A stretch of 64,000 bases of DNA from an uncultured Poribacteria bacterium (GTDB lineage: Bacteria > Poribacteria > WGA-4E > PCPOR2b). The position numbers and the translations under genes are program-made. Below the pieces are notes generated by a model. It was not told the origin of the DNA. It made no database searches and saw only the letters and a program-made list of their open reading frames with translations. The stretch's first letter is position 1; each line of letters opens with the position of its first letter. Location of the stretch: NCBI GenBank assembly GCA_958296125.1, contig OY282444.1:992001-1056000 (forward strand). The letters are read 5' to 3'. Positions 1-64,000 of the stretch are shown piece by piece.

Positions 1-1
1 G

Positions 2-235
2 CAATTGCGAGAAAAAATGGCAGGACTGTTCCGAAGATATACGCAGATTGATTTTTCGCTGCAAAGATTGCGTACCCAAGGCGAAACCGGGACAGCGACA
101 GTTGACGTAGATTACGTCATTGTCTTAACTTCGGCGGGCAACTTACCTTCAACGCTCTCAGGCAAGCTGTTTTTTGAATTGATTGAGTCTGAAAATGGAT
201 GGCAGATTTCGAGAATTGATACACAAAGGCGGTGA
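2..235 (+). CDS. C-terminal fragment of a hypothetical protein (cut by window edge)
   Basis: An open frame enters from the left edge and stops at a TGA at 233-235. The visible 70-odd residues alternate polar and hydrophobic strands and end in a basic tail. The pattern (FSLQRL, TATVDVDYVIVL, KLFFELIE, WQISRID) resembles the last strands of an NTF2/SnoaL-like cone fold, but too little is visible to assign it. The next gene starts about 80 bases downstream on the same strand, so the two may be co-transcribed. No start codon can be chosen because the N-terminus lies outside the window. Confidence 0.5.
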   Translation, partial: QLREKMAGLFRRYTQIDFSLQRLRTQGETGTATVDVDYVIVLTSAGNLPSTLSGKLFFELIESENGWQISRIDTQRR

Positions 236-264
236 CATGAATTTTGCACATCTGTGTTCTATGC

Positions 265-362
265 TTCACGTTTCACAGTTCCGTTTTGAGAATCCAAGAA
301 TCGGAGTCCGCCACACGATGCCCAGTTTCTTAATCCCGATCCATCGAGGTTTCACGTTTCAC
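265..362. repeat. Two copies of a TTCACGTTTCAC dispersed motif
   Basis: The 12-mer TTCACGTTTCAC occurs at 265-276 and again at 351-362. It recurs at 44736-44754 and 57621-57632. The first copy lies between genes. The second lies inside the signal-peptide coding region of the downstream lipoprotein. Function unknown. Confidence 0.6.
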
Positions 363-1169
363 CTCTTGTCTATCGTTCTCTGCTCTCTTGTCGCGCTCAG
401 TGGATGCGGAGGTACGGCCGCTAGTTTTCGGTTGTCCCCCGCCGATGCCGAAAAATTGAACCCAATTCTCGCAGAGCTCCAATTGAGTTATGATCTGACT
501 TCAACCTTAAGAATACTGCAGCTCATCGTGACCATTGAGGAAGAAGGCAAAAAGGAGGAAGTCCGAGAATCCCTCTGGTACAAGAAATCGGAGACAGACG
601 GCGATCTTCTGCACATTCAAGCGATGGGCCCCCTGAATGAACCGCGGGTAGTTGCTATCGCTGCACGAAACCAGTTTTTGCTCTATCTCGTCAATGAGGA
701 GGAAGTTATTTTTGAACCGTTGGAAGATCAGGTGCTTCAAGAGATTTTTGGGGTAGACCTGCGGGTTTCTGATGTTCGTAGCGCGATTTTTGCTAACCCC
801 TTCCTTGATGGGCGGACCCGCGAATTATCCCTAGCACACTCTGGCGCAAAATATGTTGTGACACGCCCCGGCACTGCAGCAGGACAGGTTGAGCAGATAA
901 CAATCTTCGTGCGCGATTCCGAACCACAGGTCAGCGATTGGAAGGTGCGGGATAAGAGTGGCACCATCATTCAACAGGCAAAGTTCTCAGACTATCGAGA
1001 GGTCGGTGGTATTTTCCGACCGCATCAAATTGAGATCGAACGCCCCATCGAAAAAACGCGAGTCGTGCTGAAAATCGTGAAACCTGAGATTAACGGTGAT
1101 ATCAGCAATAAAAAGTTTGAGTTTGAACCATTTCTGACGGAAGGTACAAAGCGCAGATTTTTGAGGTAA
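318..1169 (+). CDS. Predicted outer-membrane lipoprotein (LolB/DUF4292-like)
   Basis: This is a 283-residue protein when started at the ATG at 318. Longer in-frame starts exist upstream, but only this one gives a normal signal peptide: a hydrophobic stretch (HLLSIVLCSLVAL) followed by the lipobox LSGC, so it should be lipidated at that Cys. The mature part is beta-rich and ends around KFEFEPF, like periplasmic lipoprotein-binding folds (LolA/LolB/DUF4292). That family call is an inference from shape, not from a diagnostic motif. It ends 4 bases before ispE, so the two are probably co-transcribed and perhaps translationally coupled. A role in envelope lipid or lipoprotein handling is plausible but unproven. 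Confidence 0.6.
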   Translation: MPSFLIPIHRGFTFHLLSIVLCSLVALSGCGGTAASFRLSPADAEKLNPILAELQLSYDLTSTLRILQLIVTIEEEGKKEEVRESLWYKKSETDGDLLHIQAMGPLNEPRVVAIAARNQFLLYLVNEEEVIFEPLEDQVLQEIFGVDLRVSDVRSAIFANPFLDGRTRELSLAHSGAKYVVTRPGTAAGQVEQITIFVRDSEPQVSDWKVRDKSGTIIQQAKFSDYREVGGIFRPHQIEIERPIEKTRVVLKIVKPEINGDISNKKFEFEPFLTEGTKRRFLR

Positions 1170-1173
1170 TAGC

Positions 1174-2082
1174 ATGGCAGATTTTGACCCCGACGAATCG
1201 GGATGCGAGCACTTGCGCGTACAGGCGCACGCGAAGGTTAACCTATATCTCGACATTATTGGGAGCCGCTCCGATGGGTATCACGAAATCGAAACAATCT
1301 TCCATTCGATCGGGCTCCATGACGATATCTACCTTCGCAAACGCATCGATAGACAAATCACAGTGCACTGCGAACACCCACATGTGCCGTGCGACCCACG
1401 CAACCTCGCCTATCGCGCTGCAAAGCTGCTGCTGGACAATACGCCCGATCTGAGCGGTGTCGAGATTCAGATTCTGAAACGGATACCGGTTGCAGCAGGG
1501 CTTGGCGGCGGCAGCGCGGATGCCGCCGCAGTGCTTTATGGGATGAACGCCCTGTTTGACCTGAATTTGACACAGCGGGATTTGATGCAGTTGGGCGTAC
1601 AACTTGGCGCAGATGTGCCGTTTTGTATTTTGGGCGGTGCTGCCCTCGGACGCGGCATCGGCGAAATTTTGACACCATTGCCCCCCCTAGAGGAAGCGTG
1701 GATCTTGCTTGTAAACCCCGGCTTTGAAATTCCCACCGCGTGGGTTTACCAACAAATCAATTTATCATTGACGGTGCCGAAAAAAAATGTTACAATTCTG
1801 GCTCGTTGTTTGCAGAATGGCGAGTTTGTTAACGTCGCGCGCCATCTCTATAACGGCTTAGAAGTACCTGTTCTCTCGAAATACCCTGCTGTCGCTGAAA
1901 TCAAAACGAAGCTGGGCAACCGCCCTGGTAGTTGCGGGGTGCTCATGTCAGGGAGCGGCGCAACGGTGTTCGCGCTCATGCAAAGCCAAGCTGAAGCGAA
2001 TCTTGCTGCCGCGAACTTCGAGAACGATTTCGCTTTTTGCAGGGCAACCCCCATGAGTCGCGTGGGATTGCGTATCTCTTGA
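1174..2082 (+). CDS. ispE: 4-diphosphocytidyl-2-C-methyl-D-erythritol kinase
   Basis: IspE phosphorylates the 2-hydroxyl of CDP-methylerythritol in the MEP pathway for isoprenoid precursors, in the cytosol. The 302 residues match the usual family length. It is a GHMP kinase: N-terminal AHAKVNLYLD near residue 16, the glycine-rich ATP loop PVAAGLGGGSADAA at about 105-118, GADVPF near 146 and the C-terminal loop MSGSGATVFAL near 258. The ATG at 1174 sits 4 bases after the preceding lipoprotein. Its stop codon directly abuts a tRNA-Gln gene with no spacer, so the tRNA is probably cut from the same transcript. The ispE/tRNA-Gln/rplY/pth order is a common bacterial arrangement; prs, often found here, is missing. 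Confidence 0.96.
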   Translation: MADFDPDESGCEHLRVQAHAKVNLYLDIIGSRSDGYHEIETIFHSIGLHDDIYLRKRIDRQITVHCEHPHVPCDPRNLAYRAAKLLLDNTPDLSGVEIQILKRIPVAAGLGGGSADAAAVLYGMNALFDLNLTQRDLMQLGVQLGADVPFCILGGAALGRGIGEILTPLPPLEEAWILLVNPGFEIPTAWVYQQINLSLTVPKKNVTILARCLQNGEFVNVARHLYNGLEVPVLSKYPAVAEIKTKLGNRPGSCGVLMSGSGATVFALMQSQAEANLAAANFENDFAFCRATPMSRVGLRIS

Positions 2083-2154
2083 TGGGCGGTCGCCAAGTGG
2101 TAAGGCACGGGTCTTTGGCACCCGCATTCGTAGGTTCGATCCCTACCCGCCCAG
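2083..2154 (+). tRNA. tRNA-Gln (anticodon TTG)
   Basis: The 72 bases fold as a cloverleaf. The acceptor stem is TGGGCGG/CCGCCCA with discriminator G at 2154. The anticodon stem CGGGT/ACCCG encloses a loop CTTTGGC that reads TTG. The T arm is GTAGGTTCGATCCCTAC. The 3' CCA is not encoded. It begins immediately after the ispE stop codon. Confidence 0.95.
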
Positions 2155-2164
2155 TATTTTGATG

Positions 2165-2200
2165 AGCCGTAGCTATCATCACAGCTACGGCTTTCTTTTA
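2165..2200 (+). terminator. Rho-independent terminator or attenuator before rplY
   Basis: A perfect 10-bp stem, AGCCGTAGCT at 2165-2174 and AGCTACGGCT at 2183-2192, with an 8-base loop, is followed by a T-rich run broken by one C. It lies between tRNA-Gln and the rplY ribosome-binding site, which starts only a few bases later. It could end the ispE-tRNA transcript or attenuate read-through into rplY. Confidence 0.8.
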
Positions 2201-2217
2201 TTTTGGAGGAATACAAC

Positions 2218-2886
2218 ATGCAACAAATTAGACTTGAAGCCCAGAAACGGGAGGCATCCGGCAAAGGAGCCGCGCGTGGCCTGCGCCGTGCAGGGCACAT
2301 TCCTGCAATCCTATACGGCCGCAAGAATGAGGTTATCCCCATCCGAATTGAGGAACGAGGATTTCGGGATTTTCTGCAAAACTACGGGGAGAATGCTTTT
2401 ATCAACTTGGAAATTGCAGATCACGGCATCGAAAGCGTTATGGTGAAAGATATTCAGAGAGATCCGGTCAGTAATCAACTGCTCCATACCGATCTCCTGC
2501 GCATCTCAATGGATGAGCCGATTACTTCATCGGTATTTATTACTTTAGCTGGATCCGCCCCGGGTATCCGTGAGGGAGGAATCCTTGAGTTTCCACACCG
2601 ACAATTAACGGTACACTGTCTTCCGACGCTTTTACCCGAGGAGCTCGAGATTGATATCAGCCAACTGGAGATTGATGATAGGCTCTCTGTGGAAGATCTC
2701 TCTCTTCCTGAAGGGGTTGAGATCCTAGATGACCCGCACACCCGAATCGTTGCCATTGTCCCACCGAGGGTGGAGGAAGAACTAGAAGCGGAAGGAGAGG
2801 AAGGTGTGGAAATAGAAGACGCAGCCGACGAGGATGCGGAGCCAGAGGCCATCTCTCGCCGTAGTGGTGATGACGATGATGAATAA
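2218..2886 (+). CDS. rplY: 50S ribosomal protein L25 / Ctc family
   Basis: This is the long (Ctc/TL5-type) form of L25, which binds 5S rRNA in the large subunit. The 222 residues contain an N-terminal 5S-binding domain (about 1-95, starting RLEAQKREASGKGAARGLRR with YGRKNEVIPI) and a C-terminal beta domain (about 100-190). An acidic tail rich in Glu and Asp ends in DDDDE. The ATG at 2218 is chosen because GGAGG lies 7-8 bases upstream; an in-frame TTG at 2203 would overlap that site. The gene sits directly after a hairpin terminator, so its expression may be partly independent of ispE. Confidence 0.93.
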   Translation: MQQIRLEAQKREASGKGAARGLRRAGHIPAILYGRKNEVIPIRIEERGFRDFLQNYGENAFINLEIADHGIESVMVKDIQRDPVSNQLLHTDLLRISMDEPITSSVFITLAGSAPGIREGGILEFPHRQLTVHCLPTLLPEELEIDISQLEIDDRLSVEDLSLPEGVEILDDPHTRIVAIVPPRVEEELEAEGEEGVEIEDAADEDAEPEAISRRSGDDDDE

Positions 2887-3064
2887 GTATGTGGAAGTCT
2901 TGCCTACACAAGTTATCACTACTGTATGATGTTCTAATAGGTAACGCAGCCCCTTTGCACACTTCGCAATAGGTTGCCAAAGTAAATCGCGACAAGTGGA
3001 GTAGATCTCCGATAGATTGGGACAGCGTCTAATCCGATTATCGGGGCCACTCTACTACAACCTT

Positions 3065-4234
3065 ATGGTCAGGTACTTAACGGTGCGTCGATCTATTCTA
3101 TCTATTGCAATCCTGTTATCGAGTTACGTCAGTCTTAGCTTTGCTCAACCCTCGCCAATCCGTTTTGTTGATGCGAGCGGCAAGACCCTGGCTCGGGCAG
3201 AGATTATTGAGCGGAATAGCGGCTTATATCTCCCGGTTCAGACCTTGCGGGAGGCATTCGACCCAGGTATGAGGCAACAATATAGTTCCCTGACCAAGCA
3301 ACTGACTTTGAATCTCAAAGGGAAACAGCTGCAGCTACGGATTGGGTCACTCTCCGTTAGCGTCAATTCAGACGAAATGAAGTTGTTGCTCTCTCATCCC
3401 GCACTTATGGTTGAGGAAAAACCGATGCTTCCACTCGAATTTTTTACCACTCTGCTCCCCAAGGTCTACGATTTTGAGGTGACCCATGACCCCATAATAC
3501 AGACAATACACATTACCGAAAGAACTGCACTGCTCCCCGACCTCCCCTCCACTACGGCAACGGAAGGATCGGCAAAATTTCCGGTTATCCTTGATCCGGG
3601 ACACGGCGGTGTAGATACGGGGTGTCGAGGAAGCACAAGGGGTACTGAGAAAGATATTGTCCTCAATCTCGCCAAACAGATTGAGGTAATTGCTCGTCAA
3701 AATGAGGTGAAGGTCCTATTGACGCGGGATGCAGATTTTGAGCGGCGACCGATAGAACGGATTGAGATTGCACAAAAAAATCAGGGCAAACTCTTTCTGA
3801 GTCTACACTGTAACACCTCGTTTTCAGATCTCGCAGCAGGTATCCATCTCTACGTCAGCAATTCCTTGGGTCGCGCCCAATCGGACCATCCACCAACCAA
3901 TCCAAACGAAACTGCACAGCATAGCGCAACCATCCACACACTCTCCCAAGAAGAGTTCCTGATACAGAGTCGGCAGTTCGCTACGATTCTCCAGACGGAA
4001 TTGGAGCCACTCTCGCCTGCACCGATTGCCTTGACTGAGATACCGTTGGCAACGCTGGCGGCAGTCTACATGCCAGCAGTTCTTATTGAAATCGGTTATC
4101 TATCCAATGAAGTCGATGAAGCGCGGCTTACCGACGCGGATCACCTTGCCTTCATAGCGACGGGGATAGTGCAGGCAATCCAGACTTATATCGCAGAATT
4201 AAATCAGGTAGAGGACGCTGCAAATGGTAGATAA
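3065..4234 (+). CDS. N-acetylmuramoyl-L-alanine amidase (Amidase_3)
   Basis: This enzyme cleaves the amide between MurNAc and L-alanine of peptidoglycan, in the periplasm. Started at the ATG at 3065 it has 389 residues with a signal peptide (SILSIAILLSSYVSLSFA). Residues about 25-160 resemble the copper-amine-oxidase N-terminal-like domain seen in other secreted amidases. The catalytic domain carries the zinc ligands and active-site motifs: DPGHGG near 177, TEKD near 194, SLHCN near 246 and IEIGYLSN near 341. No good ribosome-binding site is visible, so the exact start is uncertain. Its 3' end overlaps the following GerM lipoprotein by 11 bases, a pairing that suggests cell-wall turnover. Confidence 0.88.
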   Translation: MVRYLTVRRSILSIAILLSSYVSLSFAQPSPIRFVDASGKTLARAEIIERNSGLYLPVQTLREAFDPGMRQQYSSLTKQLTLNLKGKQLQLRIGSLSVSVNSDEMKLLLSHPALMVEEKPMLPLEFFTTLLPKVYDFEVTHDPIIQTIHITERTALLPDLPSTTATEGSAKFPVILDPGHGGVDTGCRGSTRGTEKDIVLNLAKQIEVIARQNEVKVLLTRDADFERRPIERIEIAQKNQGKLFLSLHCNTSFSDLAAGIHLYVSNSLGRAQSDHPPTNPNETAQHSATIHTLSQEEFLIQSRQFATILQTELEPLSPAPIALTEIPLATLAAVYMPAVLIEIGYLSNEVDEARLTDADHLAFIATGIVQAIQTYIAELNQVEDAANGR

Positions 4235-4925
4235 TGCGGCCCATAAAAATCTGAAATCCAAGCAGATTTTGCGAATTGCACGAATTGCAATCTCAGGCGC
4301 GATTTTCACAGTCGTTGTTGCTATTTTAGCGATATTAATATCATGTGACGCTAAGCAGACCGATTCAACGCCCCCTCCTCTCCCGCCTCCCATTGTCACC
4401 GCTGATGAGACTCAGACCCAACTCCAGAAGTGCACGCTCTTCTTCTTTGATACCAACTCGCTCAGACTTGCCAGTGAAGAACGAGAGTTAGATCTATCCC
4501 AAGATGTTACCGAACGCCTCAAACAGACTCTTACCCAACTCCTTGGTGCTTCCATCAACGGCTTATACCAAACCCTCCCCGCAGGTACCCTGCTCTATGA
4601 AGTGTATATCGACGAGCAATTAACGGCGTATCTGGATTTTTCACACCATCTCAAAGACGAACATATCGGCGGTACGACCGGTGAAGCCCTTACTGTAAGT
4701 GCAATTCTGCGAACTGTTAAGGCGAATTTCCCATATCAGATTAGAAAGGTGCAGATCCTTATTGAAGGGCTTGAAACGGATACAATTGGAGGGCATATCG
4801 ATATTTCAAAGCCGTTACCTCTTTCATTGGAATTGGAAGTCGTGAGCAAGGTAGCAGAACCCACAGAAGCACAAGGTGAGACATTGGAGGTGGGGGAAGC
4901 TAGCGGGCAGGAGATGGATCAATAA
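4224..4925 (+). CDS. GerM-domain lipoprotein
   Basis: This 233-residue protein has a long basic N-region, a hydrophobic segment and a lipobox-like ILISC with Cys at 41, so it is probably an anchored lipoprotein. Residues about 65-190 match the GerM/Gmad pattern: FFFDTNSLRLASEER, then a TLTQLLGA helix, then VYIDEQLTAYLDFS and GEALTVSAILRTVKANFP. GerM domains are best known from spore formers, where they act in cell-wall assembly, but they also occur next to amidases in non-sporulating bacteria. The ATG overlaps the amidase by 11 bases, so the two are translationally coupled. A Glu-rich tail ends the protein. Confidence 0.85.
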   Translation: MVDNAAHKNLKSKQILRIARIAISGAIFTVVVAILAILISCDAKQTDSTPPPLPPPIVTADETQTQLQKCTLFFFDTNSLRLASEERELDLSQDVTERLKQTLTQLLGASINGLYQTLPAGTLLYEVYIDEQLTAYLDFSHHLKDEHIGGTTGEALTVSAILRTVKANFPYQIRKVQILIEGLETDTIGGHIDISKPLPLSLELEVVSKVAEPTEAQGETLEVGEASGQEMDQ

Positions 4926-4982
4926 ATTCATTTCTCAGAGTAGGGTGAACTGGTCGAAGGTTCCTAAAAGTAGGGTCCGGTA

Positions 4983-5573
4983 ATGTTTATGTCAACAAAA
5001 CTGATCGTTGGGCTCGGAAACCCGGGTCCGCAATACGAAAACACCAAGCATAACCTCGGATTTTGGGTTGTCAACGAACTCCTGCTGAGATTGCGGTTAA
5101 GTCGGTTAGAACCTCTGTGTCGGTCACTTATCGCCCGAACAGAATGGCACGATTCGGAGATTATCTTTGCCAAACCGATGACCTACATGAACAATAGCGG
5201 GCAGGCTGTCAACATGCTCGTTCAGAAGTTTGACATCGCCCCACATGATCTATGCGTGGTTTATGATGATCTGAACCTAGACATCGGCGTACTGCGGCTG
5301 CGAAAGGCGGGAAGCGACGGTGGACATAACGGAATGAAGTCAATTATCCACCATCTCGGCACACAGGATTTTCCGCGTTTGCGTGTGGGAATTGGGAAAG
5401 TAGAAGGCGACTGGATGGATCACGTCCTAAACGCATTCTCCGCCACCGAGAGAGAATACATCAACTGGGCAATCCCCTGTGCGACTGACGCGATCGAAAC
5501 CTTTGTTACAGATGGCGTTCAGACCGCAATGAATCGGTTTAACGGACGCGTTTGCCCGAAACATGATTCCTGA
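4983..5573 (+). CDS. pth: Peptidyl-tRNA hydrolase
   Basis: Pth releases tRNA from prematurely dropped peptidyl-tRNA and is essential for recycling. The 196 residues fit the family (about 190). Visible motifs are VGLGNPGPQYENTKHNLGF, which holds the catalytic His at 23, KPMTYMNNSG near 65-74, VVYDDLNLDIG near 95 and GSDGGHNGMKSI near 112. The ATG at 4983 follows TAGGGT; an in-frame ATG at 4989 is equally possible. It is the last gene of the conserved ispE-to-pth run; a small hairpin overlaps its stop codon. Confidence 0.95.
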   Translation: MFMSTKLIVGLGNPGPQYENTKHNLGFWVVNELLLRLRLSRLEPLCRSLIARTEWHDSEIIFAKPMTYMNNSGQAVNMLVQKFDIAPHDLCVVYDDLNLDIGVLRLRKAGSDGGHNGMKSIIHHLGTQDFPRLRVGIGKVEGDWMDHVLNAFSATEREYINWAIPCATDAIETFVTDGVQTAMNRFNGRVCPKHDS

Positions 5574-5590
5574 GCCACTTCGCTGCTCAG
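5569..5590 (+). terminator. Hairpin overlapping the pth stop codon
   Basis: A 7-bp stem CCTGAGC/GCTCAGG with an 8-base loop spans the pth TGA. There is no T-run, so it is at best a weak or Rho-assisted terminator that separates pth from the following methyltransferase gene. Confidence 0.4.
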
Positions 5591-5635
5591 GCGTGGAGAA
5601 GTGCATTGACTGTAGATTCAAGAAGGGAACTCACC

Positions 5636-7135
5636 ATGAGCCAAAACTTTCCAGATAATACCCTTTATGAGATGGATAACTTAGACGTACTCCGTGGCAT
5701 GAATAGCCACACCATAGACCTCATTGCCACCGACCCACCCTTCAATACCAAGCGAAATCGAAGCGGCAGCGCAGGACAATATGTTGATAACTGGAAATGG
5801 GGCGACACCGGCACCTTACCCGATCAGTGGAAATGGAACGAAGTCCATCCCAAATGGCTCGAAGAAATCAAAGACAACCACACCGCACTTTACCACGCTA
5901 TTGACGCTGCGAAACACTGCCAAGGCCAGGACACCGCCGCATTCCTATGCTTCCTCAGTGTCAGACTCATCGAAATGCACCGCATCCTCAAGCCAACCGG
6001 AAGTCTCTACCTACATTGTGACCATACCGCTAACGCATATATCCGAATGGCAATGGATGCTATCTTTGGAAAGAAAAACTTTCGGAATGAGATTGTATGG
6101 TGTTACACCGGACCTAGTAACACCACACGCTGGTACCCTCGCAAGCACGATACCATTTTCTTCTATGCTAAATCGAACTCTGCAAAGTTCAATCGGGATA
6201 TCGTTCGCATCCCATATAACGCGGAGACACTTGCTAGACGCGGACGAATTGAAGGTAATAAAAGTTACATCTCCCCATCCGTCGAAACCACAAAACGACG
6301 AGACCCTAGTCAAGTTAATACTCTATTCGGAGGTGGGAAAATCCCTGAAGACTGGTGGCAGGATATAGCAGTTTTGACAAATCAGAGCGAGCGCACTGGC
6401 TCGCCCGACCAAAAGCCTATCAAACTCTACGAACGCATCATCAAAGCCAGCAGCAACGAAGGCGACCTCGTGTTAGACCCATTCTGTGGCTGTGCAACCA
6501 CCATCATCGCTGCCAACACCCTCAACCGCCGATGGATCGGGATTGATAGACGTAAAGATGCACGTTACCACATCATCACCCGACTCATGGGGATCACAAA
6601 GAAAGAGCGAAAACGACTTGAGAAATACGCAACAGACACCGCATGGCTAGACAAACAAACACAACCTTACGAAATGCACTACCAAACCGAACCGCCCGTC
6701 CGCACAGACATAGAAAAGCCAACTTCACCTACACTCGCTCACGTCTATCCCATCCAAAACGAACACCAACTCAGTCATGCAGAAATGCACACGCTCCTTA
6801 CAGACCAATTCGGAATCCAATGTTGGGGATGTAACTTCATCCCCCCTGACAAAAGATATCTCCACCTCGACCATATTATCCCAAAAATGGATGGGGGAAC
6901 TAACGACATAGATAACCGCGCCCTACTCTGCCAACCCTGTAACACCAAGAAGTCAAACAAGATGAGCCTTAACGCACTTCGCAGACAAAACAAACAGGAA
7001 GGATATACACAACACAACCCACCCATAGACCTAAAAGCCGCACTCACATGGACCCAAAAACACCTCATACAAACCATACTCAACCCCACCCATCAACTCA
7101 ACCTCAACACAATCATGCTAAAAGTTATGGAATGA
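5636..7135 (+). CDS. DNA methyltransferase fused to a C-terminal HNH nuclease domain
   Basis: This 499-residue protein joins two activities. Residues about 1-320 are a beta-class DNA N6-adenine or N4-cytosine methyltransferase, judged by motif order: catalytic TDPPF at 32-36 comes before the SAM-binding motif DPFCGCATT near 281. Residues about 390-445 form an HNH domain with CWGC, HLDHIIP and CQPCN, that is two CXXC pairs for zinc and the His-Asp-His core, plus the Asn of NTKK. The ATG at 5636 is preceded by AGAAGGG. No separate restriction gene lies nearby, and it ends 5 bases from the convergent rsgA. It may be a self-contained modification/restriction or homing-like enzyme; which base it modifies cannot be read from the sequence. 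Confidence 0.85.
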   Translation: MSQNFPDNTLYEMDNLDVLRGMNSHTIDLIATDPPFNTKRNRSGSAGQYVDNWKWGDTGTLPDQWKWNEVHPKWLEEIKDNHTALYHAIDAAKHCQGQDTAAFLCFLSVRLIEMHRILKPTGSLYLHCDHTANAYIRMAMDAIFGKKNFRNEIVWCYTGPSNTTRWYPRKHDTIFFYAKSNSAKFNRDIVRIPYNAETLARRGRIEGNKSYISPSVETTKRRDPSQVNTLFGGGKIPEDWWQDIAVLTNQSERTGSPDQKPIKLYERIIKASSNEGDLVLDPFCGCATTIIAANTLNRRWIGIDRRKDARYHIITRLMGITKKERKRLEKYATDTAWLDKQTQPYEMHYQTEPPVRTDIEKPTSPTLAHVYPIQNEHQLSHAEMHTLLTDQFGIQCWGCNFIPPDKRYLHLDHIIPKMDGGTNDIDNRALLCQPCNTKKSNKMSLNALRRQNKQEGYTQHNPPIDLKAALTWTQKHLIQTILNPTHQLNLNTIMLKVME

Positions 7136-7140
7136 CAACG

Positions 7141-8100
7141 TTATGATATGGCTGTCAAGTCCTTTATCTTCGCATCGTTTTTCAGCGAAACATAACTCCG
7201 ATACCGAACATCACTAATTTTACCCGTGTTGACTGCCTCGGTAACCGCACAGCTAGGTTCAGATAGGTGGACACAATCTTTGTATTTGCATTTGCCGAGA
7301 TAACGCTCCATCTCCGGAAAATAGAGGTCAAGGTTCTCCGTATCAACCCCCCACAAACCAACCTCTCGAATGCCCGGCGTATCCGCTACCTCACCTCCAC
7401 ATTCCAAGGCAAAAAGTTCAACCAATGTCGTTGTGTGCCGGCCCTTCCCTGTTTTCAACCCGACTTCGCCGACACGCAAACCTAAGCCCGGCTGAACCGC
7501 ATTCAACAGGCTCGACTTTCCAACGCCCGACGCACCGACGATGACGCTGAACTTATCTCGCAATACCCCCTGAAGGGATTCAATGCTGTGTGGCTGATTG
7601 ATACTAGTAAAAATCACCGGATAGCCGAGTTGCTCGTAAGGGCTCAGGAGCGACCGTAATTTTTGGTGTTCCGCTGAATCAATGAGATCGATTTTATTCA
7701 CGCAGACAGCGGCATCCATCTCTCCAACTTCCGCTAAAATTAGGAATCGGTCCAAGAAACGAAAGTTGAGGTCAGGCAGACGAGTTGAAAGGACAGTAAC
7801 CACCTGGTCCGCGTTCGCAACGACCAGCTGTTCGATTGCATCGCGCTTGCCGGGGTATCTGCGCGAAAATTTTGTCCGACGCGGCAAAATCTCCTCAATG
7901 ACCCCCTCTTCATTATCGATTGGCATTACAATAACCTCATCACCAACAGCGACGGGATCCGCGTAGATCTGCCTCCCCTCCGCAGATCTCTGGGCACGCT
8001 TGACGCGTCCACGCAGCGTACAGCGAAGCATCGTGTCGCCATCCTGAACATCATAGAAGCCGGTTCTGGCTCGAATGACTCGGCCTTGGATTTTATCCAT
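7141..8100 (-). CDS. rsgA: Ribosome small subunit-dependent GTPase A
   Basis: RsgA is a circularly permuted GTPase that helps late 30S subunit maturation. Starting at the ATG at 8100 gives 319 residues; an ATG at 8109 is possible. Order of parts: OB fold (about 1-75), then the GTPase with its permuted motif order: G4 VNKIDL near 133, G1 GASGVGKSS near 186, the switch with KGRHTTT, and G3 DTPG near 239. A C-terminal zinc finger with CKYKDCVHLSEPSC follows. All expected residues are present. It converges on the methyltransferase-HNH gene with a 5-base gap. A promoter and two small hairpins lie upstream. Confidence 0.95.
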   Translation of the reverse strand: MDKIQGRVIRARTGFYDVQDGDTMLRCTLRGRVKRAQRSAEGRQIYADPVAVGDEVIVMPIDNEEGVIEEILPRRTKFSRRYPGKRDAIEQLVVANADQVVTVLSTRLPDLNFRFLDRFLILAEVGEMDAAVCVNKIDLIDSAEHQKLRSLLSPYEQLGYPVIFTSINQPHSIESLQGVLRDKFSVIVGASGVGKSSLLNAVQPGLGLRVGEVGLKTGKGRHTTTLVELFALECGGEVADTPGIREVGLWGVDTENLDLYFPEMERYLGKCKYKDCVHLSEPSCAVTEAVNTGKISDVRYRSYVSLKNDAKIKDLTAIS

Positions 8101-8192
8101 AAGCAACATTAAAGATTGGGGGTTGAAACCCCGCGCCAACTGTGCGCGAACCTTAAAGTTGGCGGTTTATATTGAAACTCGCTTAGCATGTC

Positions 8193-8221
8193 GCTATAAA
8201 TTAACATATATACTGTATCAA
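8193..8221 (-). promoter_or_regulatory. Candidate sigma-70 promoter for rsgA
   Basis: Read on the minus strand, TTGATA (8216-8221) and TATAGC (8193-8198) are 17 bases apart. The leader to the start codon is about 80 bases and contains GCCAACT/AGTTGGC (8135-8163) and a small stem GGGGT/ACCCC (8119-8132) just before the start. Confidence 0.4.
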
Positions 8222-8229
8222 GAATTAGT

Positions 8230-8997
8230 TTAGATATACGCTCGCATCGTCTGGAGGGCAGTCTCTACATCGGCATCAAAATCATCAAAGCTGCACTCAC
8301 AGGAGACGCGCCCATCATAGCCAGCTTGCTCAAGCGCGGTGAAGAACTCCTCGAAATCAAAGTCATCGTTGCCCGGATACGAGCGTTTAACCGGCTCGGC
8401 GATGTGGACATGCGCTAACCATTCCGCGGCATCAATAATATTTTGCATCGGCTCGTCTTCCTGCCAGACATGGTAGAGGTCTGCTAGCAACTGAATCCCT
8501 TCCCGGTTGACCCGTTGCGCCATCTCCAATCCGTCAGCGACGGTTCGGAGGATATTCCCCTCCCGATGACAAATCGGTTCAATCACGATTGTAATATCGT
8601 TCGCTTCAGCGTGATCGGCAGCCATGTCCAGAAATTCTGCAATCTGATCTAATGCCTTTTCGTGTGAATCCCCCTCCTCAAGATTGCGGGAGCCGCTGCT
8701 CCCGTAGACAATAATCTCTCCGCCAATCCCTTTCGCTCGACGACACGCGGTTTCGACATAACGCGACAATCGTGGAAAATCAACGGCATCCCCAACAACA
8801 CGTAAATCACCGGGAATAAAACCTGAGTACGCTTCGGGCTTCAAAGTTGCTTGTGCCGCGCGTTCCTGAATTTTTTGAAATTCTGCATCGCTTGCTTCTG
8901 GAATGAGCGCATTTCTCACTCCCAATTCGATATAGTCATAGCCAACCGCTGCGAGTCTATCTATTTTTTCGAGCGGAGCGCAAACGCCAAATCTCAT
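8230..8997 (-). CDS. Sugar phosphate isomerase/epimerase family TIM barrel
   Basis: This 255-residue protein belongs to the xylose-isomerase-like/AP-endonuclease-2 TIM-barrel family, whose members isomerise or epimerise keto sugars and inositol intermediates using a divalent metal. Expected metal ligands are visible in order: Glu in IVIEPICHR, Asp and His in LLADLYHVW, His in VHIAEPVKR and Glu in VSCECSFDD. The start at 8997 has GAGGAG 5-6 bases upstream; the open frame continues further but without a site. It follows a GH5-like gene 49 bases upstream on the same strand, so it probably acts in breakdown of a sugar released by that hydrolase. The precise substrate cannot be told. Confidence 0.85.
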   Translation of the reverse strand: MRFGVCAPLEKIDRLAAVGYDYIELGVRNALIPEASDAEFQKIQERAAQATLKPEAYSGFIPGDLRVVGDAVDFPRLSRYVETACRRAKGIGGEIIVYGSSGSRNLEEGDSHEKALDQIAEFLDMAADHAEANDITIVIEPICHREGNILRTVADGLEMAQRVNREGIQLLADLYHVWQEDEPMQNIIDAAEWLAHVHIAEPVKRSYPGNDDFDFEEFFTALEQAGYDGRVSCECSFDDFDADVETALQTMRAYI

Positions 8998-9046
8998 ACT
9001 GTTCTCCTCTGTTTTTAAGATTAATTCAAAAATAGACGACACACGT

Positions 9047-10075
9047 TTACGCGCTATCGCCCACGATTTGTCGAACCTTCTCGAAGAAAGCCTGCTTACG
9101 TTCCGTGTTAAGGCCCCACTGCACAGGCACGCTCTGGTATCCATCGCAGTAGTTATTCTCCCCCGGATCGAAATAACCCCACGATGCATACTCACTAATC
9201 GCAGCAACGAAGTTATTGAGCGGCTTGTCGAAATCGAAGTGATCATCTTCGTTGAACAGGATTGGCATGGTTCGGTAGCCGGGCACCTGTCGCGCCTGCT
9301 GCACCATTTCTGCGATGCGGTTAGGGTCGCGGACACCGTTACCGTGCATCAGCAGAAAATCTGAGGTTCGCACGACGTTCTCCTCCGAAACCCTTCCCCC
9401 GCCATAGCTCGTCCCGACCAGTAACCGCCGTCCATCGCGGGTTATTCCCTTAACTCGGTTAATCAGCTCATGAACGCGGGCAGGTTTCAAGATGTTATGG
9501 GTGTATCGCCGGACGTTACATTCATTGTTGACCTCAACGAGGACATTCGTATACCCCTGATCAAAGATCCAGTGCGTAACATTATCCACAGCACGAATAA
9601 CCGCCGCCTCGTCGCGAACACGATTATCCTGCCCAAAATAGAAGTAACCCAAAATCACAACCAACCCAAGTTCGTCGGCGCGATCTATAATGCGGGTCAG
9701 TCGATCGATATAATCGGGATTTAGACTGCCATCGGCTTCAATCCCCGAATTGTGCCACGGCTGCCCCTTTGAGTATCCTTCGGGGCTGCCCCCTTGGAGA
9801 TTGATTGTGAACGCTAGCAACCCGTAAGATCTCCATTCAGGAATTGCCTCCAGAAACTCCCGCGTGTTCCTTTCCGCGTCCCACTCGCCGGTGTCGGGAT
9901 ACGCCCACATGCTAACAGTCTCTGGATTCCGATCGTCGAAAACCCCCTGCACCATCCGCGAATTGAGGAGTAACCCCTCGATCTTATGACCGTTATAGGA
10001 TCGACCGGGATAGGTGATTTTTCCATTGATATAAAACGCATCGTCAGCAATACTTACAGCAGTTTGTCTTTCCAT
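9047..10075 (-). CDS. Glycoside hydrolase-like (GH5/cellulase-type TIM barrel)
   Basis: A 342-residue cytosolic-looking protein (no signal peptide). The sequence has the GH-A clan layout: GGSPEGYSKGQPWHNSG near the first third, then a TIM-barrel strand LGLVVILGYFYFG. LVEVNNECN offers the acid/base Asn-Glu pair, and MPILFNEDDHF a candidate nucleophile Glu. The start at 10075 has AGAGGA upstream. It is followed by the isomerase at 8230-8997. It lies downstream of the 640-residue unknown gene on the same strand, giving a three-gene carbohydrate unit. Without a family search the activity should be read only as a probable glycosidase. Confidence 0.65.
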   Translation of the reverse strand: MERQTAVSIADDAFYINGKITYPGRSYNGHKIEGLLLNSRMVQGVFDDRNPETVSMWAYPDTGEWDAERNTREFLEAIPEWRSYGLLAFTINLQGGSPEGYSKGQPWHNSGIEADGSLNPDYIDRLTRIIDRADELGLVVILGYFYFGQDNRVRDEAAVIRAVDNVTHWIFDQGYTNVLVEVNNECNVRRYTHNILKPARVHELINRVKGITRDGRRLLVGTSYGGGRVSEENVVRTSDFLLMHGNGVRDPNRIAEMVQQARQVPGYRTMPILFNEDDHFDFDKPLNNFVAAISEYASWGYFDPGENNYCDGYQSVPVQWGLNTERKQAFFEKVRQIVGDSA

Positions 10076-10250
10076 ACAATTTCCTCTTTGAGTCTGTTTG
10101 AAAAAAGCGCGCTTTTGGGGTATCCACCATCCTGAATGAAGTAGGGAATCTCCCACCCCAAACCTCTTCGCAAAGCCTCAAAATGGCCGTTAAAAAACGC
10201 CGCTTCCAGAGACGGGCGGTATAACCTTGTGACACCCCATTTTCGGCATC

Positions 10251-12173
10251 CTATTGAAACAGCATCGGCACCTTGTCATCATGCCACGGAAAGGCATAGC
10301 TTGGTTGATTCACAAAACGTTGTATCCCCCCCTCCAGTCGGATACTCGTGGAAGGAGGAAGTTCGACTATGAAATATTTGTTATCAATAGGAACAACCTT
10401 CTCTGACACCCCTTCTTGGTCAGTTGTCTGAAACTGGACGTGAGTAAATTGATGTTCCCCAAAGGCCCCTGCCTGCACGATTACATTTCGGGTTTCAGTT
10501 CGGCTAAGGTTCACAAGTTGGAATCCCACCCGGTCAGATTCCAATTTATTGACCAAGGCAGCGACATTTTTCGGAAGACCCGGGCGAGCACGATCCATGT
10601 CGAAATAGCGCACCGTTGCACGTAACAACCCACCGTTATAGATAGGCTGCGGCGAGCCCATCGTCACCTGCGTGAGTCCCTTGGTGACGACAGGATTGGG
10701 GGGCCACCGGTTGTCAGCGATGATCTGCGGGGTATCGCGCGAATCACGACGCATAAACTCGTACATCGCTAGGACGTACTGATACTCCGTCTGTAGCCGC
10801 TTTTCGGGCCAATCGGGGTTTACACCATCGTAGTAATTAAAACGTGCTTCCAGATTCCCGCTGCTCCGGTCGCCTGCAACCTCAACTTCATTCCAGTCGC
10901 TCTCCTTTTCACCAGCACGCAGCCTTGTAATTAGCTCATAATCCCTTGCATCCATTGACGCATGATATACCCGCGCCAACCACTGAATCCCCCTCGGCTG
11001 ATACCCCTCCCAACCGGTGGACGTGATTCGCGTGGGCACGAGCAGTTGGCCATCTTCTCGCGTTTTAGCAAGACTCAACAAAAATTCAATCTGTGAACGG
11101 ATGAGCTCCAAATAGCCAAAGTCGCCGGTGAGCAATAGGGCGCATTCGGCAGCAATGGTCGCTGCTAAAAACGCATTACGGGCGGAGTTGCGACTGTTCC
11201 AACCGTAAAATCCACCCCACCACTGACCGTTGCGCTGCTCGCCCACCTTCCCTGTGGGGCCGACATTGTCCGGAATAATCCCGTTGTTATCGCGGGTCCG
11301 GTCCATCCACGCTTCCGTATATTCAAGCACCCACCGCTTATACTTCTCCTCGCCGGTGTAGAGATACGCATTGGTGATGAGGCCCGTAGCCGCCAAGTTG
11401 TCGGGGATGTCACCGTTAAGAACGACATCATCGAAAATCTTTAGAATCTCTTCCGCTCGCTCCGGATTCTCGAACCAATTTTCCTCCAAATCTTTGACGA
11501 CCGGATAGAGGTTTGATCGCTGAGCATGTCCCTGTGCAACACCGCCCGGATAGTAAATCGGGTCCAGCAGAATTTTCGCCATCGTAAGGTCTGCGTGAAA
11601 GCGGGGCCCCACGCTGCCGTGGAAAGGGGAGCGAATGATATTATACTTAGGGTCATAGTTAGGGGCTTCGGGATCCTCAGCCATATACATCGCTGCGAAC
11701 CGTTTGGCGCGTCGGATATTTTCCGGATAGGTGGGATCTGTCAAGCCGAAGCAATAAAAGGACTGATTTCCTTCACCCATGTGAAACCAGTCGGCAGGAC
11801 CGTTCAAGTTATAGTATTCATTGTGGAGTTGTACCCGAAACTCCGGATGTTGTGGTTCATCATCCCGGCGCACAACCCCATCATCATAAAGTCGGGTAAT
11901 CGCATTCCACTCTCGGAGCCCGATGTCGAGTATCTTCTCCCCCGCGCCGATGGCGTAGAGGAGTCCCTTGTATGAATGCGCTTCGTATGTATCATCGACA
12001 TCGTTCACGTTATGAGGGGTTCCATCTATGCGACTATACTTCTGCGTCGCCAAATCAACCGCTTCTTCTATGAGGCAGATAAGTTGACGCTCCATCAGTG
12101 CCCACGCCGGTGGCGGGGAAACCGCTGTTGCTTTGATGGAGACTATATTTCCTGACATGCTTGGTCCTACCAT
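10251..12173 (-). CDS. Large hypothetical protein, probable alpha/alpha-barrel carbohydrate enzyme
   Basis: This 640-residue protein has no signal peptide. The first two-thirds are helical with aromatic and acidic loops (HMGEGNQSFYCFGL, PFHGSVGPRFH, GQWWGGFYGWNSRNSARNA), the look of (alpha/alpha)6-barrel glycan lyases or hydrolases. The last 130 residues are beta-rich. No family name is certain. The ATG at 12173 has GGAGG eight bases upstream. It is the first gene of the minus-strand carbohydrate unit that continues with the GH5-like hydrolase and the isomerase, and is transcribed divergently from the QueD-like gene. A role in processing a polysaccharide or its fragments is inferred from position and composition. 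Confidence 0.6.
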   Translation of the reverse strand: MVGPSMSGNIVSIKATAVSPPPAWALMERQLICLIEEAVDLATQKYSRIDGTPHNVNDVDDTYEAHSYKGLLYAIGAGEKILDIGLREWNAITRLYDDGVVRRDDEPQHPEFRVQLHNEYYNLNGPADWFHMGEGNQSFYCFGLTDPTYPENIRRAKRFAAMYMAEDPEAPNYDPKYNIIRSPFHGSVGPRFHADLTMAKILLDPIYYPGGVAQGHAQRSNLYPVVKDLEENWFENPERAEEILKIFDDVVLNGDIPDNLAATGLITNAYLYTGEEKYKRWVLEYTEAWMDRTRDNNGIIPDNVGPTGKVGEQRNGQWWGGFYGWNSRNSARNAFLAATIAAECALLLTGDFGYLELIRSQIEFLLSLAKTREDGQLLVPTRITSTGWEGYQPRGIQWLARVYHASMDARDYELITRLRAGEKESDWNEVEVAGDRSSGNLEARFNYYDGVNPDWPEKRLQTEYQYVLAMYEFMRRDSRDTPQIIADNRWPPNPVVTKGLTQVTMGSPQPIYNGGLLRATVRYFDMDRARPGLPKNVAALVNKLESDRVGFQLVNLSRTETRNVIVQAGAFGEHQFTHVQFQTTDQEGVSEKVVPIDNKYFIVELPPSTSIRLEGGIQRFVNQPSYAFPWHDDKVPMLFQ

Positions 12174-12333
12174 CGCCCAACCTCCAAAAAAGGGAAAGGG
12201 ACAGAAACAGGAAGGCTTCGCTCCGATTTCCTGCCCGAATTACATCACACGGATGTTCATTATCTCATATCAGCATCTATTTTTCAACGCCCAATCCTGA
12301 TATAGGATTATTTTTTTAAGGTAAGTAAAACGC

Positions 12334-12362
12334 TTGACAACGACTGCAAGATGGCATATCAT
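12334..12362 (+). promoter_or_regulatory. Near-consensus sigma-70 promoter
   Basis: TTGACA at 12334-12339 and TATCAT at 12357-12362 are separated by exactly 17 bases. Transcription would start near 12369, which places the upstream in-frame ATG at 12351 outside the mRNA and supports the TTG start at 12417 for the QueD-like gene. Confidence 0.75.
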
Positions 12363-12416
12363 AGACTGTATATTAATTACCCGTTCCAAAGTATTTTGAA
12401 AGAAAGGAATCAACGC

Positions 12417-12803
12417 TTGTACACAACTGTCATCGTCCCATTTGAATTTTACGCAAGTCATAGCCTCTCCGTTCGGGAAAAGCCCCACAACCACTATTGG
12501 ATCCTAAAACTGTTCGTGAGAGGCACCCCAAAAGACGGCATGGTGATTGACATTCTCAAGCTGCGCCAACTCACCGACCCATACGTTGAAAAACTTGCCG
12601 ACACCTACCTTAACCAAAACCCCGCCCTGACCAAGGAACAGTCAACTTGCCCCACGTGTGAAATGCTCGCTGCCTATTTCTACACACATGTCTCCCAAGC
12701 CCTAGAAGAATTGGACGCAGGCGCTGAACTCAAAGCCGTTGAAGTTGAGTTGCGCGAGCTCGAAGGGCTGGAGTGGGGTGCGGCTCGATTAGAGGCGGAC
12801 TAA
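12417..12803 (+). CDS. 6-pyruvoyl-tetrahydropterin synthase/QueD-like protein, variant active site
   Basis: A 128-residue protein of the T-fold PTPS/QueD family, which acts on dihydroneopterin triphosphate in queuosine, folate or biopterin routes. The zinc-site histidines are visible as ASHSL and HNHYW. The usual PTSE motif appears as CPTCEMLA. The normal CxxxHGH nucleophile Cys is absent: the residues before HNH are VREKP, with a Glu, as in unusual PTPS classes. The TTG start at 12417 is chosen because AAAGGAA lies eight bases upstream and a strong promoter ends at 12362; an ATG at 12351 is in frame but upstream of the predicted transcript start. No other queuosine genes are nearby. Confidence 0.7.
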   Translation: MYTTVIVPFEFYASHSLSVREKPHNHYWILKLFVRGTPKDGMVIDILKLRQLTDPYVEKLADTYLNQNPALTKEQSTCPTCEMLAAYFYTHVSQALEELDAGAELKAVEVELRELEGLEWGAARLEAD

Positions 12804-13062
12804 AATGATCGACACGACAGTTTATCAAACAACAGTCCGGCGGAAGGCTGGCAGGATTGGCGAACTTCACCTAGATCAGCATAGGAAGCACTATGGGCCG
12901 AGAACTTGTTCAAAAGCGTCGGGGTGATTTCATCTTGTTGCCAATCAAACCGAAGTAGAAACGACTCTCTGAGTTTTTCCGCCACATCCACCTCAATGAA
13001 ATTATAAAGGTGTTATCCACCATTTTGGATGAGGAGACGGGTCAGGATTCCAGTTGAGTGCC
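12804..13062. other. Intergenic stretch with a possible protein remnant
   Basis: No intact gene is visible. On the minus strand an open frame at 12800-12991, continuing upstream without a start, reads like protein (FIEVDVAEKLRESFLLRF, then EITPTLLNKFSAH). This may be a decayed fragment, but it could also be chance. Confidence 0.3.
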
Positions 13063-13275
13063 ATGAAAGCTCAAAGCCGTGTAGAAATTGGGTTATGTCA
13101 AACCTGCCAGCACGCCAAAGTAGTCCAAAACTCCAACCACAACCGTTTCTATCTGTGCCGCCTCTCACAATCCAACGCCGACTTTAAGCAGTACCCACAT
13201 CTGCCCGTACTGACCTGCCCCGGCTACCACCCCCAGAAGGGGACAAGCAGTCCAAAAGTAAGCGTGTCCAGATAA
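13063..13275 (+). CDS. Small CxxC-containing protein
   Basis: This 70-residue protein has no family name that I recognise. It has four cysteines arranged for metal binding: GLCQTCQHA near the start, YLCRLS in the middle and LTCPGY near the end. Aromatic residues and a conserved-looking LPVLTCPGY follow. This suggests a small zinc ribbon or iron-sulfur protein. The ATG at 13063 is preferred over the TTG at 13054 though neither has a strong ribosome-binding site. It lies alone between the QueD-like gene and a lipoprotein. Confidence 0.55.
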   Translation: MKAQSRVEIGLCQTCQHAKVVQNSNHNRFYLCRLSQSNADFKQYPHLPVLTCPGYHPQKGTSSPKVSVSR

Positions 13276-13356
13276 AATCTAAACCTCACGGGCAGATGTA
13301 TTTTAACTTACCAGAATGGATACGCGAAATTTTCGCATTCTTCAGTGACTTTGATC

Positions 13357-13385
13357 TTGAATATCAGCCATGTTTCCCTTATAAT
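13357..13385 (+). promoter_or_regulatory. Sigma-70-type promoter before lipoprotein gene
   Basis: TTGAAT at 13357-13362 and a perfect TATAAT at 13380-13385 are 17 bases apart, about 65 bases before the lipoprotein start at 13450. Confidence 0.65.
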
Positions 13386-13449
13386 ATTTGTCATACTATC
13401 AATCTGACATATCAACTCACCAAACTTACTTCCATAGGAGGGGATTCTC

Positions 13450-13911
13450 ATGTTTAAATACACTGTTTCACTCCTAGCACTATTGGTTCTATTCGTTGCC
13501 GCTTGCGCCAAAATTGACTATATTGTGCAATCCTCTACCACCCATCTGGATATTTACCATGCAAAGGTGGATGATATAGGGGAAGACTATCAGGTGATAG
13601 GACATGTTATTGCACAAGCGGGTGAAGGCATCAGCATAAAAAACTTGGAGAAACAATTTTTAGCGAAGGCACGCGAGAAGGGGGCTGACGGAATCGTTAT
13701 TCACGGGTATCGGATAGACACCGGACCAATAATCGTATACGATGAGGAAACAAAAACAATTTGGAGAACCGGACCAACAATCGGATACGATGAGGAAACA
13801 AAAACAGTTTGGATAAAGGAAGCACAAATAACAACTGCTATTACTACTACGGATTCCGAAGAGGAAAGACAGATTAAAGCAATTTTCATCAAGTATAAGA
13901 AGAATCTGTAA
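13450..13911 (+). CDS. Small lipoprotein with tandem 16-residue repeat
   Basis: A 153-residue protein starting at an ATG with GGAGGGG upstream. The signal peptide ends in a lipobox FVAAC, so it should be membrane-anchored. The middle part (EDYQVIGHVIAQ, then KAREKGADGIVIHGY) resembles small periplasmic YbjQ/DUF4156-like alpha/beta domains that track stress; this is an inference. It then contains two copies of a 16-residue unit (TGPIIVYDEETKTIWR and TGPTIGYDEETKTVWI), encoded by a direct DNA repeat. The C-terminus is basic. It has its own promoter. Function unknown. Confidence 0.7.
   Translation: MFKYTVSLLALLVLFVAACAKIDYIVQSSTTHLDIYHAKVDDIGEDYQVIGHVIAQAGEGISIKNLEKQFLAKAREKGADGIVIHGYRIDTGPIIVYDEETKTIWRTGPTIGYDEETKTVWIKEAQITTAITTTDSEEERQIKAIFIKYKKNL
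13720..13815 (+). repeat. 48-bp tandem direct repeat inside the lipoprotein gene
   Basis: Copies at 13720-13767 and 13768-13815 differ at only a few bases and keep the reading frame, adding 16 residues each. Copy number could vary among strains. Confidence 0.85.
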
Positions 13912-13994
13912 GGCTTAATAGATATGCGCTGTATTATTGGGACCTTTATTTAACCAACTTGCCGCAAGGCAGTCAGGGTTTCGCTAGGTAGGTA

Positions 13995-14016
13995 GGGAAC
14001 AATGATTGTTGTTCCC
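13995..14016. promoter_or_regulatory. Inverted repeat upstream of argD
   Basis: An 8-bp perfect arm GGGAACAA/TTGTTCCC with a 6-base centre lies 35 bases before argD. There is no T-run, so it could be an operator or leader hairpin instead of a terminator. Confidence 0.35.
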
Positions 14017-14050
14017 CGCATACACTCACACCAAAAGGAGGACACACAAA

Positions 14051-15241
14051 ATGACAACCGCTGAAATTAAAGCGATGGCTACAGAATACATTATGAACAC
14101 CTACGGTGAACGCTCGCTAGCATTCGTCCGTGGAGAAGGGGCTTACCTCTGGGATGCGGATGGGAAAAAATACCTCGATTTCTTGGGCGGTTTAGCCGTC
14201 AACGGTTTGGGGCATTGCCATCCCAACGTGGTTGCTGCCATCCGTGAGCAGGCAGGAAAACTCCTGCATGTCTCGAATCTCTACTACATTGAACCACAAG
14301 CCCGGTTGGCGAAACTGCTCATCGATAACTGCGATCTGGATCAGTGCTTCTTCTGCAACAGCGGTGCCGAAGCCAACGAAGCAGGAATTAAACTCGCGCG
14401 GAAGTTCACCAAAGACCAAGGCAGAACTGATGCCTACGAGATCATCACGATGGACAACTCGTTCCACGGGCGTACGATGGCAACGATAACGGCGACCGCT
14501 CAAACCAAATATCACAAGGGATTTGAGCCGATGGTTCCCGGATTTGTCTATGTTCCTTATGATGACCTCTCGGCTGTCAAAGCCGCAATCAGTGAAAAGA
14601 CCTGCGGCATCCTTGTGGAAACAATCCAGTCTGAGGGAGGTGTCAACACACCGGGTAGCGGTTACATCCAAGGCCTGCGAGATCTCTGTGACGAACACAA
14701 TTTGGTGCTCATCCTTGACGAAGTACAAACAGCGATGGGGCGTCTGGGTCCATTTTTTGGGTATCAAAGCTACGGTATTATCCCCGACATTATCACGATG
14801 GCAAAGGCCCTCGGTGGCGGAGCACCAATCGGTGCAATGCTCGCCAAGGGGCATATTGCGGAGAGTTTCGTTCCCGGCACCCACGCGGCAACGTTTGGGG
14901 GAAACCCGCTGGTCACTGCTGCAGCCTGTGCAACAGTAGAAACCATCCTCAACGAAAACCTTGGTGAAAACGCTGTCAAAATGGGTGACTATCTAGAGAC
15001 CAAATTGATGGCACTCAAAGATCAATACCCGATCAAAGCGGTCCGCGGCAAAGGCTTGTTGCGCGGGTTGGTGCTGTCTGTCGATGCGAACGCGGCCGCC
15101 GCCCAGTGTATCGAAAATGGTTTAATCACGATCTGTACAAACGATTACGTGCTTCGCTTTTTGCCGCCCCTCAATATCACGACTGCACACATTGACGAAG
15201 CGGTTTCGATCGTCGAGAAGTCGCTGGCTGAAACCGTCTAG
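14051..15241 (+). CDS. argD: Acetylornithine aminotransferase-type class III aminotransferase
   Basis: This 396-residue PLP enzyme belongs to the ornithine/acetylornithine aminotransferase group, which makes N-acetylornithine for arginine synthesis. Visible features: NSGAEANEAGIKLARKF (phosphate-binding loop), FHGRTMATI, LILDEVQTAMGRLG with the Asp that binds the PLP ring, and TMAKALGGGAPIGAML with the Schiff-base Lys. The ATG at 14051 follows AAGGAGG. No other arg genes are in view, so the specific acyl-substrate (acetylornithine, succinylornithine or lysine pathway) is a family-level guess. A cyclophilin and a lysine-aminomutase-like gene follow on the same strand. Confidence 0.85.
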   Translation: MTTAEIKAMATEYIMNTYGERSLAFVRGEGAYLWDADGKKYLDFLGGLAVNGLGHCHPNVVAAIREQAGKLLHVSNLYYIEPQARLAKLLIDNCDLDQCFFCNSGAEANEAGIKLARKFTKDQGRTDAYEIITMDNSFHGRTMATITATAQTKYHKGFEPMVPGFVYVPYDDLSAVKAAISEKTCGILVETIQSEGGVNTPGSGYIQGLRDLCDEHNLVLILDEVQTAMGRLGPFFGYQSYGIIPDIITMAKALGGGAPIGAMLAKGHIAESFVPGTHAATFGGNPLVTAAACATVETILNENLGENAVKMGDYLETKLMALKDQYPIKAVRGKGLLRGLVLSVDANAAAAQCIENGLITICTNDYVLRFLPPLNITTAHIDEAVSIVEKSLAETV

Positions 15242-15279
15242 TACAGGTGGCAGAATTAATTTACTGGTTAGATAGAGCC

Positions 15280-15312
15280 AGAAACCGAGTTTTTAGCAGA
15301 AACTCGGTTTCT
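15280..15312 (+). terminator. Perfect 13-bp hairpin after argD
   Basis: AGAAACCGAGTTT and its exact complement AAACTCGGTTTCT flank a 7-base loop. No T-run follows, so it may be a Rho-assisted terminator or a REP-like element. Similar AGAAACC...GGTTTCT palindromes are known as dispersed repeats in cyanobacterial genomes. Confidence 0.5.
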
Positions 15313-15365
15313 ACACATCGGAGGAAAAACTAAGGCTCAAAAGTGCAGAGTTTTTCTTGACGCTA

Positions 15366-15926
15366 ATGCCGACTACAAAATCTTTGATATGGTTCTGGGT
15401 TGTCAGCCTCATCACTTGCAACGGGTGTGACAAACTCAAGCCCAATGCAGTTTTGGAAACGAACAAAGGACGAATCGTCATCGAACTCTACCCCGATGCC
15501 GCACCGAAAACGGTGGAGAATTTCGCAACCCTAATCCAACAAGGGTTCTACGATGGCCTATCCTTCCATCGCTATGTACCCGAATTTGTCATCCAAGGAG
15601 GCGATCCAGCGGGCGATGGTACTGGGGGACCCGGGTGGACCATCTACGGTGAATTCCAAGATCCCCAGCTTCGATCTAAAATGCCCAAGCACGAAAAAGG
15701 CGTTGTCGCAATGGCGCGAAAGCAACAAGAGAATTCTGCAGGCAGCCAATTTTACATCTGCTTGAATCCAGACTCCAAAGGGTATCAGCACCTCGAAGGC
15801 GAGTACACTACCTTTGGACGTGTCATCGAAGGGTTAGAGGTGGTTGATCAACTCCGCGAAGGTGATAAAATGAACAAGGTCACGCTCAAGGACTACCAAT
15901 CACCAACAAAAGCAAGTGAAAAATAA
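15366..15926 (+). CDS. Cyclophilin-type peptidyl-prolyl isomerase (lipoprotein)
   Basis: A 186-residue protein that catalyses cis-trans isomerisation of prolyl bonds, here probably in the periplasm. The N-terminus has a hydrophobic run ending in LITCNGC, a lipobox-like site. The cyclophilin domain starts at VLETNKGRIVIELYPD. It shows FVIQGGDPAGDGTGGPGW, VAMARKQQENSAGSQFYI and YTTFGRVIEG, the substrate-pocket motifs. An in-frame TTG at 15357 is an alternative start and neither has a clear ribosome-binding site. It follows argD by about 120 bases and is 24 bases ahead of the KamA-like gene. Confidence 0.88.
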   Translation: MPTTKSLIWFWVVSLITCNGCDKLKPNAVLETNKGRIVIELYPDAAPKTVENFATLIQQGFYDGLSFHRYVPEFVIQGGDPAGDGTGGPGWTIYGEFQDPQLRSKMPKHEKGVVAMARKQQENSAGSQFYICLNPDSKGYQHLEGEYTTFGRVIEGLEVVDQLREGDKMNKVTLKDYQSPTKASEK

Positions 15927-15950
15927 TTATGAGAAAGGCAAATAAATCTC

Positions 15951-17012
15951 ATGGAAGAATGGAAAAAGCTCGTTCGGGATACAGTCAATACACCTGAAAA
16001 ACTTGCCGCTATCTTCAATATCGATCTCGAAGAGATACGGCGCGTTCACGAAGTATTTCCTATCCGTATCAATCCCTACTATTTGAGCTTAATCGAGAAA
16101 CCGGGAGACCCGATCTGGAAACAGGTTGTCCCGGATTCAAAAGAACTGATAAGAACCGGTTTTGAGGAAGACGATCCACTCGGTGAGGAAGATGATAGCC
16201 TCGTCCCCAATGTCACGCATCGCTATCCGGATCGAGTCTTATTTTATGTCAATTACATGTGTCCAATCTACTGCCGATTTTGCACCCGAAAGCGCAAAGT
16301 GGGGGATCCGGACTCTATCCCTGACAACAATATTGAAATGGGCTTGGACTATATCCGCAGCCACCCCGAAATTCGTGACGTGATTATCTCCGGCGGGGAT
16401 TCGATGATGCTAACGGATCGGAAGATCGATTATATCATCGGCAGCCTCCGCGCCATCGAACACCTCGAAATTATCCGGATCGGTTCGCGGGTTCCTGTTA
16501 CCTTGCCACAACGTATCACGCCGGAGTTATGCACAATTCTCAAGAAGTACCACCCCTTTTACATTAACACCCACTTCAATCACCCGCGAGAAGTTACACC
16601 GGAAACCGAGAAAGCGTGTGGCATGTTGGCGGATGCGGGTATCCCCATCGGCAACCAAGCTGTCCTGCTCAGAGGTGTCAACGACGATCCCAAGATTATG
16701 GTTGAGTTAATGAAGAAGCTCCTCAAAATCCGCGTGAGACCATACTATATCTATCAGGCAGATCTCGTTTACGGGACAGACCACTTCCGCACATCAATCA
16801 AAAAAGGACTAGAGATTGTTTCAGCGTTACGCGGGCATATTTCTGGACTCGGCGTGCCTCACTATGTGGTTGATGCCCCCGGCGGCGGTGGTAAAATCGC
16901 GCTTATCCCAGATTCGGTCGTGTCGTTTGACGATGATGCAATCCAGTTGAAAAACTACGAAGGCAACATCTACAGCTACCCAAGCACCTCCTTTTACGAT
17001 GAGGATTGGTAG
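15951..17012 (+). CDS. KamA-family radical SAM aminomutase
   Basis: A 353-residue radical SAM/PLP enzyme of the lysine 2,3-aminomutase family, which moves the alpha-amino group of L-lysine to the beta position. The iron-sulfur motif CPIYCRFC is clear near residue 105. The PLP-lysine motif DAPGGGGKI lies near 305, and LPQRITPEL and NHPREVTPETEKA are typical of the family. The length is between EpmB (about 340) and full KamA (about 415). It could therefore supply beta-lysine for a compatible solute or for elongation factor P modification, or act on another amino acid. The stop is TAG. A dispersed palindromic element follows. Confidence 0.85.
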   Translation: MEEWKKLVRDTVNTPEKLAAIFNIDLEEIRRVHEVFPIRINPYYLSLIEKPGDPIWKQVVPDSKELIRTGFEEDDPLGEEDDSLVPNVTHRYPDRVLFYVNYMCPIYCRFCTRKRKVGDPDSIPDNNIEMGLDYIRSHPEIRDVIISGGDSMMLTDRKIDYIIGSLRAIEHLEIIRIGSRVPVTLPQRITPELCTILKKYHPFYINTHFNHPREVTPETEKACGMLADAGIPIGNQAVLLRGVNDDPKIMVELMKKLLKIRVRPYYIYQADLVYGTDHFRTSIKKGLEIVSALRGHISGLGVPHYVVDAPGGGGKIALIPDSVVSFDDDAIQLKNYEGNIYSYPSTSFYDEDW

Positions 17013-17020
17013 GATTTTAG

Positions 17021-17105
17021 AACCTGTTTGAAAAAACAACTCCGACCTCGTAGGCGGGGCATCTTGCCCTGCCACGATACATCATCATGACTTTCCAAAC
17101 AGGTT
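17021..17105. repeat. Palindromic element with AACCTGTTTG ends
   Basis: AACCTGTTTG at 17021-17030 and its complement CAAACAGGTT at 17096-17105 bound an 85-base unit. Its core (CGTAGGCGGGGCATCTTGCC) recurs at 43851 and, inverted, near 58524. Partial copies of the end sequence (CTGTTTG or CAAACAG) are seen near 10090 and 40891. This looks like a small non-coding dispersed repeat or MITE. Confidence 0.65.
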
Positions 17106-17191
17106 ATTAGACAAATTAAAATCCGGGGTTGAATACTCGCGATCGGAGGCCGAAACGACTCTGCAATGTGACAGATGGTTATTCTGAAGTA

Positions 17192-17560
17192 ATGGACAAA
17201 ATCATTCTCAAAGGCATTCGATTTCACGGCTATCACGGCATCGCAGAAGCAGAGCGTCAGCTTGGGCAGAAGTATGAAATAGACATTGAGTTGACGACCG
17301 ACCTCTCCGCTGCCGGCAAAACCGATGACCTTGCCCACACAATTAACTATGCCCAAGTTGTCCAACTGATAGTTGAAATTGGGACCCAGCAGTCATTCCA
17401 ACTCTTTGAAACCCTCGCCGAAACGATTGTAGAGGCAATCTTCGCTCAGTTCCAAATCGAGGAAGTCCGAATCACTGTCAAAAAATTATCTCCTCCCATT
17501 GAGCCAACACTCACCTATGCAGGCGTTGAGATCCATAGGAAGCGAAAGCCAAATGGATAA
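17192..17560 (+). CDS. folB: Dihydroneopterin aldolase
   Basis: FolB cleaves 7,8-dihydroneopterin to 6-hydroxymethyl-dihydropterin in folate synthesis. The 122 residues match the family. It begins MDKIILKGIRFHGYHGIAEAE with the usual FHGYHG motif, and later has DDLAHTINYAQV (substrate-binding Tyr) and the ITVKKLSPPI motif with the catalytic Lys. The ATG at 17192 fixes a standard-length protein; the frame is open further upstream without evidence. The next gene overlaps it by 8 bases. Confidence 0.92.
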   Translation: MDKIILKGIRFHGYHGIAEAERQLGQKYEIDIELTTDLSAAGKTDDLAHTINYAQVVQLIVEIGTQQSFQLFETLAETIVEAIFAQFQIEEVRITVKKLSPPIEPTLTYAGVEIHRKRKPNG

Positions 17561-18800
17561 ATTAGCATCTGCTTTTCACTCTATAATTTTTCTTTGCTTC
17601 ATTCTGATCGCCTGTCAATTCCTCATAGGGAGCAACGTCCCTTCCTCCCCATTGAATCCCGATCCAACTCGCACAGATCTGTTTAACGATTTGCATCCGG
17701 GCGTTCATATCTATCGGTACGATTGGTATGAGGAGCGATGTGTCCTGTATGTCGCCGAAATGGACCGTTCCCATACCGATCTCCACTTTGAAGCGGCAAT
17801 CGCCAGGGATCAGATCTTAGGCAAGGAGACCGTTAGATCCGCTGCACATCGACGCTCGCAGCGTGGTGACCGCCGCGTTTTGGTCGCCATCAACGGCGGA
17901 TTTGGCGTTCTTGGTGACATGAAAGGATACGGCGGCGCGTTGGAAAATCTACATATCCAAGACGGTGAGTTAATGACGCAACCCGCTTCTGATAAGGAGG
18001 CGTGCTTGGGCATGACCTCGGATGGTGATTTCTTGATTGGACCCGTTGAGATGGAAGCTGTCGTGACCGCGGGAACGTATAGCTTCCCGCTGGATTGCAT
18101 CAACCAAAGATTTCTTGATGGCTGCCGATCCATCCTTTATACCCCCCGTATGGGCTATTCGACGCACACGAACCGTAAGCGGGCTTATGAGATGATTCTC
18201 ACCGGGCTCAAGTTGCCAATCACAGGCAAATACCAAAGCGAGTTTATCATCGATCGGTTTGGGAAAGGTGGGAACAACGCCATCCCTAAAGACGGTGCGG
18301 TGATCTCCTTCCGCTCACGAATCGATAAGAAATTGGAGTCGCAATTAAGCGAGGGGAAACGTGGAAAGATTGAAATTGGACTCAAGCCAGCTATCTGGAA
18401 TCGGGCCATCCAAGCAATTGGTGGTCGGGTGCAACTTGTGAAAAATGGGCGAATCAATGAAACCCTAGCAAAGCAGCACCACACCCAGAACAATCCTACG
18501 CCCGGTAAACGGCAGCGCGACTTGGCGTTGAGCTATGAACCGCGCACCGCCCTCGGTTACAACGCGCAGAAATTGATTCTAATTGTGGCGGACGGGCGAC
18601 GGGCGGGGTATAGCACGGGGGTATCTCTATATCGGCTTGCAAGCCTCCTTATTGAACTCGGCGTGACGGAAGCTATCAATCTGGATGGCGGTTCATCGAG
18701 CACCTTTGTTGTCGATGGAAAGGTCGTCAATCGTCCCTCTGGACAGCGTGAACGCGCTGTCCTCAACACCGTTTTTATCACGGTTGATCAGCCCCGGTAA
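17553..18800 (+). CDS. Phosphodiester glycosidase-like (NAGPA domain) exported protein
   Basis: This 415-residue protein starts 8 bases inside folB with AGGAAGCG upstream. The N-terminus is a signal peptide with LIAC, so it is either lipidated or cleaved. The body shows the NAGPA/DUF2233 pattern: VLVAINGGFGVLG early, then a long beta region, and near the end INLDGGSSSTFVVDG followed by RPSGQRERAVLNTVFI. The family includes the uncovering enzyme that removes GlcNAc from phosphodiester-linked glycans, and bacterial members act on envelope or cell-wall sugars. The true substrate here is unknown. Confidence 0.8.
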   Translation: MDKLASAFHSIIFLCFILIACQFLIGSNVPSSPLNPDPTRTDLFNDLHPGVHIYRYDWYEERCVLYVAEMDRSHTDLHFEAAIARDQILGKETVRSAAHRRSQRGDRRVLVAINGGFGVLGDMKGYGGALENLHIQDGELMTQPASDKEACLGMTSDGDFLIGPVEMEAVVTAGTYSFPLDCINQRFLDGCRSILYTPRMGYSTHTNRKRAYEMILTGLKLPITGKYQSEFIIDRFGKGGNNAIPKDGAVISFRSRIDKKLESQLSEGKRGKIEIGLKPAIWNRAIQAIGGRVQLVKNGRINETLAKQHHTQNNPTPGKRQRDLALSYEPRTALGYNAQKLILIVADGRRAGYSTGVSLYRLASLLIELGVTEAINLDGGSSSTFVVDGKVVNRPSGQRERAVLNTVFITVDQPR

Positions 18801-19068
18801 AATGGAGGCAACCCATTAGGCGACAAGTGCGCCGATAGATCCGGATTGCGCTCTGATCAACTTGCAGGGCACATTCCACTGAGCTCGTTATCGGAAGTTT
18901 GTCGTAGCCTTCCACTGGAATTTGTGATAACATCCCGCGCGAAGCAGAACACGGACTTGATGTCGAAGAAAGGGGTATACCGTACTAAACCATCCTGTCC
19001 GTGTCCGTTAAAACTAGAAGAGTCTTTGACAAACTGTAGTTACCAACCAAAACATTAGGAGGTGCAAG

Positions 19069-19473
19069 ATGCCAGAGCGAACCGAACTGAATCCACAATG
19101 GCCCTGGGCGAGCCAATTCCGGATTGCCCAAGGTGTGCGGGTGGGAAACACCGTGTACGTATCGGGACAGGTCGCTTTCGATCCGCAAGGTAATATAGTC
19201 GGCGAGGACGATATGGGCGTGCAGGCGCGACAAGTTTTCACCAATATCCAAGCGGTCCTTGCTGAAGCCGGCGCAACTATGGAGGACGTGGTAAAGATCA
19301 CAGCGTTTCTGACCGATATGAGCCGGTACGCAGAATACGCAGCGGCGCGCACCGAGGCATTCCCGAACAATATACCCGCTAGCGCCACGGTCACCACACC
19401 GACGTTGGTCAACAGCGATCTGCTCGTTGAGGTTGAGGCAATCGCCGAGATTGGCTGCGGGGCAGAGACATAG
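19069..19473 (+). CDS. ridA: RidA family enamine/imine deaminase
   Basis: RidA hydrolyses reactive 2-aminoacrylate and related imines made by PLP enzymes. The 134 residues include VGNTVYVSGQVAFDPQG, TNIQAVLAEAGATMEDVVK and, near the end, VEVEAIAEIG, all typical; the family Arg that binds the substrate carboxylate lies near ARTEAFPN. AGGAGG lies 7 bases before the ATG. It stands alone, with no neighbour that suggests a specific substrate, though it is 4 kb from argD, a PLP enzyme. Confidence 0.87.
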   Translation: MPERTELNPQWPWASQFRIAQGVRVGNTVYVSGQVAFDPQGNIVGEDDMGVQARQVFTNIQAVLAEAGATMEDVVKITAFLTDMSRYAEYAAARTEAFPNNIPASATVTTPTLVNSDLLVEVEAIAEIGCGAET

Positions 19474-19574
19474 TTGTGAGCCGACCTTAAAATTATCGCA
19501 TCACTAAAATCAAAGCGGTATAGCTCATCTGTCGAGGCAAAAGCGGTGATTCATTGAGTTCCCCTCTTTTGACA

Positions 19575-21530
19575 ATGCGAAGCGATCGCCCAATGAAAGA
19601 CACGTTTATCACCTTCCAGAACGGTTTAACGCTCAAATCTTGTCTAATCGCCCTATTGCTCATACCAATCACTGTGTATTGGCTTATTGAGCTTGAAGTC
19701 GTCCGCTATACCTTCCCGACAATTATCCACCCGTTTTCAAATGTCATCTTTGTCATTTTTTGGCTCCTGCTGATTCGGTATGTACTTGTTAAAATCTCTC
19801 CAACGCTTGGTCTCTCTCAGCAGGAGCTTCTTACCATCTATGTCATGTTGGGTTTCGTTTCTTGCCTCTGTTCGTATGACATGATGGAGATTTTGGTCCC
19901 GATTTTGGGACACCCGTTTCGGTTTGCCACCCCTGAAAACGGTTGGCGAGAACTACTTTTCAAACACCTGCCCGAATGGCTTACCGTGCGGGACGAGAAA
20001 GCCCTAACCCCATTCTATAAAGGAGGATCAACCCTCTACGAGGAGGGATATTTTAAGGCATGGCTCATCCCCGGCGTTGCCTGGATTGTGTTCCTATTTG
20101 CACTGATGGTTGTGATGTTGGGCCTCACCACCTTGTTGCGGAAACAGTGGACGGAGCACGAACGGTTGACGTATCCGCTGATTCAACTTCCGCTGGAGAT
20201 GACCAATCCCCAATCCAGCTTCTTCAAAAACAGACTGATGTGGCTTGGTTTCGGCATCGCCGCTTTAATTAGTATCGAGAACCTGCTCAATTCAATCCAT
20301 CCCATTTTCCCCTACATTCCCGTCAAGCGTCAGTACATCCATCAGTATTTCACCGAGCACCCCTGGAATGCGATGGGAAGCATAAAGCTCTCCTTCTATC
20401 CTTTCGTCATTGGCATCAGCTTTCTTATGCCGCTCGACCTCCTGCTTTCATGCTGGGTGTTTTACTGGATTTACAAAATTGAACTGATGGGCAGCAACAT
20501 TATGGGCTGGGAGAGCCTTCCGCACTTTCCATATATCGCCGAACAGAGTTTCGGCGTATATATTGGGCTACTCGCAGTCGCGCTGTGGACTGGCAGGGCA
20601 CATTTCACAAGGTTAGGACGCCATCTGCTCAGCGGTGCCGCATCCCCGTCACAACTGGACGATTCTCATGAACCAATACCATATCGTTCAGCATTTGCGT
20701 GCGTGGTATTTGGCATGCTCTTCTTGACAGTCTTCTCCTACAAGGCGGGTATGCCGTTATGGGTGATTCCACTGTTTTTCGGGATTTACTTCTTATTAGG
20801 AACGATGATTGCGAGGCTGCGTGCGGAAATGGGATTCTTGTGCCACGATTTTCAAAACCGTGTCGATCCGCATCACATGATCATCGACACCTTCGGAACA
20901 CGCCGGCTGGGTGCTGGTGCTCTCACCGTTTTTACGTTATACATGCACTTCACTTTCGCAAACCGAACCAACCTAATGCCGCAGCAGCTGGAAGCCTTCA
21001 AGATTGCGGAACGGCGAAATATCAATCCCCGCCATATCGCCCTCGCTATCGTGCTCGCAACACTCGTCGGGGCAATCGCAACGTTCTGGCTCTTGTTGGA
21101 CAACTACTATCGACACGGTGCCGAGTCGGGATACTACATGGGACCGACCACGCAACGAGGCTGGATCTACAACCGGCTTGAAAGCTGGTTAAACTCGCCT
21201 CAAGAGCAAGATAAAACCGCGCTTGCCTTCATAGGCGGTGGACTTGGTATGACAGTGGTATTGATGTTTCTGAGAGGCCGTTTTCTGTGGTGGTCGCTCC
21301 ACCCCCTTGGCTATGCAATGGCGGATAGCTGGGGGATGTACAACCTGTGGAGTTGCCTATTTGTCGCTTGGGCGTTCAAAGCGATTATCCTCCGCTATGG
21401 GGGCCTCAACGCCTATCGTCGCGCCATACCTTGCTTTTTGGGATTGGCTTTGGGAGATTATCTGTTAAGCAATATCTGGGGAATTTTGAGTATTCTGACC
21501 AATACACCCTTATACCAATTTTTCCCCTAG
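19575..21530 (+). CDS. Large polytopic membrane protein (DUF6785/DUF6784-like)
   Basis: A 651-residue protein with about a dozen hydrophobic segments, starting CLIALLLIPITVYWLIELEV. Two long soluble loops carry charged residues. I recognise its general style from uncultured marine and sponge-associated genomes, where such proteins sit next to sugar isomerases and sulfatases; a transport role is inferred. Motifs such as RLRAEMGFLCHDF and NRTNLMPQQLEAFKIAERR are conspicuous cytosolic regions. The ATG at 19575 is uncertain, as a second one at 19593 would give MKDTFITF. It is followed by an isomerase and a sulfatase-type gene on the same strand, a typical carbohydrate locus. Confidence 0.7.
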   Translation: MRSDRPMKDTFITFQNGLTLKSCLIALLLIPITVYWLIELEVVRYTFPTIIHPFSNVIFVIFWLLLIRYVLVKISPTLGLSQQELLTIYVMLGFVSCLCSYDMMEILVPILGHPFRFATPENGWRELLFKHLPEWLTVRDEKALTPFYKGGSTLYEEGYFKAWLIPGVAWIVFLFALMVVMLGLTTLLRKQWTEHERLTYPLIQLPLEMTNPQSSFFKNRLMWLGFGIAALISIENLLNSIHPIFPYIPVKRQYIHQYFTEHPWNAMGSIKLSFYPFVIGISFLMPLDLLLSCWVFYWIYKIELMGSNIMGWESLPHFPYIAEQSFGVYIGLLAVALWTGRAHFTRLGRHLLSGAASPSQLDDSHEPIPYRSAFACVVFGMLFLTVFSYKAGMPLWVIPLFFGIYFLLGTMIARLRAEMGFLCHDFQNRVDPHHMIIDTFGTRRLGAGALTVFTLYMHFTFANRTNLMPQQLEAFKIAERRNINPRHIALAIVLATLVGAIATFWLLLDNYYRHGAESGYYMGPTTQRGWIYNRLESWLNSPQEQDKTALAFIGGGLGMTVVLMFLRGRFLWWSLHPLGYAMADSWGMYNLWSCLFVAWAFKAIILRYGGLNAYRRAIPCFLGLALGDYLLSNIWGILSILTNTPLYQFFP

Positions 21531-21575
21531 CTCATTTATCCTTCCATCAAATTCATCAAAAATGAAGGTTTAACT

Positions 21576-22397
21576 ATGAAACTAAGTTGTATACCCGTTT
21601 CACTCTACGAAGATATCTTTAGCGGCAAGAAATCAGTTGTCGATTGGATTCATTTTGCGGCTGCCCTAGGGCTGGAGGGAGTTGACTTCAGCGTAAAATT
21701 CTTTCCGACCCGAGATGAGGATACCCTTAATGCCATCTCTGAGGAAGGGCAAAAGATTGGTATTGAGTTCTGTGCATTGGCGTGTTATCCTGATTTTACA
21801 CATCCAGACGCTGAGCAGCGTGCACAAGAGATAGCACAGATGAAAGCAGATGTGCAACTGACAGCGGCACTCGGTGCCAAATACACCCGTGTGACCGCCG
21901 GACAGAATCACCCCGGCACCGATCGGAAACAGGGAATCCGCTGGGCAGTTGAGGGGCTTCACCAAGTGGTTGATGAAGCGGATAGGTTGGGCGTAACCTT
22001 AGTCTACGAAAACCACACCAAAGGTGCGCCTTGGCAATATTGGGACTTCTCACAACCCAGCGATATTTTCTTGGAAATTCTCAATAGTCTTTCGGATACC
22101 TCCCTCAAGGTCTGCTTTGACACCGCAAATTCTCTGGTCCTCCGAGAAGATCCGATAACGTTGTTAGAAGCTGTCATAGACAGGGTAGTGGTTGTTCATG
22201 TGTTTGACATCCGCACCCCAGGCGAATTCGAGACCGTCCTTGTTGGCACCGGGGCATCTCCTATAAAACAAGTTCTCTCCATCTTGAAACGCAACGGCTT
22301 CGATGGTTGGTTGAGCATCGAGGAGGCGAGCCGTACAGGAGAAGCAGGGTTTGAAAACGCTGTCCCCTTCGTTCGTCGCGCATGGGAGGAGGCTTGA
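21576..22397 (+). CDS. Sugar phosphate isomerase/epimerase family TIM barrel
   Basis: A 273-residue member of the same fold family as the genes at 8230 and 29744. Metal-ligand positions are readable: Glu in LVYENHTKG, Asp in KVCFDTANS, His in VVVHVFDIR and Glu in WLSIEEAS. It starts at an ATG 45 bases after the permease and stops 10 bases before the sulfatase start. The three probably form one operon. Substrate unknown. Confidence 0.85.
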   Translation: MKLSCIPVSLYEDIFSGKKSVVDWIHFAAALGLEGVDFSVKFFPTRDEDTLNAISEEGQKIGIEFCALACYPDFTHPDAEQRAQEIAQMKADVQLTAALGAKYTRVTAGQNHPGTDRKQGIRWAVEGLHQVVDEADRLGVTLVYENHTKGAPWQYWDFSQPSDIFLEILNSLSDTSLKVCFDTANSLVLREDPITLLEAVIDRVVVVHVFDIRTPGEFETVLVGTGASPIKQVLSILKRNGFDGWLSIEEASRTGEAGFENAVPFVRRAWEEA

Positions 22398-22407
22398 TGA
22401 TAACATC

Positions 22408-23847
22408 ATGAACATTATCTGTATTTGCTTAGACACATTTCGAGCTGATATTATCGGACCGGGCAAAAAGTATAGCCATGTCCAAACGCCCAACCTCGAT
22501 GCGCTAGCAGGGGAAAGTATCCGTTTTACGCGGGCATTTGGGGAAGGTCAACCCACGCTTCAAATACGTCGCGGATTGTTTACTGGCATGAGGAGCTTTC
22601 CTTGGCGATTCAACTTCGACCGCCGGGGGCATTGGCACCATGCAGCCGGCTGGCATAAAATCCCCCCAGAGCAAGATACAATCGCTGAAGTCCTGCTGGA
22701 GAGAGGCTATCTGACAGCATTGATCGCTGATACCTATCACATGTTCAAACCTACCATGAACTTCTCACGCGGATTTGCTCACTTGGACTTCATTCGGGGG
22801 CAAGAATCGGACAACTGGCGAAGCGGCGATCCGCGGCTGATTGAAGATCAACTGAAAGGGCATGTCAGGGAACCGATCAACTGGCAGCACCACGCAGGGC
22901 TCGTCAATTACCTGCTCAATCAACGGCATCGGTGCTCTGAAGATGATTACAGTTGTGCCCGCGTGTTTCGAGCCGCTTGTGAATGGCTCGACGACAACTA
23001 CACAGTGGGACCCTTCTTCCTATGGATAGACAGCTTTGATCCGCATGAACCGTGGGATCCGCCCCCCGGCTACGCAGACGCATATCTCCCCGACTATTCA
23101 GGTAAAGACTTCATCACGCCGGGGGCAGCGTCTGAACAAGACAACCCAACAGAAGATGAACTCCGTCGGATCGAAGCACTCTATCTCGGCGAAGTCACCT
23201 TCGTTGACAAATGTATTGGACGGCTGCTCTCCAAAATAGAGGACTTAAAGCTACGTGATGACACACTAATAGTAATCCTTTCAGACCATGGCACCCAGCT
23301 CCGCGACCAAGGACGCTTCGGAAAAGGGCCCGACCAGCTGCATCCATTTAACACGCAATTGAATCTGTTGATTCGCCATCCGGGGAGACAGCAAGGTCAG
23401 GAGGTGGATGCGTTTGTTCAAAACCACGACCTGATGCCGACCTTGTTATATCAGCTGGGGATTCCTTGTGAATGGACAGATGGGGTGAATTTCTGGCAAC
23501 TGGTAACCGGTGAACAGTCATCTATTCGTGACCGGATTATTATCGGCTGGGCAGATTTCGCAACAGGCAACGCACGCGGTCGTGTCAGCGTCAGAGATGA
23601 ACGCTGGAACTTTTGCACCGCTGTCGGTTATGACGATCCGGACGGCGATGAACTGTTCGATTTGGCAGATGATCCCGCAGAAATCCACAACGTGGCAGGA
23701 AATCACCCGGTTGTCGTTAAGGAATCCCGGGCGGAAGTGGAAGGATTGTTGGGACAGCCCCTGCCGGGCCGCATGATTGAGGTATGCGATCCGGCGGTGG
23801 GACCAATGACGCAATGGTTACAGCAGAAGCTCCAGCAGTTCAACTGA
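22408..23847 (+). CDS. Sulfatase-fold hydrolase with Thr at the nucleophile position
   Basis: This 479-residue protein has the alkaline phosphatase/sulfatase fold. Metal-binding motifs include CICLDTFRADI at the N-terminus, DSFDPHEPW in the middle and LSDHGTQLRDQGRFGKG later. In true sulfatases the site reads C/S-x-P-S-R and the Cys or Ser becomes formylglycine. Here the matching stretch is TLQIRRGLFTG, with Thr50 at the nucleophile site and Arg54 kept. Thr is the nucleophile in related phosphodiesterases and some phosphatases, so this may be a phosphodiesterase or phosphonate hydrolase and not a sulfatase. GGGAGGAGG lies upstream of the ATG at 22408. No signal peptide is seen, so it is cytosolic. 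Confidence 0.8.
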   Translation: MNIICICLDTFRADIIGPGKKYSHVQTPNLDALAGESIRFTRAFGEGQPTLQIRRGLFTGMRSFPWRFNFDRRGHWHHAAGWHKIPPEQDTIAEVLLERGYLTALIADTYHMFKPTMNFSRGFAHLDFIRGQESDNWRSGDPRLIEDQLKGHVREPINWQHHAGLVNYLLNQRHRCSEDDYSCARVFRAACEWLDDNYTVGPFFLWIDSFDPHEPWDPPPGYADAYLPDYSGKDFITPGAASEQDNPTEDELRRIEALYLGEVTFVDKCIGRLLSKIEDLKLRDDTLIVILSDHGTQLRDQGRFGKGPDQLHPFNTQLNLLIRHPGRQQGQEVDAFVQNHDLMPTLLYQLGIPCEWTDGVNFWQLVTGEQSSIRDRIIIGWADFATGNARGRVSVRDERWNFCTAVGYDDPDGDELFDLADDPAEIHNVAGNHPVVVKESRAEVEGLLGQPLPGRMIEVCDPAVGPMTQWLQQKLQQFN

Positions 23848-23867
23848 AAAGTTAAGAAAATTGAACC

Positions 23868-25301
23868 ATGACCAAAGCACCCCAATCGGGCCTCCTCACT
23901 GAATCGAATATGGCGTTGTTCGCTGACTATTATGAATTCACGATGGGAAAGGCAGATTTCGACAGTGGAAACAACGCAATCTGCACCGAGAACTACTTTG
24001 TCCGATCCATCCCACAAGGTGAGTATCTGATAGCGGCAGGCTTGGAGCAGGTTATCCACTACATCTTGAACCTTCGCTTTACCGATGCAGACCTCCAATG
24101 GCTGAAGGAAAGCAAGGCAACACCGGACATGAGCGATGATTTCCTCGATTACCTACGCCACTTCAAATTCGATGGCACTGTTTATGCGCTGCCTGAAGGG
24201 ACACCTGCCTTTGCAAACGAACCGCTGATCAACGTAACAGGTCGATCCATCGACATCCAGATCTTCGAGACCTACCTCCTCAACGTGATGAACTTCCAGA
24301 CGTTAATCGCCACGAAGACCGCACGGATTGTTCATGCAGCGTGTGGACGCACTTGCTTCGATTTTGGGGCACGCCGGGCACATGGGCGAGATGCCGGTAT
24401 TTTGGCTGCACGGGCATCGTTCATCGGCGGCACTGCCGGTACATCCCTCGTCATTGCGGGGCAATACTTCAACATCCCTTACGTCGGGACAACCGCGCAC
24501 AAGTTCATCATGGACCGTCCGTCCGAACTAGCGGCGTTTCGAGACTATGCCCACTCTTTCCCCCACAACACCCTTCTCCTGATCGATACCTACGATACTA
24601 TTCAGGGAGCAAAAAATGCCTGTATTGTTGGGAAAGAGATGCAGGCAAGCGGTGCACAACTGAGAGGGGTTCGGCTGGATAGCGGCGATCTGCTAGCACT
24701 GAGCAAAGCAGTGAGAGAGATCTTCAATGAAGCGGGACTGACTGACGTACAAATCTTTGCCAGCAACGACCTTGACGAGTTTCAGATTGACAGGTTATTG
24801 GCTGCAGGTGCACCGATTGACGGTTTTGGCATCGGCACCCGTTTGGCGACGGGGGCAAATTTCAACCCGTTGACCGGTGAAGGAGGTCCCTCGTCACTGC
24901 CCGGCGTCTACAAGCATGTCGAGCGAATCGCGGGCGAGCAGGTTACTGCGACAATGAAGTTCAGCGAGGATACGGGAAAATCGACCCTTCCAAGCAGGAA
25001 GCAGCTCCATCGCTTATACAATGCTGAAGGAAACTACGTTAAGGATGTGATTAGCCTCTGGGATGAAGATTTACCAGATGGCGAGCCGCTGCTTGTCCCG
25101 GTAGTCCGCAAGGGGGAGTTAGTCTATTCGTTCCCTAACTCGGCTGCGCTGCAGGCAAAAGCCAAAACCGAGCTGGCGAGGCTGCCCGCCCCTTATAAAA
25201 GGTTGACGGATGCGGAAGAATACCCTGTTGTTCTGAGTCCAAAACTGAAGGATTTATTGAAGCAATTAAAGCAAAACAGGCAATCTAAAGGTAGAGAATA
25301 A
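23868..25301 (+). CDS. pncB: Nicotinate phosphoribosyltransferase
   Basis: PncB makes nicotinate mononucleotide from nicotinate and PRPP to salvage NAD. The 477 residues fit the family. Visible: ADYYEFTMGKADF at the N-terminus, FDFGARRAHGRDAG with the active-site His, LLIDTYDTIQGAKNA, LRGVRLDSGDL and IDGFGIGTRLATG. The ATG at 23868 lies 20 bases after the sulfatase-type gene, although no strong ribosome-binding site is seen. The reading frame is complete and of standard length. Confidence 0.94.
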   Translation: MTKAPQSGLLTESNMALFADYYEFTMGKADFDSGNNAICTENYFVRSIPQGEYLIAAGLEQVIHYILNLRFTDADLQWLKESKATPDMSDDFLDYLRHFKFDGTVYALPEGTPAFANEPLINVTGRSIDIQIFETYLLNVMNFQTLIATKTARIVHAACGRTCFDFGARRAHGRDAGILAARASFIGGTAGTSLVIAGQYFNIPYVGTTAHKFIMDRPSELAAFRDYAHSFPHNTLLLIDTYDTIQGAKNACIVGKEMQASGAQLRGVRLDSGDLLALSKAVREIFNEAGLTDVQIFASNDLDEFQIDRLLAAGAPIDGFGIGTRLATGANFNPLTGEGGPSSLPGVYKHVERIAGEQVTATMKFSEDTGKSTLPSRKQLHRLYNAEGNYVKDVISLWDEDLPDGEPLLVPVVRKGELVYSFPNSAALQAKAKTELARLPAPYKRLTDAEEYPVVLSPKLKDLLKQLKQNRQSKGRE

Positions 25302-25310
25302 CCCCAAAAC

Positions 25311-26189
25311 ATGCACTATATACAATCCCACGCAGGCAATAGATATACATTTAGTGGAAATCTACGACGGTTGTTTGAAGATCTGGTCAAACAGCTAATT
25401 AGAAATCATTCGCCAACCCAAGCTTGGCAAAACGAGGTCAAAAATAGAAATGAAACATACCATAGAGAAGTTATTCTAGATCGAGGGAGAACTAATTTTG
25501 ATGAACCATTTAATGGACTTTCTCCAGAAGATAAAGTGTTGATCTATTGTGCCCATTACATGCCTATGCACCTTGTTAGTTCTTACCATATATTTCGTAT
25601 TCATACTCGGTTTTTTAGAACTCGCCTCATATCGATAATCAATAAAATTGTTTTCATTGACTTTGGTTCTGGACCATCAACTTCAGGTATTGCATTCTGG
25701 GCTTTTGCAAAGATGCTTAACAGCATTTATTTAGGGGTTGAGTATTCAGAGGCAATGCGTAATAGAGCAAGGGAAATCAACCAATATGGTCCTAACCAAT
25801 ATGGGAGTCCATTCTTTAGCAGATTTGAGGCAATTAGTGACTATAACCAATTGACTGAGCTAATAGATAATCTCATTGCAGCGGATGATAAAATACCAAT
25901 TATATTTAACTTCTGCTATTTTCTCGCAAGCCGGACATTAGACATCAGCAATTTATCTGATGTAATAGTTCAGATTATGGAAAAATATAGTAAAAATAAT
26001 ATGTGCATAGTATATCAAAATCCCGTTTCCTCACCACTACACGCAAATTGGGAAACCCTCAAGGCTAACCTTCCGGAATTCAGAAGTGTAATAACCCAAT
26101 CAAATATCCAGCGGTTTCGTTATGATAGCCTAACAACTGGTTTAACTCACAATGCTAATGTCTACTATGATATACTTTTTAACGGTTGA
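25311..26189 (+). CDS. Hypothetical protein, methyltransferase-like, AT-rich
   Basis: A 292-residue protein in a stretch of visibly higher A+T content and different codon use than its neighbours, so it was probably acquired. It contains VFIDFGSGPSTSG near residue 115, which looks like the SAM-binding motif I of a class I methyltransferase, and LGVEYSEAMR, like motif II. No recognition of a named family. The start at 25311 is only 9 bases after pncB and has no clear ribosome-binding site. The stop codon lies at the edge of an IS200/IS605-like sequence, so the gene may have been delivered with or cut by a mobile element. Confidence 0.5.
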   Translation: MHYIQSHAGNRYTFSGNLRRLFEDLVKQLIRNHSPTQAWQNEVKNRNETYHREVILDRGRTNFDEPFNGLSPEDKVLIYCAHYMPMHLVSSYHIFRIHTRFFRTRLISIINKIVFIDFGSGPSTSGIAFWAFAKMLNSIYLGVEYSEAMRNRAREINQYGPNQYGSPFFSRFEAISDYNQLTELIDNLIAADDKIPIIFNFCYFLASRTLDISNLSDVIVQIMEKYSKNNMCIVYQNPVSSPLHANWETLKANLPEFRSVITQSNIQRFRYDSLTTGLTHNANVYYDILFNG

Positions 26190-26340
26190 CATACTCCCAA
26201 ACCTAAAGGATTGGGATTCTTATCCTTTAGGAATCGAATTGTGGTATCAACACAGACAGCGGAAGCCCGTCTTACGTCTGCTACTCCAGTGGACAATGCC
26301 CTGCCCACTCCCCTCGCGGGGACGCTTACAAGTTTAACAC
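26185..26340. mobile_element. Orphan IS200/IS605-type end sequence (no transposase)
   Basis: The sequence GGTTGACATACTCCCAAACC, then CTAAAGGATTGGG, then TATCCTTTAGGAATCG, forms hairpins typical of IS200/IS605 or IS1341-type ends: CCCAAACCTAAAGG pairs in part with CCTAAAGGATTGGG. Further on, CGGAAGCCCG and ACCTGCCC-like short stems are present. Such ends normally flank tnpA or tnpB; neither gene is in the window. I judge this a solitary end or a non-autonomous derivative. Identification rests on remembered sequence style. Confidence 0.45.
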
Positions 26341-26387
26341 GTTGCAACTACAAAAGTAACAAAAAAACGCTAAAGCGAAACTTATAT

Positions 26388-26461
26388 CCCAAGTATACCT
26401 GGTCTCCCGCGAACGGGACAGGTCGGAACGGACAATACTTGGGCTTTACGGGCTAAAGCCC
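26388..26461 (+). ncRNA. Candidate structured RNA, possibly omegaRNA-like
   Basis: A long-range stem CCCAAGTAT (26388-26396) with ATACTTGGG (26435-26443) encloses a hairpin with ACCTG/CAGGT and TCCCG/CGGGA around a CGAA loop. A second hairpin GGGCTTTA/TAAAGCCC (26441-26461) shares three Gs with the first stem, so the two are mutually exclusive. Position next to an IS605-like end suggests a TnpB guide-RNA remnant, but this is speculative. Confidence 0.4.
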
Positions 26462-26494
26462 CATTTTGTAAATTCGACTTAAGGAGGGCCGACA

Positions 26495-27142
26495 ATGGCA
26501 CAACTAGACTTCTTTTCCCTTACTGACCAGCAATCTCCTCCGCCACAACCTTCTCCAAACAATGAGGAAGCTATTGATGCAATCGGCGGATTCAAATACA
26601 TAGAAGACTACATTGATAAAAACGAGCAGGATTGGTTGTTGAATCAGATTGACGAGCAGGAACACCAATGGCTCAAAGACCTAAAGCGGCGTGTTCAACA
26701 TTACGGTTTCAAGTATGACTATAAAGCACGGAAGGTCAACCTTGATATGCGTATTGGTTATTTGCCAGAGTGGCTGCAAAAACTTGGTCGGAGACTATAT
26801 GAAGATAGTCACATGCCGGCAGAACCAGATCAGGTTATTATCAATGAATATGAGCCAGGGCAAGGGATTTCAAGTCACATTGATTGTGAACCTTGTTTTG
26901 AGGATACGATAGTCTCTTTGAGTTTGGGTTCAGGTTGTGTTATGGATTTCACCAACAAACGTGACAAAACGAAAAAGATTCCTGTCTGGCTTGCACCAAG
27001 GAGTATTATTGTATTGAAAGATGAAGCTAGATATAGGTGGTTGCACGGTATCGCCCCCAGGAAAGCAGATATGTGGGCTGGTCAAGCGTATAAGAGGCAG
27101 CGTAGAGTATCACTAACATTTAGAAAGGTGATTCTCCAATAA
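26495..27142 (+). CDS. AlkB-like 2OG-Fe(II) oxygenase
   Basis: This 215-residue protein is of the AlkB-type alpha-ketoglutarate/iron dioxygenase family, which removes alkyl lesions from nucleic acids by oxidation. The iron site is visible as SHID (His and Asp) near residue 128 and HG in RWLHGIA near 184. The 2-oxoglutarate-binding Arg lies in RQRRVSLTFR at the end. EYEPGQGISSHID matches the family well. AAGGAGGG precedes the ATG. It is in the AT-richer island and follows the structured element. A role in DNA or RNA repair is likely, though tRNA modification cannot be excluded. Confidence 0.88.
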   Translation: MAQLDFFSLTDQQSPPPQPSPNNEEAIDAIGGFKYIEDYIDKNEQDWLLNQIDEQEHQWLKDLKRRVQHYGFKYDYKARKVNLDMRIGYLPEWLQKLGRRLYEDSHMPAEPDQVIINEYEPGQGISSHIDCEPCFEDTIVSLSLGSGCVMDFTNKRDKTKKIPVWLAPRSIIVLKDEARYRWLHGIAPRKADMWAGQAYKRQRRVSLTFRKVILQ

Positions 27143-27168
27143 TTGTCAAATTGTCGAGGAGATAACTG

Positions 27169-28497
27169 ATGCTCGAAAAATGGTTCCATTTACAAGAGTC
27201 AGGAACAACTGTTAAACGTGAAATTGTTGCAGGCTGCACAACGTTCATGACACTTTCGTATATTATCTTCGTCCAACCGGCGGTGCTTTCAGCAGCCGGG
27301 ATGGACTCTGACGCAGTGATGGCGGCGACCTGTATCACAAGTGCCTTTGCAATGGTGCTGATGGCACTCCTTGCCAATTATCCCATCGCTCTCGCGCCAG
27401 GGATGGGACATAACTTCTACTTCACCTTCACCGTCTGTCTCACCCTCGGTGTATCTTGGCAAAACGCGCTCGGTGCCATTTTCATCGCAGGGGTACTGTT
27501 TATCCTGCTCTTTTTTGTCGGTCTGCGTGAAAAGGTGATGACTATTCTGCCGGTTTCGTTGAGGAACGCCATTCCCGCCGGAATTGGGTTGCTCATCGCG
27601 CTAGTGGGCTTAGAATGGGCAGGGCTTATCGTTGACCATCAGGTAACCTATGTCACCCTCGGCGATCTGAAATCGCCCCCGGCCCTGCTCTCGTTGTTCG
27701 GAGTAATCGTGATTGCTATTCTGTTCGCCCGCAATGTGCGCGGTGCGATCTTGATCGGCATTCTCGCTTCGACGGTTGTCGGTCTCATCACCGGCATGGT
27801 CAAATTTCAAGGGGTTGTTTCCGCACCGCCGTCCATCGCCCCAACCTTCCTCAAACTCCAAATCCCAAACATTCTCGTATCCCCGAAAATGATTTCGGTA
27901 ATTTTTATCTTCATCTTCCTGGATCTGTTCGATACTGTTGGAACGCTGATCGGTGTCGGCGAACAAGGTGGCTTTATGGTCAATGGTAAGCTACCGAGAG
28001 CAAGGCAGGCACTGCTTTCCGATGCAATCGCCACAAGCACCGGGGCCCTGCTCGGCACATCAACAGTTACCAGCTATATCGAGAGTGCGTCCGGGATTTC
28101 TGCGGGAGGACGTACTGGCTTAACCAACATTGTGACGGCAGTGCTGATGCTGGTCGCTCTATTCTTCAGTCCGCTGATTCGGATGATGGGAGCAGGATAC
28201 CCCGTCGGTGAAAATACGTTCCTCTAGCCCATAATTGCCCCGGCACTGATTATCATTGGAAGCCTAATGCTCAAAAACGTCGTCTCCATCGATTGGGACG
28301 ATGCGACAGAGTCCATCCCTGCATTTCTAACCCTGTTATTGATGCCCCTCACTATCAGCATCACGGAAGGGATTGCGTTTGGGTTCATCTCCTACGCCCT
28401 GCTAAAGCTGGTCACCGGTCAAGGGAGACAGGTCCATTGGCTGATTTACCTCTTCGCTGTGCTTTTCGTGGCTCGATATATCTGGCTCGTCGGCTGA
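27169..28497 (+). pseudogene. NCS2/AzgA-type purine permease interrupted by in-frame TAG
   Basis: This should be a polytopic hypoxanthine/guanine/xanthine-type permease of the NCS2 (AzgA) family. The first part (352 codons) begins VKREIVAGCTTFMTLSYIIF and includes NYPIALAPGMGHNFYFTFTV and FLDLFDTVGTLIGVGEQ. At 28225-28227 a TAG interrupts it. The same frame then continues (28228-28497) with PIIAPALIIIGSLM and ITEGIAFGFISYALLKL, the normal family C-terminus. The sense version probably had a Tyr or Gln there. TAG is a normal stop in several neighbours (15241, 17012, 21530), so genome-wide recoding is unlikely. Options are a recent nonsense mutation, an assembly error, or read-through. Translation would start at the ATG at 27169 with GAGGAG upstream. 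Confidence 0.85.
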
Positions 28498-28513
28498 CCG
28501 CCAGAGAAAAGAC

Positions 28514-29755
28514 ATGCTTCAACCATCCTTACCTACTATGCCTCCATTTCGTCGGATAGGCGGCATTGGCGATGTTTACGTGCCAACCCAATTTCGAGAA
28601 ATTGCCGCAGATGATGCTTCGTGGAAGTTATTCACACGCAGCGAGCTAGGACAATTGAATCGAATTTTTACCCACTTACGCCGCGGCAGCGTGGCAATTC
28701 TGTCCGGCGACTGGGAGCAAGTGACGGCGGTGATGGGGTACATTGAGCGGAAAAAGGATGAGTTGATTCGTCCAACCCGCGAACGGAGGCGAGGAAAAAA
28801 AACGTCTGGTCGGGGCAATGAGAGACGGCACCCCCGAATGGGAGTTGATGGACGTGCTTCCCATTCGGGGGTGGCGGATGCAAATCTCACCCAAGAAAGG
28901 GCGGAATCACTGTCACGCTTAATGTGCTGGGCAGATGCAGCCGGCACCCTACAAGTAAATCCTCCGCCCGATTTACCTTATCTTCTTGAGTGGATCGGTG
29001 AAAATCAAGGTGCAAACGAAGGGCACCCGTTTCTAATCCCTGTTGTCAAGATTCAGAAGATTCAAAGGGTGCTCGCAGAGGCTTATCCGGTTCGTGCGCT
29101 CAACATGTCGTTGCTTGCATCCGAAAACGTGCTGCCACCCCATTCCCAAGAAACGGTTGAACTGTTTCAGTGCGGTCTGCAAAACGTCAAACCGGACCTA
29201 CCACGCGGTGCAACGGTGCTCGATATGGGTTGTGGGTGCGGGTCTCTTACACTGCTCGCCGCACAGGAAGTGGGGGATCTGGGGGTAAAAATCTACGCAT
29301 CGGATCTGCTGCCTGAAGCGGTTGCCACAACCCGGCTCAATCTCCTACGCTTCACCGATGTGCACAACATCCCATCGCAAATCCATGTGCTACCAGCAGG
29401 CAATCTCTTCCAACCTGTGTCAACGCTCCGTTTCGATCTAATTATTTTCAATGCGCCGTGGATCGTTTCACCCGCACGAAATCGGGCGGAAATCGCCATC
29501 CACGACGAGAAACAGAAGACCCTTCAACGTTTTTTTGACGACCTCCCTAGTTATCTCAACCCAAGGGCCCGTGTGCTTATCGGCTATGCGGACGCTTCCG
29601 GTGCAAAAGCGATCGCTCGCCTCGAAGCGATGATTGACGCTGCGGGTTTAATCGTGTTGAACCGATTTAAGGAGCGGGTGGCGACCCATAGAACAAAACG
29701 GAAATGGGAACATATTACAATTTATGAGCTTGTCATCGAAACGTCAGACACCTAA
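28514..29755 (+). CDS. Class I SAM-dependent methyltransferase (MTS/RsmC-like)
   Basis: A 413-residue protein whose C-terminal half is a methyltransferase. ATVLDMGCGCGSLTLLAA is motif I, IYASDLLPEAVATTRLNL motif II, and FDLIIFNAPW corresponds to motif IV (NPPY-like). This suggests methylation of a base amino group in RNA, DNA or a Gln side chain (the MTS group includes RsmC and PrmC). The N-terminal half is family-specific and contains an insert (about residues 95-125) encoded by a 15-bp perfect palindrome. It starts 16 bases after the interrupted permease and overlaps the convergent isomerase gene by 12 bases. Target unknown. Confidence 0.7.
   Translation: MLQPSLPTMPPFRRIGGIGDVYVPTQFREIAADDASWKLFTRSELGQLNRIFTHLRRGSVAILSGDWEQVTAVMGYIERKKDELIRPTRERRRGKKTSGRGNERRHPRMGVDGRASHSGVADANLTQERAESLSRLMCWADAAGTLQVNPPPDLPYLLEWIGENQGANEGHPFLIPVVKIQKIQRVLAEAYPVRALNMSLLASENVLPPHSQETVELFQCGLQNVKPDLPRGATVLDMGCGCGSLTLLAAQEVGDLGVKIYASDLLPEAVATTRLNLLRFTDVHNIPSQIHVLPAGNLFQPVSTLRFDLIIFNAPWIVSPARNRAEIAIHDEKQKTLQRFFDDLPSYLNPRARVLIGYADASGAKAIARLEAMIDAAGLIVLNRFKERVATHRTKRKWEHITIYELVIETSDT
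28829..28873. repeat. 15-bp perfect inverted repeat inside the coding region
   Basis: CACCCCCGAATGGGA (28829-28843) and TCCCATTCGGGGGTG (28859-28873) flank 15 bases. It encodes the low-complexity insert RRHPRMGVDGRASHSGVAD and looks like a palindromic repeat that landed in frame. Confidence 0.8.
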
Positions 29756-30538
29756 GCCCTGCCTGATAAAATCTCGACTGGCTTTAGCACATTCCAATGG
29801 GGTCTGCTCTCCCATCGGTCCATTCTGCTCCACCGTAATCCAACCCGAATAACGATTCTCCTTCAGAATCTGAAACACGCTTTCATAGTCACAGCACCCG
29901 GCACCGACTTCTGTCCTTAAATCGGAATCCTCATGCCAATCCTTGAACTCCAGAAAATCAATCCGATCCCAGTTTCGCTCAAGAAAGATTGCCGCGCGCT
30001 GTTCCACCGGGTGCCCCACAAAATCCTTTGTCGCGTGCCCGACATCCAAGAAACCGAAGAACTTGGCGGGATCTGTTTTGTATAGCAGCTCCTCAGTCTC
30101 CTCCAACGTTTCGCCGGTGTGGTGGGTATGGTTGTGGAAGCACGCACGGACTTCGTAGGTCTGTGCAATCTCGCCAATCTGGTTCAGCAGGTCAGCGATT
30201 TCGTTCATATCCGCCCCCTTCTTCGCCAAGCCACCTATCGTCACCAGATGCTTCGCACCAAGTTGCTGCATAACCTCACAGACACGGTTGACCCTATCGA
30301 AGTCGCGGTCAATGAAGAGATCAACGCTTACCAATGGAAGCCCATGGTCAGCTATCCTCTCGACAAAGTCCGTCTCCTCAGTAAACCGGAGTAGCTCTCT
30401 CTCAAATGTGGCAACGCCCGCATAATCCGCTGTCGATACATCGTCGATCCAAGCGGGCATCTTTTCGTTGGGTAGATTCCCACCCCACATCAGGCTCATA
30501 CATGCGAGTTTAATATCAACCGTTTCGCTCATATCCAT
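29744..30538 (-). CDS. Sugar phosphate isomerase/epimerase family TIM barrel
   Basis: This 264-residue protein is the third of this fold family here. Metal-site residues appear at His in VRACFHNHTHH, Asp in FGFLDVGHAT and Glu in WITVEQNGPM. The ATG at 30538 has GGAAAAGG about 10 bases upstream. A second ATG six bases later would give MSETVDIKL. It converges with, and overlaps by 12 bases, the methyltransferase gene on the plus strand. Upstream on the same strand, after about 160 bases, is a sialidase-like gene, so they may form a sugar-release and use pair. Confidence 0.84.
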   Translation of the reverse strand: MDMSETVDIKLACMSLMWGGNLPNEKMPAWIDDVSTADYAGVATFERELLRFTEETDFVERIADHGLPLVSVDLFIDRDFDRVNRVCEVMQQLGAKHLVTIGGLAKKGADMNEIADLLNQIGEIAQTYEVRACFHNHTHHTGETLEETEELLYKTDPAKFFGFLDVGHATKDFVGHPVEQRAAIFLERNWDRIDFLEFKDWHEDSDLRTEVGAGCCDYESVFQILKENRYSGWITVEQNGPMGEQTPLECAKASRDFIRQGLGV

Positions 30539-30698
30539 TCTTATACCTTTTCCTTATCAATACGCAAGTTGCTAGTTGATAAACCGAGTGTCAGCAACCG
30601 ACGCAAGAGTCGGGAATTGGAATTCCCTCCTACTATACAAAACAGCTGGTAGGGGGCGCACCTTCCAGATCGCGAACTGAAGCACCTGATTACACCTA

Positions 30699-31781
30699 TC
30701 ACGAGACCTCCTCAACAATCGTTCCTTCAATGCCGCGATGACCATCCGAATAGACATAATAATACACCACCAACACACGACCGTCTTCAAGTGCAACCGA
30801 CCAAGGATAGCCACAGTCCGAGCCGTGCGAATCGCTTCGGATGACAAGCACAGGCGCGGTGTCCAAGTCACTCCCCTCTGGCTCAAGGATGCGCGCTAGA
30901 CAACCCCGCTGTCCGGGCCATCGTGTGCCGACGGTGGTGAAGATACGCCCATCTCGCAATCCAAGCATGTGACCCGGACAACCGCGAACTGTCGTCCGCC
31001 GCCATGGAGACCAAGTCTCCCCTCCATCAGTCGATTCGACCAATGCCAAGCAGACCTCTTCGCTCGTTGCACCAGGGCGAGGATGGCACCGAAAGAGCAC
31101 GACAATCCGCCCGCTGGGGGTGAGATGGATGGCTGGCTCACTGAAGTGGGCAACGGGGTCTTCCGCAATCCGTCCGCCATACTCCCACGTCTCCCCCATG
31201 TCCCTTGAGATTCGCAACATACCGAAGAAAGGCATCGCGCCATCGGGGTGGTCGGTCGCCTTGCTCGGTAAGAGTAAACGTCCGTCGGGCATCTGTACCA
31301 ATCCGCTCCGAGCAATCCCTGAATGAGAGGCAGGATGTCCCCACACGGCATCCGGTAGGGGCGGGAAACGTACCGGTTCCGTCCAAGGGTGCCCATCATC
31401 ATGGGAACGCACCCAGAAGGGAATACCCGCGCGAGCCACCCATTCAGCACCTTCGCGCCCTTTATCTTGAGGGACTAGCGCAACGTTGGAAGCGTGAAGG
31501 AAAATGCTCCCATCCGCGAGGGTATGGGTGCCGAAGTCAAGCACACCCCCCAATGGATCGGTGGTAATAAAGTGTTGTCCACTCCATGTCTGCCCTTCAT
31601 CCTCCGAGCGGCAGGCGCGGACATCAAATAACGGATGACTGTGGTGGGAATATCCCACGTATGGTGAACGATGAAATAGAACTAACAGATTCCCGCCGGG
31701 CGTACGCACCACGTTGGGGTGCGCTCCGTACCAACCCTCCTCCCGGTAAATCGTAAAATGCTCTACAACGCGCCAACTCAT
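30699..31781 (-). CDS. Sialidase/BNR-repeat family protein
   Basis: A 360-residue beta-propeller with at least four Asp-box repeats, SEDEGQTW, SHDDGHPW, SRDMGETW and STDGGETW, as found in exo-sialidases and related glycosidases. No signal peptide is visible, so it may be cytoplasmic. Propellers of this type (GH33-like or other) often serve as sugar hydrolases, but the catalytic triad of true sialidases was not confirmed by eye. AAAGGAA lies about 11 bases before the ATG at 31781. It is upstream of the isomerase at 29744-30538 on the same strand. Confidence 0.7.
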   Translation of the reverse strand: MSWRVVEHFTIYREEGWYGAHPNVVRTPGGNLLVLFHRSPYVGYSHHSHPLFDVRACRSEDEGQTWSGQHFITTDPLGGVLDFGTHTLADGSIFLHASNVALVPQDKGREGAEWVARAGIPFWVRSHDDGHPWTEPVRFPPLPDAVWGHPASHSGIARSGLVQMPDGRLLLPSKATDHPDGAMPFFGMLRISRDMGETWEYGGRIAEDPVAHFSEPAIHLTPSGRIVVLFRCHPRPGATSEEVCLALVESTDGGETWSPWRRTTVRGCPGHMLGLRDGRIFTTVGTRWPGQRGCLARILEPEGSDLDTAPVLVIRSDSHGSDCGYPWSVALEDGRVLVVYYYVYSDGHRGIEGTIVEEVS

Positions 31782-31854
31782 TGTTCGTTGTTCCTTTGCG
31801 ATAACTAAAAACCTTCAAATCTCCTCCGGAACACAGGATTAGGCAGATCTCCAC

Positions 31855-31986
31855 CTAATCGATCGAGATCCGCTCAATTGAATGGACGAACAGCACATCG
31901 CTCACCCCTGTGTAATGTCGCAGTGCTTGGTTCACTGCCTCCGGTTCGAGATTCTCCGCGACTAAGCCTGTAATCACCAAGTCAAC
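31855..31986 (-). pseudogene. Short protein remnant with no start codon
   Basis: Within a 306-base gap, a minus-strand frame reads VDLVITGLVAENLEP, EAVNQALRHYTGVSDV and VHSIERISID before a TAG at 31855. It looks like real protein, with the heptad pattern of small regulatory or HMA-like folds. The same frame continues upstream of a TAG at 31987-31989 as GEALEEEVSYYSS, suggesting an inactivated gene. No ATG is present. Apart from this the gap shows nothing. Confidence 0.45.
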
Positions 31987-32087
31987 CTAAGAAGAGTAGT
32001 AGGACACCTCTTCCTCTAAAGCTTCTCCGTTGCTGCACGACACAGAGGTTCCTGCGTCTGTCCCGCACCCTTTTCGATTCCTTCGCT

Positions 32088-35000
32088 TCAAAGATCCTCG
32101 GGCCCGTAGGATTCCGTGAAGGTTGCCCAGATTCCCGTGTGTTTATTCAGACGGCTCAAGCCACGATAGGTGCCGAACCACACGTAAGTATCTCCTATGG
32201 CTATAGAGAGGATGCCGTTATGCGCCAAGCCCTCCTTTCGGGTGTACGTTGTCCAGCTATTCGCCGACAGGTCAAACCGACTCACCCCCGCATTGTACGT
32301 CCCAATCCACACCTCTGTGCCATCAACGCCAATCGAAGTAACCTTGTTGCTAGCAAGTCCATCTTGTGTTGTATAGGAAGTCCAAGTCTCTGTTTCGTCA
32401 TCATTGTAAACGGTCACCCCGCGATCCGTTCCAAACCATACCCGCTCGCTGTCAATGGCAATACAGCTGATTTCATCGCTCGCTAAACCATCTGCTGTTG
32501 TGATAGTCTTCCACGTATCCTTACCGATGTTGTATTTGCTCACACCGCGTCGCGTACCGACCCACACATTTTTCTTGCTGCTAGCGATACACCAAATCTC
32601 ATCCGTAACCAACGACTCCGCGAACTCTTTGGAGACGGATGCGGGTTGAATCTCCGTGCCGGATGTGTAAGCGATCCAGGCGTTGAGGTCATCCGCGGTT
32701 CGCGGATACTTGCCAATCCCGGAGTTAGTGCCAACCCAAATGTTATTGCCATCGTTGCTGACAGAAGTCACATTATTGGCAGGCAACCCATGCTCGGTTT
32801 TGTATTGATCCCAGCGCAGGGCAAGCTTATCAAAGCGGTTCGCCCCATCTCGGGTGCCGACCCAGACGTACTGTTCATCAACCACAATCGAACTTACCGA
32901 ATTATCGGACAGTGTGTCTCGAGTTTTGGGGCGCCATCGGTGCCAATGGCCACCGTGGGTGGCTATTTCCTCGGAACCGCCCTCTTGCTGATACTGCCTC
33001 CAAGTTCCCGATCCCTTATCATAACGAGACAAACCGTTGTCAGTGCCAACCCAGACGAAACGCTCATCCGTATCCACCGTCCGGATGGTACGTCCAGAAA
33101 GGGTGGGCATAGCTGTGAAGGAACTCCAAGATTCTTTCTGCTTGTCGTAACGAGAAAGCCCCTGCAACGTACCCACCCATACATAGTCATCATCAACAGC
33201 AAGCCCATACTCATCTACATGGTTATGCAGCAGCCCTTTGAGATCTCTAAACACCGTCCAAGTGCCAGATGCAAAGTGAAATCGCCTAAGTCCATTGTTG
33301 GGTACGGCTAACCAGAGGTAATCGTCGTCGACAGCCAACTCAAGCGTCCCACCCCCCGATTTAATTGTCGTCCACTCTCCGGTGCGCCTATCGTATCGGG
33401 TGACCCCCGCCTTATTCCAAGGTCTGTAGAGTATCCAGACATCGTCCTTTGTGGCAATAATTCGTCTAATGGTATCTGAAGCGAGCACGTCACTCGTTGA
33501 AAATGTGTCCCACTTCTCTGTTTTTTTATCGTATCGTGACAACGGGCGGTTGCTGTCTCTGTCCCACTCCGAGCGTGCGACCCAGATGAAATCGTCATCC
33601 GCAGTAATCCACTCGGCACCCCTACCCGCCAGTCCATCCCTCGGCGTGAAATTGCGCCATTCACCGGTAAATTCATTGTAACGATGAAGCCCGCGACCCG
33701 ACCCGAACCAAACCTCCGGCCCATCAACCGCCAGTGCGTTCAACCGCTCAATCCGCATATCTCCTTTAGGGTAAATCGCATTCCATTTTCCAGTCTTTTT
33801 ACTATAATGACTCAACTCGACACCGATCATTGGAATCACCCAGACGCTGTGTTGGCTCACAGCAATCTTGTCCACATCGTTCGTAGAGAGTCCATCTTCT
33901 ATCGTAAAATGCTTCCACGTATCCGCCATTTTATCGTACCGGAGGACCCCGTAGTCCGTGGTGAACCAGACAGCATCCGTATCCACATAGCTCCAACGCA
34001 CCAAGGTCATCGATTTTTTCTGAGTAGACTGGAGAATATCTAAGCGCGTAAAACGCTGCCACGCTCCCGTAGGGCGATGAAATCGTAAAATCCCTCCGTT
34101 CGGGGAAGAAGCCCAGTTATTGAACCAGATGTAATCCCCATCAAATTTGATATTTGAGACCTTTGTTTCAAGAAACGGCTCCCGCACCGGACGCGATTGA
34201 TGTAGCACCCTCCCTCCATCCGGGATGCGATATTCAACAAGACCAACAGCTGTCGCTAACCACAGGGTTTCATCCGCATCACACAGGATGTCTCGAATAT
34301 TATACGGCACATTCGAGATAAGACTCCAAGCGTCGGAAGCAGTTGCATAGCTTCCTAAACCTTGGGTTGTGCCTATCCAGAGGACACCATCTCGGAAATC
34401 GAGTGCAGTGACGTTGGTAGCGGGCAATTGTGCGTTAAACGGCATCGGTATCCAACGTCCCTGAGCAGCGTCATATCGTGCAAGCCCTTGGTGTGTCCCT
34501 GCCCAAAGGGCCTCCCCGGTGGAAAGTAGCACATTAACGTAGGTGTCGGGGAGTCCCTCGGCAGCACGATACATCTTCTTATCCGCAACTGAATATCGCC
34601 AAACACCTTCCGCCCCACCAAACCAGACCATTCCATCGGAAGCAAGTACGGATAACACCAGCGTATTTGAGTGAGTACCCGGCGTATCAAGTTGTGTCCA
34701 CTTTTGAGCAATGGTGTCATACATGGCGGGCCCCAAACTTGTACCGAGCCAGAGCACATCAGCCGCCGCATCGAGTGCTGTCACAAAAGCCTCTCCTTGC
34801 GTCTGCACTCGGGGCGGAGAATAAAATGCCCACTCACCACCCGAACACGGTCGTGTGCCCAGCCCTCGATCAGTACCGATCCAGACCTGCGCGCCAGTCA
34901 TCTCGCCGGTCGAGATTTCGATCAGCTCGCTTTGCCCCGATTCAGGCAGTTGAGACGCAACATCTATCGTCATAACATAGGGGGTCGGAAGGCCATCTTC

Positions 35001-36239
35001 CTTGGAGATGATTTCCCAACTGTGCGTTTGGGGCTGGTAAATCGAAATTCCCGATATGGTCGCCAGCCAGAGGTTTCCATCGGCATCACGCGTTATATCC
35101 CGGACATCGTTATCCGCGAGAAAATCGGCTTGTTTGTAAAGTGTCCACTCGCCGGTTACCTTATCAAAGCGGCTCACTCCATCCTCTTTGCTTCCAAACC
35201 AGATATCATTGCCCTGTGTTGTAATCCAACTCACATGATTGCTTGACAACCCATCCGCTTTGGTGTAATGCACCCAAGTGTTAACCGGCTTGATGAAACG
35301 ATGCACGCCCGCATTAGCCGTACCAAACCAGACCTGGAACCCATCCGCGCGAATAGAAGTAATCATATTGCTTTTGAGTAGATCGGTTTTCGTAAACGTC
35401 TTGATGAAGGCTTGGTCAACCTGATTGTATTGACTCACCCCTTCGTCTTGCGTTCCAAACCAAACACTGTTCTCGTCCACCGCAATGGTAGCAATCTCAT
35501 TGTCTATCAAGCCATCGGATTTTTTATAGTTATTCCAAGAATCGGTGTCCCGATGGTATCGGCTGACTCCACCTTTGCTAAACCTGGGGTCATCCTCCCA
35601 TCCATGGGGATCCGGATTTATCTCCCTATCCGTGCCGACCCACACGTACTCGGGCTCGACTGCAATCGCTGTAATCACCTTGCTGACCAAACCATCCTTC
35701 CGAGTACGCACCGCCCAACTGTCAATAGTTTTGTCATAACGGTTTAACCCATTAGATGTTCCAAACCAAACGTAGTTCCCGTCCACTGCAATAGATGACA
35801 CCTGATCACTCGCTAACCCATCAATGGTACGGTAGGTTGAAAAGGTACTTGTCTGCGTGTCGTAGCGGCTTACTCCCTCCTCCGTGGCGAACCACACCCA
35901 CTGCCCATCAATTGCAAGGGCGTTTATCGCATCGTTCGACAACCCGTCTTCCGTCGTGTAGTGGAACCATTTGTCTCGGTCGCGATCCCAGCGCGAAACA
36001 CCGGCTTGCGTTGCAAACCATACATTGTCCGAGTCAGCAGCAATACAGTTGACTTCGTTACTGACAAGTTTTCGTTCTATCCGCCACATCTTTTCGGAAC
36101 GCGAGTCTGAATGGAAATCCTCCAACGGCACATTGGGTCCATCGGGTACTAATGTTGTACAACCCACCATCATAAAGAGCGGTAGCAACAACAGGTTACA
36201 TACAACAGTTTGCGCTCTGCGTAGACCGGCTCGCTTCAT
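32088..36239 (-). CDS. Giant beta-propeller lipoprotein with about 29 Reg_prop-like blades
   Basis: This 1,383-residue protein begins MKRAGLRRAQTVVCNL and has a signal peptide ending in a lipobox (FMMVGC), so it is an anchored lipoprotein. From residue about 45 to the end it is built of a repeating 40-50 residue unit with a V-W-F/V-G-T-x-x-G-V-S-R-Y-D core, for example YVWFGTSNGLNRYD and YVWVGTLQGLSRYD. By my count there are 29 such motifs, about four seven-bladed propellers. Reg_prop repeats usually form the sensor half of hybrid two-component proteins, but no kinase, membrane helix or output domain follows. A longer in-frame start at 36386 lacks support; AAGGAAGG lies about 13 bases before this ATG. 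It lies divergent from the TonB receptor at 36558. Confidence 0.85.
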   Translation of the reverse strand: MKRAGLRRAQTVVCNLLLLPLFMMVGCTTLVPDGPNVPLEDFHSDSRSEKMWRIERKLVSNEVNCIAADSDNVWFATQAGVSRWDRDRDKWFHYTTEDGLSNDAINALAIDGQWVWFATEEGVSRYDTQTSTFSTYRTIDGLASDQVSSIAVDGNYVWFGTSNGLNRYDKTIDSWAVRTRKDGLVSKVITAIAVEPEYVWVGTDREINPDPHGWEDDPRFSKGGVSRYHRDTDSWNNYKKSDGLIDNEIATIAVDENSVWFGTQDEGVSQYNQVDQAFIKTFTKTDLLKSNMITSIRADGFQVWFGTANAGVHRFIKPVNTWVHYTKADGLSSNHVSWITTQGNDIWFGSKEDGVSRFDKVTGEWTLYKQADFLADNDVRDITRDADGNLWLATISGISIYQPQTHSWEIISKEDGLPTPYVMTIDVASQLPESGQSELIEISTGEMTGAQVWIGTDRGLGTRPCSGGEWAFYSPPRVQTQGEAFVTALDAAADVLWLGTSLGPAMYDTIAQKWTQLDTPGTHSNTLVLSVLASDGMVWFGGAEGVWRYSVADKKMYRAAEGLPDTYVNVLLSTGEALWAGTHQGLARYDAAQGRWIPMPFNAQLPATNVTALDFRDGVLWIGTTQGLGSYATASDAWSLISNVPYNIRDILCDADETLWLATAVGLVEYRIPDGGRVLHQSRPVREPFLETKVSNIKFDGDYIWFNNWASSPNGGILRFHRPTGAWQRFTRLDILQSTQKKSMTLVRWSYVDTDAVWFTTDYGVLRYDKMADTWKHFTIEDGLSTNDVDKIAVSQHSVWVIPMIGVELSHYSKKTGKWNAIYPKGDMRIERLNALAVDGPEVWFGSGRGLHRYNEFTGEWRNFTPRDGLAGRGAEWITADDDFIWVARSEWDRDSNRPLSRYDKKTEKWDTFSTSDVLASDTIRRIIATKDDVWILYRPWNKAGVTRYDRRTGEWTTIKSGGGTLELAVDDDYLWLAVPNNGLRRFHFASGTWTVFRDLKGLLHNHVDEYGLAVDDDYVWVGTLQGLSRYDKQKESWSSFTAMPTLSGRTIRTVDTDERFVWVGTDNGLSRYDKGSGTWRQYQQEGGSEEIATHGGHWHRWRPKTRDTLSDNSVSSIVVDEQYVWVGTRDGANRFDKLALRWDQYKTEHGLPANNVTSVSNDGNNIWVGTNSGIGKYPRTADDLNAWIAYTSGTEIQPASVSKEFAESLVTDEIWCIASSKKNVWVGTRRGVSKYNIGKDTWKTITTADGLASDEISCIAIDSERVWFGTDRGVTVYNDDETETWTSYTTQDGLASNKVTSIGVDGTEVWIGTYNAGVSRFDLSANSWTTYTRKEGLAHNGILSIAIGDTYVWFGTYRGLSRLNKHTGIWATFTESYGPEDL

Positions 36240-36557
36240 TATTTCTATAGCCTTCCTTTCACCCAAAATGGTTTTATAGTTATTGTGCCACCAAGTTAGG
36301 GAGTATGTCAACTTAATTTGGTTATCATAACCCAAATCGACTTGTGCTTCTATACGAACAAAAGCGACTGTCCAAAACGCAAACACGACTGTTCAAAAGT
36401 TGAACAAAGGAAACCGCCTCGTCGAACAAAATCGGTCGGGAATCCGTGTATAGACGCAAACTCTCGCTTAAATCCCTTTGGCACAAAAATTGCTGTCTTT
36501 GGAATCAATTTCAAACATTCAATGATCTAAAAACCATCTTGAAAAAGGATCTATTGT
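36240..36557. other. Divergent intergenic region between propeller lipoprotein and TonB receptor
   Basis: About 318 bases without a convincing gene. It contains a near-palindrome TTGGTTATCATAACCCAA at 36313-36330, several AACAAA-type A-rich runs and the sigma-54 promoter described separately. A plus-strand open frame at 36318-36530 has no protein-like features. Confidence 0.7.
36479..36494 (+). promoter_or_regulatory. Consensus sigma-54 (-24/-12) promoter
   Basis: TGGCAC at 36479-36484, a spacer of five A, then TTGCT at 36490-36494 give the full -24/-12 consensus. The GG and GC doublets are 12 bases apart, as required. Transcription should start near 36505, about 53 bases before the TonB-dependent receptor ATG at 36558. 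It needs an AAA+ activator such as the NtrC-family protein encoded at 45337-46791. I saw no other full match in the window. Confidence 0.75.
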
Positions 36558-38888
36558 ATGATAGTTCGACCGAAACAACTATGGATATGTTTGAGCCTCT
36601 TTCTCATCAGTATTAACACCGTTTATTCCCAAGGAGACGAGGCAGAATCTCCCCCTATTGAACTCGAGGAGGTCACTGTCATAACCCGCGTCGCGAAAGA
36701 CACCTTCCGAACGCCGAACGCGGTCTCGGTCATTGACCGAGCGCAAATCGAGCGCACCAATGCCCCAACGACACCCCGAATCCTGCGCGAAACAGTGGGA
36801 GTCTGGGCACAGCAAACGACGGTTGGTCAAGGTTCACCGCTGCTGCGTGGACTTACCGGCTATCAAGCCTTTCTCACGATTGATGGTGTTCGACTCAACA
36901 ACTCTACCTTCCGCTCCGGGCCCAATCAGTATTTGATAACAATCAGTCCAGACAACCTTGACCGGATTGAAGTGCTGCGCGGTGCCGGTTCAATGCTATA
37001 CGGCAGCGGCGCAATGGGAGGTGTCATCAGCATGTTCACCAAAGACACCATTCTCGACAGCGCGACAGAAGACTGGAACATCCAGTCCCGCGCCTTCACT
37101 CGATTCGCTTCGGGCAGTTCAGAGCGGCTTGGACGGCTTGAAGTAGTCGGAAGTCAAAAGCAACTCGGATTTTCGGTCGGTGCATCCGCACGATGGTTTG
37201 GTAATATCAATCCGGGCAACGGCTACGACCTGCACTACAAGAACCGTAAATTTGAAATCGTTACTGACAAACCAAAGGGCGTACTAGTCTCGGATGGTCC
37301 CCCCAAAGATGTCCCCGAAAAATGGCTAATTGATTCCGAAGGGCCACTCGGTTGGAACGCCTACGATGGCGATGCCAAACTCTCTTACAAACTCACTGAC
37401 ACCAGCACAGTCAACCTCGCCTACCAACTCTGGCGGCAACCTCAAACCCCACGCTACGACAAAATTGCATCGCGTGAGTATGATGAGTTTTTCTTTCAAC
37501 CGCAAGACCGAGACCTACTCTACGCCACCTACCTTTTCAAACCGGAAAATTTCGCGATCGACCGACTCCAATTCACCACCTCATTCCACCGTCAAAAAGA
37601 AGGGCGCAATGAACTCAAAAGGCCCACAGAACCCAAACCTGATGTCATAGAACGTCGCGAACGGTTCGATACCGTCAACACATTGGGGATTAGCACACAG
37701 GCGGTCAATTCATCTCTGCCGAAGCAGCGTGTCGTCGCAGGGGGTGAATTCTACTTCGATACCCTTTCGAGCCAAACGATCAAAACTGACATCAAGACCG
37801 GGGCTGAAAAGGTAGACGACACAAAAGGCAGGTTTATCGACGGTTCACAATTCTGGGATGCAAACCTCTACGTTCAGGATGAAATCGAACTACACGAACG
37901 CCTCGAACTGACGCTCGGTGGACGATTTACGTTTTATCACACGAACGCAGATCTCTCGGTGCGTTCTGATCAGTTTGATGATCTTAACCAATCCGGAAAC
38001 ACATTGACCTACAGCGCAGGTCTAGTCGCAAGTGTCACCAGCGGGTTGAACGTCGTCGGGAATTTTGCCACATCGTTCCGCGCCCCTTCCTTGAATGATA
38101 CAACCGCTGTTGAGGTCACCAATGAAGGGATCGATTCCCCCTCACCTGACCTCAAATCGGAGAGAGGGTGGACAGCAGAGGGCGGGTTCAAGGCGCGTTA
38201 CCCCTGGTTTATCGGTTCACTTACCCTTTTTCATGGTCGCGTCAGCGATCTGGTCACCCGTGTTCCGGTCGAAGATGCCTACGCTGGAAAATCGCTTCCA
38301 AACTTGATTAAGGAAATCCAGCAGAACAATCCGGGCGTTGATGTCTATGTATTCGACAATGTGGATGAAGTGCAAATCCAAGGCGTTGAGTTTGCTGGGA
38401 TGGTCCCGATTCAAAGTGGTTTGTCGCTCTACGGTAATGCCATGTTCACGCGTGGAAAGGTACTGGTCATCAACGGTGCAGCCCCTGATCCCGACAAGCC
38501 GTGGGAAGAACGGATTCGTCGTGAACCACCCCTCAACGGCATGGTCGGTATCCGTTGGGAACCACCTGTTGAGCGATTTTGGGCGGAATTCTTCGTCCGT
38601 GGCGCAACCGAGCAGAGACGGTTAAATCGGAGCGATATTCGAGACCCACGGATTCCGGGAACCAGCCGCGACACAGGTGAAGTTAAGTTTGATGCCAACG
38701 GTGCAGCGATTGGGCAAGGTTCACCGGGGTGGATGACGCTGAATCTGCGCGGCGGTTTTCAGGTGACCGAATATAATCAACTCACCCTTGCACTTGAGAA
38801 CCTGCTCGATAAGCGGTATCGCGAGCATGGCTCTGGCATCAACGCACCGGGATTCAATCTGATTGTCAGTCTTGATAACCGATTTTAA
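36558..38888 (+). CDS. TonB-dependent outer-membrane receptor
   Basis: A 776-residue porin-like receptor that takes up a chelate or other ligand using TonB energy. The signal peptide is ISLSLFLISINTVYS-like at the N-terminus, then a TonB-box-like LEEVTVITR. The plug domain carries PLLRGLTGYQAFLTIDGVRL and IEVLRGAGSMLYGSGAMGGV. A 22-strand barrel follows and the protein ends in Phe (VSLDNRF), the outer-membrane insertion signal. AAAAGGA precedes the ATG at 36558. It is placed under a sigma-54 promoter and followed by two Asp/His-rich haem-type proteins. Substrate unknown; iron, haem or another metal complex is the usual guess. Confidence 0.9.
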   Translation: MIVRPKQLWICLSLFLISINTVYSQGDEAESPPIELEEVTVITRVAKDTFRTPNAVSVIDRAQIERTNAPTTPRILRETVGVWAQQTTVGQGSPLLRGLTGYQAFLTIDGVRLNNSTFRSGPNQYLITISPDNLDRIEVLRGAGSMLYGSGAMGGVISMFTKDTILDSATEDWNIQSRAFTRFASGSSERLGRLEVVGSQKQLGFSVGASARWFGNINPGNGYDLHYKNRKFEIVTDKPKGVLVSDGPPKDVPEKWLIDSEGPLGWNAYDGDAKLSYKLTDTSTVNLAYQLWRQPQTPRYDKIASREYDEFFFQPQDRDLLYATYLFKPENFAIDRLQFTTSFHRQKEGRNELKRPTEPKPDVIERRERFDTVNTLGISTQAVNSSLPKQRVVAGGEFYFDTLSSQTIKTDIKTGAEKVDDTKGRFIDGSQFWDANLYVQDEIELHERLELTLGGRFTFYHTNADLSVRSDQFDDLNQSGNTLTYSAGLVASVTSGLNVVGNFATSFRAPSLNDTTAVEVTNEGIDSPSPDLKSERGWTAEGGFKARYPWFIGSLTLFHGRVSDLVTRVPVEDAYAGKSLPNLIKEIQQNNPGVDVYVFDNVDEVQIQGVEFAGMVPIQSGLSLYGNAMFTRGKVLVINGAAPDPDKPWEERIRREPPLNGMVGIRWEPPVERFWAEFFVRGATEQRRLNRSDIRDPRIPGTSRDTGEVKFDANGAAIGQGSPGWMTLNLRGGFQVTEYNQLTLALENLLDKRYREHGSGINAPGFNLIVSLDNRF

Positions 38889-38961
38889 TTGTCGGGAGTT
38901 TGGATTGAAGGGGATTCGCCCTTTTAACAAATCTAATTTTAACTGAAAGGATGTTTAAATC

Positions 38962-39474
38962 GTGAAACTATTGCATATTGCTAAAATTTTATTTTTGATT
39001 ACATTACTGATTTCGGTTGGGCTGATTGGTTGTGGTGATGTCAATGACGACGATGATGATGATGATGATGACGACGATAATGATGATGACGACGACCATG
39101 ACGACCATGACCATGATGATGACGATGATGACAAATTTGAGGAGGGCGCCGATGGTCTTGGTATTGCATTTGACAACCCCGCAGATGTTGGTAGACCGAG
39201 CCCCTCTTTCAACGCAGATATTTTGCCTATCCTTACAAGCCGATGTGCCTTTGCAGGGTGCCATGTCGCTGGAGGCCCGGACGGTATAGACCTCCGCACA
39301 TATAACACCCTGAATGTAGGAGGGGAAGATGATGTTATTATTGTGGGGAATGCGAGAGAGAGCGAATTGGTAGAACAAATTGTTGAAGGCAAGATGCCTC
39401 CTAACGACCCCCTGGAGGCAGCCCAGATCCAACTTATCATCGATTGGATCAATGAGGGTGCTAAGAACAACTGA
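38962..39474 (+). CDS. Asp-rich lipoprotein with CX4CH haem-type domain
   Basis: This 170-residue protein starts at GTG 38962 with GAAAGG upstream. The signal peptide ends in a lipobox (GLIGC), so it is an anchored lipoprotein. A low-complexity segment of more than 25 Asp with a few His and Asn follows, then a domain that begins DGLGIAFDNPADVGRPSPSF. That domain has LTSRCAFAGCHVAGG, a CX4CH pattern, then KMPPNDPLEAAQIQLIIDWI. The domain resembles the planctomycete-type cytochrome c module; four residues between the cysteines are unusual for covalent haem but are known. It is downstream of the TonB receptor. The domain is duplicated in the next gene. Confidence 0.8.
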   Translation: MKLLHIAKILFLITLLISVGLIGCGDVNDDDDDDDDDDDNDDDDDHDDHDHDDDDDDKFEEGADGLGIAFDNPADVGRPSPSFNADILPILTSRCAFAGCHVAGGPDGIDLRTYNTLNVGGEDDVIIVGNARESELVEQIVEGKMPPNDPLEAAQIQLIIDWINEGAKNN

Positions 39475-39485
39475 ACCTTATCAAA
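39151..39485 (+). repeat. Duplicated haem-domain segment, copy 1
   Basis: 335 bases match 40548-40882 with five single-base differences by my reading, and the match continues past the stop codon. It is a recent duplication. Confidence 0.9.
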
Positions 39486-39530
39486 CACGCCTCTTTTGAA
39501 TGTGAAGAAGCCAAACGAAGGAGATAATTG

Positions 39531-40871
39531 ATGTATACGAGATTCAGAAAACATATTAGCATTGCAAAGTGTCTGTTTTTTATAGTGATCACTTGTGCAA
39601 TCACATACCATGGATCTAATTCTTTGGGTACAAATGAGGAGGGAGGGCACCATAACTCCTCGGCTTACGATGTTGGGTTGAATACCATCGACGATGAAAA
39701 TCTAAAGTACCTGGAAATTGGTAACGCAAACAATTTTGAGCAAAATGAGTTGTGGCAATATAACTTCGGTGAAAACGGAGCGATAGCCTCTAGTCTCAGC
39801 CATGACGACGACGACCATGATGACGACGACCATGATGACGACGACCATGATGACGACGATGACCATGACGACGATGACCATGACGACGATGACCATGACG
39901 ACGATGACCATGATGACGACGACCATGATGACGACGACCACGATGATAACCATCACCATCACGACGACCATGACGACAATAGAGAATCCCAGTCTTTTTC
40001 CTCGTCATTATATCAGTTCGATCTGACTGTCCATAGAGGCATGAATTTCATTTATATCCCGTTAAAAGTCAAATCTGTTGACGGGAGAGCAGTCACCATT
40101 GAGACTCTGAGGGACCTGTACGAAGTGCTGACAGAGGTGAACTATCTTATGGTCTTCGATCCCGATACTCAAAGCTGGGTGAACTATTTCGGGGATAGGG
40201 TTGTAGACCGGGTGTTGCGAAGTGATGAGGGGGTTGTTGCCTTTATGAATAATGCGATGACCTTACAGCTGACGGGAGAAACACTTGACCCCTTCGTCCA
40301 TATACATAACGGCACAAATTTCATAGGGATCCCCCGAAGACCTTCTCCTTCGTATTCGGTAAGCAATTTATTGCTCTCCATACCTACAGTTTTTGCCATT
40401 ATCGTTGAAAATAATGGTCAGTTGAAAATGGTCTCTAGAGCAGGTGATGATGCTGACAACCCAATTACTGGCGGTCAATCGTTTATGCTAATTTCCACAG
40501 AGGCTGCAGATGTAACGTTCTCTGGGGAAGTGTGGGGAGTACCTCAAGATGGTCTTGGTATTGCATTTGACAACCCCGCAGATGTTGGTAGACCGAGCCC
40601 CTCTTTCAACGCAGATATTTTGCCTATCCTTACGAGCCGATGTGCCTTTGCAGGGTGCCATGTCGCTGGAGGCCCGGAAGGTATAGACCTCCGCACATAT
40701 AACACCCTGAATGTAGGAGGAGAAGATGATGTTATTATTGTAGGGAATGCGAGAGAGAGCGAATTGGTAGAACAAATTGTTGAAGGCAAGATGCCTCCTG
40801 ACGACCCCCTGGAGGCAGCCCAGATCCAACTTATCATCGATTGGATCAATGAGGGTGCTAAGAACAACTGA
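39531..40871 (+). CDS. Exported Asp/His-repeat protein with CX4CH haem-type domain
   Basis: A 446-residue protein starting at the ATG at 39531 (GAAGGAG upstream). It has a hydrophobic N-terminal signal (CLFFIVITCAITYHG). Residues about 90-150 are a striking His-Asp tract of repeated HDDDD units ending in HHHHDDHDDN. Next comes a beta-rich domain (LTVHRGMNFIYIPLK, LMVFDPDTQSWVNYF, TNFIGIP) like those in surface proteins of this kind of bacterium. The C-terminal domain is almost identical to the previous protein's haem-type domain, with CX4CH. The His-Asp tract could chelate metal. It sits between two TonB receptors. Confidence 0.8.
   Translation: MYTRFRKHISIAKCLFFIVITCAITYHGSNSLGTNEEGGHHNSSAYDVGLNTIDDENLKYLEIGNANNFEQNELWQYNFGENGAIASSLSHDDDDHDDDDHDDDDHDDDDDHDDDDHDDDDHDDDDHDDDDHDDDDHDDNHHHHDDHDDNRESQSFSSSLYQFDLTVHRGMNFIYIPLKVKSVDGRAVTIETLRDLYEVLTEVNYLMVFDPDTQSWVNYFGDRVVDRVLRSDEGVVAFMNNAMTLQLTGETLDPFVHIHNGTNFIGIPRRPSPSYSVSNLLLSIPTVFAIIVENNGQLKMVSRAGDDADNPITGGQSFMLISTEAADVTFSGEVWGVPQDGLGIAFDNPADVGRPSPSFNADILPILTSRCAFAGCHVAGGPEGIDLRTYNTLNVGGEDDVIIVGNARESELVEQIVEGKMPPDDPLEAAQIQLIIDWINEGAKNN
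39801..39980 (+). repeat. Tandem 15-bp repeats encoding HDDDD
   Basis: About 180 bases of CATGACGACGATGAC-type units (CAT plus four GAY codons) code for 11 or so HDDDD units, then a His run. A related but shorter Asp tract is at about 39045-39133 in the gene upstream. Such arrays can expand or shrink by slippage. Confidence 0.9.
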
Positions 40872-40882
40872 ACCTTATCAAA
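40548..40882 (+). repeat. Duplicated haem-domain segment, copy 2
   Basis: Counterpart of 39151-39485. It changes two residues (Asp to Glu after GGP, Asn to Asp after MPP) and is joined to a different N-terminal half. Confidence 0.9.
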
Positions 40883-40911
40883 TGACTTCTCAAACAGGCT
40901 CTTAGCTACCG

Positions 40912-40940
40912 TTGGCTGTTTGCCTACAATGTGCTATAAT
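40912..40940 (+). promoter_or_regulatory. Extended -10 sigma-70 promoter
   Basis: TTGGCT at 40912-40917, a 17-base spacer and a perfect TATAAT at 40935-40940 with TG two bases before it. It lies about 35 bases before the start of the second TonB receptor. Confidence 0.65.
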
Positions 40941-40974
40941 TGAAGAAGCATTTACACATTGTGAGGACCAATTC

Positions 40975-42993
40975 ATGATTAAATCCACCTACGCAATCTG
41001 TCTACATCTTCTACTTTTTGGGCTCGTGAGTTGCCTTAGCGTTTCAGCAGAAGAGGACACAAAACCCGTTCAACTCGACGAAATTGTGGTGACACCCGGC
41101 CGGTTCGCGATTGATGATGGGACCCCTTCAAAGTTATCACTCTCAAAGCAACGAATTGAGCAGTTTCCGTTGGTTGGTAACGATGTGATGCGGGCTGCAC
41201 ATATTTTTCCGGGGGTCGTTGCAAGCGATTACAGCGCACGATTCAGTGTGCGCGGCGGCGAAAAGGACGACATTTTGGTGAGATTAGACGGGATGGAACT
41301 CTTCAATCCTTACCACCTACAAGACTTTGGCGGTGCTGTTTCACTGGTTGGACTCGATTTAATCCAGCGCGTCGAATTGTTGATGGGTGGCTTCCCGGCG
41401 GAGTACGGGGATAAAATGTCCGGTGTGTTTGACATCACAACAAAAGAGGGGAACGCTGAGAAAGTTTCTGCCAATTTCGGGCTTGACCTTATCAATACAA
41501 CCGCAATGGTGGAGGGACCCTTATCAGAAAAAGGGTCATGGCGACTGTCAGCACGCCGGGGTTACGTTGACCTAATCCTTGCCCTGATTGATTTCGATGA
41601 GGACTACAAGCCACAATACGCGGATGTCTATGGTAAACTGACTTATGCGCCGACACAGACGGATACGCTCACGCTTAATGGGCTTTATGGATGGGATAAG
41701 AATCGGATTCGGCAAGGGGATCCCGACAATAATTTAGATTCGCGCTATGATAATTTAACCGTTTGGACGCGGTGGCGGCATCGCTTGGGCACGGCGAATT
41801 GGTCTGATGTGTTCGTTTTTGGGGGGACCGCAGCTCATGATCGGCGGACCGGAACGACGAATTTTGATGCCCGTTCGTTCCGTTTCTTCGGCACCAAAAC
41901 GGAATTCACAGCCGGTTTTTTGGATAAACATCTGTTTCGCAGCGGCATAGAATGGCGTTGGACGGAAGCGCAATATGATTACAATGTTCAAGAGCGGCAG
42001 CCCGGAATAGACCGGTACACACGCGTCCTTGCAGACTTTGAAGGCAGCGGCAGCGAAATCAAGGCGTTTCTTCAAGACGAGTGGCAGCTACATCCGAAAC
42101 TCGCGATCAATATGGGAGGGCGATATGTATTTCAGGACTATCGCGCCGCCGGTATCCAAAGCTATGAAATTGGACCTCGGGTTGCACTTGCGGTGCGCCC
42201 AACAGAGAAACTAGTGTTACGTGGGGCGTGGGGAATCTATCATCAACCTGTCCTTATGATGAATATTCCCGTGGAGGATAACGTTCAGACCGTCGGGCGT
42301 GCTGAACAGGCGGTTCATTACATTCTCGGCGGTGAATACCATCCAAACGCTAATTTCTTGTTCCGTTTGGAGGCGTATTACAAAACATTGGACAATCTTT
42401 CAGGGCGGCTCAGGGAGTTCGGACGACAGGCCCAGATTTTCACACCCCCGGAATCCGGGGGGGCAAAAGGGGTGGATGTTTTCGTGACGCATGCAGTTTC
42501 AAATCGGTTAACATGGGGAGTCGGCTATGCGTACACCATCGCGAAAGAAAGTGCAGGCGGTGAGACATTTTTTCGGCAGTCCGACCGACGGCATGCTGTC
42601 GCGCTCAGTAGCAGCCATCAACTTTCACGGGGGTGGCATCTCTACCTTACTTGGCGTTTCCATACTGGCGAACCGAAAACGCCGTTGACGCATACGCTGG
42701 TTCCGCAGCCGGGGGGTGGCATCGCGTGTGACCGACAGTTTGGAGCGACGCACTCAGAGCGGTTACCACCTTATCACAGTCTCGATTTTCGGTTTACGAA
42801 ACGGAATCCATACAGCCGATGGGAGCTCACATGGTATTTCCAAATCTTAAATCTCTACAATCGTTCTAACATTGACCAATATGCGTTCAGTGAGAAGCGA
42901 GACGAGGAAACGGGTGCCCTGATCGGGTGTGAGATTGATGAAGAGCCGCTGCTGCCGATTCTGCCGACATTGGGTATTTCGGTCGCGTTTTAA
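40975..42993 (+). CDS. TonB-dependent outer-membrane receptor (second)
   Basis: A 672-residue receptor distinct from the one at 36558. It has a signal peptide, the TonB-box-like LDEIVVTPGRFAI, a plug with ARFSVRGGEKDDILVRLDGM, and VELLMGGFPAEYGDKMSGVFDI. The barrel ends VSVAF-like (TLGISVAF) with a terminal Phe. It starts at the ATG at 40975 with TGAGGACC upstream. An in-frame start at 40912 is inside the promoter. It follows the Asp/His haem-type protein by about 100 bases but has its own promoter. Substrate unknown. Confidence 0.88.
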   Translation: MIKSTYAICLHLLLFGLVSCLSVSAEEDTKPVQLDEIVVTPGRFAIDDGTPSKLSLSKQRIEQFPLVGNDVMRAAHIFPGVVASDYSARFSVRGGEKDDILVRLDGMELFNPYHLQDFGGAVSLVGLDLIQRVELLMGGFPAEYGDKMSGVFDITTKEGNAEKVSANFGLDLINTTAMVEGPLSEKGSWRLSARRGYVDLILALIDFDEDYKPQYADVYGKLTYAPTQTDTLTLNGLYGWDKNRIRQGDPDNNLDSRYDNLTVWTRWRHRLGTANWSDVFVFGGTAAHDRRTGTTNFDARSFRFFGTKTEFTAGFLDKHLFRSGIEWRWTEAQYDYNVQERQPGIDRYTRVLADFEGSGSEIKAFLQDEWQLHPKLAINMGGRYVFQDYRAAGIQSYEIGPRVALAVRPTEKLVLRGAWGIYHQPVLMMNIPVEDNVQTVGRAEQAVHYILGGEYHPNANFLFRLEAYYKTLDNLSGRLREFGRQAQIFTPPESGGAKGVDVFVTHAVSNRLTWGVGYAYTIAKESAGGETFFRQSDRRHAVALSSSHQLSRGWHLYLTWRFHTGEPKTPLTHTLVPQPGGGIACDRQFGATHSERLPPYHSLDFRFTKRNPYSRWELTWYFQILNLYNRSNIDQYAFSEKRDEETGALIGCEIDEEPLLPILPTLGISVAF

Positions 42994-43190
42994 CAAAAAT
43001 ATTTCATGCGCGTGATGCAAGGAATCAATGAAAACTGGTCAAGGAGATCCAAAGAGCAATTCAGTTTCCGTTTGAACTCCCATTGATTGCTGATCTGTCA
43101 TGAGTGCAAGACGACGTTTACTCAGAGGAAAGGGACGCTGTTCTACCGCTTTCGCTAGCAAGGTAAAAGGTGTAAAATCAAGATTCGGCA

Positions 43191-43784
43191 CTACTTTGAT
43201 GCCAGATGATAAACTTCGACCTCGCGGACTTGTGCCCACGCCGGTTGGATAACACGGAAGTGTGGATAATACGCCCCCGCAAGTGTGGTCCTTCGATCGA
43301 CAATCTTGTCACCGGGTGCTAAGAGCACCTTTGTAACAACATGATCATCGACCGTACGGGAAACATTGATACGGATAGTATTTGTCCGACAGTTTAACCG
43401 ATCAATGACAATTTCCGACGGTGCTCGACTTTCACCAATATCCCGTAACTGACGTACAGAGTGGACTGTTTTCCACTCAAAATCATCAAGATCCCAGTAA
43501 TCCACATGAAACCAGAATAGATTGCCGTTATGAATGATAATCTTCCGAACGGGTTTAACCTCCCGGAACCGCAACGTAAAGATCCGTTCATTTTTCGCCG
43601 CAATCGCTGCAACGGTGTCTAACCTCCCATCATTGAGTGCTGGGTGGTTCGCCTTTGACCCATGGCTTGCCAGCGCGAAGTTCTCACTCCATGAGTTCGA
43701 TAACAGAGCGGACCAAGCACAACCAGATAGACTGACACAAGCGAACGACAGCAGGTAAATTCCAAAGTGTTTTAGGGCTTCCAT
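43191..43784 (-). CDS. Predicted lipoprotein, discoidin-like beta-sandwich
   Basis: A 197-residue lipoprotein (signal ending CVSLSGC). The start at 43784 has GAGGTAG upstream. The mature part is beta-rich with features of a galactose-binding or discoidin-like domain (NDGRLDTVAAIAAKNERIFTL, VRKIIIHNGNLFWFHVDYWD). Such domains attach proteins to glycans. It is followed by about 200 non-coding bases before the convergent TonB receptor. The upstream rhomboid gene is in the same orientation. Confidence 0.6.
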   Translation of the reverse strand: MEALKHFGIYLLSFACVSLSGCAWSALLSNSWSENFALASHGSKANHPALNDGRLDTVAAIAAKNERIFTLRFREVKPVRKIIIHNGNLFWFHVDYWDLDDFEWKTVHSVRQLRDIGESRAPSEIVIDRLNCRTNTIRINVSRTVDDHVVTKVLLAPGDKIVDRRTTLAGAYYPHFRVIQPAWAQVREVEVYHLASK

Positions 43785-43850
43785 CTTTCTACCTCGCAAT
43801 CTTTTTACACAACCACACCCATTGACCCTGCGTCAAAAAGAAACACACTC

Positions 43851-43885
43851 CGTAGGCGGGGCATCTTGCTTCGCCACGCTACGTC
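43851..43885. repeat. Dispersed GC-rich repeat
   Basis: CGTAGGCGGGGCATCTTGC, then CGCCACGCTACGTCATG, matches the core of the element at 17021-17105, without its AACCTGTTTG ends. Confidence 0.55.
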
Positions 43886-43938
43886 ATGTTGCTTTGAATC
43901 CCGACCTCATCGGGGATGACTTTTTGAACAAACTACCA

Positions 43939-44697
43939 CTATCGAAAATAAGGACGAATTCTATACGTCTCATGTTTAGGGCGAAACCAAGTCCGTTGGA
44001 ATTTTCCGATAAGAAGCAGCCCCACCCCAAATCCACCAACATGTGCCGCCCAAGCAATAGATGCCCCTTGAAATGAAAAATAGACATTGATTAACTGGAT
44101 AGTGATCCAAGGTAGGAGTAGAACAATCGCGGGTACGGAGATAATATAGATAAGGAGAAAGCATCGAACCCGCGCCTTGGGACAGGCGATAAAGTGCGCT
44201 CCCATTACGCCGGCGATTGCGCCGCTTGCACCAATCAGAGGCAAGTTGGAATTGTAATAAATTACCGCGTAACAGAGCGTCGCCAACACCCCGCATAACA
44301 GGTAAAACAGGAGAAATTTCAGACTCCCAATCATATTTTCAAGAGTCGGGCCAAAAGCCGAAAGATAAAGCATGTTACCAATAAGGTGGATGAATCCACC
44401 CTGTAAAATCTGGACATCGTGTAAAAATAGGGAGGTGAGGAGCGTCTTATCGAAAAGGTTTGGAAGCGGTGGTAGGAACGAATAGCGATGGACAATCTGG
44501 CTGGGGATCGCCCCAGAGACTTCTGCTAACGATACCCCCTGATAGAGCGCGTAAAGTTGATATGCAAAAACCAAGATATTTGTAACGATTAAAAATTGTA
44601 CCGCCCGCGGCTTGAACGATTTCGGTGACGATGGTGTGCTCGGCAGTGGAATAAACAAGGTGTCGTATCCTTTCGACAAGTGAGTAGATAGGCGCAT
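43939..44697 (-). CDS. Rhomboid family intramembrane serine protease
   Basis: This 252-residue membrane protein has about six hydrophobic segments. The catalytic Ser is in LIGASGAIAGVMGAH and the His in HVGGFGVGLLL; HLIGNMLYLSAFG is the family's helix-2 motif. Rhomboids cut transmembrane helices of other proteins. The start at 44697 is the first ATG of a long frame. It follows two microcompartment vertex genes on the same strand. Target unknown. The C-terminus is basic and outside the membrane. Confidence 0.92.
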   Translation of the reverse strand: MRLSTHLSKGYDTLFIPLPSTPSSPKSFKPRAVQFLIVTNILVFAYQLYALYQGVSLAEVSGAIPSQIVHRYSFLPPLPNLFDKTLLTSLFLHDVQILQGGFIHLIGNMLYLSAFGPTLENMIGSLKFLLFYLLCGVLATLCYAVIYYNSNLPLIGASGAIAGVMGAHFIACPKARVRCFLLIYIISVPAIVLLLPWITIQLINVYFSFQGASIAWAAHVGGFGVGLLLIGKFQRTWFRPKHETYRIRPYFR

Positions 44698-44735
44698 CTG
44701 CGATTACATCATACATTAACTACGACACATGACAC

Positions 44736-44754
44736 TTCACGTTTCACGTTTCAC
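44736..44754. repeat. TTCACGTTTCAC motif, double copy
   Basis: TTCACGTTTCACGTTTCAC spans the 3' end of the downstream vertex gene. It is one of four sites of this motif in the window. Confidence 0.6.
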
Positions 44755-45029
44755 ACCTCACTTGACACATCAAACCGATCAATAATCCCCATAACCAGCT
44801 CTCTTATGGGAGCCGTTTCGATGTCAAATACCTCTTGGGCAACGCCCGGACCCGCCCCAACAAGCACGATATCATTCTCTCCCGCCCCCACGTAGTCAAC
44901 AGCGATTGTCGGCGTTCGGACCAATTTCGATTTCAAACTCAGCGGTTGAACCAGCAAAAGCGTGCGATTTTTATAGGCAGGGTGCTTAATGACCGAGACC
45001 ACTTTACCAATGACTTTTGCGATGTACAT
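44751..45029 (-). CDS. EutN/CcmL-type microcompartment vertex protein (BMC-P), copy 1
   Basis: A 92-residue single-domain protein of the EutN/CcmL family, whose pentamers cap the corners of bacterial microcompartment shells. It begins MYIAKVIGKVVSVIKH and has LLLVQPLSLKSK, then AVDYVGAGENDIVLVGAG, all typical. Its ATG overlaps the stop of the next vertex gene by one base (TAATG), so translation is coupled. No BMC-H hexamer shell genes are in this window, but they may lie elsewhere. Confidence 0.92.
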   Translation of the reverse strand: MYIAKVIGKVVSVIKHPAYKNRTLLLVQPLSLKSKLVRTPTIAVDYVGAGENDIVLVGAGPGVAQEVFDIETAPIRELVMGIIDRFDVSSEV

Positions 45030-45313
45030 TACTCCTCCGCTTCTTCGGTTACAGTAATTGAATCAACGATTCCAACTACAGCGACATCAACAGGCATTGC
45101 ACGTTCCGCCGATACAAATGCGGCATCTCCGCCGGTGACCATATAGACCAGCTCACCATACCCGGCCGCACCTTGTATATCAACAGCGGTAACTGGATCA
45201 CCGACGGACCGCTCCTCCGCGTCAAGGGGCTGTATCACCAGAAGACGGTATCCGACTAAACTTGAATCTTTTCGAGTTGCGACAATCGTTCCGATAACTT
45301 TTCCAATATCCAT
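45029..45313 (-). CDS. EutN/CcmL-type microcompartment vertex protein (BMC-P), copy 2
   Basis: A 94-residue paralogue of the next gene, with MDIGKVIGTIVATRKD, YRLLVIQPLD and AVDIQGAAGYGELVYMVTGGDA. The two differ through most of the sequence, so the duplication is old. They probably form different pentamers or heteromers. The gene is 23 bases after the NtrC-type regulator on the same strand, so all three may share a transcript. Its C-terminus is acidic. Confidence 0.92.
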   Translation of the reverse strand: MDIGKVIGTIVATRKDSSLVGYRLLVIQPLDAEERSVGDPVTAVDIQGAAGYGELVYMVTGGDAAFVSAERAMPVDVAVVGIVDSITVTEEAEE

Positions 45314-45336
45314 AGGGCATTAAAACGTCCGTTCAT

Positions 45337-46791
45337 CTAACGCCTTTGAATCCCATACTCCTCCATCTTAGAATGGAGCGTATTCCGATTGATTCCGAGG
45401 ATTTCAGCGGCTTTCCTGCGATTCCAGCCGGTGCGCTGGAGAATAAACTCAAAGAGCGGTTTTTCAACGGCGATGCGAATCTCTGCGTGAAGCGATCCGG
45501 AGGCTGCTCCCGATTCGATAAATTCAGCCACGCGCTCCGACATCAGGGCGGCAAGGCGACTCTCGAAACTTGTCGCTGCCCTTGTCACAGAGGGGGTTGA
45601 GCTTCCAGAAAGTTCCGGGAAGTGTTCTGGAAGCAGTACCTGACCGGCACACATTACGAGTGCTCGCTTCAGGGCGTTTTCAAGTTCGCGGACGTTTCCG
45701 GGCCAATCATAAACCATTAGCAGCTTGAACGCTTCGGGTGAAATTGTCCCTTTAGGCTGATCGTAATCTTGAGCAAAACGGGACATAAAAAAATCTACCA
45801 GATCGGGTATATCCTCTTTCCGTTCACGCAATGGAGGTAAAAAAATTGGCACCACATTGAGCCGATAGAACAAGTCCTCCCGAAAGGCACCCTCTTGGAT
45901 TGCCAAATCAAGACATCGATTGGTAGCAGCAACTACCCGCACATTGACCTTGCGAATCTCGTTGGATCCGATTGGTTCGACCTCCCGTTCTTGGAGGACC
46001 CGCAATAACTTCATCTGAACCTCAATCGGTAATTCACCCACCTCGTCCAGAAAAATCGTTCCCTGGTCCGCCTGCTCAAATTTCCCTTGGCGCGCCGTGT
46101 CAGCACCTGTATACGCCCCTTTAACGTGTCCAAAGAGTGCACTTTCGATTAAGTCTGAGGGAATCGCACTACAATCCACCACCACAAATGCCTCATCCGC
46201 TCTCCTACTATTTTGGTGAATTGCTTTGGCTATTGACTCCTTACCAGTGCCACTCTCCCCCATAATCAGCACCGTTTCCTCGCTGATTGCCGCCCGTCCG
46301 ATAGTCAGGTAGACCACGTGCATCGCATCGCTCTCCCCAACAATCTGAGTTCCAACATCATCCCCGTTTTGTGGCGTGACAGTATCTTCCGATAACGAAT
46401 CTTCTGCCATCGCCGCTTTCGCCTGGTCAGCAGCATACACCGAGCGAGATACCAGAGATATGACCTCTTTGAGATCAAAAGGCTTGGTCACATAATCATA
46501 AGCGTGACGTTTTGCCGCTTCAATGGCGGTTTGTGTTGTGCCGTGAGCGGTGATAATAATAATCAATGCGGTTTTATTAATCTCCTGAAGTTCTTCAATC
46601 AGATCTAACCCATTGACATCGGGCATAAAGATATCGAGAAAAATCGTGTCAATCGCTTCTGAGCGGAGGAGATCGACCGTTTCTTTCCCGTTGCGCGCGG
46701 AGAATGTGCGATACCCTTCCTTCTGAAGAGCTTTCTCCAACACAAAGCGGATGCTATCATCGTCGTCAGCGATAAGAATTGCGTGTGTCAT
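45337..46791 (-). CDS. NtrC-family sigma-54-dependent response regulator
   Basis: A 484-residue activator with three parts. A receiver domain (about 1-120) has the acidic pocket IADDDDS and phospho-Asp in [10 protein letters not shown] sigma-54-binding AAA+ domain (about 150-390) has Walker [13 protein letters not shown], the sigma-54 contact loop GAYTGA (a variant of GAFTGA), Walker [13 protein letters not shown] and [12 protein letters not shown] Fis-type DNA-binding helix-turn-helix ([19 protein letters not shown]) ends it. It should use ATP to open promoters such as that at 36479. It is the first gene of a run with the vertex proteins. A matching kinase is not adjacent; the NtrB-like kinase at 51478-53004 is 4.7 kb away. 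Confidence 0.94.
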
Positions 46792-46947
46792 TGGAATTTA
46801 TAGTGTAGATTGGGTAGGATCGCGCGAATCTACCGGTGTAAGATCGTGGAATCGGATAGATTCATGTTTCCCGCCCCGGCTAAGTTATCGTTGTATCCAA
46901 ACAATCTGAGAAATCTTGGTGACATACTCCCAATGCTTGTTTTTAGT

Positions 46948-49900
46948 TTATTTCAGAATCAACATCCGCCGTGTCGCTGTGAATTCATCCGCTGTCAGTG
47001 TGTAAAAATAGAGACCACTAGCGACAGATTCACCCAACTGATTCCGTCCGTCCCAATAGGCTGCACGGCTGCGACTCTGATACATGCCCGCTGCTTGATG
47101 CCCCACGGCTAAATGCCGAACTACTCCCCCATTCATATCATAAATCGTCAGCGTTACCTCTGCCGACTCTGCCAACTGATACGGTATCCACGTCTCCGGG
47201 TTAAACGGATTCGGATAGTTTGCCAACAACGCAGTCTCTTCAGGAATCAACGAGGCTAACAGGTTCTGAAGGTTTTCAATACCCTGTTTGAAGGCAAGCG
47301 AACCGTCATCTTCCAACCGCGCCTGTGCTATCCACGCCTCTATCGTCGCAGCATCTACGCTTTCTGCTCCAACCGCGGGCGCAGCGGGTGATTCGGCAAT
47401 CCCTTGTGACACAAGAATAAGGTCAAGGATGCTGACCACACCATCGCCGTTGGCATCCACTGGTGAGTTAGCAGGCACCCTTTTCCCCAACTGCTGAGCG
47501 ACAAGAATCAGATCCAAGATACTGACAATCCCATCTCGATTCACGTCCCCGGTCGCTAGTTGTCCCTCTACAGCGATGCGGATTTGATGCGGTCCGGCGG
47601 GGATACTATCGCCGGTAACGGAGCCGAACTGGAACTTCTGTAATGCCAACTCTGTTTCGCCACCCGATTTCGCCTTGAACCTCACCTGAAGCAGGGAGCC
47701 GGTGCCGTTTACACCTTGAGAGGACAGTCGTGCCGCGCTGAGTCCTGCGATTTTACCCGCTGCGTTATCAATGCTGCCACCCTGAAAGAAGGTCGTGCCG
47801 CCGTTCGTCTTCAGGAAACCGCCTTCGGTCACGTTGATAGCTTCGAGGGCGGCGGGGTCAAAGGCAATATCAAACTGCCAGCCTGCCAAGTCGGTGACAG
47901 TTTCTGCGCGGATGTCGAGGGTAAAGGTATCGTCACGGTGAATTGGGGTTTGGGAAAAAGCGTAGCCGACACCGGGGGTTGCCACTGTATATTCAGTGCC
48001 GGGTTCAAACCCAAAAAAGGCGTTATAGTTTGCCCTAACCGCTACTAACAAGACATTTCTCCCCTCCTGAAGTGTGACCGGGAGAAAATCTGTGTAATCA
48101 TCCGACGCATGGTTATGGAGGGACTGGTAAATCAAAGTCCCGTTGAGCCAAACCTGAAGATCGTGAAGGCTGCCAACATACATCGTTGTGTCTTGTTGCC
48201 GCGGTGAATAGAGGGATACAGTGCCGTAGAGAGTGTTATCGAGGCTGCCTCCAAGCATATCCTCAATGTTTTTACGCCCCGTAGCCGGAAGTCTGCGGGA
48301 GGTCCACACGTCATCGCCGACGGACTGTCCCTCTACTGCCCCGTGGGTAGCAATCGCCACCTCTGTCACCGCACCCCCACTCGCTTCTGCCAATAAATCC
48401 CTACTACCACTCGGTTCTTCGTACGGTAATACGACCCATAGCCATGGTCCCTCTATTTTGGGCCCTCCCTTTGGGAACGCCGGATTTCCGTGCCAAAGAA
48501 CCGTTATATTTTTGCGTAACCCATCCAAAGGTGAAATGTCAGAGATCTCATTTTTATGGATTCCCAGCCATGTCAAGTTGGTCAAACTCGCCAAGGGGGA
48601 TACATTCACAATGTTATTTTCTGCAACCTCTAGCCATGTCAAGTTGGTTAATCCTGCAAGCGGAGATATATCCGATATATTGTTATGTGAAAGATTCATA
48701 CGGGTTAACCCGGTTAATCCCGTAAGGGGGGATATATCCGATATTTCGTTGTCCCGAAGATACAGTTCTTTCAAACCTGTTAATCCCGCCAAAGGCGTAA
48801 GGTCTGATATATTACCGTCGCAAAAATCTATCGTCTCCAGTTTTGTTAAACCCGCAAGGGGCGATAAATCGGATATAGGATTGCTCCACTGGAACACTGC
48901 TTCCAGGTTGATTAACCCTGCCAAAGGCGAGAGGTCGGATACGCCGCGACCGCTAACGCGACGGCTAAAACGGAACCACTCTAGATTAATCAGTCCTGCA
49001 AGCGGCGACAGGTCGGATATGTTGAGGTCGGAAATACCTAACCCCCTCAGATTGATTAATCCTGCAAGCGGCGACAGGTCGGATACCACAGTGTCGTCCA
49101 ACTCTAGGCGAGTGAGATTTGTTAAACCCCTTACGGGTGATAAATCGGACACCAAAGTGTGATCAAACTCAAGGTGGATGAGATTTGTTAAGTTCCTCAC
49201 AGGCGATATATCAGATACGTTACTGTGATCAAACTCTATGTGAGTGAGATTTGTTAAGCCTCTCACAGGCGATATATCGGATAAGAGGTTGTCATGAACC
49301 CAGAGCTCACGCAGGTTGATTAAGCCTGCTAGCGGTGAAAGGTCGGAAACCTCATTATCGGCAAGTTGTAAAATTCTCAGATTGGTCGCAACCTGAAGTC
49401 CTGTCAAATCACGGATGCCCCTGTTCGGCACATGGAGTCTTTCCAACCTTGCCATCTCCTCCACAGTAATCGGGGCATTCGGGCTTTTGCCGAGCTCCTC
49501 CGCAATCGCAGCGCGCAGGTTCGGGTCAGGGATATGAACAACCGTACCCGGTAGACGCTCCGGCTGCGATGGGCTATCAACCTCCGCCTCCGGGAAGTCC
49601 AATGCGTAAATCATTGCATTGAAATTAGAGGTCCATGCGTCCCGTTTCATACTCCCATTCTCACCCTCTAACACCAGCAAGCCGATGTTCTGTAGCCCTA
49701 TATTCTCACGTATTTTTTTAAGGAATACTTCCGTCTCTAACCCAACCGCAGCTGCGGCATAAGCCACGTCCACCGGCCCCTGAAACACCTCATGAAATCG
49801 TGAAATCGGCTCAATATCACCAAACGCCCCTCCCGTCGCTGCCAGTGCCGCCTTGTATCTATCCGTGTCTTCTTGAACAAGCGCGTCCAGCGTTGATTGT

Positions 49901-51258
49901 TCGGCATACAAGCGTAACGCCTGCGCTTTGTCATACGCTGGCGTGGCATTGCTCTCTATCACGGAACGGACCTGATCCTCAAAGGTTTTCATCCCTTCCG
50001 TGTGGCACCCCAAACAGGATAACCCATTCCGCACCGTCGGATCACTCGCCGCGGGGTTGGAGACGATGTTTATCGGTGCGTCATCTAAACGAAAACCGGA
50101 CGCGTTGGCAAGGTAATATCCCTGTAACCCATTGGGTAGGTTGAAGATAACCTCTCCACCATCATGCGTGAAATTGAGGGGATGGGTGAAGATGTTCTGT
50201 GTGCCAACACTCCCCGCAAAATCGTAACTTTTCCAATACGCGCCATATCGGGAGGTGTGTCGTTCTATCACCCTATTGTGATTGGAGACACCGGAATCGT
50301 TGGTGCCTGCCCGCCAGACACGCACCCCCGGCGCATTGAGTAGGTTACGGACCACATCCACCTCCAATCGGGTCTCTAGCTCCCTATCCGTTAATGGCAG
50401 GGATAGCAAATCGTGGTATAGCGGTGGTAAAGATGCCGTTGCCACGAACCAATCGACATGAACCGATGGTATATCACTCTTCATCTCCGTCTGTAATCGC
50501 CCGAGTTGGTCACGCAGCGCGGTCTGTGTTGGCGCATTAAACGCGATGTGATAGGGATACGCCGCTTCTATCTGCGTCCACGCGTCATTGACATCCCATT
50601 CATAGTGTCTCAGGTCGATGTAGAGGATTGTTCCCTGTGGGTCAATGGGGTGTGGGTTGGTAACTGTCACCCCCCATGAGAGACTGTTGACCAGTTTGGA
50701 GAGTCCGCTGCGGTATTCTTGGAGTCTCCTCGGTGTCTCACCTGCGTTGTAGAGGTGTGTCATTGTGAAGTAACGGGCAAACGCACGGTCAAACGGTGTG
50801 AGGGACATGACGTGATTCTCAATGGTATTGAGAATTTCACCGGGAGAGATGAACTGACTATCGGAGACGGAGGTTGCCGCCCAATCGGGTGCATCGGCTA
50901 AAATCCAGTTTCGGATGGTGTCAATCGCTTGGGTGGATAGTTGGGGTTGTGCGAGCGGCATCCGTTTGGCTAGGTCAGTGGTCAGGAGTCGTTTATACAG
51001 TTCGGAGGCATCGGGATTTCCCGGGACAACGGTTCCCTCTTCGATGAGTGCGTTGTGTTCGATTAAGAGTGTCTCCCGATAGGCACCATCAGGTCCATGG
51101 CAGATGAGACAACTCCGTTCAAAGATAGCGTAGGCATCTTGCGCTATCGGTTGTTGGGCGGATATGTTTTGAGAACCGACGATGAATATCAATAGGCCAA
51201 TGAGTGCGATGCGACATTGAGCCCTAATCAAATAGGGTATGATATGACAGTTAAACAC
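46948..51258 (-). CDS. Chimeric exported protein: two haem sites, leucine-rich repeats, cohesin, dockerin, sorting tail
   Basis: This 1,436-residue protein starts at GTG 51258 with AAGGAGA upstream. A signal peptide is followed by CLICHG at residues 50-54 and a second CLGCHTEGM near 415, both haem c-attachment motifs. Residues about 605-920 hold 13 leucine-rich repeats of 22 residues (core SDLSPLAGLINL). Near 1105-1228 is a cohesin-like beta domain (FTLDIRAETVTDLAGWQFDIAF). Near 1233-1290 are two dockerin calcium loops (DVNRDGIVSILDLILV and DANGDGVVSILDLILV). The last 90 residues (NYPNPFNPETWIPYQ, then LTIYDMNG, ASGLYFYTLTA) look like a FlgD/Por-type C-terminal sorting domain. Cohesin and dockerin in one chain are unusual. 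Confidence 0.88.
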   Translation of the reverse strand: MFNCHIIPYLIRAQCRIALIGLLIFIVGSQNISAQQPIAQDAYAIFERSCLICHGPDGAYRETLLIEHNALIEEGTVVPGNPDASELYKRLLTTDLAKRMPLAQPQLSTQAIDTIRNWILADAPDWAATSVSDSQFISPGEILNTIENHVMSLTPFDRAFARYFTMTHLYNAGETPRRLQEYRSGLSKLVNSLSWGVTVTNPHPIDPQGTILYIDLRHYEWDVNDAWTQIEAAYPYHIAFNAPTQTALRDQLGRLQTEMKSDIPSVHVDWFVATASLPPLYHDLLSLPLTDRELETRLEVDVVRNLLNAPGVRVWRAGTNDSGVSNHNRVIERHTSRYGAYWKSYDFAGSVGTQNIFTHPLNFTHDGGEVIFNLPNGLQGYYLANASGFRLDDAPINIVSNPAASDPTVRNGLSCLGCHTEGMKTFEDQVRSVIESNATPAYDKAQALRLYAEQSTLDALVQEDTDRYKAALAATGGAFGDIEPISRFHEVFQGPVDVAYAAAAVGLETEVFLKKIRENIGLQNIGLLVLEGENGSMKRDAWTSNFNAMIYALDFPEAEVDSPSQPERLPGTVVHIPDPNLRAAIAEELGKSPNAPITVEEMARLERLHVPNRGIRDLTGLQVATNLRILQLADNEVSDLSPLAGLINLRELWVHDNLLSDISPVRGLTNLTHIEFDHSNVSDISPVRNLTNLIHLEFDHTLVSDLSPVRGLTNLTRLELDDTVVSDLSPLAGLINLRGLGISDLNISDLSPLAGLINLEWFRFSRRVSGRGVSDLSPLAGLINLEAVFQWSNPISDLSPLAGLTKLETIDFCDGNISDLTPLAGLTGLKELYLRDNEISDISPLTGLTGLTRMNLSHNNISDISPLAGLTNLTWLEVAENNIVNVSPLASLTNLTWLGIHKNEISDISPLDGLRKNITVLWHGNPAFPKGGPKIEGPWLWVVLPYEEPSGSRDLLAEASGGAVTEVAIATHGAVEGQSVGDDVWTSRRLPATGRKNIEDMLGGSLDNTLYGTVSLYSPRQQDTTMYVGSLHDLQVWLNGTLIYQSLHNHASDDYTDFLPVTLQEGRNVLLVAVRANYNAFFGFEPGTEYTVATPGVGYAFSQTPIHRDDTFTLDIRAETVTDLAGWQFDIAFDPAALEAINVTEGGFLKTNGGTTFFQGGSIDNAAGKIAGLSAARLSSQGVNGTGSLLQVRFKAKSGGETELALQKFQFGSVTGDSIPAGPHQIRIAVEGQLATGDVNRDGIVSILDLILVAQQLGKRVPANSPVDANGDGVVSILDLILVSQGIAESPAAPAVGAESVDAATIEAWIAQARLEDDGSLAFKQGIENLQNLLASLIPEETALLANYPNPFNPETWIPYQLAESAEVTLTIYDMNGGVVRHLAVGHQAAGMYQSRSRAAYWDGRNQLGESVASGLYFYTLTADEFTATRRMLILK

Positions 51259-51477
51259 AGAGCGTTTCTCCTTATAGATGGTTTTGTTGATCGATTCTAA
51301 AATCTTTGCCTCGGTATCAGCAGGTTGCTTTCTCTATTTTACATAACTCAAGTTGCTGCCTATGCGATAGGACAGGCAGGTGATGTGTTTATGACATAAG
51401 TGCGATACGGGGAGACCAGGCAAGCATTGGGATTGTTTTGAGTTTCTTTCACAGGGATCGAAATCAGTAGGAATATC

Positions 51478-53004
51478 TCAAACCGGCAACGTAACAATAA
51501 ACGTTGCCCCCTGAGGCTCTGTTACATCAACCTCAATGGTGCCGCCGTGCTCCTCAACGATTTGCTGGCTAATCGCCAGCCCAAGCCCTGTCCCTTTCTG
51601 CTTCGTTGTGTAGAACGGATCAAACAGACGGGAAGCAACATCCGGCGGTATACCCCGTCCAGTATCCTTGATATAAATTTGCACTGCCCGGGTCACGGAA
51701 TTATACACGGTTTGAATCATCAAGTTCCCCCCGGCATCCATTGATTCAAGTGCGTTACGAAATAGGTTCAGCAACACCTGCGTCATTCCGTCATCGTTCA
51801 CGGCAACCGACGGACAATCGTCAGCGAAACGCTTCTCAACACCGATATTGTCCCGATCTAACTCTGGCTGACAGATCGAGAGGCTATTGTCGATCAAATC
51901 GCTAATGTTGCTCGGCTTGACCCCGGCGGTGCGTGGGTTGCCGGATACAAGTAGCTGCTCAACCACACGATTCAGTCGATCCACCTCTTTGATAATGACT
52001 TGAATGTACTCTTGAATCTCTGAATTCGATTCGCCCTCAAATTGGAGCAACTGCGCTGCACCACGGATCCCGCCAAGTGGATTTCTCACCTCGTGAGCGA
52101 CAGTTGTCGCAAGCTTTCCGAGAGTTGCCAGGCGTTCGGATTGCACAAGCGAATCAATCATCTGCTGAATCTTAACGCGCTGTGCCACAATCGCAGCGAT
52201 AATCGTCAAGATACGAATATCGTCATCAATCGAAAACTCGTCCGATGCCTTATCTATCGTCAACGTGCCGATTACTTGTTCATCAACTATCACCGGAACA
52301 CACCAGAAAGCTATCGGATCTTTAGACTGCACCGATTTTGCATCTGGAAACTCGATCTGCTGGAGGGGGGTGCGACTGTGTGGCACACCAATCGGGTGCC
52401 CAGATTGGAGCACCTGTTGTTGGATGAGGTCAATTTGATTGTCTGTTCCACGCCGGAGCTCCGCCTCCGTCAATCCAAAAACCGCCTCAACCTCTTTGAC
52501 TGGTTCACCATCTTCCCAAATTCTCAGCGCGCCGCGGTACACCCCCATCCGGTTAGCAAGGATTTTGATAATCTTTTGGAACAGTTCATCTAATTCTAGA
52601 GCGGTGTTTGCTGTATCACCTATTTCAACAAGTGTAGACAGATCGCGCACCCGTTTTTCAAGGTCTGTGTTGGCTTGATCTATCTGTTCAAGCTGGGTCT
52701 CAGTGGTGGAGCGTTGTGCCTTGAAAAGCTGGATGGTGCGGACAATGAAATACGCGATGACAGGATATAAAATTGCAACCACACCCAAATGGATTTGCTC
52801 ATAGTACAGCCCGGCGTGTATCCAATTGGCTAGCGTCGTGCACGCAAGCAACAGATACTGGCCGCGACGGTTGTCGTATATTCCGCCGAGGATTATGATC
52901 CCATAGTATAGATGCGAGACAACACCGTAGTTCTGCGGACTATCCAAGCCGTAAACAAACAGATTAATCAGTAAGACGACAAATATCAGGAAGAAAGTTA
53001 GCAT
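51478..53004 (-). CDS. NtrB-like sensor histidine kinase with GAF domain
   Basis: A 508-residue membrane-bound kinase. The N-terminal 100 residues are hydrophobic with several membrane segments. Then a coiled coil leads to a GAF-type sensor (about 130-275). The HisKA box is VAHEVRNPLGGIRGAAQ with the phospho-His. The ATPase domain has LLNLFRNALESMD (N box), DTGRGIPPDV (G1), FDPFYTTKQKGTGLGLAI (F and G2). It is of the type that partners NtrC regulators. The ATG at 53004 is the first in frame; a TTG lies two codons earlier. Confidence 0.9.
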   Translation of the reverse strand: MLTFFLIFVVLLINLFVYGLDSPQNYGVVSHLYYGIIILGGIYDNRRGQYLLLACTTLANWIHAGLYYEQIHLGVVAILYPVIAYFIVRTIQLFKAQRSTTETQLEQIDQANTDLEKRVRDLSTLVEIGDTANTALELDELFQKIIKILANRMGVYRGALRIWEDGEPVKEVEAVFGLTEAELRRGTDNQIDLIQQQVLQSGHPIGVPHSRTPLQQIEFPDAKSVQSKDPIAFWCVPVIVDEQVIGTLTIDKASDEFSIDDDIRILTIIAAIVAQRVKIQQMIDSLVQSERLATLGKLATTVAHEVRNPLGGIRGAAQLLQFEGESNSEIQEYIQVIIKEVDRLNRVVEQLLVSGNPRTAGVKPSNISDLIDNSLSICQPELDRDNIGVEKRFADDCPSVAVNDDGMTQVLLNLFRNALESMDAGGNLMIQTVYNSVTRAVQIYIKDTGRGIPPDVASRLFDPFYTTKQKGTGLGLAISQQIVEEHGGTIEVDVTEPQGATFIVTLPV

Positions 53005-53076
53005 GAGCAATGCACAGCTTCAAAAGTTACTCCCGATGACGCATCGAAGCCTCAAAAGCTTAGATAGCAAAGACTC

Positions 53077-53685
53077 TTACTGTCCATTTCGCAAGAAATT
53101 ATCAAGCATCTTGAGTCCGATTCGACCACTTTTCTCCAAGTGAAACTGCGTCGCAACCAGGTTCTGATGGGCAACGACACTCGAAAATTCAACGCCGTAA
53201 GTAGTCTTACCAACAATATATGAATCGTCCTGTGGGATCGGATAGTATGAATTGACAAAATAGAAATGGGCAGGATTCGGAACATCTTGAAAAATTGGGT
53301 GCGCCTGCGTTTGATACACCTCATTCCAGCCAATCTGCGGCACTTTTTGGGTTGACATCGCTTCATACTTTTTGACAACGCCGGGCAGGATGCCGAGGCA
53401 ATCAGTACTCTCCTCTTCGCTGTGCTCAAACAGGATCTGGATACCGATACAAATCCCTAACATCGGCTTATCCGATTTGTAAACCTTCCACAAAACCTCC
53501 GCAAGCCCATCCGCATTCAGGTTATCCATTGTTGCCCGCGCTGCCCCCACGCCGGGAAAGATAATTTTCTCTGCGCCTAAAATGGTCTGGGCATCAGCGG
53601 TAATTTTTCCGTCGTAGCCTAAGTATTTGACAGCGCGTTCAACGCTTGTTAAGTTGCCCGCGCCGTAGTCGATAATTGCGATCAT
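53077..53685 (-). CDS. hisH: Imidazole glycerol phosphate synthase, glutaminase subunit
   Basis: HisH hydrolyses glutamine to feed ammonia to HisF in histidine synthesis. The 202 residues match. It begins MIAIIDYGAGNLTSVERAV. The catalytic Cys is in MLGICIGIQILF, and the His-Glu pair in QFHLEKSGRIG. No other his genes are in the window, so it stands alone, which is common in scattered histidine pathways. Confidence 0.94.
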   Translation of the reverse strand: MIAIIDYGAGNLTSVERAVKYLGYDGKITADAQTILGAEKIIFPGVGAARATMDNLNADGLAEVLWKVYKSDKPMLGICIGIQILFEHSEEESTDCLGILPGVVKKYEAMSTQKVPQIGWNEVYQTQAHPIFQDVPNPAHFYFVNSYYPIPQDDSYIVGKTTYGVEFSSVVAHQNLVATQFHLEKSGRIGLKMLDNFLRNGQ

Positions 53686-53761
53686 TGGAGACTCATGTTG
53701 ATAAAAGATTCGTTTGAAAAGTTAAGAAGGGACCGTTGATAGGTTCGAGACGTTTATGTGT

Positions 53762-54655
53762 TCAAACGCTATTCTGATTCGATTCAAAAAGTTCTGCCTG
53801 TTTGAGAGTCGCTGCAACTCTCGATTTAGCCCGCCCCCAAATGGCTTCTAAGTCCGGGGTGCATTCATAGTCTTTGAATAAACTTGAAATAGCATCCGCT
53901 TTTCTTTTTTCAGCAAGCCTCTCTCGGATAATTTCGACGTTTACCTTATCGAGTTCAATCCCGATTGATTTCCGCCCCAGCTGCTCCGCAACGACTAAAG
54001 TTGTCCCCGAGCCCGCAAATGGATCCAATACAACATCGCCGGGATTTGTCGAAGATAGGATTATCCGAAGGAGCAGTTGAATCGGTGCCTGCTGCTTGTG
54101 CAAGCGATTCCCCTCCACATCCCGCAAGGCTTCATCTCCAGCAAAATAGCCCGATGTCAACTCACGAATATCGTCCCACACATCGGTGACGAACATGCCA
54201 TTTTCCCGTTTATATTTGTAGCCCGCAGGGAGCGGCGGATTGATTCGTAGACGGTGAAAGACCTGTGGACGTTCCCCCTTCGTTGCAAACGCGATGATTT
54301 GGTAGTGTTTGCCAAAACGTTTTATTCCGGGGACAGCGGATGTTTTCTTTTTCCAAATGATCAAGTTTTGAAATATCCACCCTGATTCGCGTAGACACCG
54401 TAGCACAGACTCAGTTTTCTTTTCGCGCTGCATAAAATAGATTGCGCCTCCCGAAGCGGTCTGGCGATAAATCTTTGTGCACACATCGCCCATCCACTTC
54501 CAATAGTGCGCTTCAGGCAAGTTATCATCCCACTCGTTGTAACCTTTGTCTTGATTGAAGGGCGGATCGAGAAAGGTGAGATCAACATGCCCACAAACGG
54601 TATTCTGCTGGTCTAACAGCGAACCACAATCTCCATGCAGTACGGTTGTTTTCAT
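53762..54655 (-). CDS. DNA methyltransferase (beta class, DPPF)
   Basis: A 297-residue N6-adenine- or N4-cytosine-type methyltransferase. Motif IV FLDPPFNQDKGYNEW lies near residue 30 and motif I DPFAGSGTTLVVAEQLGR near 210, giving the beta-class order. It is the third gene of a restriction-modification remnant, after another methyltransferase and a shrunken endonuclease. The last 60 residues are helical. It starts at the ATG at 54655. Confidence 0.88.
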   Translation of the reverse strand: MKTTVLHGDCGSLLDQQNTVCGHVDLTFLDPPFNQDKGYNEWDDNLPEAHYWKWMGDVCTKIYRQTASGGAIYFMQREKKTESVLRCLRESGWIFQNLIIWKKKTSAVPGIKRFGKHYQIIAFATKGERPQVFHRLRINPPLPAGYKYKRENGMFVTDVWDDIRELTSGYFAGDEALRDVEGNRLHKQQAPIQLLLRIILSSTNPGDVVLDPFAGSGTTLVVAEQLGRKSIGIELDKVNVEIIRERLAEKRKADAISSLFKDYECTPDLEAIWGRAKSRVAATLKQAELFESNQNSV

Positions 54656-54666
54656 GCTCTATCCTG

Positions 54667-54882
54667 TTAAGCGGAAAATCCATCATTGATCATAAATAGT
54701 ATCATTTTTACCAAACCATCTTTTATGTTATCGCGGGAGGGCAGCTCATCTTTGTTCGTATGCTTCGCTTCAACGAGATAGATTTCATCCCCATGAATTT
54801 CAACCTCATCACAGGTCAAATAATATTTGCTGCATAGAAGCGGGGTATATTTTACTCCAGTGATCCTAGCGAAAATATCCAT
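54667..54882 (-). pseudogene. Remnant of a PD-(D/E)xK restriction endonuclease
   Basis: A 71-residue frame lies between two methyltransferase genes. Its N-terminus (FARITGVKYTPLLC) and C-terminus (GDEIYLVEAKHTNKDELPS, NIKDGLVKMILF) match the two ends of a larger type II endonuclease family as I remember it, with EAK as part of the catalytic site. The middle, including most of the active domain, is missing. This suggests an internal deletion that inactivated the enzyme. A small intact protein cannot be ruled out. Confidence 0.5.
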
Positions 54883-54909
54883 CGGGTCCTCGTTGCACCT
54901 CTAACAAGA

Positions 54910-55767
54910 TTAAAACAACTCCCCTTGATCAACAATTGGACGAAGCTGATCAACCGCATAATCTACATATTTTTGTTGCGTTTCAATTCCGACATGCGCT
55001 CTGCCCCATTTTTCTGCGGCACAATTCGTCTGTCCACTTCCGGCAAAGATGTCAATTACCGAATCTCCCTTATAAGAGTAAAACTGGATGACCCGTTCTG
55101 CAAGTTCTAACGGAAATGGACACGGATGCAGATTTTCTCGTGGAGCTAATGGACGGATTTTCCAGACGTTTTTGCTCTTTTCGCCTTGGTAATCCTTCAG
55201 GTCAATCGCATTTTTCGTTTTCTCTTCATCGCTTCTATTCCAGTAAATGTTGTTCTGACTTTTCTTATCAGCAGGCTTCTGAAAGACAAAAATATATTCG
55301 GCAACCAAACTAGGGTAGTAATATCCGGGATAGGGATGCTGTAACAAAACCCCTGATCGTCTATCCCTCGCAACTGGCTTTTCCCAGATAATATCCTCCT
55401 TGAATTGCCACCCAATATCTTCAAGCCAACTGACAAGATGAAACGGGAGCGCGGTGCGTGTGCCGTTCCATAAGACCGGGGCAATATTTACCACATTGTG
55501 TCCCCCCGGCTTTGTAATTCGCAGCAACGCCTTGAACCGATTAACCAGAAAAAACCGATATTCCTCGTAGGATATATCTTCTCGTTCCCATCGCGCTTGG
55601 GTGCCGTGCAGTTTTTCAATATGTGCATCGTAATTGATTGCGTTCAGGTAGGGAGGCGAGGTAAACTCAAGCATAAAATGGTTGTCAGGAAAATTATCCA
55701 TGACTGAGAGACAATCCCCTTTGATAATCCGCCCGTTACCAATTTTGATTTCTTCTAAGGCTGCCAT
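54910..55767 (-). CDS. DNA methyltransferase (N4-cytosine type, TSPPY)
   Basis: A 285-residue methyltransferase. Motif IV is FTSPPYLNAINYD, the SPPY signature typical of N4-cytosine enzymes, and motif I is DIFAGSGQTNCAAEKWGR near the end. The start at 55767 is the ATG that begins MAALEEIKIG; the open frame extends upstream without support. It is the first gene of the remnant and ends 28 bases before the endonuclease remnant. Two methyltransferases of different type in one system are seen in some type II systems. Confidence 0.85.
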   Translation of the reverse strand: MAALEEIKIGNGRIIKGDCLSVMDNFPDNHFMLEFTSPPYLNAINYDAHIEKLHGTQARWEREDISYEEYRFFLVNRFKALLRITKPGGHNVVNIAPVLWNGTRTALPFHLVSWLEDIGWQFKEDIIWEKPVARDRRSGVLLQHPYPGYYYPSLVAEYIFVFQKPADKKSQNNIYWNRSDEEKTKNAIDLKDYQGEKSKNVWKIRPLAPRENLHPCPFPLELAERVIQFYSYKGDSVIDIFAGSGQTNCAAEKWGRAHVGIETQQKYVDYAVDQLRPIVDQGELF

Positions 55768-55792
55768 AAGCTTAAAGTGTCTATCAGTTTGT

Positions 55793-56263
55793 CTATTCGT
55801 CAATCTGTCGATACAAATTCGCCATCTCAATCGCCGTGACCGCCGCTTCCGCCCCTTTATTCCCCGCCTTGGTGCCAGCGCGTTCAATCGCCTGCTCAAT
55901 CGTATCAGTGGTGATAACACCATAAATCACGGGAATCCCGGTATTCAAAGAGACCTGCGCGATCCCTTTAGCACTTTCGTTGGCGACAAAGTCGAAGTGC
56001 GGGGTCGCACCACGAATCACTGCACCGATACAGATAACCGCATCATATCGCCCCTTTTCAGCCAGGCGTTTTGCCGTAGTGGGGATCTCAAACGAACCGG
56101 GTGTCCAGTAGATGTCTACATCGTCCTCGCCCACCCCGTGACGTTTGAGTGCGTCAAGTGCCCCGTCTAATAATTTAGTAGTAATAAAGCTGTTAAATCG
56201 ACTGACTACGATCCCAATTTTCAGGTCAGTACCGATAAGATTGCCTTCGTAGATATTTGGCAT
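55793..56263 (-). CDS. ribH: 6,7-dimethyl-8-ribityllumazine synthase
   Basis: RibH joins the ribityl-aminopyrimidine with dihydroxybutanone phosphate to form lumazine. The 156 residues are normal. It shows [48 protein letters not shown] with the catalytic His, and [16 protein letters not shown]. It is the last gene of a three-gene riboflavin run, 17 bases after ribBA. Confidence 0.96.
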
Positions 56264-56280
56264 TGTCCCCCAGTGCCGGA

Positions 56281-57540
56281 TTAGCCCTGAACCATTAGAC
56301 CATCATAACCGTGCACTGTCTCCTCCTTCTCATCGTTGATAGTATCTAACAACAAATGCCCTAGCTTCGTGCGCTTCGTCTCCAAATAATGAAGATTAAA
56401 TGCGTGGGGTTTGGTTTGCAGTGGAATCCGCTCAACAATCTCAAGATTATGCCCTTCCAAACCGCTGACCTTGCGCGGGTTATTTGTCAACAGCCGCATC
56501 TTCTGCACGCCGAGATCCGTCAAAATCTGGGCACCTACGCCGTAATCCCGCAAATCTGGAGGGAAACCAAGCCGTTCATTCGCTTCGACAGTGTCAAGCC
56601 CCTCGCTGTCCTGCAACCGGTAGGCGCGAATCTTGTTCTCAAGTCCCATACCCCGTCCCTCCTGACGCATATAAACTAAGACCCCCCGCCCTTCCTTTTG
56701 GATGAGCATCATCGCCTTCTCCAACTGTTCGCCACAATCGCAGCGCAGCGAGCCGAACACATCCCCGGTGAAACATTGCGAGTGCATCCGGACCAACACC
56801 GGCTCACCGTCCGAAATGTCTCCTTTGATTAATGCGATGTGGGTTTTCTGATCATCAGCACTCTGATACGCATGGAGTCTGAAGTATCCGTGTTTTGTCT
56901 GGAGGTCTGCCTCGGCAACCCGCCTGATAAGCGTCTCCGTTTGCCGTCGGTAAGCGATTAAATCTGCAATGGTGATGAACTTTAGCCCGTATTTTTGAGC
57001 GAACTCAAAGAGTTGCGGCAGGCGTGCCATCGTGCCATCTTCGTTTAAGATTTCGCAGAGAACTCCCGCCGGATAGAGCCCCGCCAGACGTGCCAAATCA
57101 ACCGTCGCCTCTGTATGACCGGCCCGCCGCAAGATGCCGCCCTCCTTTGCCTGCAACGGGAAGATATGACCCGGGCGGACGAAATCCTCCGCTGTCGTCT
57201 CCGGATGGACAAATTTTTGAATCGTATGCGCTCGCTCGTAGGCAGAAATCCCGGTGGTCACATCTTTGGCATCAACTGTTATTGTGAACGCCGTATGCAG
57301 TTGCGCGGTGTTTTCCGAGACCATCAACGGGAGATTCAGCTCTGACAACCGTTCTGCGGTTGCAGGCAAGCAAATCATACCACGCCCATACTTCGCCATA
57401 AAATTAATTGCCTCCGGCGTGGCTTTCTCGGCTGCCATGATTAAATCGCCTTCGTTTTCCCGATCCGGATCATCGGAGACAATAATTATCTCTCCATTTC
57501 GGATTGCTTCAATGGCTTCTGGGATTGTGTTAAACTTCAT
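56281..57540 (-). CDS. ribBA: Bifunctional DHBP synthase / GTP cyclohydrolase II
   Basis: A 419-residue fusion. The N-terminal half (about 1-200) makes 3,4-dihydroxy-2-butanone 4-phosphate, with [16 protein letters not shown] and [14 protein letters not shown]. The C-terminal half opens GTP: zinc Cys residues in [18 protein letters not shown], substrate binding in [18 protein letters not shown]. The ATG at 57540 gives [13 protein letters not shown]; a GTG at 57555 is the longer alternative. Between ribE and ribBA are about 130 non-coding bases with one TTCACGTTTCAC motif. Confidence 0.95.
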
Positions 57541-57620
57541 AGGCGGTGCCTTCACTAGATTGATAATTGAAAAGCTACTTTGAGTTCCGACTGTACTAAT
57601 GAACCAATGAACAACTGGTT

Positions 57621-57632
57621 TTCACGTTTCAC
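57621..57632. repeat. TTCACGTTTCAC motif
   Basis: One copy in the gap between ribE and ribBA; see the copies at 265, 351 and 44736. Confidence 0.55.
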
Positions 57633-57668
57633 ACTTTTTGCGTTTTGCACTTCTTTTTAACATGATCT

Positions 57669-58313
57669 TCAAATATACCCATGTTGCGCTAAGAAATCCA
57701 TATCAATTGATGACCCCTCGGTGGATGGATAGGTCAACAATCGTTCAATATAACGCCCCAATAGATCTACCTCGATATTCACGTGAGCACCGACCCATTT
57801 ATGCCCCAACGTTGTCACCTGCTTGGTGTGGGGGATAAGCGCGATTTCAAAGCCATTGTCAAACAGATTTGAGATTGTCAGGCTGACACCATCAACACAG
57901 ACCGAGCCCTTATACACCACATATCGCATTGTCTCCTGAGAAATCGAAACGCGCATTAAAGATGATGTCCCTTCATCCCGCCAACCGCTAATAGTCCCGA
58001 CCTCGTCAACATGCCCCAAAACGAGATGTCCCCCCAACCGATCCGCCAAGCGCAATGCACTCTCAAGGTTGACCGAATCGCCCGGCTTGAGGGAGCCCAA
58101 GGTTGTGCGCCGTAACGTTTCGGCAGAAACATCTGCTGTGAAATTGTCGTGCGTCAGGTCGGTGATCGTCAGACAGACCCCATCTATCGCAATGCTATCC
58201 CCTACATTTCCATCCGATAACACCTGCGCGGCTGCAATAGTCAGGGATCCCGCCTGTGAGCTGCGCTGAACCCCCTTTACGAGTCCCAACTCCGCAACGA
58301 TTCCTGTGAACAT
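57669..58313 (-). CDS. ribE: Riboflavin synthase alpha chain
   Basis: RibE converts two lumazine molecules to riboflavin. The 214 residues have the two-fold repeat typical of the family. The N-terminal copy begins MFTGIVAELG; GDSIAIDGVCLTI and, in the second copy, KGSVCVDGVSLTI hold the substrate sites. It is the first gene of the run ribE-ribBA-ribH; ribD is not in view. A promoter lies about 80 bases upstream and no FMN riboswitch was seen. Confidence 0.95.
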   Translation of the reverse strand: MFTGIVAELGLVKGVQRSSQAGSLTIAAAQVLSDGNVGDSIAIDGVCLTITDLTHDNFTADVSAETLRRTTLGSLKPGDSVNLESALRLADRLGGHLVLGHVDEVGTISGWRDEGTSSLMRVSISQETMRYVVYKGSVCVDGVSLTISNLFDNGFEIALIPHTKQVTTLGHKWVGAHVNIEVDLLGRYIERLLTYPSTEGSSIDMDFLAQHGYI

Positions 58314-58397
58314 GGCTATCTACTTTGATTCCAATCTCGCTGTTAAGGCCTGTCCCCAAATATTTTTATCAGGGACGTTGATTGTGGGTTAGGTAGT

Positions 58398-58426
58398 ATT
58401 ATAGCATGATCAGAAGTCTCTGTAAA
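58398..58426 (-). promoter_or_regulatory. Near-consensus sigma-70 promoter of the rib operon
   Basis: On the minus strand, TTTACA (58421-58426), a 17-base spacer and TATAAT (58398-58403) preceded by TGC give a strong extended -10 promoter. The leader to ribE is about 78 bases and can form only a short hairpin. This is too short for the usual FMN riboswitch. Confidence 0.75.
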
Positions 58427-58464
58427 CCAAAAATCTGTAAGTCCTAGGGTCATTTAATTCTTCG

Positions 58465-58622
58465 GTCCGTGCCGTCCGTGCCGTCCGTGCCGAGACCAGG
58501 GAGACCGGGGAGACCAGGGACGGGGCAGGATGCCCCGCCTACGATGTAGGCCCCCTCCCCCCGCCCCGATAGATCGGGATGAAGACACTTGCGGGGGGAT
58601 TAAGGGGGGCTTCCCTGGTCTC
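58465..58622. repeat. GC-rich palindromic and tandem repeat cluster
   Basis: This part of a 528-base gene-free region (58314-58841) has three tandem GTCCGTGCC units (58465-58491). GAGACCAGGGA arms at 58492-58502 and 58510-58520 face TCCCTGGTCTC at 58612-58622, and the core CGGGGCA/TGCCCCG stem lies at 58521-58537. It includes the inverse of the dispersed GGCGGGGCATC motif. The rest of the gap holds the rib promoter and nothing else recognisable. Confidence 0.65.
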
Positions 58623-58841
58623 GTGTGCAAGTTCTATCAAAAATAAAGGGGAGTGTCAAAAATTATACAGAAGTAGCATAAGCGGGCATTTTTTCGTTGA
58701 CATCACTCCTTGACCTCACTGAAAATATATGCGAACGCTTCTTGAAATCATAGAGCGGGGAATCAAACGGTTGCTGCGCGACATATTATGGCTCCGTGGA
58801 AAAGTCAGTTTCAAAAACGGAAGGGTAAAGAACAGATACAA

Positions 58842-60626
58842 ATGCAAACAGAAAAATCAATCGACAGCGTCACACTCACTATCATCAATAACTCCCTTGT
58901 CAACACCTGTCGTGAGATGGGTTTGGCGATGATGAAGACCTCATATTCTTCCATCTTTAATGAAGGACTCGACTTCTCCTGTGTCATCTTTGACCGTGAT
59001 GGCGAGATGGTAGCTTATGCGGAGTTTTGTCCCGCCCAGATCGGCGCGATACTCTACACCATGCAGTGGACGATCGCCGAAATCGGTCTGGAGAACTTCA
59101 AGCCTGGCGATGTGGTAATGCACAACGACCCCTATCGCGGCGGTTGTCACATGCCGGAACATACAGTGATTAAGGCAGTCTACCACGACGGTGAGTTATA
59201 CGGATTTATCGGCAACATTGCACATGTTACGGAGATTGGTGGGAAGGCGGTCGGCGGCTTTGCGGCAGATGCCAAGGAGGTATACCAAGAGGGGCTCCGA
59301 CTGCCGCCAGTCAAAATCATCCGAGAAGGGGAGCCCGTTGAGGACATATGGAAAATTATTCTCGAAAACCACCGGACACCGCGCACCTCTTGGGGCGATT
59401 TTCACGCGATGCTCGGATCCCTCAACGTAGCGGAGCGGCGACTCCACGAACTCCTCAACCGCTACGGATTCGATGAAGTGCTCACCGCTGGGAAACAGCT
59501 CATGGACTACTCGGAAGCGCGGATGCGGGCAGAAATCCGAAACATCTCCAACGGTGAGTATCAATTCGATGATTGGATCGAAAATGATGGCGTAGTCCCT
59601 GACAAAAGATATCGAATCAACTGCACAGTCGTCGTGCGAGACGAGGAAATCCTCTTTGATTACAACGGATCAAGCCCCCAAGCGCGCGGTCCATGCAACT
59701 GCACGTATGGTGTGACCGCGTCTGCGACGTTCAACGCAATGCTCAATATCACCGACCAGACCATCCCCCGCAATTCAGGCTGCTATCGTCCAATTCAACT
59801 GATTGTCCCGCCGGGCACCGTCGTGAACGTAAAACACCCCGGGCCCAGTGTCGGGGGCAACTCCGAGATCCACGAGCGGATTGTTGATGTCCTATTCGGC
59901 TGCCTATCAGGTGCTGTGCCGGAGCGCGTCGCCGCGGCAACCGGTGCCAGCTCGTGTAACTTCCTTTTCGGAGGGATACACCCAAATACGGGGCAATATT
60001 ATGCGAATTACCATATCGATGGCTGTGGTTGGGGCGGCAAGGCAACCGGCGACGGAAACCACACGCAGTGCCCGATTAACGGAAATTGCCGAAATACCCC
60101 GGTTGAGGTCTTTGAAACACGCTACCCTTGGCTGACGAAAACATATCGCATCGTCGAGGATTCGGGTGGACACGGTCAGCATCGTGGGGGCTGTGGCAGC
60201 GAAAGGGTTATTGAAGCACTTGCACCGGAAATCACGGTTTCGAGCTTTATGGACAGGCATGAGACAGGGGCATGGGGGCTATTTGGCGGGAAAGAAGGAG
60301 CGAGCGGCGCAGTGCGGATTCGGAAAAACGGGGATGACCATTGGCGGACATTTTCCGAAGTCTATGGAACACCCTCGCCCAACAAATTCGCTGACATCCA
60401 AATCCAAGCTGGCGATGAAATTAGGATTGTCAGTCCAGGGGGAGGTGGCTACGGACCCCCCGAAAAACGGGAGCCGAGCGAGGTGCTGGATGATGTTCGT
60501 GAGGGGTTGGTATCCCCTGAAGAAGCACGGGATATATACGCCGTGCTTCTTGTCCACGAAGCGGGAGATTGGTATATCGATGAAGATACGACAGCCAACC
60601 TGCGCCGCGAAAGGGGGGTATCCTAA
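58842..60626 (+). CDS. Hydantoinase B/oxoprolinase family protein
   Basis: This 594-residue protein matches the HyuB half of ATP-dependent 5-oxoprolinase, N-methylhydantoinase and acetone-carboxylase-like enzymes. It has NDPYRGGCHMPEHTVIKAVY, ARGPCNCTYGVTASATFNAM and the C-terminal GGGGYG loop (VSPGGGGYGPPEKR). The ATG at 58842 gives MQTEKSIDSVTLTI. The usual HyuA partner gene is absent from the window. The downstream small zinc protein overlaps by one base. Substrate unknown. Confidence 0.87.
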   Translation: MQTEKSIDSVTLTIINNSLVNTCREMGLAMMKTSYSSIFNEGLDFSCVIFDRDGEMVAYAEFCPAQIGAILYTMQWTIAEIGLENFKPGDVVMHNDPYRGGCHMPEHTVIKAVYHDGELYGFIGNIAHVTEIGGKAVGGFAADAKEVYQEGLRLPPVKIIREGEPVEDIWKIILENHRTPRTSWGDFHAMLGSLNVAERRLHELLNRYGFDEVLTAGKQLMDYSEARMRAEIRNISNGEYQFDDWIENDGVVPDKRYRINCTVVVRDEEILFDYNGSSPQARGPCNCTYGVTASATFNAMLNITDQTIPRNSGCYRPIQLIVPPGTVVNVKHPGPSVGGNSEIHERIVDVLFGCLSGAVPERVAAATGASSCNFLFGGIHPNTGQYYANYHIDGCGWGGKATGDGNHTQCPINGNCRNTPVEVFETRYPWLTKTYRIVEDSGGHGQHRGGCGSERVIEALAPEITVSSFMDRHETGAWGLFGGKEGASGAVRIRKNGDDHWRTFSEVYGTPSPNKFADIQIQAGDEIRIVSPGGGGYGPPEKREPSEVLDDVREGLVSPEEARDIYAVLLVHEAGDWYIDEDTTANLRRERGVS

Positions 60627-60838
60627 TGGCTCAGTGGGAACCGATTTCTGATGCGCTGTATGCCACACAAATTCACCACTGCGATCTCTGCGGAAAGATG
60701 TTGATCAGATGCCTATGGCGTGTGGAATACGATAGCAAATCCTTAAAGTTTTGCGATGAACAGTGTGAACGGACATGGTTTGACTATTGGTTGCCCCGCT
60801 ACGGTAAGGCACACGGCTTTACGAACGCTGAAGATTGA
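60626..60838 (+). CDS. Small zinc-finger protein coupled to HyuB
   Basis: A 70-residue protein whose ATG overlaps the hyuB stop (TAATG), with AAAGGGGGG upstream. Cys pairs in HHCDLCGK and FCDEQCERTWFDYW suggest a TRASH/MYM-like zinc finger. One-base coupling implies a functional partner of the hydantoinase-B-like protein, for example an accessory or gamma-type subunit, but I know no such subunit by this sequence. Confidence 0.6.
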   Translation: MAQWEPISDALYATQIHHCDLCGKMLIRCLWRVEYDSKSLKFCDEQCERTWFDYWLPRYGKAHGFTNAED

Positions 60839-60893
60839 GAACTAGGCAGTCTGACTTGCTACCGCACGCACCTTCAAATACGCCGATAATCAA

Positions 60894-62378
60894 TTAGCGA
60901 GGAATTTGAGACAGGATTCGTTTCGCCCTCGCTTTCGAGAGATTGTAGGACTGCCAAGGGCTTTCTGAACGCAGCTCCGCCTGTTTATCGCGAAGAAAAG
61001 CTGCTATTTCCTTTCTAGCCATATCTCCATCACCGGCGATGCTCAAATGGGTTAATTCCGGTATCGCATCGTAGGATAACTCCTGCAAATAGTCGTGATC
61101 AATCTTGCCGGTCTTGAAGTATCTATCAATATTGCTCCGCACAATAATTGCGTCAACATTGACATAGTTCAGGGTGGTGTAGATGAGCAGTGCAGCAACA
61201 GCAAAAGCTTTGACCAAAGGCAGCTCCTTCCGCCAAAGTTTGTAAAGGGTAAGTATAAACAGAATAAAAAGAAAGCCAATGAACGTGTGGGCAAAGATCC
61301 TCGCATAGGTGTAACCGTACGCCTCCTCATACAACTTCAATCTCAAATGTGCAGAACAAAGCATAATTACAGTGCAGAGCACGAGAAGGCAGCAGAGTCC
61401 ACGAACGACGCGATCTAACCTTCCGTCGCTCTTTGTGAAGTACAGACCGATCAGCAATATGCTTAGATTAATAACAGTAACAAGGATCAACTCGAAAAAT
61501 CCCCGTCTCGCGTATTCCGCGTAAGTGTAATCAGGAATGGAGCGGATATTTTCCTCACCACCAAAAAGGTATGTAAATTGAATCACACAGAACAGAATGT
61601 AGACAACATTCACCATCACCAGCACCGTAGAAACGATGATAGCGTCCCACGGCCCGATGTCTCCCTTAACAGATTCTGACACCCCTTCCACCCTCCCCTG
61701 TAATACGACCGCCAAATAACCAAACAGTAGCATCGCGATAATCCCAATAGTTGCCGCACGTTGGGCAAAAGGGATAGAACCAATCAATTCCAAAGGCTTG
61801 AGGATATTGGCGATCAGATTTTGAAAAACCGTATCTGCCGCTGCAAGTAATGCGATGACAATGACTAGGAGAGGCGTAGAAATTATCAAACCGATGAGAA
61901 TGTTTTTGAGAATCTTATGCTTCTCAGGTGTGATTTTGTCCGCGATTTTCGCTAGCGCAATAACTTCCAAGAATACCTTGGGCGCATTGTCAAAAATTTG
62001 ACGGAGTAACCCTCCTAAAAAACGGGTGATGAATCGAATGCTAGACCATTCATATCTATAGACAAGTAGCATCGTCTGAAGGAACAGGAGCGGTGGGATT
62101 AGGATAAAATTGAGGATCAGCAATACCGGGTTTGAATGGATGGCGAATGCAGCCGAGAGTAGAAAAATAGGTATAAACAGAAACCAACCCAAGTCAATTT
62201 GAAATGAAATCTGTCTTCGTGAAGCACTCCAAAATAGGCAGTAGAAAACGATGAGGAACAATAGATATGAAACCCCGATCGCCTTTCGATAGAACAGGTA
62301 GTCAAAAACAAGCCCTGCTATGAGCGCGAGAACCGCCAGCAATCGAATTTCTCGCGCTGTGGTGTTTGTGTGCTTCAT
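60894..62378 (-). CDS. DUF4173-like polytopic membrane protein
   Basis: A 494-residue protein with about 12 membrane helices and a cytosolic C-terminal region. It contains YVNVDAIIVRSNIDRYFKTG and YLQELSYDAIPELTHL, the features I remember for the DUF4173/DUF4153 group, whose function is not known. GGTGGA precedes the ATG at 62378. It converges with the small zinc-finger gene 56 bases away. No operon partner is obvious. Confidence 0.75.
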   Translation of the reverse strand: MKHTNTTAREIRLLAVLALIAGLVFDYLFYRKAIGVSYLLFLIVFYCLFWSASRRQISFQIDLGWFLFIPIFLLSAAFAIHSNPVLLILNFILIPPLLFLQTMLLVYRYEWSSIRFITRFLGGLLRQIFDNAPKVFLEVIALAKIADKITPEKHKILKNILIGLIISTPLLVIVIALLAAADTVFQNLIANILKPLELIGSIPFAQRAATIGIIAMLLFGYLAVVLQGRVEGVSESVKGDIGPWDAIIVSTVLVMVNVVYILFCVIQFTYLFGGEENIRSIPDYTYAEYARRGFFELILVTVINLSILLIGLYFTKSDGRLDRVVRGLCCLLVLCTVIMLCSAHLRLKLYEEAYGYTYARIFAHTFIGFLFILFILTLYKLWRKELPLVKAFAVAALLIYTTLNYVNVDAIIVRSNIDRYFKTGKIDHDYLQELSYDAIPELTHLSIAGDGDMARKEIAAFLRDKQAELRSESPWQSYNLSKARAKRILSQIPR

Positions 62379-62459
62379 ACTCCACCTTCACCATTCACCA
62401 TTTTATTGAGAAATAAATCGTTAGTTGTTTAAATCAAGCGCAGAAACTACGTAATACGC

Positions 62460-62501
62460 AATACGTAAAGAAAAGATCTCACCCATTAACCGTTACGTAT
62501 T
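62460..62501. repeat. AT-rich inverted repeat
   Basis: AATACGTAA at 62460-62468 and TTACGTATT at 62493-62501 form a 9-bp stem in the 189-base gap before the dehydrogenase gene's 3' end. This may be a bidirectional terminator or a small repeat. Confidence 0.45.
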
Positions 62502-62567
62502 ATTTCTTCCGTTCCTCCGATAAGACCAAGACTCAAAGCACTCTGCGTTAAATAAGTCTGTAGCCAT

Positions 62568-63551
62568 CTACCAAGTCAACACAACCCCCAACGACTTATC
62601 GCGTTCATCGCGCAGCAGCCGGTAAGCCTTTCCCGCTTCTGTATAAGGCAATCGGTGTGTGATTAAACGACTCACGTTAAGTTCGCGGCGCTCGATCATT
62701 TTCAAGATCTGACGCCGGTTATATTGCTGCGTCCAAGGAAACGCAGGTGTCGTAACCGTTGGACATTTCGGCTGGTGACACCCAACCAGCGTGAGTTCCT
62801 TCAAGTGGAAATCCATAAAATCCACCTCAACTTTTCGGTGCCAGATCGACCCCAACGCCATAATCCGCCCACCAATCCGCGCCATATCGAATGCCACCGG
62901 CAGCAGCTCCGGATAGCCGGAAGCCTCAATAATTACGTCCAATCCGCGCCCTTCGGCGATGCTTTCAACTTCAGAGCGGAGATCACAGCAGTTCGGATTT
63001 AGAATGTGTGTCGCCCCCGAAGCCTGTGCTACCTCTAACCGCGGATCGCTCAGATCAATTGCAATAAGCATCTCAGCACCCGTTTGTGCTGCAAGCTGCA
63101 ACGCCAACTGACCGACGAGTCCCATCCCTGTAATGCAAGCAAATTCACCAAGTTCAATCCGCGCTTTTCGGACACCGTGCATCGCAACACTTCCAAGTAC
63201 GCCGAAAGTGCCCTCATCGAAGGACACACTATCCGGCAGCTTCGCCAGTGATTGTGGCGAGGCGGAAACCGTTACGTGACTTGCGTGGTGCCCCAGCGAC
63301 AACACACGGTCTCCGATTTCATAGCCCTCCACCCCTTCACCGATCTCGATAATCCGTCCAGTATTTGAGTAACCGGGGGTAAAGTCGTCTGTCCGCCCCT
63401 GTTCTTGCGTGCCGAGCTCCGTTCCCGCGCTAATCAGCGTGGATACCGTCTCGACAAGCACCTCGCCCTTTTCTGGAGAACGAATCTCAGTCGTTTTTGT
63501 TCCAACGCTATTGTCTGGTCTAACAACAACCTGTGTACCTGTTTGTTTCAT
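62568..63551 (-). CDS. Zinc-type alcohol dehydrogenase (MDR superfamily)
   Basis: A 327-residue medium-chain dehydrogenase/reductase. The N-terminus has VLVETVSTLISAGTELGTQ, and the Rossmann fold has CITGMGLVGQLALQLAAQ and IAIDLSDPRLEVAQA, an acidic residue that favours NAD over NADP. Catalytic zinc ligands of classical alcohol dehydrogenases are not obvious, so it may be a zinc-independent or sugar-type oxidoreductase. GAGGT lies seven bases before the ATG at 63551; the open frame goes further without support. It ends in a GVVLTW tail. Confidence 0.8.
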   Translation of the reverse strand: MKQTGTQVVVRPDNSVGTKTTEIRSPEKGEVLVETVSTLISAGTELGTQEQGRTDDFTPGYSNTGRIIEIGEGVEGYEIGDRVLSLGHHASHVTVSASPQSLAKLPDSVSFDEGTFGVLGSVAMHGVRKARIELGEFACITGMGLVGQLALQLAAQTGAEMLIAIDLSDPRLEVAQASGATHILNPNCCDLRSEVESIAEGRGLDVIIEASGYPELLPVAFDMARIGGRIMALGSIWHRKVEVDFMDFHLKELTLVGCHQPKCPTVTTPAFPWTQQYNRRQILKMIERRELNVSRLITHRLPYTEAGKAYRLLRDERDKSLGVVLTW

Positions 63552-63592
63552 TGTATACCTCGCATAAGGATAAAGTTGATGATTTATCGCAA

Positions 63593-63826
63593 CTATCGAC
63601 CGTGCGCTATCTTCGCGCTTGTGTGGTTCAAGACCTTTTCCAATGGACCTGTAGTTAGAGGCGCAAATAGCCTGCCAATTATTAGAATCAGCAGAAGCAG
63701 AAACAACATTTTGGATTTCATGGGACATGATTGAGGATCGGTTAAATGAAGCATCGGAGGGGGGCCAAAGGCGACGGTGTCTCCACTGAAACATTCGGGG
63801 GTGATATATCCTTCTTCCGTTCGCAT
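63593..63826 (-). CDS. Small membrane protein with a strong ribosome-binding site
   Basis: This 77-residue protein is hypothetical. The ATG at 63826 has AAAGGAGG seven bases upstream, one of the best in the window. A polar N-terminus with two Cys and Pro-rich residues precedes one membrane segment (KMLFLLLLILIIGRLF). It lies 41 bases upstream of the dehydrogenase start on the same strand, so the two may be co-transcribed. Function unknown. Confidence 0.55.
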   Translation of the reverse strand: MRTEEGYITPECFSGDTVAFGPPPMLHLTDPQSCPMKSKMLFLLLLILIIGRLFAPLTTGPLEKVLNHTSAKIAHGR

Positions 63827-63902
63827 GGTTTTCCTCCTTTACTGCTTGACTGACAAAAAATCGCAGTTGGGAAAGACTCAGTTTGATTGAACGTGAATGG
63901 GA

Positions 63903-63927
63903 GGGATTGGGGGGTCACCCCAATCCC
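63903..63927 (-). terminator. Strong 10-bp hairpin after the partial gene
   Basis: GGGATTGGGG and CCCCAATCCC pair around a 5-base loop, just after the stop of the minus-strand partial frame. No U-tract follows, so it may be a processing or Rho-assisted terminator. Confidence 0.5.
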
Positions 63928-63931
63928 CCGA

Positions 63932-64000
63932 TTACAGTGTCAGTGAGATTTGATCTCCCCCCAACGCTCTGGAGCCAACCCCAGCGGCGATACTGGCAAC
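63932..64000 (-). CDS. C-terminal end of a gene cut by the window edge
   Basis: A minus-strand frame of 22 codons enters from the right edge (ending GSRALGGDQISLTL) and stops at TAA 63932-63934, directly before a hairpin. It is likely the tail of a protein encoded beyond the window. Too short to name. Confidence 0.4.
   Translation of the reverse strand, partial: VASIAAGVGSRALGGDQISLTL

Follow-up and report, generated by a model that had tools for sequence, protein, structure and literature searches.

What controls the expression of a TonB-dependent outer-membrane receptor in an uncultured Poribacteria bacterium, and which protein would throw the switch? Poribacteria are an uncultured phylum, sponge-associated for the most part. 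The window analyzed here, a stretch of 64,000 nucleotides, is positions 992001 to 1056000 of the host genome, a single contig of 5,156,246 bases. A sequence-only reading of the window had noted a full-consensus sigma-54 site at 36479-36494, attributed it to the receptor gene that follows, and implied a link to an NtrC-type regulator and an NtrB-like kinase in the same window. The site and its surroundings were compared with the rest of the host genome (G000), for which genome-wide statistics were obtained by pattern searching and from retrieved segments of sequence, and with a comparison set of 59 related genomes in families f1 to f4.

The gene downstream of the site (36558-38888, plus strand) encodes a TonB-dependent outer-membrane receptor of 776 amino acids (PF00593, E=3e-38; PF07715, E=2e-22), with plug and TonB-dependent barrel both above Pfam cutoffs. 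Orthologs are present in 56 of the 59 relatives at 51-91% identity, where the low end reflects a gene split at contig ends. The best curated families, TIGR01785 and TIGR01786, are of the heme/transferrin type, and the receptor scores below cutoff for both (175.4 vs. 316.85 and 204.9 vs. 323.75, respectively). It resembles heme and siderophore receptors such as PhuR, ShuA and Cir in its plug, its TonB-type barrel and its FRAP box, at about residue 507; a heme receptor would be expected to reach those family cutoffs and to carry ligand histidines. No histidine occurs in the plug or between the FRAP and SPDL segments, leaving no recognizable heme ligands there, and the heme receptor assignment was dropped on these two grounds. 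A structure model of low confidence (pLDDT 59) has PhuR as its best fold match; as such matches are generic to TonB receptors, no substrate was inferred from it.

Several features flank the receptor gene. Divergent from it lies a minus-strand gene (32088-36239) for a lipoprotein of 1383 amino acids with Reg_prop/PorZ-like propeller repeats, which has its own sigma-70-like promoter at 36311-36282 (minus strand) and is divergent from the receptor gene in G005 (L247) also. A second, weaker TonB-dependent receptor (40912-42993, plus strand) is encoded 2 kb downstream of the first. The 16-mer TAGCACCCTCATTGAT occurs twice, at 39448-39463 and 40845-40860 (minus strand), 1.4 kb apart around a family-less 447-residue open reading frame, which suggests a repeat. 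An Rfam search matched tRNA only.

The proposed site, TGGCACAAAAATTGCT (36479-36494, plus strand), is indeed a full-consensus -24/-12 element: its GG and GC doublets are 10 bp apart, as sigma-54 requires, and the transcript start predicted earlier, at about 36505, is the value we also obtain from sequence. It is intergenic, located in the 318 bp between the divergent lipoprotein gene (start 36239) and the receptor gene, and the receptor ATG at 36558 follows 63 bp further on. A Shine-Dalgarno-like sequence, AAAAAGGA (36542-36549, plus strand), ends 8 nt before the ATG and is the probable ribosome-binding site. The pattern TGGCAC-N5-TTGCT has this single perfect match in the window, vs. 0.02 expected from dinucleotide shuffles; genome-wide, TGGCAC-N5-TTGCW is found 17 times, vs. 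4 for a reversed-pattern control, and the exact 16-mer is present in three copies. Taken alone, the match is suggestive and no proof of a promoter. It could be a chance occurrence, with the receptor gene under a sigma-70 or Fur-type promoter, a reading that draws some support from sites with up to two mismatches, which are no more common in the window than in shuffles (16 found, 16 expected). Because these looser sites occur at chance level, the argument for a promoter depends on the perfect match, its position and its conservation. Against the chance reading, no sigma-70-like promoter facing the receptor was found on the plus strand from 36200 to the receptor start.

Upstream DNA was read for 50 receptor orthologs, and the conservation that the sequence-only reading had proposed to check was found throughout. 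In 46 of the 50, TGGCAY-N5-TTGC occurs within 450 bp directly upstream of the receptor gene; in the other four, a -24/-12 element, once with a mismatch, stands before the preceding co-directional gene. In G015, G031 and G038, promoter and an upstream palindrome precede a gene for an acidic CxxxCH lipoprotein, with the receptor gene next. The element with one mismatch, TGGTACAATACTTGCT, precedes the leading gene in G014, a member of family f4. There (L057, reverse strand 38-143), the palindrome upstream of this site is a doubled variant, TGTCAAGTTTCTGAACA-GCAC-TGTTCAGAAACTTGACA, and the order is doubled palindrome, one-mismatch -24/-12 element, cyclase-like gene and receptor, in a family without the co-distributed activator described below. 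The CxxxCH lipoproteins encoded directly upstream of the receptor at L067, L073 and L074, all from f3, have very long C-terminal tails rich in Asp, Glu and His, and are possibly metal- or cation-binding partners.

An inverted-repeat enhancer, suggested as something to look for 80-200 bases upstream, emerged from the aligned upstream regions. The palindrome TGTTCA-AAAGT-TGAACA (36390-36406; 17 bp, unstranded), a predicted NtrC-family dimer site, is centered at about -107, 72 bp upstream of the promoter element. A possible second half-site, TGTCCA (36369-36374, plus strand), precedes the palindrome by 21 bp, or two helical turns, and recurs in the aligned upstream DNA of five congeneric genomes. 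Where the promoter directly precedes the receptor gene (46 orthologs), TGTYCA-N5-TGRACA is exact in 29 and has one mismatch in another 14 (43 of 46), while in control stretches of equal width, intragenic or further upstream, the best palindrome match has three to five mismatches. The exact YR-consensus palindrome occurs in only three copies in the 5.16 Mb of the host genome. G030 and G046 keep the promoter and have no palindrome at the receptor.

Palindrome, a gap of 60-90 bp and -24/-12 promoter were then searched for as one pattern, a composite module. It has 144 matches in 53 of the 59 genomes, and the reversed-pattern control has zero in all of them. Across the wider phylum the module is found in 68 of 85 genomes, all but one of which belong to the order of the window, in families f1 to f3; the match in G067, outside that order, may be due to chance. 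The three f4 genomes are without the module. The 144 gaps fall into bands at 60-62, 68-75 and 80-85 bp, with none at 63-67 or 76-79 and a single gap of 90, and the bands persist after removal of redundancy (39 modules) at 58-62, 69-75 and 80-84. Among receptor orthologs, the gap is 71-73 bp in most of f1 and in f2, and 58-62 bp in almost all of f3, a difference of one helical turn. Three bands about 11 bp apart are what a protein-bridged DNA loop on a fixed helix face predicts, and they point to probable looping of that kind; the sequence of the site and its spacing place the upstream activator site at looping distance and on a constant face of the helix. This helical spacing, the empty reversed control, and the conservation of both elements across orthologs of 58-91% protein identity all count against a chance -24/-12 match, which we reject on conservation and controls and regard as extremely improbable.

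The host genome contains 15 palindromes with no more than one mismatch, and six of these are followed, 51-83 bp further on, by a -24/-12 site, whereas the background frequency of -24/-12 sites in the window predicts about 0.1 such pairs. All six units precede genes for membrane or exported proteins, with export read off N-terminal sequences. By this motif-based assignment, the regulon members are the TonB-dependent receptor (36558-38888, plus strand), a 317-residue membrane protein with CxxCH motifs, a thioredoxin-fold AhpC/TSA protein (with a degenerate -12 element in its module) and three exported proteins, of the TIG/BNR, PD40 propeller and squalene-hopene-cyclase-C-like types. In the relatives, the module also stands before other exported families, among them WD40 and FG-GAP proteins that end in FlgD/Por-type domains, proteins resembling laminin G, and small lipoproteins, as well as before the squalene-hopene-cyclase-C-like family. 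No target scanned matched the PEP-CTERM Pfam model. Perfect -24/-12 sites also occur at G000:C1:431899, 2353373 and 2959844, in each case just 3' of a sigma-54 activator gene and without TGTTCA-N5-TGAACA, which suggests additional local regulons.

The sigma factor itself, the gene for which had been named as a check, is encoded at two loci in the host genome (PF04552 at 4528513, 194.7 bits, and at 518910, 85.7 bits), and 57 of the 59 relatives have at least one rpoN. The second, divergent sigma-54 gene (G000:C1:518910-519308, about 457 residues) is found in nearly all f1 and f2 genomes and is absent from f4 and, one broken fragment excepted, from f3.

Which activator would work the module is a separate matter. 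The two window proteins are where the sequence-only reading put them, and the regulator (45337-46791) is an NtrC-family response regulator with REC-AAA-HTH_8 architecture; the kinase (51478-53010), labeled NtrB-like, is a GAF-HisKA-HATPase protein that scores 134.5, below the NtrB cutoff of 240. Between them, and on the same strand as both, lies a minus-strand gene (46948-51258) for a 1436-residue protein with planctomycete-cytochrome, leucine-rich-repeat, cohesin, dockerin and FlgD/Por-type C-terminal domains. A real promoter and enhancer could be worked by this regulator with the GAF kinase: its gene is less than 10 kb from the receptor promoter and its domain architecture is correct. Its distribution argues otherwise, as it is conserved in 58 of the 59 genomes, including all three module-less f4 genomes, and in the draft assemblies G005, G001 and G003 its ortholog and the receptor are on separate contigs.

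A different protein tracks the module. The host genome has 20 full sigma-54 activator genes, which were compared with the sets of six relatives from three other families (the f2 set being incomplete). Only the activator at G000:C1:2409923-2411311, 1.38 Mb from the receptor promoter, is clearly present in f2 and f3 yet missing in f4. Like the window regulator, it has REC, Sigma54_activat and a Fis-type HTH, and the HTH regions of the two are only 30% identical. Its orthologs (64-91% identity) occur in 51 of 53 module-positive genomes and are missing from four of six module-negative genomes (Fisher p=5e-4, uncorrected for descent), a value that overstates independence because a single family, f4, supplies three of the four genomes in which module and ortholog are both missing. 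G013 and G032 are module-positive with no ortholog detected, and G044 has an ortholog and lacks an exact module. The recognition helix, [IV]ERSN[FL]YKK[LM], is invariant in all orthologs with a readable C-terminus, as would be expected if the palindrome site is constant. In f3 genomes, genes for a HAMP-HisKA kinase, the activator, a GspG-like pseudopilin and a prepilin peptidase follow one another in that order; in the host genome only the prepilin peptidase gene adjoins the activator gene, and no kinase gene is adjacent. Because of the co-distribution and the invariant helix, set against a window regulator that is ubiquitous, f4 included, and divergent in its HTH, the protein encoded at 2409923-2411311 is probably the activator of the receptor module. 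The implied link of the window's own pair to the switch is not borne out, and we consider it improbable either that the window regulator is the activator of the receptor module or that it and the GAF kinase together work this promoter.

With 20 full activators in the genome, alternatives do exist, and the module might be worked by one of the other 18, or by several related ones. The paralog at 2794666 (47% identity) has a recognition helix, ERTNLHRK, that resembles the one in the main activator, and it is present in G006, a genome that lacks the main activator and retains the promoter and a one-mismatch palindrome; the paralog may serve in that genome. In the seven genomes compared, some with incompletely sampled sets (G012), no other activator follows the main activator's pattern of presence and absence, and we judge this explanation unlikely.

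Drawing on promoter, enhancer, conservation, spacing periodicity, motif-based membership, rpoN and activator co-distribution, each read from sequence, we consider it highly likely that 36390-36494 is a complete enhancer-dependent promoter, served by a distant activator and belonging to an order-wide regulon. The sequence-only reading is supported as far as an enhancer-driven receptor gene is concerned. RNA polymerase with sigma-54 (RpoN) would occupy the -24/-12 element (36479-36494) in a closed complex. An NtrC-family response regulator in its phosphorylated form, most likely the distant 2409923-2411311 protein rather than the window's own regulator, would bind the palindrome at 36390-36406, about -107, loop the DNA, and spend ATP to open the promoter, allowing transcription of the receptor gene at 36558. 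Here we infer activator binding, looping, phosphorylation and the direction of regulation. The receptor would be one unit of a small order-wide regulon, together with other exported or surface proteins.

Among known systems, NtrC/NtrB shares the common REC-AAA-Fis HTH architecture. NtrC enhancers have the geometry of a 6-5-6 palindrome, to which the poribacterial palindrome may be likened. Both the window regulator (481.1 bits) and the 2409923 activator (449.7) fall below the cutoff of the NtrC equivalog model TIGR01818 (558.6), and, unlike in the classical nitrogen sigma-54 regulon, no nitrogen genes were among the poribacterial targets found. Of the systems already described, the one closest in architecture is the PEP-CTERM box regulon in Proteobacteria (Haft et al. 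2006, PMC1569441), in which a 17-nt motif is followed by a spacer of about 63 nt (32-92) and a sigma-54 -24/-12 motif, the NtrC-family regulator of the PrsR/PrsK pair was found by co-distribution, and most targets are single-gene units that encode exported proteins and have long upstream regions. The motif-spacer-sigma-54 layout, the co-distributed regulator and the export of targets are alike. The motifs differ, TGTTCA-N5-TGAACA as opposed to a box ending in TTTACA, as do the targets, which here include a TonB receptor, propellers and lipoproteins. The 2409923 activator (378 bits) and window regulator (346.4) both score below the PrsR cutoff (TIGR02915, 502.6); for PrsK, the f3 kinase falls far short of the cutoff.

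It has been proposed that sigma-54 controls the exterior of bacterial cells (Francke et al. 2011, PMC3162934), a proposal that the poribacterial regulon fits, and a 2025 multi-phylum survey of sigma-54 (PMC12316311) reported an enrichment, unconfirmed, of the TonB family (COG0810) in Flavobacteriia. Poribacteria are absent from the texts of both papers, in which we found no description of the poribacterial enhancer, activator or receptor. In the open-access literature, we found no paper tying Poribacteria to a sigma-54 regulon and no TonB receptor with a defined sigma-54 promoter. The best reading is of an order-specific, apparently unreported sigma-54 regulon that probably governs surface proteins; the mechanism would be classical, while the motif, the activator pairing and the targets are apparently new.

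More tentatively, and with considerable doubt, the regulon might switch the outer surface as a unit, comprising TonB receptor, propeller, cyclase-like repeat, lipoprotein and cytochrome-like proteins, and run by a membrane-kinase/NtrC-family pair. Since that pair in one family has genes for a GspG-like pseudopilin and a prepilin peptidase as neighbors, the surface may be tied to secretion or pilus state, and possibly to contact with a host or particles. To our knowledge, gene regulation in Poribacteria is essentially unknown, and the motif pair, probable activator and target list together offer a testable regulon from genome data. With their spacing bands, the 144 modules also form a natural data set for asking how strictly evolution preserves enhancer-promoter phasing. 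In this regulon a TonB-dependent receptor would be subject to all-or-none control by an enhancer, in contrast to the iron-type repression usually assumed, and the view of sigma-54 as manager of the cell exterior would extend to one more phylum.
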